Shown: positions 1 to 45,067 of the stretch, one piece after another
How positions within the stretch are numbered: the stretch's first letter is position 1
Layout of the letters: every line of letters starts with the position of its first letter
Source: Clostridium sp.
Lineage (GTDB): Bacteria > Bacillota > Clostridia > Clostridiales > Clostridiaceae
Direction: 5' to 3'
Length of the DNA stretch: 45,067 nucleotides
Assembly (NCBI GenBank): GCA_031292145.1
Contig: JARLHR010000182.1
Coordinates: 1 to 45,067 of the forward strand
Notes under the pieces: generated by a model
The model's input: the letters and a program-made list of their open reading frames with translations, nothing else
The model's database searches: none
What the model was told of the DNA's origin: nothing
Program-made: the position numbers and the translations under genes

Positions 1-18
1 AGAGCTTATCCCTAAATA
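1..18 (+). repeat. IS left terminal inverted repeat
   Basis: Eighteen bases identical to the reverse complement of 903-920. Pairing stops at the next base (G on the left, A on the right). Confidence 0.93.
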
Positions 19-68
19 GTTTTACGTATCATCCGATAATTAAGAAAAAGACATAAAGGGTGATACAA

Positions 69-557
69 ATGATACAAAAGCAATCATGGGAAATAACTGA
101 TGAGTTTTGGGAAGAAGTAAAAGATCTAATACCGGAAAAATACAGAGATCCGAACAAAGAATATAAACGAGCTGCTGGTGGCGGAAGAAAGCCAATAGAT
201 TCAAGAAAAATATTAGAAGCAATTTTTTTTATACTTCGAACAGGTATACAGTGGAAAGCACTACCAAAAGAAAAATTTGGAGCATCTAGTTCAATCCATA
301 GATATTTTATAGCATGGTGTAATGCTGGAGTGTTCGAAAATATGTGGAAACTAGGTCTTGAGCGATATAATGAAATCCAAGGTATTGATTGGGAGTGGCT
401 TAGTATAGATGGAAGTATGAATAAAGCTCCTCTTGCAAAAGAATCTGTTGGTGCAAATCCAACAGATCGGGGGAAAAAATGGGAGCAAAAAGCACATCCT
501 CGTAGACGGCAGAGGAGTACCGTTATCAGTAGTGGTAACAGGAGCAAATCGTCATGA
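69..557 (+). CDS. IS5-family transposase, N-terminal frame (OrfA)
   Basis: Codes for the N-terminal part of a DDE transposase. The ATG at 69 follows AAAGGGTGAT (55-64); an in-frame GTG at 60 is possible but sits inside that ribosome binding site. The frame has the helix-turn-helix-like start and the first catalytic Asp in SIDGS (about codon 115). Family homology ends at DRGK, on the homopolymer run G5A6 (469-479); the remaining codons to 557 are out of frame and look random. Moving one base forward there (net +1) gives DRGKNGSKKH, the expected family sequence, and continues into the second frame. This may be programmed frameshifting, transcriptional slippage on G5A6, or a simple one-base insertion that killed the gene; the sequence alone cannot decide. 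Confidence 0.85.
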   Translation: MIQKQSWEITDEFWEEVKDLIPEKYRDPNKEYKRAAGGGRKPIDSRKILEAIFFILRTGIQWKALPKEKFGASSSIHRYFIAWCNAGVFENMWKLGLERYNEIQGIDWEWLSIDGSMNKAPLAKESVGANPTDRGKKWEQKAHPRRRQRSTVISSGNRSKSS

Positions 558-909
558 TGTATCGCAACTGAAAGAAGTACTAAACTCTATAGTTACAGAT
601 CGTCCAGAACCTACAGCTAAAAACCCTCAAAACCTTTGTGCCGATAAAGGATATACTGGCGAGCCTGCCTTAGAAATCATAGTTCTTAGAGGCTATATTC
701 CTCATGTAGTTTCCCGAGGACAAGAAAAAAAGAATATAGAGAACAATCCAAACTACAAGGCTCGTCGTTGGGTGGTAGAAGTGACTCATTCATGGATGAA
801 TCGCTTTAGAAAATTGCTTGTCCGATTTGAAAAAACAGATGCTTCCTATTTGGGGCTTATTAAGCTTGCATGTGCTTTTATTGCTTTTAGAAAAATAGAA
901 ATTATTTAG
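433..909 (+). CDS. IS5-family transposase, C-terminal frame (OrfB)
   Basis: Second transposase frame, +1 relative to OrfA, overlapping it by about 125 bases. The listed start is a TTG at 433 without a clear ribosome binding site, so it is probably read as a fusion with OrfA rather than alone. It has the second catalytic Asp in GANRHD and the terminal catalytic Glu in RRWVVEVTHSWMNRFRK. Most family members have Arg right after this Glu (ERTHSW); here it is Val, a possible sign of decay. The stop TAG at 907-909 lies inside the right terminal repeat. Confidence 0.85.
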   Translation: MQKNLLVQIQQIGGKNGSKKHILVDGRGVPLSVVVTGANRHDVSQLKEVLNSIVTDRPEPTAKNPQNLCADKGYTGEPALEIIVLRGYIPHVVSRGQEKKNIENNPNYKARRWVVEVTHSWMNRFRKLLVRFEKTDASYLGLIKLACAFIAFRKIEII

Positions 910-920
910 GGATAAGCTCT
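903..920 (-). repeat. IS right terminal inverted repeat
   Basis: Perfect 18-bp inverse copy of positions 1-18. It contains the stop codon of the transposase second frame. Confidence 0.93.
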
Positions 921-979
921 AAATATAAATTCACATAAAAAGCGAAATGTAAAATATTAATAAAACTATAAATAATCTG

Positions 980-1006
980 TAAAGATATCTAATTTTAAAC
1001 CGATTA
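980..1006 (+). promoter_or_regulatory. Sigma-D (sigma-28)-type promoter of chemoreceptor 1
   Basis: TAAAGATA (980-987) and ACCGATTA (999-1006) match the motility sigma factor pattern TAAA-N15-GCCGATAA, with exactly 15 bases between TAAA and the -10 element. A start near 1013 would give a leader of about 100 bases. A similar element sits at the same distance before the paralogous receptor gene at 9654, which supports both. Confidence 0.7.
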
Positions 1007-1115
1007 ATATAATATAATGTCAAAATAAGTTGAAAATAAATCGGAACAAGTGAAATACAAATAAGTGAATTGTTGAAACAAATAAAAAATATATTATATG
1101 AAAAGGGAGATAGGA

Positions 1116-3119
1116 ATGAAACTGAAAAAATTTAATTTAAAAAACAGCATTAGAAGTAAATTGATTCTTAGTTTGGTAGCAGTTTGTATAATTCCATTAA
1201 TTATACTGGGGTTTGGGTCGTATAATCAATCAAAATCAATACTTAATAATAAGTTAACTCTTACAAGCACACAAACACTGGATGAGATAAATAATGGGTT
1301 AAATGATTACTTTCAGCGATTTTCAGATACAGTTTCTATGACTACAAAGAACCCGGCAGTTGTAAATATTGATACAGATAATAATACTGAAGTCATAATG
1401 GAGATAATGAAGGGGATAAAAGAAAGTGATAAAGATATTTTAGGTATTTATTACGGAACTGCCTCTGGAAAGTTTTCTATATATCCTGTGGCAAAAATGC
1501 CTGATGGATATGATGCAACTACAAGATCATGGTATAAGCAAGCTTTAGAACATAAAGGGCAAGTTATAATAACACCTCCATATAAGGATGCTGCAACTGG
1601 AAATAATGTAGTCACAATTGCACAAGCAGTAGAAAAGAATGGGCAAATAGTTGGGGTTATAGGGCTTGATTGTGCATTAACGACTATTGGAGAGAGAATA
1701 GCTGAAAAGAAAATAGGCAATAATGGTTATGTATTTATTTCTGATGTATCTGGAAATGTTTTAGCTCATCCTAATAAGGATATTGTTAATACAGATGCAG
1801 CAGCTAAGTTAAATATTTGGGATAAAGTAAAATCAGAAAAAAGTGGATTTGTTAGTTATGAATTTAATGGTGCAAAAAAGTTTGGGGTGTATGAAACAAA
1901 TGAATTAACTGGTTGGAAGTTAGTTGCTACGCTAGATGAAAGCGAACTGTCTAATGATACGCAATCTATATTACAAACAACCTTATTAATAATAGCAGTA
2001 ATGACATTAATTTCAATAGTTATGGCATTTGGATTAAGTAAGGGAATAGCTAAAAATATTAGTAAACTAAAAGAAGTGTTTGGAAAGGCTTCAAATGGAG
2101 ATTTAACAGTATCAATAGTGCCAACAACTAAAGATGAATTTAGAGATTTGGCTAATTCGTTTAATTATATGATAGAAAATATATCAGAACTTATGAATAG
2201 TGCTAAAAAATCATCTAAAGAAGTGCTTGAAACTTCATCAAATCTTGCAAGCATGTCTGAGGAAGTAACTGCATCTATAGCGGAAGTGGCAAAGGCAATA
2301 GAAGAGGTTTCAGAAGGGGCAACAAATCAAGCACAAAACGCTCAAAAAGGTGCCTCAGAAATGAATGATTTATCAGACAAATTAGATAAAATCAGTGTAA
2401 ACTCTAGTGAAATGGATAAACTCTCAATAGGTGCTAAGGAATTAAGTTCTAAAGGGTTATCAATGATAGATACTTTAATGGAAAAATCAAATAAAGCTAA
2501 ATTAGCAACTAATGAAGTTAATGATATAGTTCGAGATATGAATCAAAATACTAAAAAAATAAATGCTATATCTGAAACAATTTCTGAAATAACAGAACAA
2601 ACTAGTCTATTGTCATTAAATGCAAGTATAGAATCAGCACGTGCAGGCGAAGCAGGTAAAGGATTTGCTGTAGTGGCAGAAGAAATAAGGAAGCTTGCAG
2701 AAGAGTCTCAACAATCTACAGCAGAGATAAAGGCTATTATAGCAAGTATACAAGAAAAATCAGATACAGCAGTAGATGCTATTAAATCTGCTGAAGGTGT
2801 GGTAAACGAACAAGATTTAGCTGTAGGGGAGACTAAAGAAATATTTAGTGAAATTCTTAAATCAATTGTAGTAATGATTGATAAGGTCGAGGAAATAAAA
2901 TTATCTATTGTTGATATTAACCTAAAAAAACAAAGTGTAGTATCGGAAATTCAAGACATTTCAGCTATATCACAAGAAACAGCTTCAGCATCAGAGGAAG
3001 TTACTGCATCAACTGAAGAAATAACTGCTGTTATGGATAAATTTACAAAGTATGCAGATGATCTTCAATTATTGGCTGAAAAATTAGAATCAGAAATAGA
3101 AAAATTTAAAGTTAATTAA
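1116..3119 (+). CDS. Methyl-accepting chemotaxis protein, dCache type (receptor 1)
   Basis: Transmembrane chemoreceptor of 667 residues feeding CheA/CheW. The ATG at 1116 is chosen because GGGAGA (1105-1110) lies just before it; the ATG at 1098 has no ribosome binding site. Layout: TM1 at about 15-37, extracellular double-Cache domain 38-285, TM2 287-308, HAMP 309-361, then the cytoplasmic signalling coiled coil with the conserved hairpin tip [20 protein letters not shown] near residue 495. The sensor has Y-x4-R-x-W-Y ([10 protein letters not shown]), then PYKD and GLD, which matches the amino-acid-binding signature of dCache_1 sensors; an amino acid ligand is therefore likely. There is no C-terminal NWETF-type pentapeptide. 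It is a close paralogue of the gene at 9654. Confidence 0.95.
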
Positions 3120-3126
3120 TGTATTA

Positions 3127-3182
3127 AGGCACATTAAAAAGATAATAGACTAGAATACTGGTCTATTATTTTTACTGTGCCT
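3127..3182. repeat. Family A palindromic repeat, short copy (A1)
   Basis: Left arm AGGCACATTAAAAAGATAAT and right arm ending TTTTTACTGTGCCT pair over about 22 bp around a 10-base loop. It starts 7 bases after the stop of chemoreceptor 1 and may serve as its terminator. The rest of the gap to glgP (3183-3441) is AT-rich; no convincing promoter was found there. Confidence 0.85.
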
Positions 3183-3441
3183 AATATCATGTTAATTTAA
3201 AAATTTTATATAAACAGGATTTGGTATATACTCAGATACATTTAAGTCCTAAAATTTACCAAAGGATTAATTTAATTAATAATCTAAAAAAAATTATATA
3301 AATTAAAAATTGATATGATAAATATACAAAATACTAAAAAAATGTACAAATAATTTATAAACAAATTGATATAATAAGGCTAAATTAAAGTTGCAACGCA
3401 TGGAAATATAAATAAATATAAGTGTAAGGTGGGAAAATTAT

Positions 3442-5700
3442 ATGGTAGAAAAAAATTTAAATGAGATTTTAGAGAAAAATTTTGAGACAGAAATTAGTAA
3501 AGCTAGTAACGAAGAAATTTATTTAGCATTGTTAGACCTAACAAAAGGAGCAGCTAAGAAAAGAGGAACAAATAAGGGGAAAAGGAAGTTATATTATATT
3601 TCTGCTGAATTCCTAATTGGTAAATTACTATCTAATAACTTAATTAATTTAGGGCTTTATGAAGACGTTAAAAAAGTTTTATCTGAAAATGGAAAGGATT
3701 TAACTGAAGTTGAGGAGATTGAATTAGAACCATCATTAGGAAATGGAGGCCTTGGAAGATTAGCGGCTTGTTTCTTAGATTCAATTGCAACTTTGGGGTT
3801 AAATGGAGATGGTGTTGGATTAAATTATCATTTTGGCTTATTTAAGCAAGCGTTTGCAGAACGTAAACAAAAGGCACTTAAAAATCCATGGTTGACAAAG
3901 GAAAGCTGGTTAACTAGATCTGATATAAAATTTGAAGTTCCATTTGCAGGATTTACAGCTACTTCAACTCTTTATGATATTGATGTAACTGGATATGATC
4001 AAGCTTCAAATAAACTTCGATTATTTGATATTGATACAATAGATGAAACTCTAGTTAAAGATGGAATTAATTTTGATAAAGAAGATATTAAGAAGAATTT
4101 AACATTATTCTTATATCCAGATGATAGCGATGAAGCTGGACATTTATTAAGAATATATCAACAATATTTTATGGTAAGTAATGCAGCTCAATTAATATTG
4201 CTTGAAGCAGAAGAAAATGGATATGATCTTCATAAATTACATGAACATGCTGTAGTTCAAATAAATGATACACATCCATCAATGGTTATTCCTGAATTGA
4301 TAAGACTACTTGGAGAAAAGGGAATAGCAATGTCAGAAGCTATTGAAATAGTTTCAAAGACTTGTGCCTATACTAATCATACAATATTAGCGGAAGCTTT
4401 AGAAAAATGGCCAATAGCTTACTTGCAAAAAGTTGTACCACACTTGTTACCAATTATCAGAGAATTAGATAATCAAGTTAAGATTAAATTCAACGATAAA
4501 AAAGTGGCTATTATAGATGAAGATAAGAGAGTACACATGGCTCATATGGATATTCACTATGGATACAGCGTAAATGGAGTTGCTGCTTTACATACTGAAA
4601 TTTTAAAAGATGAAGAATTAAAGCCATTCTATGATATATATCCAGAAAAATTCAATAATAAGACTAATGGTATAACTTTCAGAAGATGGTTAATTCATTG
4701 TAATAACAAGTTAGCTAACTATATTTCTGAACTTATTGGGGATGGCTACAAGAAGGATGCTGCTAAATTAGAAAAATTAGTTAAGTTTATAGATGATAAA
4801 GCAGTGCTAAATAAACTTGGAAAAATTAAGAAAGAAAATAAGATCGAATTAAAGAAATACCTAAAAGAAACTCAAGGTATAGAAATTGATGAAAATTCTA
4901 TTTTTGATATCCAAATTAAGAGACTTCACGAATATAAGAGACAACAAATGAATGTACTTTATATCATCCATAAATATTTAGATATAAAGAATGGTAATAA
5001 GCCGACTACTCCAATAACTATGATATTCGGAGCTAAAGCTGCACCAGCTTATATAATTGCACAAGATATAATTCATACTATACTTTGCTTACAAGAAATC
5101 ATTAATAATGATCCAGAAGTTAATAAGTACTTAAAAGTTGTTATGGTTGAAAACTATAATGTAACTAAGGCATCTAAATTAATACCTGCTTGTGATGTAT
5201 CAGAACAAATTTCTCTTGCATCTAAGGAAGCATCTGGTACTGGAAATATGAAATTTATGTTAAATGGTGCTTTGACTTTAGGAACTGAAGATGGAGCAAA
5301 TGTTGAAATACATGAATTAGTTGGTGATGATAATATTTATATCTTTGGAGAATCTTCTGAAGCTGTTATTGAACACTATAAGAAAGCAGATTATGTTGCT
5401 GAGAAGTATTATGAAAAACCAGCAATTAAAGAATTAGTTGACTTTATAATTAGTGATGAAATGATAGAAGTTGGAGACGAAGAAAATCTTACAAGACTTC
5501 ACAAAGAATTAATTAATAAGGATTGGTTTATGACTTTACTTGATATTGAAGATTACATCAAAACTAAAGACTGTGTATTTAAGGATTACGAAGACAGAGA
5601 AACTTGGAATAAGAAAGTATTGGTAAATATCGGTAAAGCAGGCTTCTTCTCTTCAGACCGTACAATTGCTCAATATAATCAAGAAATTTGGAAATTATAA
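3442..5700 (+). CDS. glgP: Glycogen/maltodextrin phosphorylase
   Basis: PLP enzyme that releases glucose-1-phosphate from alpha-1,4-glucans (glycogen or granulose). The 752-residue protein is shorter than the usual 790-830, the reduction being mainly at the N-terminus, as in other clostridial forms. Landmarks: [19 protein letters not shown] near residue 96, [14 protein letters not shown] in the middle, KRLHEYKRQ, and the PLP site [20 protein letters not shown] with the Schiff-base Lys at about residue 604. The ATG at 3442 follows AAGGTGGG (3425-3432). The gene stands alone between two chemotaxis/regulator units, with no glgBCAD neighbours in the window, so it is probably its own transcript. 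Confidence 0.96.
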
Positions 5701-5784
5701 TTTGAAAATTTACATTGTATAAGAAATGATATCAATTATATACGATTTATAATTGGAGTAACTAAGAAAATTAACAAAATTTAA

Positions 5785-5995
5785 GTGAATTGCTACAGTA
5801 GAAATAAGTAACATATTGTGTGGAGTGTTTCGTTGGAATTTTATGGTGATGATTCTTGGCAAAAAGTTGTTCCAAAATGCTTGTTCAATGCTTGTCGTTG
5901 AGACAAGCATTTTGGGTACAACTTCTTGTCGTAGAATCATCCATCAAAATTCCCGGAAACCGTAACGCAATATGTTACTTATTTCGGTGAATCAC
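5785..5995. repeat. Family B long hairpin element (B1)
   Basis: Fills most of the 320-base gap after glgP. The outer arms GAAATAAGTAACATATTG (5801-5818) and CAATATGTTACTTATTTC (5968-5985) are complementary. Further in, GATGATTCT pairs with AGAATCATC, and the centre is another hairpin: CCAAAATGCTTG (5872-5883) with CAAGCATTTTGG. The arms match those of B2 at 18478-18622, but the central hairpin is missing there. An ORF on the minus strand across it (5710-5940) is an accident of the palindrome. Confidence 0.8.
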
Positions 5996-6020
5996 CACAT
6001 AAGTCAAGGTTAAATTTGTT

Positions 6021-6692
6021 TTAGCCAAAGTTATTGTTTCGATATTCAGAAGGAGAAACTCCAGTAAAGGATTTAAAAACCTTATGAAAATGACTTTGAT
6101 CATGAAAGCCTAAAATTAAACTTATTTCTAAAATACTGCTAGTAGTAGTTACAAGCAACACTTTAGCCCTGTCTATTCTTATTTTTTTTGCATATTTCAT
6201 AATGGTTATGCCCATATGCTTTTTAAAGCAATCAGATATGTACCCTTCAGATAAATTTAAATCCGTAGCTAATTTTTTTAAGGAAATTTGACTTTCTATA
6301 TTGAGATGTAAGTGTTTTAAAATTCGATTTATAACAAAATTATCTTTTACTTCAACATCATTAATAAGTAAGTTAATATAAGTATCGATCATTTTTATTT
6401 CAAGTTCTTGAAGTTCTCTTAGAGTATTAAGTGCGGGAATTAAAGTATAAAATTTATTATATATAGGATGAAGATATCTTGTTAAAATACCATTTGCGAC
6501 TATTTCACGAGTATACATTGCATTCCAAATAATCAAATCATTTCTTTTATCTTCGATTGATATTTCTTCAGATATTTCTTCAGAGTGCTTTTTTATAACT
6601 ATTTCTAATATTTGTGGCTTAGCTCTAAGTTTAATTAAAAAAGATATATCATTGTTGAAAATGTTCATATCTGATGTGAAAGAATTATCCAA
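6021..6692 (-). CDS. AraC-family transcriptional regulator
   Basis: A 223-residue DNA-binding regulator. The TTG start at 6692 is preceded at 8 bases by GGGAGG (minus strand, 6706-6701), which decides the start. The N-terminal 115 residues match no sensor fold that I recognise; the C-terminal 100 residues carry the double AraC helix-turn-helix: LKKLATDLNLSEGYISDCFK (first) and ILEISLILGFHDQSHFHKVF followed by TGVSPSEYR (second). It is divergent from the ABC exporter genes at 6870-9484, so it most probably controls them or itself; that is inference from orientation and from the direct repeats between them. Confidence 0.9.
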   Translation of the reverse strand: MDNSFTSDMNIFNNDISFLIKLRAKPQILEIVIKKHSEEISEEISIEDKRNDLIIWNAMYTREIVANGILTRYLHPIYNKFYTLIPALNTLRELQELEIKMIDTYINLLINDVEVKDNFVINRILKHLHLNIESQISLKKLATDLNLSEGYISDCFKKHMGITIMKYAKKIRIDRAKVLLVTTTSSILEISLILGFHDQSHFHKVFKSFTGVSPSEYRNNNFG

Positions 6693-6735
6693 AGTATTTT
6701 CCTCCCTATTAAATGATTTATCTTAATATTTGTAT

Positions 6736-6770
6736 TAAGTATATACATATTATATTAAATATATACAAGT
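6736..6770. promoter_or_regulatory. Candidate AraC-type operator: two direct repeats 20 bp apart
   Basis: AAGTATATACAT and AAATATATACAA place TATATAC at 6740-6746 and 6760-6766, exactly two helical turns apart on the same strand. This spacing is typical of AraC-family half sites. The pair lies between the divergent regulator and exporter operon. Confidence 0.4.
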
Positions 6771-6784
6771 AAAATCAAGTCTAT

Positions 6785-6812
6785 TTGATATAATTACCGT
6801 TAGAGGTATAAA
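6785..6812 (+). promoter_or_regulatory. Putative sigma-A promoter of ABC-2 exporter operon
   Basis: TTGATA (6785-6790), 16-base spacer and TATAAA (6807-6812), about 57 bases before the first start codon. Confidence 0.5.
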
Positions 6813-6869
6813 TGTGCATTATTTGTACAAGAGTGGAATTATAATATCTAAAAGGAAAAGGTGAGCAGC

Positions 6870-7865
6870 ATGATAGAAGTAAAAAGCTTAAAGAAAGAAT
6901 TTAAAATGAATAAAAAATATCCTGGCTTTAAGGGCGCACTAAAATCATTTTTTTCAAGAGAATATATAACTAAAACTGCAGTTGATGACATAAGTTTTAC
7001 AATTAATGATGGAGAAATAGTTGGTTATATAGGTGCAAATGGAGCAGGAAAATCTACTACTATTAAAATGATGACAGGCATCCTTACACCATCCAGTGGG
7101 AAAGTTTTAGTAAATGGAAAAGCTCCATATGAAGATAGGCAGGAAAATGCTAAAAATATAGGAGTTGTATTTGGACAAAAGACTCAACTTTGGTGGGATC
7201 TGCCTTTATCAGAGACTTTTTCACTATTAAAAGATATTTATGAAGTAAATGAAAAAGACTTTCAAGAAAGAATGAATTTTTTAAATGAAGTGTTAGAGCT
7301 TGAACCTTTTATGTTAAGTCCAGTTAGAACTTTATCATTAGGGCAAAGGATGAGAGCAGATCTTGCAGCAGCATTTATTCATAATCCAAATGTAATATAT
7401 TTAGATGAACCAACTATTGGGCTAGATGTAGTTGTTAAGGATAATGTTAGAAAAGCAATTAAGAAAATAAATGAAGATTATGGTACAACAATTATTTTAA
7501 CAACTCATGATTTGAATGACATAGAAGAACTATGTAGTCGTATAATAATAATTGATTCTGGAAAGTTGATTTATGATGGCGGATTAAAGGAAATAAAAGA
7601 GCTATATGGTTATATTACTAATATAGAAGTGCAAATGAAGCAAAAAGTTAATTTAGATAAAGTTAAATTCATTAAGGAATTAGATAGGGAAAATATAAAA
7701 CTTAGTTCAGAAGAAAATAAGCTTACTATAACATTTAATAAAAATAATGTATCTGCTACAGATATAATAAGCAGATTAATGGCCAAATTTGAGATTGTTG
7801 ATTTTTCAGTGAATGAGACAAGTGTTGAGGAAATAGTTAAAAAAATATATAGAAATGAGGTGTAG
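6870..7865 (+). CDS. ABC-2 transporter, ATP-binding subunit
   Basis: 331-residue ATPase of an ABC-2 type exporter (COG4586-like: nucleotide-binding domain plus a C-terminal extension of about 90 residues). Walker A GANGAGKST at about 55, signature LSLGQRMRADL at about 155, Walker B VIYLDEPTIGLD at about 177, switch His in TTHDLND. The ATG at 6870 follows AAGGTGAG; a GTG at 6861 is in frame but overlaps that site. It is followed after 3 bases by the first permease gene and then a second, giving the three-gene order ATPase-permease-permease known for uncharacterised COG4586-COG4587-COG3694 systems. The substrate is unknown. Confidence 0.93.
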   Translation: MIEVKSLKKEFKMNKKYPGFKGALKSFFSREYITKTAVDDISFTINDGEIVGYIGANGAGKSTTIKMMTGILTPSSGKVLVNGKAPYEDRQENAKNIGVVFGQKTQLWWDLPLSETFSLLKDIYEVNEKDFQERMNFLNEVLELEPFMLSPVRTLSLGQRMRADLAAAFIHNPNVIYLDEPTIGLDVVVKDNVRKAIKKINEDYGTTIILTTHDLNDIEELCSRIIIIDSGKLIYDGGLKEIKELYGYITNIEVQMKQKVNLDKVKFIKELDRENIKLSSEENKLTITFNKNNVSATDIISRLMAKFEIVDFSVNETSVEEIVKKIYRNEV

Positions 7866-7868
7866 GTA

Positions 7869-8687
7869 ATGAAAAAAGGTAAGAAGCTAAAAACGTATCT
7901 ACCCTTTGCAATGAATGTTTTTCAAAGAAAATTATCGTATAGGGCTGATGCAGTTATCTTTATATTAGGCCAAGCCATAATGCTTGCAGTTACTTATTAT
8001 TTATGGAAGGCAGTATATGGAAGCTCAACAAGTGGTATAATAAATGGATTTTCTTTAAATGAAATGATTATATATATATTAATATCATTTATTACATCAG
8101 TAATTATATCAGCGGATATATTAAGCGATATGTACAGAGAAGTTAAAGATGGTTCAATTGCAATTAACTTAATTAGACCAATCAGCTATGAGAAAAGAAT
8201 GATATTCCAAGGGATTGGAAATGTTATGTATAATTTTGTGGTTATTTTTGTAGTTTCATTCATAATTATAACAATTATATATTACAGATATTTTGGAAGC
8301 TTAAATTTATTTAATATTATAGTTTATTTTGTAAGCACCATATTGGGAATATTAATAAATTTATATTATAGATATGCTTTTGGATTACTCTCATTTAAGA
8401 TAACTAACATGTGGGGATTGTCCCAAATGATGGGTGCTGTATCAGAATTACTATCAGGAGCTTTGATACCAATAGTATTCTTTCCTAAAGTAATACAATG
8501 GATGTTTAATTTTTTACCATTTAGTTCAATGATATATACTCCTACTATGATTTATTTAGGTAAATTAACAGGAGTTGAGCTGATAAAGGCAATAGGAATT
8601 CAAGTCATATGGTTGGGTATAATAATGGCAATTGCACGAGTTATGTGGAGTAATTTAATTAAAAAGATTACTATTTTAGGGGGGTAG
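7869..8687 (+). CDS. ABC-2 transporter permease subunit (COG4587-like)
   Basis: 272-residue integral membrane protein with six predicted hydrophobic spans (starting near residues 28, 62, 110, 145, 190 and 240). It begins 3 bases after the ATPase stop, with GAGGTGTAGG as the ribosome binding site, so the two are translationally coupled. The N-terminal pattern of YRADAVIFILGQ followed by a short span, and the segment MYREVKDGSIAINLIRPISY, are typical of the paired permeases of these ABC-2 exporters. It probably forms the membrane channel as a heterodimer with the next gene product. Confidence 0.88.
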   Translation: MKKGKKLKTYLPFAMNVFQRKLSYRADAVIFILGQAIMLAVTYYLWKAVYGSSTSGIINGFSLNEMIIYILISFITSVIISADILSDMYREVKDGSIAINLIRPISYEKRMIFQGIGNVMYNFVVIFVVSFIIITIIYYRYFGSLNLFNIIVYFVSTILGILINLYYRYAFGLLSFKITNMWGLSQMMGAVSELLSGALIPIVFFPKVIQWMFNFLPFSSMIYTPTMIYLGKLTGVELIKAIGIQVIWLGIIMAIARVMWSNLIKKITILGG

Positions 8688-8692
8688 TAGAA

Positions 8693-9484
8693 GTGAAGAG
8701 ATATTTAATTTTATACAATAAATTTTTACAGCAGTATATAAAATCATTAATTGAATATAGAGCGGATTTTATTTTAGGATTAATTGCATTTATTTTAGTT
8801 CAAGGTACTAACGTAATATTTGTTAGATTAATTTTTAATTCAATTCCTAGTTTAAGCGGATGGAGTTTTTACGAAATATTATTTATATATGGATTTGCAC
8901 AAATACCTAGAGGAATTGATCACATATTTACAGATAATTTATGGATGTTAAGTGGAAGTATAATAGTTAATGGAAATTTTGATAGATATTTAATACGACC
9001 ATTAAATCCGCTATTTGGAATTATAGCAGAAAGATTTCAGCCAGATGGTTTTGGAGAATTAATAATAGGAATTATTTTACTGACAATGTCTTATAGTAAA
9101 TTAAATATAACTTTTACGTTTGGTAAAATACTATTATTCTTATTTGCAATCATATGTGGAAGTTTTATATATACAGCAATAAAACTTGCAGTAGCATCTA
9201 TAGCATTTTGGATTAAATTTGCACAGTCATATTTATTTATGACATATCAACTAAGTAATTTTGCAAAATATCCAATGGGGATTTATTCAAATACAATAAA
9301 AGGAGTATTAACATTTATAATTCCATTTGCATTCACAGGATATTATCCGGGTGCATACTTTTTAGGTAAGGAAAATTTATTTGAAGGAATAATATTGACA
9401 TTTTTAGTAGCTATTATTGGAATTTGTATTGCATACATGATATGGATTAAAGGAATAAGTAGATATGAAAGTTCTGGGAGTTAG
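8693..9484 (+). CDS. ABC-2 transporter permease subunit (COG3694-like)
   Basis: 263-residue membrane protein with about six hydrophobic spans, distantly similar to the preceding permease: both have an early EYRADF/YRADA motif and a D-G-x-I/N-G-N-F-D-R-Y-L-I-R-P or G-S-I-A-I-N-L-I-R-P segment. The GTG start at 8693 lies 5 bases after the upstream stop, behind a GGGGGG run (8679-8684). It is the last gene of the exporter operon; no clear terminator follows before the chemoreceptor promoter. Confidence 0.88.
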   Translation: MKRYLILYNKFLQQYIKSLIEYRADFILGLIAFILVQGTNVIFVRLIFNSIPSLSGWSFYEILFIYGFAQIPRGIDHIFTDNLWMLSGSIIVNGNFDRYLIRPLNPLFGIIAERFQPDGFGELIIGIILLTMSYSKLNITFTFGKILLFLFAIICGSFIYTAIKLAVASIAFWIKFAQSYLFMTYQLSNFAKYPMGIYSNTIKGVLTFIIPFAFTGYYPGAYFLGKENLFEGIILTFLVAIIGICIAYMIWIKGISRYESSGS

Positions 9485-9535
9485 TAATTAAAAGATTATT
9501 ATATTTAAAAATGTCGAAATATAGTATTAATATGG

Positions 9536-9562
9536 TGAAGAAATATAATCCTAATCCGATAA
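9536..9562 (+). promoter_or_regulatory. Sigma-D-type promoter of chemoreceptor 2
   Basis: TGAAGAAA (9536-9543) and TCCGATAA (9555-9562), with 15 bases between TGAA and the -10 element. The -10 matches GCCGATAA at 7 of 8 bases; the -35 has one change in TAAA. The expected leader is about 85 bases, close to that of receptor 1. Confidence 0.65.
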
Positions 9563-9653
9563 TAAAATAGATAGCTAATTAAAAATTTAAAGCTGATATG
9601 AAGTTATTTCTAATTAGACTATAAATTATGTTATTAAGGAAAAGGGGATTAGG

Positions 9654-11654
9654 ATGGGATTGAAAAGAAGCAAAATTAACAACATTCGTAGTAAGTTAAT
9701 TATTAGTCTAGTGGGAATTTGTGTGATTCCATTAATTATGCTAGGTTATGGTTCTTACTTAGAGTCAAAATCAATACTTAACCATAAATTATCAGTTACA
9801 AGTCAACAAACACTTTCAGAAGTAAATAGTGGAATAGATAATTATTTTTATGGATTTGGAAATATGGTTACAATGCTAGCGACTAATTACAATGTTGTTA
9901 ACAGTGATAGTAATGTAAATGTTTCCTTTATACCAGGAATGTTGCAGAATGCAAAAGAAACTGATAATGATATATTTAGTGCCTATTTTGGAATGACTGA
10001 TGGTAAATTTCTAATATATCCAAATAGCAAAATGCCTGATGGATTTGACCCTAGGGAAAGGCCTTGGTATAAGCAAGCCTTAGACCATAAAGGGCAAGTG
10101 GTAATAACATTGCCATTTAAAGATGCCCAAACAGGTAAATCCGTTGTATCTGTAGCAAGGACAGTGGAAAGAGACGGTAAAGTAGTAGGTGTTTGTGCAA
10201 TGAATGTCTCTTTGGATACCTTGGCAGAGAAAATAAGCTTAAAGAAAATAGGGGATTCGGGATGCGTATTTATTGCTGATGTAGAAGGGAATATCATAGC
10301 ACATCCTCAAAAAGAGTTAATTGGTACAAATGAAGCTTCTAAATTATCAATTTGGAATGATATAAAATCATCAGATAATGGATTTACAAATTATACGTAC
10401 AATAATGTAAATAAGTTTGGTGTATATCAAACGAATAATACGACTGGTTGGAAAGTAGTAGCTTCTTTGGATGAGGAAGAATTATCTAAGGACACAAAAT
10501 CAATATTAATTTCTACATTGCTTATAATATTAGTTATGGCAATAGTGTCGATAATCTTATCGCTAATATTAAGCAAAGGCATAGCTCAAAATATTAAAAA
10601 ATTAAAAGAGGTTTTTGGAAAAGCATCAAATGGGGATTTGACTGTATTTATAACTACAACAACAAAAGATGAATTTAGAGATTTGGCTAATTCGTTTAAT
10701 TCTATGATGAAAAATATATCGGAACTTATGAATAGCGTGACAACATCATCTAAGGAAGTCTTAGAAACATCATCAAACCTTGCAAGTATGTCAGAAGAAG
10801 TAACTGCATCTATAGGGGAAGTAGCTAAGGCAATAGAAGAGGTTTCAGAAGGTGCAACAAATCAAGCTCAAAATGCTCAGAATGGTGTTTCAGAAATGAA
10901 TGAATTAGCAGATAGGTTAGATAAAATTAATGTGAATTCTGATGAAATGGATGCGATATCCAATAACACTAAGGATTTAGGTACTAAAGGTTTATCTATG
11001 ATAGATACATTAATAGAAAAATCACATAAAACTAAGATAGCTACTAACGAAGTTAATGAAATAGTTCAAGATATGAATGAAAGTACCAAAAAAATCAATA
11101 CTATATCTGAAGCAATTGCTGAGATAACAGAGCAAACTAGCCTTTTATCATTAAATGCAAGTATAGAATCTGCACGTGCAGGTGAAGCAGGTAAAGGATT
11201 TGCTGTTGTAGCAGAAGAAATAGGAAAACTTGCAGAACAATCTAGGAATTCAACTGAGGAAATAAAGACAATTATAGCAAGTATACAAGAAAAGTCAGAT
11301 ACAGCAGTAAAAGCCATTAAATCCACTGAAGGTGTAGTAAATGAACAAGATCTAGCAGTAGGACAAACTCAGAAGATATTTATTGAAATTCTTGATTCGA
11401 TTTCAATAATGATTGATAAGGTTGAAGATGTAAAGTTATCTATTGTTGACATAAATCAAAAGAAGCAAAGTACGTTAATTGAAATTGAGAATATTTCCTC
11501 AATATCTCAAGAGACTGCCTCTGCATCAGAAGAAGTTACTGCTTCTACAGAAGAAATAACTGCTGTTATGGATAGATTTACAAAGTATGCAGATGACCTA
11601 CAATTATTAGCTGAAAAATTAGGTGCTGAATTAGATAAATTTAAGATAAATTAA
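9654..11654 (+). CDS. Methyl-accepting chemotaxis protein, dCache type (receptor 2)
   Basis: 666-residue chemoreceptor, a paralogue of the gene at 1116: the two are close to identical over long parts of HAMP and the signalling domain, and diverge in the sensor. The ATG at 9654 follows AAAGGGGATTAGG. TM1 16-36, double-Cache domain 37-282, TM2 about 283-306, HAMP, then the hairpin tip [20 protein letters not shown] near 493. In the sensor the amino-acid motif is altered: [10 protein letters not shown] has Phe for the first Tyr, LPFKD has Phe for Tyr, and AMNVSL has Asn where receptor 1 has Asp (GLDCAL). Ligand preference is therefore probably different. Recent duplication followed by sensor divergence is the likely history. 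Confidence 0.95.
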
Positions 11655-11676
11655 TATTATGTTATAATTTTTACTT

Positions 11677-11705
11677 TAGACAGCTAGCATTTGTCGTGAT
11701 AAAAT
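11677..11705 (+). promoter_or_regulatory. Putative sigma-A promoter
   Basis: TAGACA (11677-11682), 17-base spacer, TAAAAT (11700-11705); each hexamer differs from consensus at one base. It lies 38 bases before the start at 11743, so the small gene downstream has its own promoter and need not be co-transcribed with the chemoreceptor. Confidence 0.5.
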
Positions 11706-11742
11706 ATAGTTAGAATATAAAAACTAGACAGATGGTGAGCAA

Positions 11743-12165
11743 ATGACGAGAGCAAAATTAGAAAAAAATAAAAGTGGGAAAATAGTATTTAAATTAAAAA
11801 TTGATAACAATGATAAAACAAATATATTATTTAAAAGGGCACTTATGGAATCGAAAATTATTAAAGGCAAATCTAGATATGAATATGAAGTACCGTTAAG
11901 ATTTTTCGTTCCAATATGTAAAAATGTAATTAAAGAAAATTTCGCATTAGATAAGAGAAGTATACTATCTTATTTGGAATTCTCAGATTATTATGATGAA
12001 AACTATTATACAAATGTAGAAGCGACACCTCAATATATGAAAAAATGGAGGGAAGAAGGCTGCCCAGACATTTATAGAATTACTATAGATAAAGATAATT
12101 ATGAAATAAAAAAAGAAGTAGTCTTTAAGAAGCATAAGATAATAGTTAAAGATCTAAATTTATAA
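11743..12165 (+). CDS. Unknown protein, 140 residues
   Basis: I do not recognise this protein. It is a soluble, Lys-rich protein without a signal peptide or membrane span. An N-terminal beta-rich part (KSGKIVFKLKIDNNDKT) is followed by a segment rich in aromatic residues (YLEFSDYYDENYYTN) and a C-terminal strand-rich part. ATG follows GGTGAGCAA with its own promoter and it is closed by a clear terminator, so it is a real single-gene transcript. Its position next to a chemoreceptor is the only context and is weak. Confidence 0.7.
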   Translation: MTRAKLEKNKSGKIVFKLKIDNNDKTNILFKRALMESKIIKGKSRYEYEVPLRFFVPICKNVIKENFALDKRSILSYLEFSDYYDENYYTNVEATPQYMKKWREEGCPDIYRITIDKDNYEIKKEVVFKKHKIIVKDLNL

Positions 12166-12186
12166 ATATATTTGGAAAATATATTG

Positions 12187-12236
12187 AAAGGGGTATCTCA
12201 TAACAAAGATAAGAATATGAGATATTCCTTTTTATA
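12187..12236 (+). terminator. Rho-independent terminator
   Basis: AAGGGGTATCTCATA (12188-12202) pairs, with two G-T pairs, with TATGAGATATTCCTT, followed by TTTTAT. It closes the unknown gene ending at 12165. Confidence 0.8.
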
Positions 12237-12255
12237 AAATATAAGTGAATTTATG

Positions 12256-12483
12256 AGGCACAATCAAGAAAATAATAGACCAGTATGCTTGTCTATTTCG
12301 CATCATAGAGGAAGCTCGACTCGCATACGCTCGCTGAGTAAGCGATTCACACCAAATCATAGATTTGGGTTCTCTGCTTATCACCAAATTCTACTAATAG
12401 GTCAACTATGAGCAGAATTGAATTCCTTGTCTGATACGAAATATACGGCACATCTTTGGTCTATTATTTTTTTTCATGTGCCT
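12256..12483. repeat. Family A structured element, long copy (A2, 228 bp)
   Basis: Terminal arms AGGCACAATCAAGAAAATAA and a right arm ending TTTTTCATGTGCCT. Inside it are further helices: TAGACCA (12276-12282) with TGGTCTA (12457-12463); ATTTCG/ATCA (12295-12305) with TGAT/CGAAAT (12432-12442); hairpin ACCAAAT (12351-12357) with ATTTGGGT; AATTCT (12387-12392) with AGAATT (12414-12419), enclosing ATAG/CTAT. Copy A3 keeps the same helices with changed pairs. The GC content of the core is higher than the surroundings. The right arm provides the last codons and stop of the minus-strand hutD-like gene. Confidence 0.88.
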
Positions 12484-13096
12484 TACGATAAATTATACTT
12501 GCAATTATATTAGTATTATTTAAACAATTACTAGAAAAAATAAATTCATGCATAGAATTTGCAGTAGTACTGTTGATTAGCAATAAATCATTATTATTAA
12601 CTTTATAGAGTTTATTATTTATATTAACTTTAAAGCTACCATTTATAGCATATAAACAAATTGCTACGAGGTCTTTGTTTAAAGAAGCCTTATATCTAAA
12701 AGTAACTTGTTTTCTAGGGAGAATATTTAAGTGAATTAATTCACCATCATAATTTTCGTTGGTCATTAAATTAAAAACAGAAGCCCTGCCATAAGTTTTA
12801 GTTTTCCAATCGCCCATAAAACTATCTTGATCAAAGGGGTTAAGTAATTTTGCATATTTATTTTCATGGTCAAGGGTTATTTTGCCTTCAGTAACCATGA
12901 ATTTGCGCGAAATATTTGGTAGATTACTAAATGTGGATTCAGGTATATCAATTTTAGCAATGCCAAGTCTCCATAAGAAATTTCTACTTGCATAATCAGA
13001 GTTTAATGGGTATGTTATTAATTCAGTAGCCATACCACCAGACCAAAATGTTGGCTTATAACTTTCTCGCCCTATTAATTCAACATTATAGTTCAT
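12464..13096 (-). CDS. HutD/Ves family cupin-like protein
   Basis: 210-residue protein of the HutD/Ves family, a bicupin-like fold linked in other bacteria to histidine utilisation or to stress; biochemical role unknown. Family signatures: the early WSGGMATELITYP, RLGIAKIDIPESTFSNLPNI, the strand FMVTEGKITLDHE, and the segment DWKTKTYGRASVFNLMTN. The ATG at 13096 follows AAAAGGAGAG. The last five residues (AHEKK) and the TAA stop are encoded by the right arm of repeat A2, so the original C-terminus was probably replaced when the repeat arrived. No hut genes are nearby. Confidence 0.8.
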   Translation of the reverse strand: MNYNVELIGRESYKPTFWSGGMATELITYPLNSDYASRNFLWRLGIAKIDIPESTFSNLPNISRKFMVTEGKITLDHENKYAKLLNPFDQDSFMGDWKTKTYGRASVFNLMTNENYDGELIHLNILPRKQVTFRYKASLNKDLVAICLYAINGSFKVNINNKLYKVNNNDLLLINSTTANSMHEFIFSSNCLNNTNIIASIIYRKAHEKK

Positions 13097-13215
13097 AAAT
13101 TACTCTCCTTTTATTTGAAATATATTTTACATTCGGTATATTAAAAGATATATGTATAATTGATGTGGTTAAGTACAATATAACATATAATTAATTCCCA
13201 ATCATATGTTAGCTT

Positions 13216-13275
13216 AGGCACATGAAAGAACATAATAGGCAAGCATATTGGTCTATTATGTTCTTGATTGTGCCT
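13216..13275. repeat. Family A palindromic repeat, short copy (A4)
   Basis: 60-bp hairpin, AGGCACATGAAAGAACATAA paired with TTATGTTCTTGATTGTGCCT. AACATAATAG/CTATTATGTT here replaces AAAATAATAG of other copies, both strands changed together. It lies in the 367-base gap between divergent genes at 13096 and 13464; the remainder is AT-rich without an obvious promoter. Confidence 0.87.
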
Positions 13276-13463
13276 CTATAGCATTCAGGATTACTATTAT
13301 TTTAGATAAAATAATATAGATAGTAACATTTACTTAGTAAAGTTATAATTGGTATATAAATAATTATACAACAAAGATTTAAAAATCATTGATGTAATTA
13401 TGAAATTTTATAAAAAATTTAATTACAATTATTATAAAAAATATGATTATAGGGGCTGACATT

Positions 13464-14048
13464 ATGGAATGTTTTAATATAAAAAAAATATTAAGAAAAG
13501 AAATTTTAGAGAAACGCGAAAATATAGATATAACTATAAAGAAAAAGATGGATAAGGAAATATTAAATAGATTTTATGAAAGCAAGTATTATAATGAAGC
13601 AAGAAATGTTTTCATTTATATATCATATGGTTCGGAAATAGATACTAAAGATATAATAAACAAGGCTTTAAAAGAGAATAAAAGAATTTATGTGCCAAGA
13701 ACTGAATTCAAAACTAGAATCATGGATGCAGTAGAAATATCATCATTGGATAAATTGATTGAAAATTCATATGGAATTTTGGAACCATCAGAAAATGAAC
13801 CACATATTGATCCTAACGGATTGGATCTGATTTTAGTCCCGGGAGTAGCTTTTGATAGAAATGGTGGAAGAATGGGATATGGTGCAGGATTTTATGATAG
13901 ATATTTTAAGAAAATTAATAGCGACAACATAAAAAGAATCACAAAATTAGCTTTAGCTTATGATTTCCAAGTAATAGGTGAAGTTCCAATGGAGGAATTG
14001 GATATTCCTGTAGATTACATAATAACTGAAAAAGAATTTATAGATTAA
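13464..14048 (+). CDS. 5-formyltetrahydrofolate cyclo-ligase
   Basis: 194-residue enzyme that converts 5-formyl-THF to 5,10-methenyl-THF with ATP, recycling folate in the cytoplasm. The C-terminal signature is complete: GVAFDRNGGRMGYGAGFYDR at about 130-149, then the LALAYDFQ and P-x-D-x-x-V/I-D-Y-I-I-T-E end. The N-terminal K-x-x-L-R-K-E-I-L-E-K-R motif for substrate and ATP binding is present. The ATG at 13464 follows AGGGGC (13451-13456); the in-frame ATG at 13443 has no ribosome binding site. It is followed after 45 bases by the large coiled-coil gene in the same direction, possibly co-transcribed. Confidence 0.93.
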   Translation: MECFNIKKILRKEILEKRENIDITIKKKMDKEILNRFYESKYYNEARNVFIYISYGSEIDTKDIINKALKENKRIYVPRTEFKTRIMDAVEISSLDKLIENSYGILEPSENEPHIDPNGLDLILVPGVAFDRNGGRMGYGAGFYDRYFKKINSDNIKRITKLALAYDFQVIGEVPMEELDIPVDYIITEKEFID

Positions 14049-14093
14049 ATTTTGAATAATAATTCAGAATTCATATTCTCGGGGGGAGAATTT

Positions 14094-16736
14094 ATGGAAT
14101 ATAATGAAAGCAATTTTTTTTACCTGAAAAATACGAGTATTGAAAAATACTATGAAGCGTTGGTAAGAGCAGAGCATGTGTGTGAATACTTCCCTATAGT
14201 AACAAAGATTATTGCTAGGAAAGTAATTGAAGCGTTTTTAAAAGATATTGCAGAGAAATATGATATGGAATCAAATGTAGCAGCATGGCAGTTGGTTAAT
14301 AATATTAAACTCAGTCAAAAGTTTTCTTTGCCAGAAGAAATTTATAAGTATATTGAAATCATATTAGTTAATGCATATGAACACTCTTCATATAATCATA
14401 AAATAAAGAGAATATCTAAACATCCTATAGAAATTTTAGAAACAGCTCATAATGTTTTTTGTTGGTATTTAAATATAACAGAAAACCAATTAATAATACC
14501 AGCTAAAAACTTAAACTTTAAAGCACCTAGTACTATTGAATATATGCAAAAAGAAATTATTAGAATTAATAATGAGCTAATATTTAAGGAAAATGAAATT
14601 AATAATCTTAGACAAAAGCTCATTGAACAAGCCAGCCACTCAACGAATATAAGTGATATAAACAACACTATAATAGCTGTAAAAGAAGAAAAAGCCTATT
14701 TGGAAAAAATGCAGATAATATTAAATCAAAAAATTGAAGAACAAAAAAAACAAGTATTATATACAGAAAAAGAGTATAGCACTTATATAAAGAAATTTGA
14801 TAATTTAAGTGAAAAATGTAATGAGAGTCAGGAGCTGATTTTTGGAAAGGAAAGTCAGTTGGTTAAATCAGAAATACAGAAACAGGAAGTAAGGGATTTA
14901 ATTAATAAATTAGAGGAACAAGATGATTCAATAAAAAGAATCGAACAGGATCTTGAAGATGAATTGAATATATTAAGGAAAGCTTATGAAAATTTAGTGG
15001 ATTTAATCAAAAAATATGAGGATAATTTAGAAACAATAGAGTTTTCATATGATAAGGATTTACAAAAGATATTAGAAATTCAACAAAAGAATATAATGAT
15101 TAAAATAAACTTTGAGGATAGAATATTTAATGAAAATATACTAGCTTATTCACAAAATATAGTGGAAGCAAAGAAAAGAGCACTTATTTTTAAAGAAATA
15201 TTAAATGATCAAATTAATAAAGAAATTAAATATGAAATACTTTATAAAGGTTTTTTAAACTTAGCTGGAAAAGAGTTGAGAATAATATACATACTTGCTA
15301 ATAGCATCAACACGACATTCAATTTACTAGGCAAGTCCAAGGAATTACCATCAAGATCTATTGAAGATAAGTTTTTAGAACTAATAAATAGAAGACTAGA
15401 CGAATTAAAGAACGTAAACGATGATGAAATTAGGTTAATTATATATTATGAATTAATAAAATTAGCTGAAATTTCTTCAGGAAAAGTATATAATAGAAAA
15501 CATTTTATACAAGCCTTAGATGGGGTTGTAGATAATGCGTATAAGTTTTTATCAAACAAGATAGATTTCAATGGTAGAATTAATAAAATAGATGCAATAG
15601 CTGAATATTACTTAAAAAAAATAATTGCCATTTTAAAGAGTAGAAATTCAGGTGTGCAGATTGGTAGCGAATTAGTTCATAGGATTTGTAAAAATATTAC
15701 GGAACTGAGGGACAACGGTGAAAATGTGGTTAAAAAGAAAATATATTATGGAAAATTTGATTTGGATACCATGTCTGAGGAGATGATTAAAAGTGCTATA
15801 AAAATTCATCCGTTTGAATTTTTATCAATAATGATATCCCTGGGAAGTAGTGCTGCATACGCTGAGTTTTATGCTATTATATTTAGAATATATAATTTAA
15901 TAGAAAAAAGATTTTCATTTAATGAAAGAGAAGAAACTTTTGTTGAAGGTCTTCCCAATGAATATTTTATGATTTTAATGTTTTTGTCTAGTAAAGATGA
16001 TTTAATGAATGAAAAACTGCAAGAAGGATTATTACCATTATTGATAATGGAAATAGTAAATATAGAGTTAATATTACCTAATGAAATTGTTAAATTAGAA
16101 AGTTATAAGGAAATGATTAACCTATGGAAGCAGAAGCAGCACAAATATAGTGATATTTATATTGAAAAAGAAGAAAAAGAAAATGAACTTAAGTTATTAA
16201 TTCAGGAAAAACAGATGTTAGAAGTTAATCATAATAAATTGCTAAACAATCATGATGCATTTACAGAAAAATATAGAAGTTATGAAGAAGAATTTAAAAA
16301 TATTATAATAAATTCTGATAAAAGGGTATTATTGCAATCATTTAGAAATTACTATGAACTTCGAAACAAAAAAGAAGTGGCTGAAAAGAATATTAATGAA
16401 TCTAAAGACAAATTTGGAGCATTTAAAAGCATGTTTTCTCCAGGAGTATGGAAAGAAAAGGCCAGCAGATTTGTTAGTGAATCAAATATGCTGGAAGCGG
16501 AGAAGTTACTTATTGAAGAAGCAAAACAAAAACCATATTTCCAAAAAGAGTATTTGGTTTTTGAAGAATTAGAAGATCAGATTGAAAAAATTAAAAAGTT
16601 AATAAATAAAAGTGAGGAAGATGTTAAAAATAAGAACTTAGTAATTGAGAATATCATGGGAAAAATAAGTAAAATAGATAAACAACTTAATACAATAAAA
16701 GATATTTATATCGATATAGAAGATGTATATTACTAG
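14094..16736 (+). CDS. Large coiled-coil protein of unknown function with DUF4145-like N-terminus
   Basis: 880 residues from the ATG at 14094, chosen for the GGGGGGAG (14081-14088) in front of it; an earlier TTG at 14052 lacks one. I do not recognise the whole protein. Residues about 15-135 form a helical unit with ARKVIEAFLKDIAEKYDM, then AWQLVNNIKL, then VNAYEHSSY and HPIEILETAHNVFCWYL, resembling DUF4145/HsdR N-terminal helical domains (HEPN-like). Residues 150-330 and 690-870 are long Glu/Lys-rich coiled coils; a helical middle (about 360-660) has no known motif. No Walker A, nuclease or membrane motif is visible. It may be an architectural or sensor component; its family-A repeat neighbours give no clue. 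The stop overlaps a solo repeat arm. Confidence 0.8.
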   Translation: MEYNESNFFYLKNTSIEKYYEALVRAEHVCEYFPIVTKIIARKVIEAFLKDIAEKYDMESNVAAWQLVNNIKLSQKFSLPEEIYKYIEIILVNAYEHSSYNHKIKRISKHPIEILETAHNVFCWYLNITENQLIIPAKNLNFKAPSTIEYMQKEIIRINNELIFKENEINNLRQKLIEQASHSTNISDINNTIIAVKEEKAYLEKMQIILNQKIEEQKKQVLYTEKEYSTYIKKFDNLSEKCNESQELIFGKESQLVKSEIQKQEVRDLINKLEEQDDSIKRIEQDLEDELNILRKAYENLVDLIKKYEDNLETIEFSYDKDLQKILEIQQKNIMIKINFEDRIFNENILAYSQNIVEAKKRALIFKEILNDQINKEIKYEILYKGFLNLAGKELRIIYILANSINTTFNLLGKSKELPSRSIEDKFLELINRRLDELKNVNDDEIRLIIYYELIKLAEISSGKVYNRKHFIQALDGVVDNAYKFLSNKIDFNGRINKIDAIAEYYLKKIIAILKSRNSGVQIGSELVHRICKNITELRDNGENVVKKKIYYGKFDLDTMSEEMIKSAIKIHPFEFLSIMISLGSSAAYAEFYAIIFRIYNLIEKRFSFNEREETFVEGLPNEYFMILMFLSSKDDLMNEKLQEGLLPLLIMEIVNIELILPNEIVKLESYKEMINLWKQKQHKYSDIYIEKEEKENELKLLIQEKQMLEVNHNKLLNNHDAFTEKYRSYEEEFKNIIINSDKRVLLQSFRNYYELRNKKEVAEKNINESKDKFGAFKSMFSPGVWKEKASRFVSESNMLEAEKLLIEEAKQKPYFQKEYLVFEELEDQIEKIKKLINKSEEDVKNKNLVIENIMGKISKIDKQLNTIKDIYIDIEDVYY

Positions 16737-16758
16737 GGCATATTCAAGAAAATAATAA
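16735..16758 (+). repeat. Family A solo left arm (A5)
   Basis: GGGCATATTCAAGAAAATAA begins on the stop codon of the coiled-coil gene and matches the left arm of the family, but no right arm follows before the full copy A3 starts at 16808. It is probably the remnant of a deleted element. Confidence 0.65.
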
Positions 16759-16807
16759 TTTATATACCTAGTAGAAAATTTTGATGTATAATTAAATTAT
16801 ATTCTTT

Positions 16808-17036
16808 AGGCACATTCAAGAAAATAACAAGTCCATCTGCCAAGCCTATTTTCCATCAGGGGAAGCTCGATTCGCATACGCTCACTGAGTAAGCGATTCA
16901 CACCAAATCATAGATTTGGGTTCACTGCTCACGTCAGCAGATTGCCCTAATAGGCTCGCTATGAGACCAATCCGTTTCCTTGCCTGATGAAAAATAATCA
17001 TGGCATTTTGGACTTGTTATTTTCATTCATGTGCCT
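16808..17036. repeat. Family A structured element, long copy (A3, 229 bp)
   Basis: Arms AGGCACATTCAAGAAAATAA and TTATTTTCATTCATGTGCCT. The internal core is similar to A2 (for example CGCATACGCT, GAGTAAGCGATTCACACCAA, TAATAGG). Helices keep their place with changed pairs: CAAGTCCA (16828-16835) with TGGACTTG (17009-17016); ATTTT and CATCAGG (16848-16860) with CCTGATG and AAAAT (16983-16995); GATTG (16940-16944) with CAATC (16968-16972) around ATAG/CTAT. It ends 15 bases before the ribosome binding site of the metY-like gene, so it is in that gene's leader or promoter region. Confidence 0.88.
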
Positions 17037-17065
17037 TATTTAAAAACATTAGGAGGCTATATATT

Positions 17066-18331
17066 ATGAGAATTGAAACAAAATGCTTGCATGAGGGATA
17101 TAAACCTAAAAATGGAGAACCGGTAGCACTACCAATATATCAAAGTACAACTTACAGATATGACTCTACAGAAAAGATAGGAGAACTATTTGATCTAGTT
17201 GCTGATGGTCATATGTATTCTCGTATTTCAAATCCTACAGTTGGGGCTGTTGAAGCTAAAATTGCAGCATTGGAAGGCGGGATTGGTGCCCTTTGCACAA
17301 CTTCAGGTCAAGCTGCAGTATTAATAAGTGTACTAAATATATTAAATGCTGGGGATCACATAGTAAGTGCTGCTGCTATATATGGGGGAACAATTAATCT
17401 TTTTGCAGTTACACTTAAAAAATTTGGGATAGAATGTACTTTTGTAGATGCAGAGGCTTCAGAAGAAGAAATACAGAAAGCATTTAAACCTAATACAAAA
17501 ATGGTTTATGGGGAGACTATTGCGAATCCTGCAATTTCCATATTTGATATTGAGAAATTTGCCGATATTGCGCATAAAAATAATGTTCCACTTATTGTTG
17601 ATAATACATTTGCTACTCCTATTCTTTGTAGACCAATGGAATTTGGTGCGGACATAGTTATTCATTCAACAAGCAAGTATATGGATGGTCATGCAGTGCA
17701 GCTTGGGGGAGTTATTGTTGATAGTGGAAATTTTGATTGGACAAATGGTAAGTTTAAAGAATTTACAGAACCAGATGAATCTTATCATGGAATTGTATAT
17801 ACTAAACAGTTTGGTAAAGCTGCGTACATAACAAAGGCAAGAGTTCAGCTTATGAGAGATTTAGGTGCATATCCATCTGCAAATGCTGCATTTCTTTTAA
17901 ATTTAGGACTTGAAACCCTTCCAGTTAGAATGGAAAAACATTGTGGAAATGCAGAAAAAGTAGCACAGTTGTTAAATGAAAGCGATAAAGTTGAATTTGT
18001 AAATTATCCAACTATAGAAGGAAATAAATATAGAGAGCTAGCTAAAAAATATCTACCAAACGGATGCAGTGGAGTAATTTCATTTTCAATTAAAGGAAGT
18101 CGGGAAAATGCAATTAGATTTATGGATAGCTTAAAATTAGCAGAAAATGTAGTTCATGTTGCCTACTGCCGTACATCAGTACTTCATCCAGCAAGTGCAA
18201 CCCATCGTCAGCTTTCAGATGATCAATTAGTAGCTGCTGGCATAACACCAGGTCTTATAAGATTATCAATAGGTCTTGAAAATGTTGAAGACATAATAGA
18301 AGATGTGAAACAAGCATTGGAACAAGTTTAA
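17066..18331 (+). CDS. metY: O-acetylhomoserine sulfhydrylase (aminocarboxypropyltransferase)
   Basis: 421-residue PLP enzyme of the Cys/Met metabolism class that makes homocysteine from O-acetylhomoserine and sulfide. Landmarks: substrate/PLP region [36 protein letters not shown], and the PLP Lys in [11 protein letters not shown] (K204). The length of about 420 and the stretch [14 protein letters not shown] point to MetY rather than MetB or MetC. The ATG at 17066 is preceded by AGGAGG (17051-17056); an open frame to 17000 runs back into repeat A3 and is not coding. No S-box or T-box was found in front; the gap is filled by repeat A3. Confidence 0.94.
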
Positions 18332-18381
18332 TGTGTAAAATATAAATTTGAATTAGTACAAAGTGGATATATCTAATTTAT

Positions 18382-18446
18382 AAAAAAAGCACTAAATAAA
18401 AGTTGCATCTATCTAAAGTGAGCAACTTTCAACTTAGTGCTTTTTA
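18382..18446. terminator. Terminator hairpin after metY
   Basis: AAAAGCACTAAATAAAAGTTGC pairs, in two blocks, with GCAACTTT and TTAGTGCTTTTT (AAAAGCACTAA/TTAGTGCTTTT and AAAGTTGC/GCAACTTT). Confidence 0.8.
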
Positions 18447-18477
18447 TAGTTTATTTTCAAGATTTACTAAAATTAAC

Positions 18478-18622
18478 TGCATAACTACACTAGAAATAAA
18501 TAACATGTTGTGTGGAGTGTTTCATTGGAATTTTGATGGTGCAACTTCTAGTCTTAGAATCACCCATCTAGATTCCAGAGAAAACGGAACACAACATGTT
18601 ACTTATTTCGGTAAGCTATGCA
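18478..18622. repeat. Family B hairpin element (B2)
   Basis: Outer TGCATA/TATGCA, then AATAACATGTTGTGT pairing with ACACAACATGTTACTT, then GATGGTG with CACCCATC. Its arms share GTGTGGAGTGTTTC and GTTACTTATTTCGGT with B1 at 5785-5995. It fills the space between metY and the convergent thrS end, and ORFs across it are not coding. Confidence 0.8.
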
Positions 18623-18635
18623 TTTAAATGTAGTA

Positions 18636-20567
18636 TTATCTGTCTTTATTATCTATTTCTGCTACTATTCTTTCGATGAATGCTTCTAATTTAACAGCAC
18701 CTTCATCATCATTTTTTCTACTTCTTACAGAAACTTCATTATTTGCAGCTTCTTTTTCACCGACAACTAAGATATAAGGAGTTCTTTCAAGTCTAGCTTC
18801 CCTAATCTTGTAACCAATCTTTTCAGCTCTGTAATCAGCTTCAACTCTAATACCTTTGTTTCTTAAAGCTTTAACAACTGATTCAGCATAATCATTGTAT
18901 TTATCAGAGATTGGTAATATTTTTGCTTGGACTGGACATAACCAAGTTGGAAGGGCACCAGCATATTTTTCTATAAGCATTGCAAGTGTTCTTTCATAAC
19001 ATCCAATTGATGATCTATGAATAACAAATGGCCTTTTCTTATTACCATCCTTATCAATATAAGTCATATCGAATCTTTCAGGCAGTGCAAAGTCTATTTG
19101 AACAGTTATGATAGTATCTTCTTTACCATGAACGTTTTTAAATTGAATATCAAGTTTTGGACCATAGAAAGCTGCTTCGCCTTCAGCTTCAACATAATCA
19201 ATTTTTAAATGATCTAATATTGTTCTCATCTTATCTTGAGTATTTGCCCAAGCTTCTGGATTATTGATATACTTTTCAGTATTGTTAGGATCCCATTTAG
19301 AGAATCTATAAGATATATCACCATCAATACCTAAAGTAGACATTACATAATTTATTAAATCAACAACGGCTTTAAATTCTTCTTCTAATTGTTCAGGAGT
19401 GCATACTATATGACCTTCTGATAATGTAAATTGCCTAACACGAATTAAACCATGCATTTCTCCAGAAGATTCATTTCTAAATAAAGTAGAAGTTTCACCA
19501 TATCTTATTGGTAAATCTCTGTAACTGTGTTGTTCGGCATTATATATAGTGAATTGGAATGGGCAAGTCATAGGTCTTAATGCCATAATTTCTGAATCAT
19601 GTTCCTCATCACCTAGGACAAACATTCCATCTTTATAATGATCCCAGTGTCCAGAAACTTTATATAAATCACTTTTAGCCATGTAAGGAGTTTTAGTTAA
19701 AACATAACCTCTTTTTTCTTCAGTATCTTCAATCCATCTTTGAAGGGTTTGGAATATTTTAGCCCCCTTAGGCATTAATAAAGGTAATCCTTGACCTATA
19801 GTTTCATCAGTTGTAAAGATCCCAAGTTCTCTACCTAATTTATTATGGTCTCTCTTTTTAGCTTCTTCCAAAGCTTCTAAAAATTCATCTAAATCTGCTT
19901 TCTTTAAGAATGCAGTACCATAAATTCTAGTAAGCATTTTGTTCTTTTCGTCGCCTTTCCAGTAAGCGCCAGCACTTCTAATAAGTTTTATTGCTTTAAC
20001 TGGCTTTAAGGATATAAGGTGAGGACCAGCACATAAATCAGTAAAGTCACCCATTGTATAGAAAGAGATTACTTCGTTTTCAGGAAGATCGTTTATTAAT
20101 TCCACTTTATAAGGTTCATCTTTCATTAATTCTAAAGCTTCATTTCTTGGAAGTTCAGATCTTTCTATTGAAGGATTTTCTTTAATTATTTTTTGCATTT
20201 CTGCTTCAAGCTTTTCTAGGTCAGCAGCAGTGAAGGCAGTTTCTCTATCAAAATCATAATAAAACCCAGTAGCAATAGAAGGTCCTATAGCTAATTTTGT
20301 TTCAGGAAATAATTTCTTTACTGCATAAGCTAAAACGTGAGATATACTGTGTCTTAATGCATCCTTACCCTCTTGAGAATCAAAGGTACATATGCTTAAA
20401 GATACATCCTCATTAATTTCGTTTCTAAGATCAACAACTTTACCATTAACAATACCGCAACAAGCATTTCTAGCTAAACCTTCACTTATTGATTTAGCAA
20501 TTTCATAAACTGATAGCCCAGCTTCAAATTCCTTAACTGAACCATCTTTTAAAGTTACTTTTATCAT
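18636..20567 (-). CDS. thrS: Threonyl-tRNA synthetase
   Basis: 643-residue class II synthetase charging tRNA-Thr. Domains in order: TGS (1-61), the editing/second additional domain with HSISH (about 73) and the metal-binding LCAGPHL near 183, the catalytic core with motif 2 RNESSGEMHGLIRVRQF, zinc-site Cys in MTCPFQ near 334, and motif 3 IGCYERTLAMLIE, then the anticodon-binding domain starting at ICPVQAK-like LCPVQAKILP. The ATG at 20567 follows GGGAGG on the minus strand. It is preceded by a complete T-box leader and terminator, so transcription rises when uncharged tRNA-Thr accumulates. Confidence 0.97.
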   Translation of the reverse strand: MIKVTLKDGSVKEFEAGLSVYEIAKSISEGLARNACCGIVNGKVVDLRNEINEDVSLSICTFDSQEGKDALRHSISHVLAYAVKKLFPETKLAIGPSIATGFYYDFDRETAFTAADLEKLEAEMQKIIKENPSIERSELPRNEALELMKDEPYKVELINDLPENEVISFYTMGDFTDLCAGPHLISLKPVKAIKLIRSAGAYWKGDEKNKMLTRIYGTAFLKKADLDEFLEALEEAKKRDHNKLGRELGIFTTDETIGQGLPLLMPKGAKIFQTLQRWIEDTEEKRGYVLTKTPYMAKSDLYKVSGHWDHYKDGMFVLGDEEHDSEIMALRPMTCPFQFTIYNAEQHSYRDLPIRYGETSTLFRNESSGEMHGLIRVRQFTLSEGHIVCTPEQLEEEFKAVVDLINYVMSTLGIDGDISYRFSKWDPNNTEKYINNPEAWANTQDKMRTILDHLKIDYVEAEGEAAFYGPKLDIQFKNVHGKEDTIITVQIDFALPERFDMTYIDKDGNKKRPFVIHRSSIGCYERTLAMLIEKYAGALPTWLCPVQAKILPISDKYNDYAESVVKALRNKGIRVEADYRAEKIGYKIREARLERTPYILVVGEKEAANNEVSVRSRKNDDEGAVKLEAFIERIVAEIDNKDR

Positions 20568-20588
20568 TTTTAAATCCTCCCTTTAAAT

Positions 20589-20646
20589 CAGTTAACAGTT
20601 AAGAGTTAACAGTTAACAGTTTTGGTTGAAATCACTGCGTGATTTC
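20589..20646. repeat. Family C repeat, partial (C1)
   Basis: Tandem AGTTAACAGTTAAGAGTTAA units followed by the hairpin GAAATCAC-TGC-GTGATTTC (20628-20646). It lies between the T-box terminator and the thrS start, and shares its layout with C2 at 25243-25380, where the hairpin pairs are changed on both strands. Confidence 0.65.
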
Positions 20647-20661
20647 TTTTATTTTTAAATA

Positions 20662-20697
20662 TAAAAAACTCCGTCTCTAAAAATATAGAGACGGAGT
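20662..20697 (-). terminator. T-box-controlled terminator of thrS
   Basis: Minus strand ACTCCGTCTCTA (20697-20686) and TAGAGACGGAGT (20679-20668) form a perfect 12-bp stem followed by TTTTTT. It directly follows the T-box sequence that forms the competing antiterminator. Confidence 0.93.
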
Positions 20698-20965
20698 AGT
20701 ATCCGTGGTTCCACTCTAATTACCTAAAATAAGATTAATTAAAATAGTCTAAATACTTAACAGAATAAAGATATAAGAGACTATTGCAAATAACCAGATA
20801 TAATAGGTCACTTAAATTATCGTAACGTGATAATAACGGGCTTCATTAGAGCCACTCAGAGGTGGTTTTCAGACTAAATTTATTTAAGAATAATTACACC
20901 TGTATATTCTCTCTCTGAAAAATAAGATTTTAGCTTACTGTCCTCATCAACGCATTGCTATATTA
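20662..20965 (-). promoter_or_regulatory. T-box leader (tRNA-Thr sensing) of thrS
   Basis: On the minus strand the leader runs from GATGAGGACAGTAA (the stem I start, near 20947) through an AGAGAGAGA segment (AG-bulge region), a stem III-like hairpin ATTATCACGTTACGATAAT (about 20836-20818), to the T-box core AGAGTGGAACCACGGA (20717-20702) and terminator. A GAAAACCACC stretch (20870-20861) offers ACC, a Thr codon, as the specifier; that assignment is tentative because the stem I fold was only checked by eye. Confidence 0.92.
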
Positions 20966-20974
20966 ATAGTTATA

Positions 20975-21003
20975 ATTATAAGCATTCAGTTTTTTTCTGT
21001 CAA
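20975..21003 (-). promoter_or_regulatory. Consensus sigma-A promoter of thrS leader
   Basis: Minus strand TTGACA (21003-20998), 17-base spacer, TATAAT (20980-20975): a perfect match to consensus with ideal spacing, placing the start near 20968 just before the T-box stem I. Confidence 0.93.
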
Positions 21004-21226
21004 TAAAATTAATAGAAAAAAATTGTACAGATATGACTGAAAATTAATACAAATATTAAATAAGGTGGAAATCAAGTTTATATCGGACAGTGATATGTTA
21101 TTTTGAGCAGATATCCAGTATTTTTAACAAAAAATTAATCTTTTATTAACATGGCATAATGTAGATTTAATAAGAAATTTATCAAAATATACTACAATGG
21201 AGTTATATGGAAATACATAATCTATT

Positions 21227-21245
21227 AGGCACATTTTTATGTGCC
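21227..21245. repeat. Family A mini-hairpin (A6)
   Basis: AGGCACAT-TTTT-ATGTGCC keeps only the outermost 7-8 pairs of the family. It lies 8 bases before the AGGAGG ribosome binding site of chemoreceptor 3, where a hairpin in the mRNA could affect translation. The region 21004-21226 holds no recognisable feature. Confidence 0.7.
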
Positions 21246-21263
21246 ATATTTCAGGAGGATGTA

Positions 21264-23657
21264 ATGAATAAAAAAATAAAAAGTATAAAAGTAAAAATCA
21301 TTCTGTTTTTAATACCAATGCTACTAGTTGCATTTATAGCGCTGTCGGGATTTGGATATAAGTTTGCAAGTGATTCTTTAAAAGCAAGCAATTTAAATGT
21401 AATGTCAGAAATGACCAAGACAGCTGCAGCAAGAGCTAATGATCAAATACAAAGTGAAATTAAGAATCTTGAAGTTATAGCAAGTAATCCTAGTATTAGT
21501 AGTGAAAATATTTCATTGGAAGATAAGATAGAAATTATTAAACCTTCTTTAAAGACAATAAAGCAATTGGATATAAGTATAAGTGATCAGAATGGAAATT
21601 CAATCGATGCGACAGGAAATAAAAAGAATATAAAAACAACTCAAAGTTTTATGAAATCAATAAAGGGAGAAAATGCAATAACCAATCCATATGTAGATCC
21701 TAATACCAAAAAGAAAGTCATATCATATTCCGTACCAATTAAAAATTCTTCAGGCAATATTATAGGAATTATTACATCGGTAAAAGATTGCATGGATTTT
21801 GCTAGTATTAATAATGATGTAAGCTTTTTAAAAACAGGAAGTTCTTTAATTGTAGATAGTAATGGGAATTTTATAGTTGCAGAAGATGAAAGTTTAGTAA
21901 GTGAAAATAAGAATATAACAAACATGACATCAGATAAGGGATCTTTAAGTGAGTTAAATAATATAGGGAAAGACATGATTAGTGGCAGTAAGTCTGGAAC
22001 GGGAAGATATATGTATGAGGGGAATGAAAAATATATTACATATAGTCCCATTGGTGCAACGGGGTTATCTATAGGAATTACAGTTGATGAAAAAGATTTA
22101 TTAAGCGCATTGAATAGTTTAGCTGTTGTTGATGCTGTGGTAACAGTAATTATGATATTGCTGATATTCGCCATAATGATTTGGTTTACTATAAAAGTTA
22201 TAAATAGAATTCTTGGAGCTAAAAACTATGTTGATAGTATTGCTAACGGAGATTTTTATTCACAAATTGATAAGAAATTTCTTAAAGCTAATGATGAAAT
22301 TAGTGCTATATGTGCAAGTGTGGGTCAAGCTAAAATATCTGTAGGAAAAATGATAAAGTCAGTAAAGGATAATGCTGGTGTGGTTAGAACAGGTTCGGTG
22401 GCATTAACCGAGATTGCGGAACAATTGTCAGCATTAACAGAAGAAATATCGGCATCTATAGGGGAAGTTGCAGTTAGCACAAATAAGGAAAGTAGTGATT
22501 TTCAAGAGATATCCAACAAATTATCGGTATTTGGAAATGAGATTAACATGGTTAAAGATAATGTCAATTCAATTAGTAATGACATTATAGTCATAAATGA
22601 TAAATCATTAGAAGGTGCAAAGGATATAGAGCAATTAAATGGAGGAATTGTAAGTGTTAATAATAGCTTTGAAAGATTTGCAACTAGTATTGAGTATATG
22701 CAAGGAGATATGAAAAATGTTCACGAGATTACAAATATTATAAATGGAATTTCTGAACAAATTAATCTTTTATCTTTTAATGCGGCAATTGAAGCAGCCA
22801 GTGCAGGGGAAGCAGGAAGAGGATTTAATGTTATAGCATTAGAAGTAAAGAAACTTTCAGACAAGAGTAGGGAGTCAGCACAAAATATTAGTAAAATAAT
22901 AAATAGACTTATGAAAATAATAAGACAGCTTGTTGAAGAATCTAATAATATGGATAATGAATTAAAAAAACAAAAAGATGCAGTTTATAATGCATCAAGT
23001 TCATTTGCAGAAATAGCTGTATTGGTTAAAGAAATTACGCCTAAAGTTTCAAATATAGATAATTTATTTGAGAATATAAGCTATAATAAGGATTTAATTG
23101 TTGAAACTGTAAGTGAGTTGTCAGAGGAAATAAAAAATACATCAAACTCTTTAGGACAAGTAACAGACTCATCAGTGGAACTTGCGATATTTGCAGAAAA
23201 GGTTAATAGTAGTTCTGATGTATTGCTAGACAAAGCTGATGATTTAATAGAAAAAGTAAAGCAATTTAGAATTGAACAAGATGATTTTAATTGTAAATCA
23301 GTTGTAGATAAAAAAGAGGAAAGTTTAGATTTAAAGAATGTAAATTTAATAGAAAAAGAAATAGAGGAAACATCTAATCACAATGAAAATATTGTAGATT
23401 CAATATTAGAGAACGTATTAGTAGGAGATGAATTAAATTTAGAAAATACGCCTAATCATCTGGGAAATTTAGATTTACCATTAGTGGAAAGTTTAGATGA
23501 TTTAGATATGTCGCCTTTGGAACTATTAGAGGAAGATTTACCTGTAAAAGATTTTGGATGGGGGTGCTCCAAGGTTACAGAGCTGAAGGATTATATTAAG
23601 GAAAAAGAACTTAGGGAATATGAAGAGTTTGATGGGAATAACATCATAAATAATTAA
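21264..23657 (+). CDS. Methyl-accepting chemotaxis protein with acidic C-terminal tail (receptor 3)
   Basis: 797-residue chemoreceptor. The ATG at 21264 follows AGGAGG (21253-21258); the longer frame from 21207 reads through repeat A6 and is rejected. TM1 about 10-32, Cache-type sensor 35-285, TM2 288-312, HAMP, and a signalling domain whose hairpin tip is [20 protein letters not shown] near 500. It is of a different lineage from receptors 1 and 2. After the signalling domain, about 130 residues (665-797) form an unusual Glu/Asp/Leu-rich tail (for example [20 protein letters not shown]) ending in a Lys/Glu-rich helix; no CheR-tether pentapeptide is visible. Ligand unknown. Confidence 0.94.
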
Positions 23658-23666
23658 TGTGAAAAT

Positions 23667-23697
23667 AAATCCACCTAGTTTTTTTAGGTGGATTTTA
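23667..23697. terminator. Bidirectional terminator
   Basis: AAATCCACCTA (23667-23677) and TAGGTGGATTT (23685-23695) around a T-rich loop, with T runs on both strands. It serves chemoreceptor 3 and the convergent HNH gene. Confidence 0.88.
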
Positions 23698-23720
23698 TTT
23701 TCTTTCAGAGCCCTAAATGC

Positions 23721-24125
23721 CTAATAATTGTCTCCAATTAATTTATCTAAAGTTAAGTTAACTATCATTTCTTCGGAATAAAATTTTTCTCCCATTATTT
23801 TAAAAATAACTTCTGATTTTTTGTAACCTTCTTTATATAGTTTTAAATTTTTAGTTATTCTTTTTAGGGTGTTTTTAGGAATATTTAATTCTAATGCTAA
23901 TTCTTTAAAAGAATAATAATCTTTCTTTAACATATCGTATAACTTATTTTGAAGATCTAATTTATATCTAAGATCAACTTCCTTGGAGTGGTGAGGGCCA
24001 TATTTCCCTCTATGATGGGATGGACACAAATATTTATAATTCAATTCTATATCAAAGCCACCTTCACTTCTGTGAATAATATGATGTATATCAGCTTCGG
24101 AATTACATATTTCACATAAAGACAA
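23721..24125 (-). CDS. Small HNH-nuclease-like protein
   Basis: 134 residues. The N-terminal 45 hold a zinc-bound HNH/beta-beta-alpha fold: CEIC (4-7), DIHHIIHRSEGG (His-His of the active site), NYKYLCPSHHRGK (second Cys and His). The rest is basic and helical, with FKELALELNIPKNTLKRITK resembling a helix-turn-helix. The start is TTG at 24125, 9 bases behind AAGGAGG. HNH plus a helix-turn-helix could be a homing-type or DNA-processing protein; no intron, phage or toxin partner is adjacent, so its function is unknown. Confidence 0.82.
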   Translation of the reverse strand: MSLCEICNSEADIHHIIHRSEGGFDIELNYKYLCPSHHRGKYGPHHSKEVDLRYKLDLQNKLYDMLKKDYYSFKELALELNIPKNTLKRITKNLKLYKEGYKKSEVIFKIMGEKFYSEEMIVNLTLDKLIGDNY

Positions 24126-24476
24126 TTTTTTAATCCTCCTTAGAATTTATCTCATATACTTAATTGATATATGAAGACTTAAAAATATTTTAATGCATAA
24201 TAATTAGAAATTTGTGTGTCTAGTGAATTTTTATCTAATATTAAATTACTCAATATTTAATATTATAAATTAATCAATAAAAAATATCAATTTTAATCAA
24301 CATAATAAAATTTTATAAAATAGTAATAAAATGGCAATAAAAGTGGTACTATAATAGTAGGGGATTTAAACTAATGTTGTGAAATATACTCTGCAATTAA
24401 TGTTGAGTATATGTAAAAAGATAAACAATGTTTAGTTACTATATTTTATAGAATATTTAGTAGGAAGGTGAATAAA
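24126..24476. other. Intergenic gap between divergent genes
   Basis: 350 bases, very AT-rich. TATAAT at 24351-24356 could be a -10 element for the gene at 24477, but no good -35 lies 16-18 bases in front. Nothing else was recognised. Confidence 0.5.
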
Positions 24477-25151
24477 TTGAAAGAAAATTATAATTCGTTG
24501 AATTATTGGGAAAACGTTTTAATGAAAAATAAAGGTAGACGAGCACACGTCTTTATGCAAAAACCACCTACGGAAAAAAGTATTTATTTTCATACAATTA
24601 TATTTGGAAAGAAAAATGGCATCAGCAATATGTGGGGATATTTTCCGAATATTAAATGCTTGGTTGGATATATCCAATATTCATTTTTACAAGAAGCTTT
24701 TTATAGATGGGTGCATGGAAAAGATAAGTTTATCTCACAAATTCCATGCGTAACAGTTGATAAAATTTCTCATGAAGGAGAAAAAGCAAAAAAAATAAGT
24801 AAAGAAATTGCAATTAATATGAGAAGAGACTATGAATTTCTTAATTGGTTGTGGATTATACCAGCTGATAGAATTGAAATGGAACTAAGGCGTTTTTTAG
24901 TTGACTTTAATAAAAGATGGATGGGTGACAACAAACAATTTTTATATATAAAAATTTTTAATACTCCAGAGCAATTGGGGGAATTTGTAATATCATCTTC
25001 CGTAATGACAAATACAGAAAAAGAATTAGAAAATAAAATAGGCATGACGATACCTGAGTGGAGAGATATTTGCAAATTTGCAATTAGTGATTCAGATAAA
25101 GGTGAGATATTTAAGGATATTTTGCAGAAAAAACTAAGTGAAGTATACTAA
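24477..25151 (+). CDS. Unknown protein, 224 residues
   Basis: I do not recognise this protein. The TTG at 24477 fits the AGGAAGGTGA ribosome binding site (24462-24471) better than the GTG at 24468, which overlaps it. It is soluble, without signal peptide, rich in Trp and aromatic residues (ISNMWGYFPNIKCLVGYIQY, FLNWLWIIPADRI, FNKRWMGDN), with basic helices such as EKAKKISKEIAINMRRDYEF. No catalytic motif is clear. It is monocistronic and followed by repeats A7 and C2. No mobile or defence genes adjoin it apart from the HNH gene on the other strand. Confidence 0.72.
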   Translation: MKENYNSLNYWENVLMKNKGRRAHVFMQKPPTEKSIYFHTIIFGKKNGISNMWGYFPNIKCLVGYIQYSFLQEAFYRWVHGKDKFISQIPCVTVDKISHEGEKAKKISKEIAINMRRDYEFLNWLWIIPADRIEMELRRFLVDFNKRWMGDNKQFLYIKIFNTPEQLGEFVISSSVMTNTEKELENKIGMTIPEWRDICKFAISDSDKGEIFKDILQKKLSEVY

Positions 25152-25206
25152 AGTAATACAGGAATGGTAAAGTGTATGTAATTAAGCATGGAAGGATAAT
25201 GTATTT

Positions 25207-25240
25207 AGGCACATGGACTTGTTATTTTTTGATTGAGCCT
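25207..25240. repeat. Family A deletion derivative (A7)
   Basis: AGGCACAT joined directly to GGACTTGTTATTTTTTGATT and GAGCCT, i.e. the tip of the left arm and a full right arm, with nearly all the left arm and interior missing. The right arm GGACTTGTTATTTT is of the A3 type. Confidence 0.7.
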
Positions 25241-25242
25241 TA

Positions 25243-25380
25243 ATTAGTTAAGAGTTAAAAACTAAGAACTAAGAGTTAATGATGAAATCCCTGACGGGAT
25301 TTCTAAAAATATTTTTATTGAAAAGCCTGTGACTTTTCTTTCTTAATTCTTATCTCTTACTTCTTACCTCTTAACTAAAT
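25243..25380. repeat. Family C repeat, full (C2)
   Basis: Outer arms TTAGTTAAGAG and CTCTTAACTAA; imperfect AACTAAGA units inside; then two hairpins, GAAATCCC-TGAC-GGGATTTC (25284-25303) and GAAAAG-CCTGTGA-CTTTTC. The first hairpin corresponds to that of C1 with CAC/GTG changed to CCC/GGG. It ends about 80 bases after the ispF stop on the other strand. Confidence 0.7.
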
Positions 25381-25458
25381 AAAGGTTTTTTCTTAGATAC
25401 AGTTATTGCAAAAATTACAGGTTATAAATATAATTCTTGCTTTGGATAACTATAATTT

Positions 25459-25938
25459 CTAAATTATAATGCTCTCAACTGAGGCTATGCTTTGAGACGA
25501 GATTCCAAGCATTTCACCAGTAAATCCAAGTCCCTCTTCAGTAGTAGCCTTAATATTTATTTTATCAATATCAATATTGAGAGCATTAGATATATTTTCT
25601 TTCATATTGTAAATGTGTGGTGACATCTTTGGTTTCTGTGCTATTATTGTAGCGTCTATATTATTTATTGTATAGCCAGCTTCAAAAATTAATTTACCTG
25701 TTTCTTTAAGCAATATAATACTTGATATGCCACTAAATTTATTGTCTGTATCTGGAAAGTGTTTGCCAATGTCACCAAGTGCACATGCTCCTAGTAAGGA
25801 GTCCATTATAGCATGAAGAAGAACATCAGCATCGGAATGACCAAGTAACCCTTTCTCATAGGGGATTTCAACTCCGCCTAAAATTAATTTTCTATTTTCA
25901 ACTAATCTGTGTACATCATATCCTAATCCAACTCTCAT
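25459..25938 (-). CDS. ispF: 2-C-methyl-D-erythritol 2,4-cyclodiphosphate synthase
   Basis: 159-residue zinc enzyme of the MEP isoprenoid pathway, converting the CDP-ME 2-phosphate to the cyclodiphosphate. Metal ligands D8 and H10 lie in [28 protein letters not shown] carries the third ligand His; the C-terminal [20 protein letters not shown] binds the nucleotide. Length and all motifs are standard for a trimer. The ATG at 25938 follows GAGGTGGC. It is not next to ispD here. Confidence 0.97.
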
Positions 25939-25985
25939 ATAGCCACCTCATTTAAATGTTATTATGCTTTATATATTTTAGCATA

Positions 25986-26084
25986 AGGCACATGAAAGAA
26001 AATAACAAGTTCAAAATGCCATGTGTAGATGTTAATATGGAAAATATGCTGGTAGATTGCCTTGTTAATTTTTTGAATGAGCCT
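25986..26084. repeat. Family A repeat, medium copy (A8, 99 bp)
   Basis: AGGCACATGAAAGAAAATAA with CAAG (left) and CTTGTTAATTTTTTGAATGA with GCCT (right) around about 45 bases that lack the conserved core of A2/A3. It lies upstream of ispF. Confidence 0.82.
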
Positions 26085-26128
26085 AATATAATGACTATAT
26101 AAAAACAATTATAATATGCCAATATATA

Positions 26129-26293
26129 TTATCTAGAAATACGTTTACTTTTATAAACATCTATATTTTGAGAATTCTTAGTTCTAACATTAAGTTTTAC
26201 AAAAATAAGTGTAATAATTTTGCTTATAATGAAATGCACAAAAGTAACTCTACGCTTTTTTAGAAAATCTACATAAATGATTTTTTCTTTCAT
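26129..26293 (-). CDS. Possible small basic protein, 54 residues
   Basis: ATG at 26293 with GGAG 8 bases before it on the minus strand (TTGGAGATTATTTTATG). The product is basic, with a hydrophobic middle (FVHFIISKIITLIFVKLNVR) that could be a short membrane-associated helix, and ends KSKRISR. It lies in the 480-base gap between ispF and the anti-sigma-like gene. Not recognised; the ribosome binding site is the main support. Confidence 0.42.
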   Translation of the reverse strand: MKEKIIYVDFLKKRRVTFVHFIISKIITLIFVKLNVRTKNSQNIDVYKSKRISR

Positions 26294-26419
26294 AAAATAA
26301 TCTCCAAAATATTAATTTTAAGTATATAAAATTTTATATATAAACGGCTTTCTATGCTATAATATCATAGTATGAAGCAGTTATATAAAGGGTTAATATT
26401 TTAAAGAGGTGTTAATTGA

Positions 26420-27445
26420 ATGGATGATTTAAGGTTTAAGAAAGATAGATATGCATTTATTTCTGTACCAGCAATGGTGGTTGTGGGAGATGAAGCTGAA
26501 AGTATTAAAAATAAACAAATAACTATGTTTTTAAACGAATTAAATACATATAATGTTTTACTTAAAGATCTAGTAGATGCTCCAATTAAGGAAAGTGATA
26601 GAAACATATCTTTGAATATCGCTCATTATATAATGAGTAATGAAGAATTGTCAGAAAGAATAATTGAAAAAAGGGATTTGCCTATATCAAAAGTAAGCAA
26701 GTTGACTAAGCTTAAGCCAGAATATTTAGAAAAGTGTAAAGATTATATTATAGCTTATTACGTAATTTTAAATAATCCTAATTATAAGTTCCTGCAAGAT
26801 TACTTAAAAATAAAATTAAAGGATGATGACAATATACTAAGTATTCAGAATAAGAAGGAAAAAACACATAAAGGATTAGTGCTAAAATTATTTGGAAAGT
26901 GTGCATATATAATAACGCCTAAAGGAGAATTTTTCAAAATAAGGACTAATGATAAAGTCGATATTGGACAAATAGTGGAAGGCAGAGAAAAAAGGTTTTT
27001 TGGAAATTATAAAATACATATTTCAATTTTTCTAGTTATAGTTATATTAATTGGAAGTGGTATCGTTGTTCAATATAGAACAATTCAAAGCATAGTAGTA
27101 ATAGAAACTACCTCTAATATAAAATTGCATATAAATAAATTTAATAAAGTAATTTATGCATATTCACCGACAGATAAAGGCAAAGAGCTTCTTAAAAATA
27201 TAAGTCCTGAAAATAAAGATGTTGATGATGCTATATCAAAAATCCTTGAATATGCTTATGAAAATAAAATGATAGATTTAAGTAAAAAGACCTTGGTAAC
27301 AATAAATGGACAACCATTAAAGTATGGATTGCTTGCTAAAACAGACAAGCTTGTATCTGAAAATAACATTCCAATAATGATAAATAATTCGGGAAATCAA
27401 CAAAGTATTCCAAAGCAATCAAGTGAGGATAAAACTAAAAAATAG
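26420..27445 (+). CDS. SigI C-terminal domain fused to RsgI-like transmembrane anti-sigma factor
   Basis: 341 residues; ATG follows AGAGGTG. Residues about 4-130 resemble the C-terminal half of sigma-I factors: LKDLVDAPIKESDRN, ERIIEKRDLPISKVSKLTKL, YLEKCKDYIIAYYVILNNPN, FLQDYLKI. Residues about 150-190 match the RsgI cytoplasmic anti-sigma domain (KGLVLKLFGKCAYIITPKGE), followed by a TM span (about 194-216) and an RsgI-like extracellular domain (VVIETTSNIKLHINKFNKVI, TPTDKGKELL-type segment, KKTLVTINGQPL). Sigma region 2, needed for promoter melting, is absent, and so is a separate sigI gene nearby. The usual self-cleavage site D-x-N-P is replaced by E-T-T-S. It may be a self-occupied anti-sigma, or a signalling protein derived from a sigI-rsgI pair. 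The C-terminus is short, with no carbohydrate-binding module. Confidence 0.75.
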   Translation: MDDLRFKKDRYAFISVPAMVVVGDEAESIKNKQITMFLNELNTYNVLLKDLVDAPIKESDRNISLNIAHYIMSNEELSERIIEKRDLPISKVSKLTKLKPEYLEKCKDYIIAYYVILNNPNYKFLQDYLKIKLKDDDNILSIQNKKEKTHKGLVLKLFGKCAYIITPKGEFFKIRTNDKVDIGQIVEGREKRFFGNYKIHISIFLVIVILIGSGIVVQYRTIQSIVVIETTSNIKLHINKFNKVIYAYSPTDKGKELLKNISPENKDVDDAISKILEYAYENKMIDLSKKTLVTINGQPLKYGLLAKTDKLVSENNIPIMINNSGNQQSIPKQSSEDKTKK

Positions 27446-27470
27446 CTCTCAAAATGAGGGCTATTTTTTT
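27437..27470. terminator. Bidirectional terminator
   Basis: AAAAAATAGCTCTC (27437-27450) pairs with GAGGGCTATTTTTT (27456-27469). The stop codons of both convergent genes (27443-27445 plus, 27461-27463 minus) lie inside the stem. Confidence 0.88.
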
Positions 27471-28396
27471 GTTTTGGTTAAAACTTCTTTAAAAGTATTC
27501 ATATCATATGCAGAACTAATATAAATTCTGTCAAGCTTAAGAGGATTATCATCTCTATCCGCAAGGCCTCTATTAGTAGTAAATGCTAAGGTATAGCCAG
27601 CACTTTTAGCTGCTTTTACACTATCTTCATTAAAATCCCCAAAAGGATAAGCAACTGAATCAACAGTTTTACCGGTTATTGACTCCAAAGTTTTTTTTGA
27701 TTCTTTTAATTCTGTTAATTGTTCTTCATAAGTCATTTTGGAAAGCTTTGGATGGTTAACAGTGTGACTTTCAATATCAATGCCATAGCTGGACATTTCT
27801 TTAATAGCTTCCTTTGATAAATAATAAGAACCATTTAAATCAGACGTTATACAAAATATAGTAGCATCCATATTGAATTCTTTTAATATGGGAAACGCAT
27901 TATAATAATTATCCATATATCCATCATCAAAAGTAATAACTATGCTTTTTTCAGGAATAGGGAAATTATTTAATAAGTAATCTTTTAATTCGCTCATAGT
28001 TAATGTTATATAGCCTTGATCTTTTATGTATTTAAGTTGTATCCTAAGCTTTTCGGGAGTTATTGTCACTTCATTACTGGCTGGTTCTGTGACAGAATGG
28101 TAGTATAATACAGGCACGCCTATATTATCATTAATCAATGTAGCTTTACTAAATTTGATTTTTTGAGAACTTACTTCATTACTAACGTTATTATATGTTT
28201 GAGTTTTTGAATTATCAACAGATTGAGTCGTTGTATTATTATTAGCTATAGATTTATTTTGTGAAAAATTATTAGTATGTATAAATGAACCTAGTATGAC
28301 TAGTAAGCTAATAATAGATGCGAAAACTATGATTAATTTCTTTTCTAATATATTGGTCTTAAAGAATTCTTTTAATGATTTTTTTTGTTTAAACAT
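27461..28396 (-). CDS. Membrane-anchored polysaccharide deacetylase (NodB domain)
   Basis: 311 residues; ATG at 28396 behind AGGAGG. A basic N-terminus and one TM span (about 20-40) anchor it with a Ser/Asn/Thr-rich linker (45-85) outside. The NodB domain holds all five carbohydrate-esterase-4 motifs: TFDDGY (catalytic Asp and metal Asp near 156), SHTVNHP (metal His pair), an AYPFGD segment, and the late LDRIYISS. It probably removes N-acetyl groups from peptidoglycan or another cell-surface glycan. It is divergent from a DUF4163/DUF3298 gene, a domain that in B. subtilis PdaC is fused to such a deacetylase. Confidence 0.93.
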   Translation of the reverse strand: MFKQKKSLKEFFKTNILEKKLIIVFASIISLLVILGSFIHTNNFSQNKSIANNNTTTQSVDNSKTQTYNNVSNEVSSQKIKFSKATLINDNIGVPVLYYHSVTEPASNEVTITPEKLRIQLKYIKDQGYITLTMSELKDYLLNNFPIPEKSIVITFDDGYMDNYYNAFPILKEFNMDATIFCITSDLNGSYYLSKEAIKEMSSYGIDIESHTVNHPKLSKMTYEEQLTELKESKKTLESITGKTVDSVAYPFGDFNEDSVKAAKSAGYTLAFTTNRGLADRDDNPLKLDRIYISSAYDMNTFKEVLTKTKK

Positions 28397-28831
28397 AAAG
28401 GCATTTAACCTCCTTCTATTTCAATCAGAATAACATTCTTTTATCATTATATGCTAAAGTTCAATAAAAACTACATGGAGTTATATATTTACTAGCAAAG
28501 TATAAATTTTTTAAACTTAAAAATAATATGAGACACAATCAAAAAAAATATACATTGCATCTTTGGTCTATTATTTTCTTTTATGTGCTAAAATCTCAGA
28601 TTAAGGATTATAATAACCAATTGTAAATTATGCTTTTTAAAATTATTTATTATAAGAATAAGTTCATTAAAAGAGTAGCATAATATAAAATAGTACAACT
28701 TATTAACATTATCAACAGGAGGCTGTGGATAACATGTTATAAAAATGTTAATATACAAAATATTACATGTGGAATTTGTGAATATATATTAAATTAAGTC
28801 ACAAAATGTATAAATTTAAGGAGGCAGTTAT
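28397..28831. other. Divergent intergenic region with repeat A9 and DnaA-box-like sites
   Basis: 435 bases between the deacetylase and the DUF3298 gene. It holds repeat A9 (28530-28589) and an inverted pair, TTATCAACA (28709-28717, one mismatch) and TGTGGATAA (28724-28732, exact DnaA box). A further exact TTATCCACA lies in the following gene at 28891-28899. An AGGAGG at 28717-28722 is followed by ATG TTA TAA (28734-28742), a two-codon frame. The rest is AT-rich. Confidence 0.55.
28530..28589. repeat. Family A deletion derivative (A9)
   Basis: Left arm GAGACACAATCAAAAAAAAT and right part CATCTTTGGTCTATTATTTT ending TTTATGTGCT. The right part, including CATCTTTGG inside the arm, matches A2 closely; the core is missing. 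Confidence 0.75.
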
Positions 28832-29560
28832 ATGGGGATTATAGCTAATGTATCAGGGATAATTATAGCTTGTTCAATGTTATATACAGCTTATCCACAG
28901 AAATTGTGCATAAGTTGTGAAATTAAAAGTGTAAGTAAAATTAGCGTTGTGGAAAAGTCTATAAATAAAAATCTAAATTATCTAAAAGAAGACATAAAAA
29001 TACCTCAATTATTAGATGGAAATGATGAAAAAAAGATAAAAGTGATGAATAATGTAATTAATAATGATATTATGCCTAAAGTAGAAGATGCTGAAAAAAC
29101 GGCAAGAGAATATTTTGGAGGGATAGGACAGGAAAAACCAAATTTCCCCTATGAAATTTATTCAAGATATACAGTATCTAAAGATAATGATAAATTAATA
29201 AGCTTATATGATGATTATTATGAGTATTTAGGAGGTGCTCATGGAATGACCACAAGAACTTCCTATACCATAGATAAAGATAAAGAAAGTTTATTAACTT
29301 TAAAAGATTTATTTGTTAAGGGATATGATTATAAAGATATAATCAATAGAGAGATAAGAGCGGAAATAAATAAAAATCCTCAAAATTATTTTGATTCAGG
29401 AAGTGTATTTAAAGGTATTAGTGAGAATCAAAATTTTTATATAGAAGATGATAATCTTGTAATTTATTATCAATTATATGATATAGCACCATATGTGTTT
29501 GGAATTCCTGAGTTTAAGATTCCTTTAAAACTATTTAATAAAAATTTTATTTACGCCTGA
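28832..29560 (+). CDS. Exported DUF4163/DUF3298 (RsiV-like) domain protein
   Basis: 242 residues; ATG behind AAGGAGG. A hydrophobic start (IIANVSGIIIACSMLYTAY) is probably a signal sequence or anchor, though few positive charges precede it. The body matches the DUF4163 then DUF3298 pair of RsiV and PdaC: YYEYLGGAHGMTTRTSYTID in the middle, LLTLKDLF, then a C-terminal NLVIYYQLYDIAPYVFGIPE. In RsiV this fold binds lysozyme; in PdaC it precedes a deacetylase domain. Here it is a stand-alone protein next to the divergent deacetylase, so a cell-wall or lysozyme-related role is suggested but not shown. No sigma-V gene is adjacent. Confidence 0.85.
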   Translation: MGIIANVSGIIIACSMLYTAYPQKLCISCEIKSVSKISVVEKSINKNLNYLKEDIKIPQLLDGNDEKKIKVMNNVINNDIMPKVEDAEKTAREYFGGIGQEKPNFPYEIYSRYTVSKDNDKLISLYDDYYEYLGGAHGMTTRTSYTIDKDKESLLTLKDLFVKGYDYKDIINREIRAEINKNPQNYFDSGSVFKGISENQNFYIEDDNLVIYYQLYDIAPYVFGIPEFKIPLKLFNKNFIYA

Positions 29561-29700
29561 AGTATTTGTAGATTAATTTTTCTTAGCAACATTAAGTATA
29601 AATAATCATTTAGATTTGCACCATTCAAGGATAAGATTAATATTTTGAGAAAAGTAGTAAAATGATATTTATAGTTCTGCCAAAGACTCTTGCGATATAA

Positions 29701-29742
29701 AAAAAGAAGGTGTCTATAAATTAGTAAAGACATCTTCTTTTT
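29701..29742. terminator. Bidirectional terminator
   Basis: AAAAAGAAGGTGTCT (29701-29715) pairs with AGACATCTTCTTTTT (29728-29742). It lies between the convergent DUF3298 gene and hydE. Confidence 0.88.
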
Positions 29743-29764
29743 CACAAGATTTTATATTAGGTTT

Positions 29765-30814
29765 TTAATTATTATCATGACCATTAATATTTTCATTTCC
29801 TCTAAATCCGTAGCCATCCGAAATAATTCTGCCTATACCAGTTACCTTACCGGTTATGCAGCCTCTACAATGAGCTGGTGTATCGCCTGTGCAGATTTTA
29901 CCTGGATATAAGGCATAAAGTTTTCTGTATTCACCTTCGGTAACATTAGGCATTACAACATTAGCACCACTTTGAAGTGCAATTACTCTTCCGTTAGGAG
30001 CCAGAGATTCCATTGCAGTTGTTGCAGGAATATTTATATCAGGAAGAATTAATCGAGTTAATGCCATAACCTTTAGAGCTAAAGTAAGGCTTCCTCCTTC
30101 TGAATCCTTTAGAGGTGTGTCTTCATTTGGTATAAATGGCCCTATCCCTATCATATCAGCATTGATTTCTTTAAAGAATAATATGTCTTTAGCGATAGAT
30201 TCTAAAGTTTGATTTGGCAGACCAACAAGAATACCACTTCCAACTTCATATCCCAAATCACGTAAGTTTTTTAAACAATTTAATCTTTCATCAAAACTCA
30301 TGTTAGGATCCATATCTTCATAAAGCTTTTTATCAGTAGTTTCTATACGAATTAAGTACCTATCAGCACCAGCGTCTTTAAAGGCTTTATATTCTTCAAA
30401 AGTTTTTTCGCCTAAGCTTAGAGTTAAAGCAACACCTAATTTTTTTATTTCTTTTACGATTTCGGTCATTCTTTCTTTAGTGAAATAATCATCTTCGCCA
30501 CCTTGAAGGACAAGAGTTTTATATCCGTAGCTAACTGCTTTTTTTGCAAACTCAAGAATTTCTTCTTGAGTTAGCCTGTACCTTTCAAGAGTTTTATTAT
30601 CTCTTCGAAGTCCGCAATATAAACAATTTCGTTTGCATATGTTTGTAAATTCAATTAATCCTCTTAGGTGGACATAATCACCTAAATACTTTTGACGAAC
30701 ATCATCAGCTGCTTTAAATAGTTCTTCGTTTATATCATCATTTTGTAATAATTTCAATATTTCATTTTTATCTAAGTTATGAGTAAGCTTAGCTTTTTCA
30801 ATAAGTTTGATCAT
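29765..30814 (-). CDS. hydE: [FeFe]-hydrogenase H-cluster radical SAM maturase HydE
   Basis: 349-residue radical SAM enzyme that helps build the 2Fe subcluster of [FeFe]-hydrogenase. The SAM cluster motif is C60-x3-C64-x2-C67 (CKRNCLYC), inside FTNICKRNCLYCGLRRDN, a HydE hallmark. VLQGGEDDYFTKE, GIGPFIPNEDTPL and a C-terminal ICTGDTPAHCRGCITG (the auxiliary-cluster Cys present in many HydE) also fit. PylB and biotin synthase lack this combination. The ATG at 30814 follows TAGGAGG. hydF, hydG and hydA are not in the window. It appears monocistronic. Confidence 0.95.
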   Translation of the reverse strand: MIKLIEKAKLTHNLDKNEILKLLQNDDINEELFKAADDVRQKYLGDYVHLRGLIEFTNICKRNCLYCGLRRDNKTLERYRLTQEEILEFAKKAVSYGYKTLVLQGGEDDYFTKERMTEIVKEIKKLGVALTLSLGEKTFEEYKAFKDAGADRYLIRIETTDKKLYEDMDPNMSFDERLNCLKNLRDLGYEVGSGILVGLPNQTLESIAKDILFFKEINADMIGIGPFIPNEDTPLKDSEGGSLTLALKVMALTRLILPDINIPATTAMESLAPNGRVIALQSGANVVMPNVTEGEYRKLYALYPGKICTGDTPAHCRGCITGKVTGIGRIISDGYGFRGNENINGHDNN

Positions 30815-30930
30815 ATGACCTCCTAAGTTAAAATAAAATTAATAATCAACTATACTTAGTATACTATATAATTTAGAAACATAATAATTAAAATTTTTAA
30901 TTATAAAAAATTAGGTTCTTCACATTAAAT

Positions 30931-30964
30931 AAAAGAACTCCCAATATTTAAAGAGTTCTTTTAT
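30931..30964 (-). terminator. Terminator after the Bax-inhibitor-1 family gene
   Basis: AAAAGAACTC (30931-30940) and GAGTTCTTTT (30953-30962) form a perfect 10-bp stem with T runs on both sides. Given the minus direction of both neighbours it ends the transcript of the gene starting at 31647. Confidence 0.8.
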
Positions 30965-30968
30965 TTTT

Positions 30969-30991
30969 AAAATTATTTTTTGATTGTGCCT
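30969..30991. repeat. Family A solo right arm (A10)
   Basis: AAAATTATTTTTTGATTGTG and CCT match a family A right arm; no left arm follows. It abuts the stop codon of the Bax-inhibitor-1 family gene. Confidence 0.55.
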
Positions 30992-31647
30992 TAATTATCG
31001 TTATCAGAAATTATTCTTAAAACATACATAAGAATATTTAATATATCTAGATATACATTCATGACTTCATTTAATATGAAATTATCATCAATAAATTCAT
31101 TTCTACTAACACTTAACTTAAACGAATTAATATCATACATAAGGTATAAACAAAATACACCAAGTCCTAAGTAAGCTAAAAAAGGTAAGGGTACAAAAAT
31201 ACTTAATATACTTAACCCTAAAATGCTTAGCAACAAGGCAAATAATATACCTCCTAAAAAGCTCAAATCCTTGAACTTCAAGCCTAATATAGCAAAACTT
31301 GCGACTATTAGAGTTGTTGCAAACAAACATCTATATAAACTTGCAGTTGTTAATATGCTGAGTAGTGGTGCTAATGTTATTCCTTCACCAAATGTAAAAG
31401 CATAAAATAAAATCTTCTTTACTGCTCCACGGCTAAACATAAATCCAAGCATTAATCCAATAGAAACAAAACAATAAATTAACAAAAATGTTCTACTCAG
31501 TGATGATATTAAGTAACTTCCGCAATAAGCACCTAGAGTTGTAAGTGCTAAAGATAATAATAAATAACTTATATATTTTCTGTAAGCTATTACTTTTCTT
31601 TTTGTATTATCAATTGATACATATCCGTTTTGTCCACTTTCGTACAT
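30991..31647 (-). CDS. Bax inhibitor-1/YccA family membrane protein
   Basis: 218 residues from the ATG at 31647, chosen because GGAAGGG lies just before it; an in-frame ATG at 31665 overlaps that site. Seven hydrophobic spans follow a 30-residue polar N-terminus. Family features are FTFGEGITLAPLLSI, the LYLMYDINSF pair of acidic residue and helix, and the C-terminal NEVMNVYLDILNILMYVLRI. Family members form pH-sensitive Ca2+ leak channels in some bacteria; the role here is not known. It lies next to the P-type cation ATPase on the same strand, with a 110-base gap. Confidence 0.9.
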   Translation of the reverse strand: MYESGQNGYVSIDNTKRKVIAYRKYISYLLLSLALTTLGAYCGSYLISSLSRTFLLIYCFVSIGLMLGFMFSRGAVKKILFYAFTFGEGITLAPLLSILTTASLYRCLFATTLIVASFAILGLKFKDLSFLGGILFALLLSILGLSILSIFVPLPFLAYLGLGVFCLYLMYDINSFKLSVSRNEFIDDNFILNEVMNVYLDILNILMYVLRIISDNDN

Positions 31648-31756
31648 AAAATCCCTTCCTTTCATATATTGTAATAATTATATACCCTTTTTTAAAAAAA
31701 AGAACTTTTTCGAAGAATAAATATAAAATTAGGTTTCAGACCTATAATATAGTACT

Positions 31757-34417
31757 TTAAGCAGCTTGAATTTTTGTTTTTTCTTCTTTATGACCTCTGA
31801 TAGTTTCTTTTTTGTCTTCAATAAAATCTTTCAATATTTTAAATGTTTGTATTATTAAAGTTGGAATAAAAGCAAATAAGTGAATTAATAATAACTCATT
31901 ATTAGTAAGTGGAGTTATTTCAAATAATCCTTGAAACGCTGGAATAAGTAAAACTGAATTTACTAGTATAACGCCTGATATAAAAGCAATCCAACTGAAT
32001 TTATTTCCAAAAACCCCAAGTGCAAAGATTGATTTTTTACCACGGCAGTTGAATCCGTGGAATAATCTAGCTAAACATAATGTGCTAAATGCCATTGTCA
32101 TTCCAACTCCATGATTACCTGTAGCTAGGCCAATATGATAAGAAATCATAGTAAATATTCCTATAAGTAAACCTTGAACTAGGATATCTGTGATGAAATC
32201 CCTTGTTAATATGGATTCACTGGCATTTCTGGGCTTGTCCTTTAAAACATCCTTTTTAGATTTTTCCATACCTATTGCTATAGCAGGTAAACTATCTGTT
32301 AGTAAGTTAATGAATAACAAATGCACTGCAGCAAATGGGACAGGAAGTGCTAATATTGATGAATAAAGTACGGCAAGTATTCCTGAAATATTACCTGAAA
32401 GAAGAAATTTAATTGAGTTCATTATGTTAGCATAAATATTTCTACCATTAGTAACTGATTTTACAATAGTAGCAAAGTTATCATCTGTTAAAATCATTGA
32501 AGCTGCATCCTTTGAAACTTCAGTACCTGTTATACCCATTGCAATACCAATATCAGCTTGCTTAAGGGCAGGTGCATCATTAACACCATCACCTGTCATA
32601 GCAACAATTTTACCTTTGTTCTGCCATGCTTTAACTATTCTTATTTTATGCTCAGGAGATACCCTTGCATAAACCGAAATATGTTTTAACTTTGAATCAA
32701 GTTCATCATCAGACATCTTATCAAGTTCTAATCCTTCTACGACTAAGTCACCATCTTGTAAGATTCCAATTTCTTTAGCAATAGCAGAAGCTGTAATCTT
32801 ATGATCACCAGTAATCATGATTGGTTTAATAGAAGCTTTAATACAATCACTGACAGCTAATTTCGATTCTTCTCTAGGTGGATCAATCATTGAAATTAAT
32901 CCTAAGAAAGTAAAGTTATCTTCATCTTCTAAAGTGAGGTTTTTATTTTCGTCAAGTTCTTTGTAAGCAAAAGCTAAAACTCTTAAACCTTGTGATGAAA
33001 GTTCTCTATTAGTATTATTTATATTGATTTTATCATTATTAGTAAAACTTTCTATACTACTTGAAGTTTTTATAGAAGTTACTCTATCTAACAATACATC
33101 AAGAGCACCTTTAGTAACCATTATATATTTTCCATCTATCTTATGAAGAGTACTCATAAGTTTTCTATCAGATTCAAAAGGAATTTCATTAAGTCTTGGG
33201 TAAGTATTTCTGCACTCAATTTCATTTATAGAATAGTTATGACCTAAATTTACTAAAGCAATTTCAGTTGGATCGCCAATTTCAGCTCCATCTAATGACG
33301 TAGAATCATTACAAAGTATAGAGCTAGTTAGAAGGAAATTTGAATCAGAATTTGTAGGATTTATTTTATTGCTATCAATTAATTTATTATCAACAAAAAT
33401 CTTTTTAACAGTCATTTTATTTTGAGTTAATGTACCAGTTTTGTCAGAACAGATAACTGATACACATCCAAGTCCTTCAACAGCTTTGAGCTTTTTGATA
33501 ATTGCATTTTCTTTAGCCATTGATTGAGTACCTATAGCTAGTACAATTGTAACTATTGAGCTAAGGGCTTCAGGTATGGCAGCAACAGCAAGAGCAACAG
33601 CAAACATTAATGAATCTAATATGTCAGTACCTCTATATATACTTAAGGAAAAAACAATTGCACAAATTCCCATGATTGAAAGTGCTAGTTTCTTAGAAAA
33701 ATCATCTAGGGAAGCTTGAAGTGGAGTTGTTTTTTCTTGAGTGGATTCCATAAGGGTAGCTATTTTACCAAGTTCTGTGTTCATACCAGTATTAGTAACA
33801 AGGACAGTAGCCCTGCCATAAGTGACTAGTGAACTAGAAAAAACCATATTTTTTTGATCACCTAAAGCAACTTCATTTTTGTTAATAACGTCAGAGTACT
33901 TGTCCACACTTTCGGATTCACCAGTTAATGAACTTTCATTAACCTTAAGAGAGAAGTTTTCTAGAATTCTACCATCAGCAACAACTAAGTCACCAGCTTC
34001 TAATATTAAAATATCTCCTGGAACAACCTTAGAGGGTATTTCAATTTTAACTCCATCTCTAATAACTTTAGCACTTGGGGCAGATAAGGTTTTTAGGCTA
34101 TCTAGTGATTGTTCAGCTTTAACGTATTGGACAGTACCTAAAATAGCATTCACAATTATAACAACTAAAATCACAGCTGTACTTTCCATGTTACCTGTCA
34201 TAGCTGAAATAATAGCGGCAACAATTAAAATAACTACTAATAAGTCCTTAAATTGATCTAAAAATACTGATAAAATACTCTTATTCTTTTTTTCATTTAG
34301 AATGTTTTTACCAACAGAATTTAAGCTTTCAGAAGCTTTTGTACTCGTCAGACCATTTAAGGTCACATCGAAGGCTTTTAGGGATTGTTCTGTGGTTTTA
34401 GAAAAATATTTATCCAT
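31757..34417 (-). CDS. P-type cation-transporting ATPase (P2A, Ca2+/Mn2+ type)
   Basis: 886-residue P2A-type pump. The phosphorylation Asp is in CSDKTGTLTQNKM (about residue 325). TGES of the actuator domain is at SLTGESESVDKY, the hinge at MTGDGVNDAPALKQADIG. Cation site: TM4 AIPEALSS, TM5 SGNISGI and TM6 NLLTDSLPAIAIG keep the Asn and Asp ligands of site II but lack the TM5 Glu of SERCA site I, so one ion per cycle is expected, as in PMR1-type pumps that carry Ca2+ and Mn2+. A yybP-ykoY (Mn2+) riboswitch precedes it, making Mn2+ export the best guess. ATG at 34417 follows GGAAGATGC. Confidence 0.94.
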   Translation of the reverse strand: MDKYFSKTTEQSLKAFDVTLNGLTSTKASESLNSVGKNILNEKKNKSILSVFLDQFKDLLVVILIVAAIISAMTGNMESTAVILVVIIVNAILGTVQYVKAEQSLDSLKTLSAPSAKVIRDGVKIEIPSKVVPGDILILEAGDLVVADGRILENFSLKVNESSLTGESESVDKYSDVINKNEVALGDQKNMVFSSSLVTYGRATVLVTNTGMNTELGKIATLMESTQEKTTPLQASLDDFSKKLALSIMGICAIVFSLSIYRGTDILDSLMFAVALAVAAIPEALSSIVTIVLAIGTQSMAKENAIIKKLKAVEGLGCVSVICSDKTGTLTQNKMTVKKIFVDNKLIDSNKINPTNSDSNFLLTSSILCNDSTSLDGAEIGDPTEIALVNLGHNYSINEIECRNTYPRLNEIPFESDRKLMSTLHKIDGKYIMVTKGALDVLLDRVTSIKTSSSIESFTNNDKININNTNRELSSQGLRVLAFAYKELDENKNLTLEDEDNFTFLGLISMIDPPREESKLAVSDCIKASIKPIMITGDHKITASAIAKEIGILQDGDLVVEGLELDKMSDDELDSKLKHISVYARVSPEHKIRIVKAWQNKGKIVAMTGDGVNDAPALKQADIGIAMGITGTEVSKDAASMILTDDNFATIVKSVTNGRNIYANIMNSIKFLLSGNISGILAVLYSSILALPVPFAAVHLLFINLLTDSLPAIAIGMEKSKKDVLKDKPRNASESILTRDFITDILVQGLLIGIFTMISYHIGLATGNHGVGMTMAFSTLCLARLFHGFNCRGKKSIFALGVFGNKFSWIAFISGVILVNSVLLIPAFQGLFEITPLTNNELLLIHLFAFIPTLIIQTFKILKDFIEDKKETIRGHKEEKTKIQAA

Positions 34418-34484
34418 TTAGCATCTTCCTTTCAAAAAAATAGTATCAATGTAAAGCCTTTAAGGGAAATTTGATAAATAAAAA

Positions 34485-34532
34485 GAGACTTTTAATATAA
34501 CTTCAAAAATTTGAAGTTATATTAAAAGTCTC
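34485..34532 (-). terminator. Riboswitch-controlled terminator
   Basis: Minus strand GAGACTTTTAATATAACTTC (34532-34513) pairs perfectly over 21 bases with 34505-34485, followed by TTTTTATTT. The 5' half overlaps the closing P1 strand of the riboswitch, so folding of the aptamer removes it from the terminator. Confidence 0.9.
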
Positions 34533-34616
34533 GTTGCCAACACAGGCATATAACACCAGACTAAAGATTAGCCGAGATTGTTGATGTTATATTTATAACT
34601 ACTCCCTTTTAATATA
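34518..34616 (-). promoter_or_regulatory. yybP-ykoY riboswitch (Mn2+)
   Basis: Minus strand starts with the P1 strand TATATTAAAAG (34616-34606), then GGGAGTAG (34606-34599), and ends with the conserved CCTGTGTTGGCAACGAGAC (34546-34528) and the P1 partner CTTTTAATATA (34528-34518). These two conserved loops are the Mn2+-binding hallmarks of this class. P1 and the terminator compete for the same strand, so ligand binding should turn the ATPase gene ON. It fills the 400-base leader; 34617-34826 shows no other feature apart from start-proximal sequence of the next gene. Confidence 0.93.
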
Positions 34617-34826
34617 AAGGATCTATATATAATACTATACTTTATTAAGGGTTTTTAGTCAATGGTATAAATGGTATTAAAAATGGCATAGTTAATAAAG
34701 TTATGTAAAAATAAAATTATTAACTAGGCTTTATTTTTTATAAATGTTAATTTAAAATAGATAATTATGGGATTTGATTTATTTAGGGAATAATAAACTA
34801 ATTAGATAAGGGTGGAGGTTAAAATT

Positions 34827-35669
34827 ATGACTGGGCTTGTACTTGAAGGCGGAGCATTTAGAGGATTGTTTACAGCAGGTGTGTTAGATGCACTTTTAGA
34901 TATAAATGCAGAATTAAAATATGTAATTGGAGTATCGGCAGGGGCTACTAATGCATATTCTTATGTTTCTAAACAAAGAGGAAGAAATTTAGAAATAATG
35001 GAAAGGTTTATGGATAATAAAAGATATATTAGTTATAGTAATTTGATTAAATGTAAATCATTGATGGATTTAGATTTTGTATTTGATGAAATTCCAAATA
35101 AACATTGTATATTTGATTATGAAACTTTTTATAAGTTTGATGGAAAGATGTTAGCAGGTGCTTTTAATATTGAAACTGGAGAAAATGAATATTTTGATAA
35201 GGATTTATTAGATAAAAGGAATTCGATTCTTAGAGCCAGTATAGCGATACCATTAGCATTTCCGTTTGAAAAAATTAATGGACAATATTATGCAGATGGA
35301 GGACTTTTCGAACCTATACCAATTAATAAATCAATAGCTGATGGTAATGATAAGAATATAATTGTATTAACTAGAAATGAAGGATATAGAAAGAGGCAGT
35401 CTAAAGCTAATAATATAACATATAAAATCTATAAAAGTAAATATCCAAAGTTAGCAAATGTATTAAGGGATAGACATATTAAATATAATGAGCAACTTGA
35501 TTTTTGTAAGGAACTAGAAGATAGAGGAGAAGCGATTATAGTAAGACCTACCATAAGTATGGATATAAGCAGGTTTGAAAGAGATAAAAATAAATTAAGA
35601 GCAATATATCAGAATGGATATGATTTAATCATTAAAGATAAAGAGAAAATACTTAATTATATAAGATAA
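34827..35669 (+). CDS. Patatin-like phospholipase
   Basis: 280-residue patatin-family acyl hydrolase (RssA/YjjU-like). Oxyanion loop LVLEGGAFRGLFTAGVLDAL, nucleophile Ser in IGVSAGATNA, and catalytic Asp in YADGGLFEPIPI are all present, so it is probably active on phospholipid or another acyl ester. No signal peptide. ATG at 34827 follows GGTGGAGGT; the GTG at 34812 lies inside that site. It is divergent from the P-type ATPase and ends with its own terminator. Confidence 0.93.
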   Translation: MTGLVLEGGAFRGLFTAGVLDALLDINAELKYVIGVSAGATNAYSYVSKQRGRNLEIMERFMDNKRYISYSNLIKCKSLMDLDFVFDEIPNKHCIFDYETFYKFDGKMLAGAFNIETGENEYFDKDLLDKRNSILRASIAIPLAFPFEKINGQYYADGGLFEPIPINKSIADGNDKNIIVLTRNEGYRKRQSKANNITYKIYKSKYPKLANVLRDRHIKYNEQLDFCKELEDRGEAIIVRPTISMDISRFERDKNKLRAIYQNGYDLIIKDKEKILNYIR

Positions 35670-35716
35670 ATAATGACTATATTAAAATTCAAAAATAAAA
35701 ATAGAATAGTAATTAT

Positions 35717-35744
35717 AAGGCAGGGGGAGTTTCCCTTGCCTTTC
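35717..35744 (+). terminator. Rho-independent terminator
   Basis: AAGGCAGGGGG and CCCTTGCCTTT around GAGTTT, about 50 bases after the patatin stop. The remainder of the gap to 35988 is AT-rich and has the promoter below. Confidence 0.78.
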
Positions 35745-35906
35745 TATATTGAAATGAATAAGCTTAGAAAATTCAAATCTTCAATATTAAATCTACCTTC
35801 TGTAATATGAACTCCTTGACTAATTTTTAAGCTATATTGCATCAATGTGAGTTTTGAATAAATAAATATTACTTTGAAGAAACTATATAAAATAATAAAA
35901 AATATA

Positions 35907-35935
35907 TTGAAAAATAATTCGAAACAATATAAAAT
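35907..35935 (+). promoter_or_regulatory. Putative sigma-A promoter of glycyl radical enzyme operon
   Basis: TTGAAA (35907-35912), 17-base spacer, TAAAAT (35930-35935), 52 bases before the start codon. Confidence 0.45.
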
Positions 35936-35987
35936 TAAGACATAACAATAGCAAACGATAAAAAATAAGCTGAAAGGAGAAAGAGAA

Positions 35988-38342
35988 ATGAATAAATTAA
36001 TAATGGCTCCGAGAATTGAAATTTTAAAAGAAAAGATGTTATCTGAAAAAAGATATGCATCGATTGAACAAGCGTTAATAATAACTGAAACGTACAAGCA
36101 AAATGAAGACAAACCAATCATTATAAAAAGAGCATTAGCATTAAAAAATTCTCTTTCAAAATTGGACGTTGGTATTGAGGATGAAGAACTAATTGTAGGT
36201 AACCGTACTAAAGGGGTTAGATATGGAGTTGTCTTTCCTGAAAGTGGTGGTTCATGGATTGATAAAGAATTTGAAACACTACCAACTAGAGCTCAAGATA
36301 AATTTAATATAAAGACAGAAGATATAGAAAAGTTTCGAAAAGTAATTAAACCATATTGGCAAGGACGTTCATTAGAAGATGTTATTAGGCAAAGATATGG
36401 AAAAGAGATAGATGAAATTGCGAAGGTAGTAAAAATAAATCAAAAAGATCACGCCCAAGGACATATTTGCCCAAACTGTAAAGAATGGCTTGAGCTAGGG
36501 GCAGAAGGTATAAAGCAGAAAGCAATTCAAGAAATGAACGATGTAGATCAAGAAAAGAAAGCTTTTTGTGAAAGTGTTGTTATTGTAATGGAAGGTACTC
36601 AAGAGTTTATGCTTAGATACTATAAGCTAATGAAAGAAAAAGCTGAGGGAATAGGGGATGAAAATCTAAAAGTGAGTATGCTTAAAGTTGCTGAAAACTG
36701 CAAAAATCTTGCGATAAGACCATCTGAAACTTTTCATGAAGCAGTGCAAGCAATTTGGTTTTTATTTGTTATACTTCATATGGAATCAAATGCATCATCA
36801 TTTTCACCAGGAAGAATGGATAAATTTTTATATCCGTATTATAAAAGGGATATAGATAATGGGGTACTTAATACTGAAGAAGCATTAGAAATAATAGAAT
36901 GCCTTTGGCTTAAATTTAATCAAATAGTATATTTAAGAAATTCTCATAGTGCTAAGTTTTTTGCAGGATTTCCTATAGGCTTTAATATTGCAATTGGTGG
37001 TCAGGATGAAGATGGTAATGATTTTTCAAATGAATTATCTTTCTTGTTTTTGAAGGCTCAAGAACATTTGGGGTTACCACAGCCTAATTTATCTGTAAGG
37101 CTGCACAAGGGAACATCGGATGAATTATTGAAGGAAAGTATAAAGGTTGTAGCAAAGGGAAGCGGAATGCCGCAATTCTTTAACGATGAAGCAGTAATTT
37201 CTTCTATGATAGATTTAGGTATCTCAGAAAGAGATGCAAGAGATTATGCTATTGTTGGATGTGTTGAGCTTACAACTCAAGGTAATAATCTTGGTTGGAG
37301 TGATGCAGCTATGTTTAATTTAAATAAAGTTTTAGAATTAACAATTAATAATGGAACGAGTTTAATTTCTAAAGATTTACTAGCTCCAGACTTAGGTAAT
37401 ATAACAAATTATAAAACTTATGCAGATTTAGAAAAAGCATTTGCTAAACAAATAGATTATTTTATGGATAAAATGATTTTAGCCTGCGAACAGGTTGAAA
37501 AAGCTCATATAGATGTGCTTCCATCTCCGTTTTTATCAGCAGTTATTGATGATTGCATAGAAAAGGGAATTGATGTTACAGCAGGTGGCGCATTATACAA
37601 TCTATCAGGAATTCAAATGATACAAATTGCAAATTTGGCAGATAGTTTAGCTGCAATTAAACTTTTAGTATATGATGAAAAAAGAATTGCTAAAGAAGAT
37701 TTATTAAAAGCACTTCAAAATAACTTTGAAGGGTATGAGATTATTCGAGCAATGTTATTAAATCGCGCACCTAAGTATGGAAATGATGTTGAATGGGTAG
37801 ATGAAATAGGGGCTAAATGGGCTAGATATTTTAATAAAAAACTATCTCATTATACAAATTACAGGGGAGGAAGATATCATACAGGTATGTATACTGTGTC
37901 AGCACATGTTCCAATGGGTGAAAATGTAGGTGCATCTCCAGATGGTAGATATGCAAAAGCACCTTTAGCTGATGGTGGTATGTCACCAGTGTATGGAAGA
38001 GATACTGCAGGTCCTACTGCTGTCTTAAAATCTGTATCAAGATTGGATAATGTCTTAACCACTAATGGTGGATTATTAAATATGAAATTCTTACCTGAAG
38101 TTTTTAAGGCAGACACTGGTATTAATAAATTCTCGAAATTCTTAAGAACTTTTGTTGATTTAGAAATACCTCATATTCAATTTAATGTGTTACGAAGGGA
38201 AGATTTATTAGAATCACAAAAAAATCCTGAAAATTATCGTAGTTTAACTGTACGTGTAGCAGGATATACAGCATATTTCACTGAACTAGCAGGGGAGCTG
38301 CAAAATGAAATTATAGCTAGAACAAGTTATGGAGATGTATAG
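35988..38342 (+). CDS. Glycyl radical enzyme, dehydratase/lyase type (PflD/YbiW-like)
   Basis: 784 residues; ATG follows GAAAGGAG. The thiyl Cys is C425 in AIVGCVELTTQG, with the catalytic Glu two residues on; a single Cys (not the Cys-Cys pair) excludes pyruvate formate-lyase. The glycyl radical is G759 in VRVAGYTAYFTEL. The length matches dehydratase-type enzymes such as glycerol dehydratase. GCVEL rather than GCVEP, and the neighbouring activase and FSA-type aldolase, mirror the ybiW-ybiY-fsaA order of E. coli. The substrate is not fixed; I recall, unverified, that a member of this group was assigned to 1,5-anhydroglucitol-6-phosphate. No microcompartment shell genes are near, and no N-terminal targeting helix is visible. 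Confidence 0.93.
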   Translation: MNKLIMAPRIEILKEKMLSEKRYASIEQALIITETYKQNEDKPIIIKRALALKNSLSKLDVGIEDEELIVGNRTKGVRYGVVFPESGGSWIDKEFETLPTRAQDKFNIKTEDIEKFRKVIKPYWQGRSLEDVIRQRYGKEIDEIAKVVKINQKDHAQGHICPNCKEWLELGAEGIKQKAIQEMNDVDQEKKAFCESVVIVMEGTQEFMLRYYKLMKEKAEGIGDENLKVSMLKVAENCKNLAIRPSETFHEAVQAIWFLFVILHMESNASSFSPGRMDKFLYPYYKRDIDNGVLNTEEALEIIECLWLKFNQIVYLRNSHSAKFFAGFPIGFNIAIGGQDEDGNDFSNELSFLFLKAQEHLGLPQPNLSVRLHKGTSDELLKESIKVVAKGSGMPQFFNDEAVISSMIDLGISERDARDYAIVGCVELTTQGNNLGWSDAAMFNLNKVLELTINNGTSLISKDLLAPDLGNITNYKTYADLEKAFAKQIDYFMDKMILACEQVEKAHIDVLPSPFLSAVIDDCIEKGIDVTAGGALYNLSGIQMIQIANLADSLAAIKLLVYDEKRIAKEDLLKALQNNFEGYEIIRAMLLNRAPKYGNDVEWVDEIGAKWARYFNKKLSHYTNYRGGRYHTGMYTVSAHVPMGENVGASPDGRYAKAPLADGGMSPVYGRDTAGPTAVLKSVSRLDNVLTTNGGLLNMKFLPEVFKADTGINKFSKFLRTFVDLEIPHIQFNVLRREDLLESQKNPENYRSLTVRVAGYTAYFTELAGELQNEIIARTSYGDV

Positions 38343-38344
38343 TT

Positions 38345-39280
38345 ATGGAAAGTAACAATGCAACAATAACAGGAAGGATTTTTGATATACGAAGATTTTC
38401 AACTCATGATGGTGATGGAATCAGAACGACAATCTTTTTTAAAGGATGTCCATTAAAATGTGTATGGTGCCAAAATCCTGAAGGGATTTCTCCAAAGGAA
38501 CAGCTAATACATTTTGAAAATAAATGTATTAAATGCGGCTTGTGTACTAAAAGTTGTTCTAATAAATCAGTTATATGGAAAGATAATAAGATATCTATTA
38601 TTCAAGAAAAATGTAAAGAAGAAGAAAATAAAGTTGTCATTGACGTGTGTCCAACAGGGGCGATAACTATGAATTCTAAAATTTATTCTTTGGATGATGT
38701 AATGCAAATAGCAATAAAAGATAAAGCGTTCTTTAAATATGGCGGTGGAGTTACTTTATCTGGAGGGGAACCATTTTTTCAAAAGGAATTTGTAATTGCA
38801 TTGCTCAAAAAATTAAAGGAGGCTGGAATAAACACAGCAATTGAAACCTCATTGTTTGTAAAAAGTGAATATATATTAGAAGCGTTGCCTTACTTGGATA
38901 TAATTTTTGTGGACTTAAAAGTTTTAAATGATGAAAAGCATAAAATTTTTACTGGTGTTAGTAATGAACTTATAAAAAAGAACATTAGACTTATCTTAGA
39001 AAGTGAAAAGAAAGCTAATGTAATTATTAGAACGCCTCTAATACCAACATTTACGGCAAGCAAGGAAAACATTCATGATATCAGTAAATATATTTCGAAT
39101 ATTTATCCAGATGTAAGGTATGAACTTTTAAATTACAATCCACTTGCAATGGAAAAATATAATTTAGTAGATAATTTAGACTATTGTTTTGAAGAGAATC
39201 CTAAAATGTATACAGATGAGCAAATGAAAGAATTCTATGATATTGTCTATTCTTCAGGGATAAAAAATTTGATCAAGTAA
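38345..39280 (+). CDS. Glycyl radical enzyme activating enzyme (radical SAM)
   Basis: 311-residue radical SAM activase that installs the glycyl radical on the preceding enzyme. The SAM-cluster motif is C35-x3-C39-x2-C42 (CPLKCVWC) and GGEP binds SAM (LSGGEPFF). The inserted ferredoxin-like domain has a full first cluster motif C61-x2-C64-x2-C67-x3-C71 but a degenerate second one: C90 and C102-Pro remain, with no CxxC between (KCKEEENKVVIDVCPTGAI). Usual dehydratase-type activases hold two complete clusters. It starts 2 bases after the GRE stop, with GGAG in the GRE 3' end, so the two are translationally coupled. Confidence 0.94.
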   Translation: MESNNATITGRIFDIRRFSTHDGDGIRTTIFFKGCPLKCVWCQNPEGISPKEQLIHFENKCIKCGLCTKSCSNKSVIWKDNKISIIQEKCKEEENKVVIDVCPTGAITMNSKIYSLDDVMQIAIKDKAFFKYGGGVTLSGGEPFFQKEFVIALLKKLKEAGINTAIETSLFVKSEYILEALPYLDIIFVDLKVLNDEKHKIFTGVSNELIKKNIRLILESEKKANVIIRTPLIPTFTASKENIHDISKYISNIYPDVRYELLNYNPLAMEKYNLVDNLDYCFEENPKMYTDEQMKEFYDIVYSSGIKNLIK

Positions 39281-39457
39281 TATATGTTATAGTGAAATCT
39301 TCGTAAGAACATCCTATAAATATATATGATTAAGAATATATATTCTAATATTCTTAAGAATTCTAGAATTTTAGAATATTACCATATAAGAATATTCAAC
39401 TGTAAAAATCAAAGATATTGGTATATAAAAAATTAAAAGTAGAGGAGAAGATGAAGA
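39281..39457. other. Intergenic run of perfect palindromes
   Basis: AGAATATATATTCT (39333-39346), TTCTTAAGAA (39351-39360), AATTCTAGAATT (39359-39370) and GAATATTC (39390-39397), all built on AGAAT/ATTCT. They could be regulator sites or an RNA processing structure ahead of the aldolase gene. AT richness makes some palindromes likely by chance. Confidence 0.35.
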
Positions 39458-40135
39458 ATGTTAATATTAATTGATGATGCAAATTTAGACGCTATTAAAA
39501 GAATTTATGAAAATTATCCATGCGATGGGGTAACAACAAATCCGTCCATTTTAAAGAAACAAGGTGGAAATCCTATGGAAGTATTAAAAGCAATTAGAGA
39601 ATTCCTACCAGAAGGAGCACAACTTCATGCACAAGTTGTATCACAAACAGCTGAAAAAATGGTTGATGAAGCACATCATATGTTAGAAGTACTTGGTAAA
39701 GATACTTATATAAAAGTTCCTGTTACAAATGAAGGAATTAAAGCTATGAAGTTATTACACAAAGAAAATGTGAATATCACAGCTACAGCAATTTATACAT
39801 CAATGCAAGCTTTTATGGCAGTAAAGGCAGGAGCGAGATATACAGCACCATATGTAAATAGATTAGATAATATGGGAGCGGATGGTGTACAAGTTGCTAA
39901 GGATATCCATGATATGTTTAAAGTACATAACTTAAATGCAGATGTACTCGCAGCAAGTTTTAAGAATTCACAACAAGTTCTAAATTTATGTAAACATGGA
40001 ATTGGATCTATTACAGCAACACCAGATGTCCTAGAAGGATTAATTAAACATGATGCAACAACAAATGCAGTAGATGTGTTTACAAAAGACTTTTATAGCT
40101 TAGTTGGTGAAGGAAAAACTATGCAGAATTTATAG
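39458..40135 (+). CDS. fsa: Fructose-6-phosphate aldolase-like (FSA/TalC) enzyme
   Basis: 225-residue class I aldolase of the small transaldolase branch. The Schiff-base Lys is K86 in DTYIKVPVTNEG; TAPYVNRLDN carries the Tyr that in E. coli FsaA marks aldolase rather than transaldolase. FSA-type enzymes split ketose phosphates and accept dihydroxyacetone or hydroxyacetone as donor, fitting a pathway in which the adjacent glycyl radical enzyme makes a deoxy sugar phosphate. The ATG at 39458 is 10 bases behind AGGAG; the ATG at 39451 opens only a seven-codon frame. It lies 177 bases after the activase gene and is closed by a terminator. Confidence 0.93.
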   Translation: MLILIDDANLDAIKRIYENYPCDGVTTNPSILKKQGGNPMEVLKAIREFLPEGAQLHAQVVSQTAEKMVDEAHHMLEVLGKDTYIKVPVTNEGIKAMKLLHKENVNITATAIYTSMQAFMAVKAGARYTAPYVNRLDNMGADGVQVAKDIHDMFKVHNLNADVLAASFKNSQQVLNLCKHGIGSITATPDVLEGLIKHDATTNAVDVFTKDFYSLVGEGKTMQNL

Positions 40136-40190
40136 TGTCAATAAAGAAAACTTAAGAGAGAATAAATTTAAATTATATACACCTTTTAAT

Positions 40191-40238
40191 AAAAAACTGT
40201 CTAGCATGCTTGTATATTTCATAGACTAGGCAGTTTTT
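40191..40238. terminator. Bidirectional terminator
   Basis: AAAAAACTGTCTAG (40191-40204) pairs, with one G-T, with CTAGGCAGTTTTTT (40225-40238), between the convergent aldolase and AraC-type genes. Confidence 0.88.
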
Positions 40239-40245
40239 TGTATGT

Positions 40246-41091
40246 TTATTTATTAATTAATCTAAATTTACAAGGTGAATGTCCATAGTATTTTTTGAAC
40301 AATTTACTAAAATAATAAGCATCATTATAGCCAACGCATTGGGCAATGGATTTTATTGGTGATTCAGTAGAAATTAATAAATCTTTAGCTTTTTCTAACC
40401 TAAGATTTATTAAATAGTTTATTGGAGATTCACCAGTCTTTTCTTTAAATACCTTGGATATATAGACAGAGCTTAGATACATATTCTTAGACATATCGTC
40501 TAAAGAAATGTTGTTCATATAATTGTTATCAAAGTACTCTAAAATTATTTTTACAACATTTGATTTATCGTAAAATGGGAAATCATATCTATCAATTTTC
40601 TTTTTGTTTTTTACATAATTGGTCTCCTTCAAAAAAAGAGCAATTAATTTCATTATTAAGCTTTTCAATATAAGTTCCTTACCAATTTCACAAGCTTCTT
40701 GTTCCTCTATTATCTCTAAACAGCATTTATGAAAATCTTCTTTATATTGTTTAAATTCTAATGGTACTTCAGCATGTTTTTTTAAAATAAAATCAAAAGG
40801 AAGACCATCAATTTGAAGGTTACGAAAGCCAATATGAAGTTCAGTAGTTTGTTCGCCTTTACTTAAAGATTCCTTATGATATACTCCAGGATTAAAAGGT
40901 AGAAGAGTCTTTTCTGTAATTTTATAAAATTTATCTCCGATTCTGTAATTTACAGCTCCGGATATAATGTAGCTGAATTCTATGAAATCATGGCAGTGAT
41001 ATTCAGTAGAAATAAAATCTTTATTATCACATTTAAAGGCATATAGGATTTCGGGATTAAAATTTTCAATAGTAATACCTACATTACACAC
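40246..41091 (-). CDS. AraC-family regulator with cupin sensor domain
   Basis: 281 residues from a GTG at 41091, chosen because AAGGGGGCG lies 10 bases before it; in-frame ATGs further up (41187, 41133) have no ribosome binding site. The N-terminal cupin is marked by STEYHCHDFIEFSYIISGAV and LPFNPGVYHKES; the C-terminal double helix-turn-helix by ISLDDMSKNMYLSSVYISKV and IKSIAQCVGYNDAYYFSKLF, ending KKYYGHSPCKFR. Such proteins sense sugars or related small molecules. It is convergent with the glycyl radical cluster and divergent from the ABC exporter; either could be its target, the former being more usual for this family. Confidence 0.92.
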   Translation of the reverse strand: MCNVGITIENFNPEILYAFKCDNKDFISTEYHCHDFIEFSYIISGAVNYRIGDKFYKITEKTLLPFNPGVYHKESLSKGEQTTELHIGFRNLQIDGLPFDFILKKHAEVPLEFKQYKEDFHKCCLEIIEEQEACEIGKELILKSLIMKLIALFLKETNYVKNKKKIDRYDFPFYDKSNVVKIILEYFDNNYMNNISLDDMSKNMYLSSVYISKVFKEKTGESPINYLINLRLEKAKDLLISTESPIKSIAQCVGYNDAYYFSKLFKKYYGHSPCKFRLINK

Positions 41092-41216
41092 GTAAAAAAT
41101 CGCCCCCTTGTTTAAATTAGTCATATAAGGCATATTCAATTTTGTTTTATATATAAGAATATACATCATGTGAATAAAAAAGTACATTTCTATTTAAAGT
41201 CTTTTATTAGATAATT

Positions 41217-41266
41217 AGGCATATGAAAGAAAATAGCATGCTGACTTGTTATTTTCTTTCATATGC
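41217..41266. repeat. Family A palindromic repeat, short copy (A11)
   Basis: AGGCATATGAAAGAAAATA and TATTTTCTTTCATATGC pair almost perfectly. GGCATAT/ATATGC replaces GGCACAT/ATGTGCC of other copies, changed on both arms. It lies between the AraC-type regulator and the ABC exporter, 24 bases before the latter's ribosome binding site. Confidence 0.87.
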
Positions 41267-41304
41267 ATAACAAGGTAAAAATAAAAAATAAGGAGGCAGG
41301 GTTA

Positions 41305-43056
41305 ATGGGCAGTATTAAATGGATATTTAGTTATATAAGCAAATATAAGTTTAGATTTTGTTTTGCACTTTCAGCAGTTCTTTTAACATCAGCAATAGCT
41401 ATGATTAATCCATACTTAAGTGGAAAATTAGTTGATGAAGTAATTTTAAAAAATAATATTAGTATCTTATTTCCTATTTTAGCATTAATGATTGGAACTA
41501 CTATTATAAAATCATCTATCAGGTATACATATCAAATGACCTTTGAATTTGTATCTCAAAATGTAATATTTCAGCTTAGGCAGGATATGTATAATAAACT
41601 TCAAGAACTAGATTTGGATTATTATAATAAAACAAGAACTGGAGATATAATGGCAAGAATGACAGGGGATATGGATGCTGTAAGGCATTTTATCGCATGG
41701 GTGATGTATAATATTTTTGAAAATGCTACAGTTTTTATATTTGCAATAGTAAGCATGTTCGTTATAAATGCTAAATTCACATTATTTATGTTTGTGTTAA
41801 CACCATTAGTTGCATATTGCGCATATAAATTAGCACAGGAATCAAATCCAATATTTTTTGCAATAAGGGAACAATTTTCAAAATTAAATACAGTAGTTCA
41901 AGAGAATATAAGTGGAAATAGAGTTGTTAAAGCATTTGCAAAAGAGGATTATGAAAAATCAAAGTTCGAAGAAAGAAATAAGGGATATATGGATGCCAAT
42001 ATGGAGCTTGCGGGTGTTGCGGAAAAATATATGCCTATGCTAAATGCATTATCAAATATGTTTACTATTGTCATGATTTTAACAGGGGGAATTTTAATTA
42101 TAAATGATAGCTTGACTATAGGAGAATTGGTAATGTTTAACGGGCTCATTTGGGCAATAAATAATCCCATGAATATGGTAGGATGGCTTATTAATGATGT
42201 TCAAAGATTTTTAGCCGCATCTAAAAAGATACAGATATTAATTAATGAAGAAACAAAGATAAGAAATCCAATAGATGGAATAAGTGTTGAGAGGCTAAAC
42301 GGCGAAATTGAATTTAAAAATGTTAATTTCGAATATGGTTATGAACCGATTTTAAAAAATATCAGCTTTAAGGTAAGATCAGGACAAACAGTTGCGATTT
42401 TTGGACAAACAGGTGCTGGGAAATCTACAATAATAAATTTAATAGAGAGATTTTATGATGCAACTTCTGGAGAAATATTGATAGATGGAGTTGATATAAA
42501 GAAATATGAACTTCAAGCTCTAAGAAGGAATATTTCAATATCAATGCAGGATATATTTTTGTTTTCTAATACAATAGAAGACAATATTAGCTATGGAGTA
42601 TCAAAAGTGGATAATAACAAGGTGACTTGGGCAGCTGAAATGGCTGATGCAAATAATTTTATTCAAAAATTATCAGATTCCTATGAAACAGTAGTGGGAG
42701 AAAGAGGTGTAGGATTATCAGGAGGGCAAAAGCAGAGAATAACCCTTGCTAGGTCAATAATAAAAGATCCTTCAATATTAATATTAGATGATACAACCTC
42801 AGCTTTAGATGTGGAAACGGAGGCTATGATTCAGAAGAATTTAAATTCAATATATAAGGATAAAACACGATTTATAATAGCTCATAGAATTTCATCTATA
42901 AAAAATGCAGATTTAATTCTGGTTTTAAATGATGGACAGATAGTAGAAAGTGGAACTCATGAGGAATTGCTGAGAAAAAGAGGCCACTATTATGGAGTTT
43001 ATAAAGTTCAATATGATGATTATGTTGAAGATGAAAGCTGCAAGGAGGTGAGCTAA
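41305..43056 (+). CDS. ABC exporter half-transporter, degenerate-site subunit
   Basis: 583 residues; ATG at 41305 follows AAGGAGGCAGG, while an in-frame ATG at 41263 starts within repeat A11. Six TM helices (1-320) then a nucleotide-binding domain: Walker A GQTGAGKST (367), signature LSGGQKQRITL, Walker B ILILDDTTSALD with Asp in place of the catalytic Glu, H-loop IAHRISS. This is the degenerate-site half of a heterodimer of the BmrC/D, LmrC/D or TM287/288 type. The partner begins on the base after the stop. Confidence 0.94.
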   Translation: MGSIKWIFSYISKYKFRFCFALSAVLLTSAIAMINPYLSGKLVDEVILKNNISILFPILALMIGTTIIKSSIRYTYQMTFEFVSQNVIFQLRQDMYNKLQELDLDYYNKTRTGDIMARMTGDMDAVRHFIAWVMYNIFENATVFIFAIVSMFVINAKFTLFMFVLTPLVAYCAYKLAQESNPIFFAIREQFSKLNTVVQENISGNRVVKAFAKEDYEKSKFEERNKGYMDANMELAGVAEKYMPMLNALSNMFTIVMILTGGILIINDSLTIGELVMFNGLIWAINNPMNMVGWLINDVQRFLAASKKIQILINEETKIRNPIDGISVERLNGEIEFKNVNFEYGYEPILKNISFKVRSGQTVAIFGQTGAGKSTIINLIERFYDATSGEILIDGVDIKKYELQALRRNISISMQDIFLFSNTIEDNISYGVSKVDNNKVTWAAEMADANNFIQKLSDSYETVVGERGVGLSGGQKQRITLARSIIKDPSILILDDTTSALDVETEAMIQKNLNSIYKDKTRFIIAHRISSIKNADLILVLNDGQIVESGTHEELLRKRGHYYGVYKVQYDDYVEDESCKEVS

Positions 43057-44841
43057 ATGGCAAGAAATAAATATGATGTCGATGAAGAATTAGGAACTCC
43101 CTTTAGTTTAGAATATTGTAAGAGGTTGCTAAGTTACGTATTGCCCTATAAAAAAGAAATGATTATAACTCTTGTATTTATGCTTGTGTCTAGTATAGCA
43201 ACATTACTTGGTCCATATCTAGTAAAAGTAGCAATGGATACTAATATACCTAATAAAGATGTAAAGGGTCTTATAATAGTATGCATACTGTTCTTTATAA
43301 CAATAGTAATAAGTGCAGCATGCATGAAATATAGAATAAGGACTATGACTTATGTAGGGCAAGAAGTTGTAAAAAACATTAGAACAGATTTATTTAATCA
43401 TCTACAGAGGCTTCCATTTTCTTATTATGATAGCAGACCACATGGGAAGATATTGGTGAGGGTTGTTAATTACGTAAATTCTTTAAGTGATTTATTATCA
43501 AATGGACTTATAAATTTACTTACAGATTTATTTAGTATTTTTGTAATAATAGGTTTTATGTTATTTATAAGCCCTAAATTAACTCTAGTGTGCATGATAG
43601 GAATGCCTATTCTTGCGATAATTATAGCTTTGTTAGCAAAGGTACAAAGAAGAACTACCCAATTATTTAGCAATAAGCAATCTAATCTTAATGCATATAT
43701 TCAGGAGAGTATTAGTGGAATGAAGGTAACTCAAGCATTTGCTAGAGAAAAGATAAATGCAGAGAAATTTAAAATAGTGAGTAATGAAAATAGAAGTACG
43801 TGGATAAATGCTGTAAAATATCAATTAATGCTTTGGCCAGCCATTGAAAATACATCAGTATTTACAGTGGCATTAGTATATTTAATTGGAGTAAAAGCAA
43901 TTGGAGAATCAATAACAATAGGTACCCTAATAGCCTTTGTGGGTTATATATGGAGGTTTTGGAATCCAATTGTTAATATTTCTAACTTCTATAATACATT
44001 AATAATGGCCATGGCATACTTAGAAAGAATTTTTGAAACTTTAGATGAAGAAGTAAGTATAGCAAATTTAAAAGATGCATATGAGATACCAACAATTGAA
44101 GGTTATGTGGAATTCAAAGATGTAGTATTTAAATATGAAGATGAAGATAGGGAAATTTTAAAACATGTAGCTTTAAAAGTAAATCCAGGTGAAACAATTG
44201 CACTTGTAGGGCCAACAGGAGCAGGAAAAACAACAATTATAAATCTATTGAGTAGATTTTATGACGTTACGTCTGGAGAAATTTTAGTTGATAATAACAA
44301 TATAAGAAATGTAACTTTAGAGTCTTTAAGAAAGCAAATGGGAGTTATGCTTCAAGATACATTTATTTTTTCAGGAACTATATTAGACAATATAAGGTAT
44401 GGGAAATTAGATGCAACTGAAGATGAAATTATAGAAGCTGCTAAAGCTGTTAAAGCACATGATTTTATTATAAATTTAAAAGATGGCTACAATACACAGG
44501 TTAATGAAAGAGGAAGCAGATTATCAGTAGGCCAGAGACAGTTAATTTCCTTTGCAAGAGCACTACTTGCAGATCCTAAAATATTAATTTTAGACGAAGC
44601 AACTTCAAGTATAGATACTAAAACAGAAAAGGCTCTTCAAGAAGGTTTAGATAGACTATTAAAAGGAAGAACTTCCTTTGTAATTGCTCACAGATTATCA
44701 ACTATAAAAAACGCTACAAGAATAATGGTTATAAATGATGGACAAATTGTAGAACAAGGAACTCATGAAGAGCTTATGAAAAAACAAGGTGAATATCATG
44801 AGCTTTATACATCGCAATACGAAATGGTAAAAGCAGTATAA
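43057..44841 (+). CDS. ABC exporter half-transporter, catalytic subunit
   Basis: 594 residues; ATG directly after the upstream TAA, behind AAGGAGGTGAG, so the two are coupled. Six TM helices (about 25-330) and a nucleotide-binding domain: Walker A GPTGAGKTT (385), signature LSVGQRQLISF, Walker B LILDEATSSID with the catalytic Glu, H-loop IAHRLST. The altered signature (LSVGQ) faces the degenerate Walker B of the partner, while the canonical LSGGQ of the partner faces this Glu: one canonical and one degenerate ATP site, as in heterodimeric multidrug exporters. The substrate is unknown; drug or lipid export is typical. Confidence 0.95.
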   Translation: MARNKYDVDEELGTPFSLEYCKRLLSYVLPYKKEMIITLVFMLVSSIATLLGPYLVKVAMDTNIPNKDVKGLIIVCILFFITIVISAACMKYRIRTMTYVGQEVVKNIRTDLFNHLQRLPFSYYDSRPHGKILVRVVNYVNSLSDLLSNGLINLLTDLFSIFVIIGFMLFISPKLTLVCMIGMPILAIIIALLAKVQRRTTQLFSNKQSNLNAYIQESISGMKVTQAFAREKINAEKFKIVSNENRSTWINAVKYQLMLWPAIENTSVFTVALVYLIGVKAIGESITIGTLIAFVGYIWRFWNPIVNISNFYNTLIMAMAYLERIFETLDEEVSIANLKDAYEIPTIEGYVEFKDVVFKYEDEDREILKHVALKVNPGETIALVGPTGAGKTTIINLLSRFYDVTSGEILVDNNNIRNVTLESLRKQMGVMLQDTFIFSGTILDNIRYGKLDATEDEIIEAAKAVKAHDFIINLKDGYNTQVNERGSRLSVGQRQLISFARALLADPKILILDEATSSIDTKTEKALQEGLDRLLKGRTSFVIAHRLSTIKNATRIMVINDGQIVEQGTHEELMKKQGEYHELYTSQYEMVKAV

Positions 44842-44990
44842 AGATTGAGCATATATTCCTAAATTATAATCATGTAATCTAATTTAAAGATAAAATATAA
44901 ATATATCTAGTGCTTCTTTTATCATAGACTCACACATGTATATATTTTGACATATAATGAACTAGTATCATTACATGGAGTTGAAAATGC
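44842..44990. other. Short intergenic gap
   Basis: About 150 AT-rich bases; no hairpin terminator after the exporter was recognised. GGAG (44977-44980) lies 10 bases before the next start codon. Confidence 0.4.
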
Positions 44991-45067
44991 GTGATATACG
45001 GGCTGATTTTAGCTGGAGGTAAGGGCAGTAGACTATATCCTCTATCAAGAGCCGATCAACCAAAACA
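44991..45067 (+). CDS. Mannose-1-phosphate guanylyltransferase-like protein (start only)
   Basis: The window ends 25 codons into this gene. The GTG at 44991 opens VIYGLILAGGKGSRLYPLSR followed by ADQPK, the nucleotide-binding loop (GGKGSRLYP) of sugar-phosphate nucleotidyltransferases. The PLSR and QPK spacing resembles mannose-1-phosphate guanylyltransferases (ManC) more than GlgC, but the identification rests on these residues alone. An ATG at 44987 is in another frame. Confidence 0.7.
   Translation, partial: MIYGLILAGGKGSRLYPLSRADQPK

Follow-up and report, generated by a model that had tools for sequence, protein, structure and literature searches.

A gene-less palindromic repeat family of Clostridium whose arms covary without the G·T preference of a folded RNA strand

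Related repeats and transposable elements

BOX elements are modular repeats in which an optional inner unit can be in tandem. A preference for TWA targets belongs to PIF/Harbinger and IS5-type elements, for the latter with details at the level of the IS5 subgroups. Bacterial MITEs (Correia/NEMIS, RUP, ERIC/RU-1), as presented in passages of a review (PMC2229807), are 100-200 bp long and A+T-rich, have terminal inverted repeats and a target duplication, lie mainly between genes and form long stem-loops; the family described below resembles them in these respects. According to the same passages, links to a partner were either not sought or not found for bacterial repeats, RUP excepted, and the main text of that review has no mention of Clostridium. 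A 3-bp target duplication is stated for PIF/Harbinger in part of another paper (PMC2213677). Arm-to-arm copying at imperfect palindromes is given in parts of the literature as a known mutational route, and sections of one study (PMC8794818) propose that it maintains hairpins.

The DNA analysed here, referred to as the window, is a stretch of 45,067 nt from a Clostridium genome. Two of its elements, A2 (12256..12483, + strand) and A3 (16808..17036, + strand), are full elements with a nested module, and both are copies of a small mobile DNA element that carries no gene and occurs very frequently in its own Clostridium genome. The family itself is new, its class is that of the bacterial MITEs, and its nesting is unusually rich; no published description of it was found in the literature searched, which takes in a minority of the subscription journals.

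Structure of the A2 and A3 elements

The element proper runs from GG to CC, at 12257-12482 in A2 and 16809-17035 in A3, and the outer bases are part of a 3-bp target repeat. A3 is flanked by TTA at both ends (16806-16808 and 17036-17038). The flanks of A2 are TGA (12254-12256) and TTA (12483-12485), a one-base mismatch between the target repeats. Terminal inverted repeats (GGCACA...TGTGCC) are present; A3 has 28-nt arms (89%) and A2 has 27-nt arms (85%). Folded as RNA, A3 reaches -90.2 kcal/mol (z -10.2 against dinucleotide shuffles) and A2 -79.0 kcal/mol (z -7.8 against the same type of shuffle); the reverse strand of A3 folded as DNA gives z -9.3. An earlier note on this DNA had described A2 and A3 as sharing a nested fold with paired differences, and these are present in the sequence at the positions given above. 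The paired differences mark two subfamilies: CAAGTCC...GGACTTG, to which A3 belongs (74 of 123 cores), and TAGACC...GGTCTA, to which A2 belongs (25 of 123). The hairpin ACCAAAT/ATTTGGGT, which the note had called constant, turned out to lie outside the core, in a nested repeat that only some copies have.

The core is 158 nt long and largely palindromic, and A2 and A3 are cores carrying module M, a hairpin of ~70 bp with approximate limits at 12307..12378 (+) in A2 and 16858..16931 (+) in A3. Pairwise alignment of the two elements with similar M-free copies gives a net insert of ~68 bp. Size classes of the family lie near 58, 159, 199, 227 and 267 nt. Among 126 full copies, 72 scored as having no module, 28 carry M, 13 carry module N in the left arm and 6 an inverted N in the right arm; the rest have M with N (5), M with a right-arm N (1) or N in both arms (1). 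The motif test behind these figures undercounts M, as some of the 72 copies have a diverged M (for example, those of 226 nt and 232 nt).

Module M, with its constant hairpin CCAAATCATAGATTTGG, is also found alone, outside the outer element: five tandem units with 68-bp spacing occur at one locus (L076), and two units between tRNA genes at another (L078). A 28-base M pattern was matched in 27 of 68 genus genomes, copies within the element counted, and in 23 stretches of a one-per-species collection, all from Clostridium or unnamed Bacillota. As a stand-alone Clostridium repeat (L076, L105, L061, L078), M is sometimes in tandem, at 68- or 72-bp spacing, and sometimes lies at the end of a gene or flanked by tRNA genes. 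The hairpin module N, ~40 bp long (GCAGCATAGCTGC), occupies the left arm in some copies, whereas in others it lies in the right arm in inverted orientation (L151, L161, L162, L167 and L023, L034, L035). A sister family of ~156 bp was also seen, whose matching tips are different (GGGAGT...ACTCCC and a GATC-type) but whose inner layout is similar (L018:1829-1984, L022:1098-1253, L144:2712-2867).

Copy number and distribution

Members of the family are 42-300 bp long, carry no transposase gene and are dispersed in many copies. A BLAST search with A3 of the genome it comes from (6.34 Mb, 282 contigs) gave at least 99 pieces (40 of the 426 candidates scored), and the end motif AGGCACATGAAAGAAAATAA gave 277+271 matches there with up to 3 mismatches, against 0+1 for the control. 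A3 was matched in 16 of the 59 genomes searched, its own included, every one of them in the same genus. With up to 2 mismatches, the end motif has at least one match in 29 of 68 genus genomes and at least ten in 18 of 68 (own included); the number of matches, of which a single copy yields one or two, is 355 in the own genome, 425 in G062, 250 in G071 and 162 in G030. The plasmid and phage collections searched for the family gave no match. Searches of IMG/VR returned 0 and 2 stretches, and the two records have the same surroundings; each contains a TAA/TAA-flanked copy, and a gene for a serine-type recombinase is present in the longer record.

Several reduced copies accompany A2 and A3 in the window. 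A short 58-nt copy consists of the outer hairpin only (13217..13274, - strand), and a short hairpin copy at 3127..3182, with no strand assigned, has only the outer stem and a diverged end. A partial copy of 99 nt has one exact and one diverged end (25986..26084, - strand); a decayed short copy lies at 28532..28589 (+), and a short copy with a GGCATA-type end at 41217..41268 (+). A left-end remnant (16736..16775, right limit approximate, +) directly follows the gene upstream of A3; it is gapped in all five aligned relatives, two of which (L190, L192) have other family-like fragments further upstream. At the contig edge, window positions 1-909 hold an IS in which two frames overlap, with a DDE_Tnp_1 match at 472-876; its ends, AGAGCTTATCCCTAAATA, are unrelated to the GGCACA family.

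Target sites and gene context

Target duplication was scored in 106 of 125 copies, those that have GG...CC ends and flanks distinct from one another. The flanking 3-mers are identical in 78 of them (43 TAA, 35 TTA), against 43.9 after shuffling, and non-identical in the other 28; target repeats of other lengths, including 2- and 4-mers, showed no excess in the same copies. The A3 site is empty in all five aligned relatives (L190-L194). At the position of A2, comparison by eye found the copy absent in 12 of 12 relatives, and the same gap holds other, shorter family copies in G073 (L331) and G028 (L330).

Counting an overlap of half or more as lying inside an ORF (at least 90 codons), none of 41 full copies and 1 of 19 short copies are mostly inside an ORF, versus 279 of 400 random points; A2 overlaps a gene end nonetheless. 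It lies between convergent genes, and its right end supplies the last residues, KAHEKK, and the stop codon of a HutD-like gene (12464-13096, - strand). Between co-oriented genes, 14 full copies are oriented with the genes and 13 against them, and short copies 4 and 5, respectively; the gene-context count covers the full copies with 600 bp of flank, 41 of 126, the other 85 having less.

A3 lies between a TATAAT-like box, present in four of the five aligned relatives, and the ribosome-binding site of metY, and, as far as this sequence layout tells, is probably transcribed in the metY leader. The box was not flagged by a generic promoter scan. In G062, G005, G022 and G004 (L193, L196-L198), the matched metY start is preceded by a SAM riboswitch at a distance of 70-130 bp. 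The own metY leader (window 17039-17066 and the sequence upstream) has A3 in place of a SAM riboswitch, and no Rfam match occurs in the window.

Covariation of the two arms

Covariation was assessed by a tree-based count of co-changes, using a FastTree tree and shuffled as well as slid partners, over 123 distinct cores from 126 genus copies (three merged or dropped). A consensus fold was used because RNAalifold predicted few pairs for the complete set of copies. Changes that affect both partners of a pair on a single branch number 71, compared to a shuffled mean of 14.5 (maximum 30 in 500 shuffles), and 50 of these two-sided changes lead from one Watson-Crick pair to another, compared to a mean of 2.4 (largest 11). 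When the partner is slid by 1-3 columns, 10-24 two-sided changes remain, of which 0-3 are Watson-Crick to Watson-Crick. The compensatory changes that the earlier note had noticed between A2 and A3 are thus real and significant well beyond these two copies. They occur in 26 of 54 pairs and extend over the entire stem and the inner hairpin, beyond the ends. Paired columns undergo 5.9 changes each versus 8.5 for unpaired ones (p 0.03), and there may be some constraint on the stem.

The tips covary as well. In 137 of 206 copies the two ends carry the same 6-nt tip, against 94.2 after shuffling. Among the 92 copies with a non-standard tip, 23 carry the same tip at both ends and 69 have unlike ends.

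Folded RNA or DNA

A strand that acts as a folded molecule tolerates G·T, and A·C is the mirror image of this; the two kinds of pair-breaking change were compared on a MAFFT alignment and a predicted fold. Across the 123 cores taken jointly, 100 single pair-breaking events are G·T and 147 are A·C. By subfamily, the events number 48 G·T vs 83 A·C and 19 vs 23, and the pair-breaking cells 96 vs 151 and 20 vs 30, or 43 vs 57 and 20 vs 21 with a maximum of two per pair; 24 of the 123 cores are left out of the subfamily tests and included in the joint count. The SAM riboswitches of the genus, taken through the same procedure as a control, gave 22 G·T and 0 A·C events (49 vs 0 cells), and 36 G·T and 0 A·C cells with an RNAalifold fold; this control consists of the best-scoring 30 loci, a choice that favours G·T over A·C. 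Since there is no G·T excess, the + strand is not favoured as the folded molecule. The excess of A·C over G·T (p 0.003 in the joint set) is, on the other strand, a weak excess of G·T, and that strand may be under weak constraint. The two arms coevolve, yet the preference for G·T expected from a folded RNA strand is absent, a pattern that points to DNA.

Search for an autonomous partner

No autonomous element with the same ends was found among the loci examined. For PF01609 (DDE_Tnp_1), the 36 loci examined (all 6 in the own genome and 30 of 106 matches in 12 relatives) contain no accepted partner: 35 are without an inverted end pair around the gene, and L079 is the sole locus with family ends. 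In the relatives' DDE_Tnp_1 loci, isolated family-like ends (up to 4 mismatches) occur at 6 of 30, none as an inverted pair. PF13359 (DDE_Tnp_4) was found in 0 of 13 genomes. The transposase search in relatives covered these two Pfam families, and no transposase related to IS5 or PIF-Harbinger was found in them between matching terminal inverted repeats. The own genome also has nine stretches with an inverted end pair 0.9-2.7 kb apart. ORFs were listed in all nine, one of which has no ORF of 100 aa, and the 13 ORF proteins scanned, a set that excludes a few smaller or overlapping ORFs, contain no transposase domain; three of the 13 match no family at all.

The family ends at L079 flank a 437-aa IS4-type transposase, but the insertion sequence has ends of its own, CAATGTCATT..., and its homologue at L109 (61% identical, 1296-2999) sits in an unrelated palindrome, so the partner role was rejected. 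The L079 IS (987-2690, G000:C75; DDE_Tnp_1) is interpreted as having inserted into the hairpin of a short family copy, where it occupies the loop. Hairpins may be the target of IS4-type IS of the L079/L109 type.

Mechanism and alternative explanations

The observations as a whole are best explained, with good confidence, by non-autonomous MITE-like elements that are mobilized by a DDE-type transposase in trans and whose arms are held in register with each other as DNA. Terminal inverted repeats, a 3-bp TWA duplication and the lack of a gene together argue for a DDE-type transposase acting in trans, which is most likely the mover; the TWA target preference presumably links it to IS5/PIF-Harbinger-type enzymes. 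Such a trans-acting transposase would have inserted A2 and A3 and would since have been lost or have escaped recognition. The missing partner weakens the assignment of the transposase more than the MITE class, because for bacterial repeats other than RUP such links were not sought or not found (PMC2229807). A MITE was among the origins that the earlier note had offered, and the terminal inverted repeats, the 3-bp target duplication, the many gene-less copies and the empty A3 site all fit it.

The same note had also argued from the changes on both strands that a folded RNA or single-stranded DNA is under selection. A structured non-coding or leader RNA, made from the + strand of the element and selected for its fold, would account for the very stable folding, the significant covariation and the place of A3 between a TATAAT-like box and the metY ribosome-binding site, where it is probably transcribed. 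The pair-breaking changes, however, have no G·T bias, whereas the SAM riboswitches have no A·C at all; the copies show no strand bias with respect to genes (14 vs 13), and the metY site is element-free in all five aligned relatives. No curated family matches either: Rfam gave nothing at the gathering score over the window and nothing at E <=5 over 12200-17100, which agrees with the note's remark that the fold was not recognised as a known RNA class. An RNA under selection is accordingly extremely unlikely. Single-stranded hairpins moved by an HUH enzyme (IS200/IS605, REP/RAYT-like) would suit the imperfect palindromes, the intergenic location and the high copy number. To our knowledge, HUH enzymes of these groups make no target duplication, and here a 3-bp duplication is present together with terminal inverted repeats; use of one fixed strand should moreover favour G·T over A·C, contrary to the counts, and the same strand symmetry counters a single-stranded DNA substrate, as the note had envisaged, if it is formed from one fixed strand. 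We consider this origin very improbable. Selection on a fold, the note's reading of the both-strand changes, is one explanation among others: template switching during replication has been proposed, in sections of PMC8794818, to give the same pattern.

What keeps the arms of the mobile element matched as DNA is a narrower matter, and perhaps template switching does so; we give it only an intermediate place in the account. Intrastrand template switching (quasipalindrome correction) would carry a mutation from one arm into the other, or else a requirement for a cruciform or for transposase pairing would act alike on both strands. Under template switching, G·T and A·C intermediates should be similarly frequent and the tips should co-vary, and selection on the double-stranded form predicts much the same. 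We propose only tentatively that the elements evolve by arm-to-arm copying, which would keep the palindromes near-perfect and bring in changes, those of the recognised tips included (from GGCACA to GGCATA, GGGACA or GGGAGT), at both ends simultaneously. The same mobile element could also owe its matching arms to selection that favours a cruciform, or the same transposase site at either end, as paired columns change less than unpaired ones, the tips co-vary and the near parity of A·C and G·T is just as compatible with double-stranded selection; the occurrence of two-sided changes in 26 of 54 pairs, all along the stem and in the inner hairpin, speaks against it, and we regard this explanation as plausible though short of probable.

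Significance and comparison with known systems

The family shows clearly that covariation, even when statistically strong, does not imply a functional RNA. Comparing the numbers of G·T and A·C intermediates, alongside a riboswitch control, offers a simple check for RNA-discovery pipelines on palindrome-rich genomes. The elements form a large repeat family, common in several Clostridium genomes, that sits at gene ends and in leaders and has other repeats nested inside. If arm-to-arm copying is true, a mutational process alone would make RNA-like covariation across a genus, and a transposon could acquire new ends without passing through a defective state.

From the bacterial MITEs covered in the review passages (PMC2229807) the family differs in sequence, host and nested modules, and its target is a 3-bp TTA/TAA where those passages name a terminal TA motif. 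Its interspersed copies and modular build liken it to the BOX elements of Streptococcus pneumoniae (PMC3049150), but its frame is a palindrome with terminal inverted repeats and a target duplication, and its inner module also occurs alone in other contexts. With PIF/Harbinger and IS5-type elements (PMC4482050, PMC2213677) the family shares the 3-bp target duplication, stated for PIF/Harbinger in PMC2213677; unlike those elements, the family has no related transposase beside its ends in the loci examined. Its compensatory changes resemble the template-switch maintenance of hairpins set out in sections of PMC8794818, where they are attributed to the copying of one arm. That study concerns RNA genes, in which G-U or U-G pairs were affected by 78.5% of the two-step changes according to the same sections, whereas in the Clostridium elements A·C equals or exceeds G·T in frequency.
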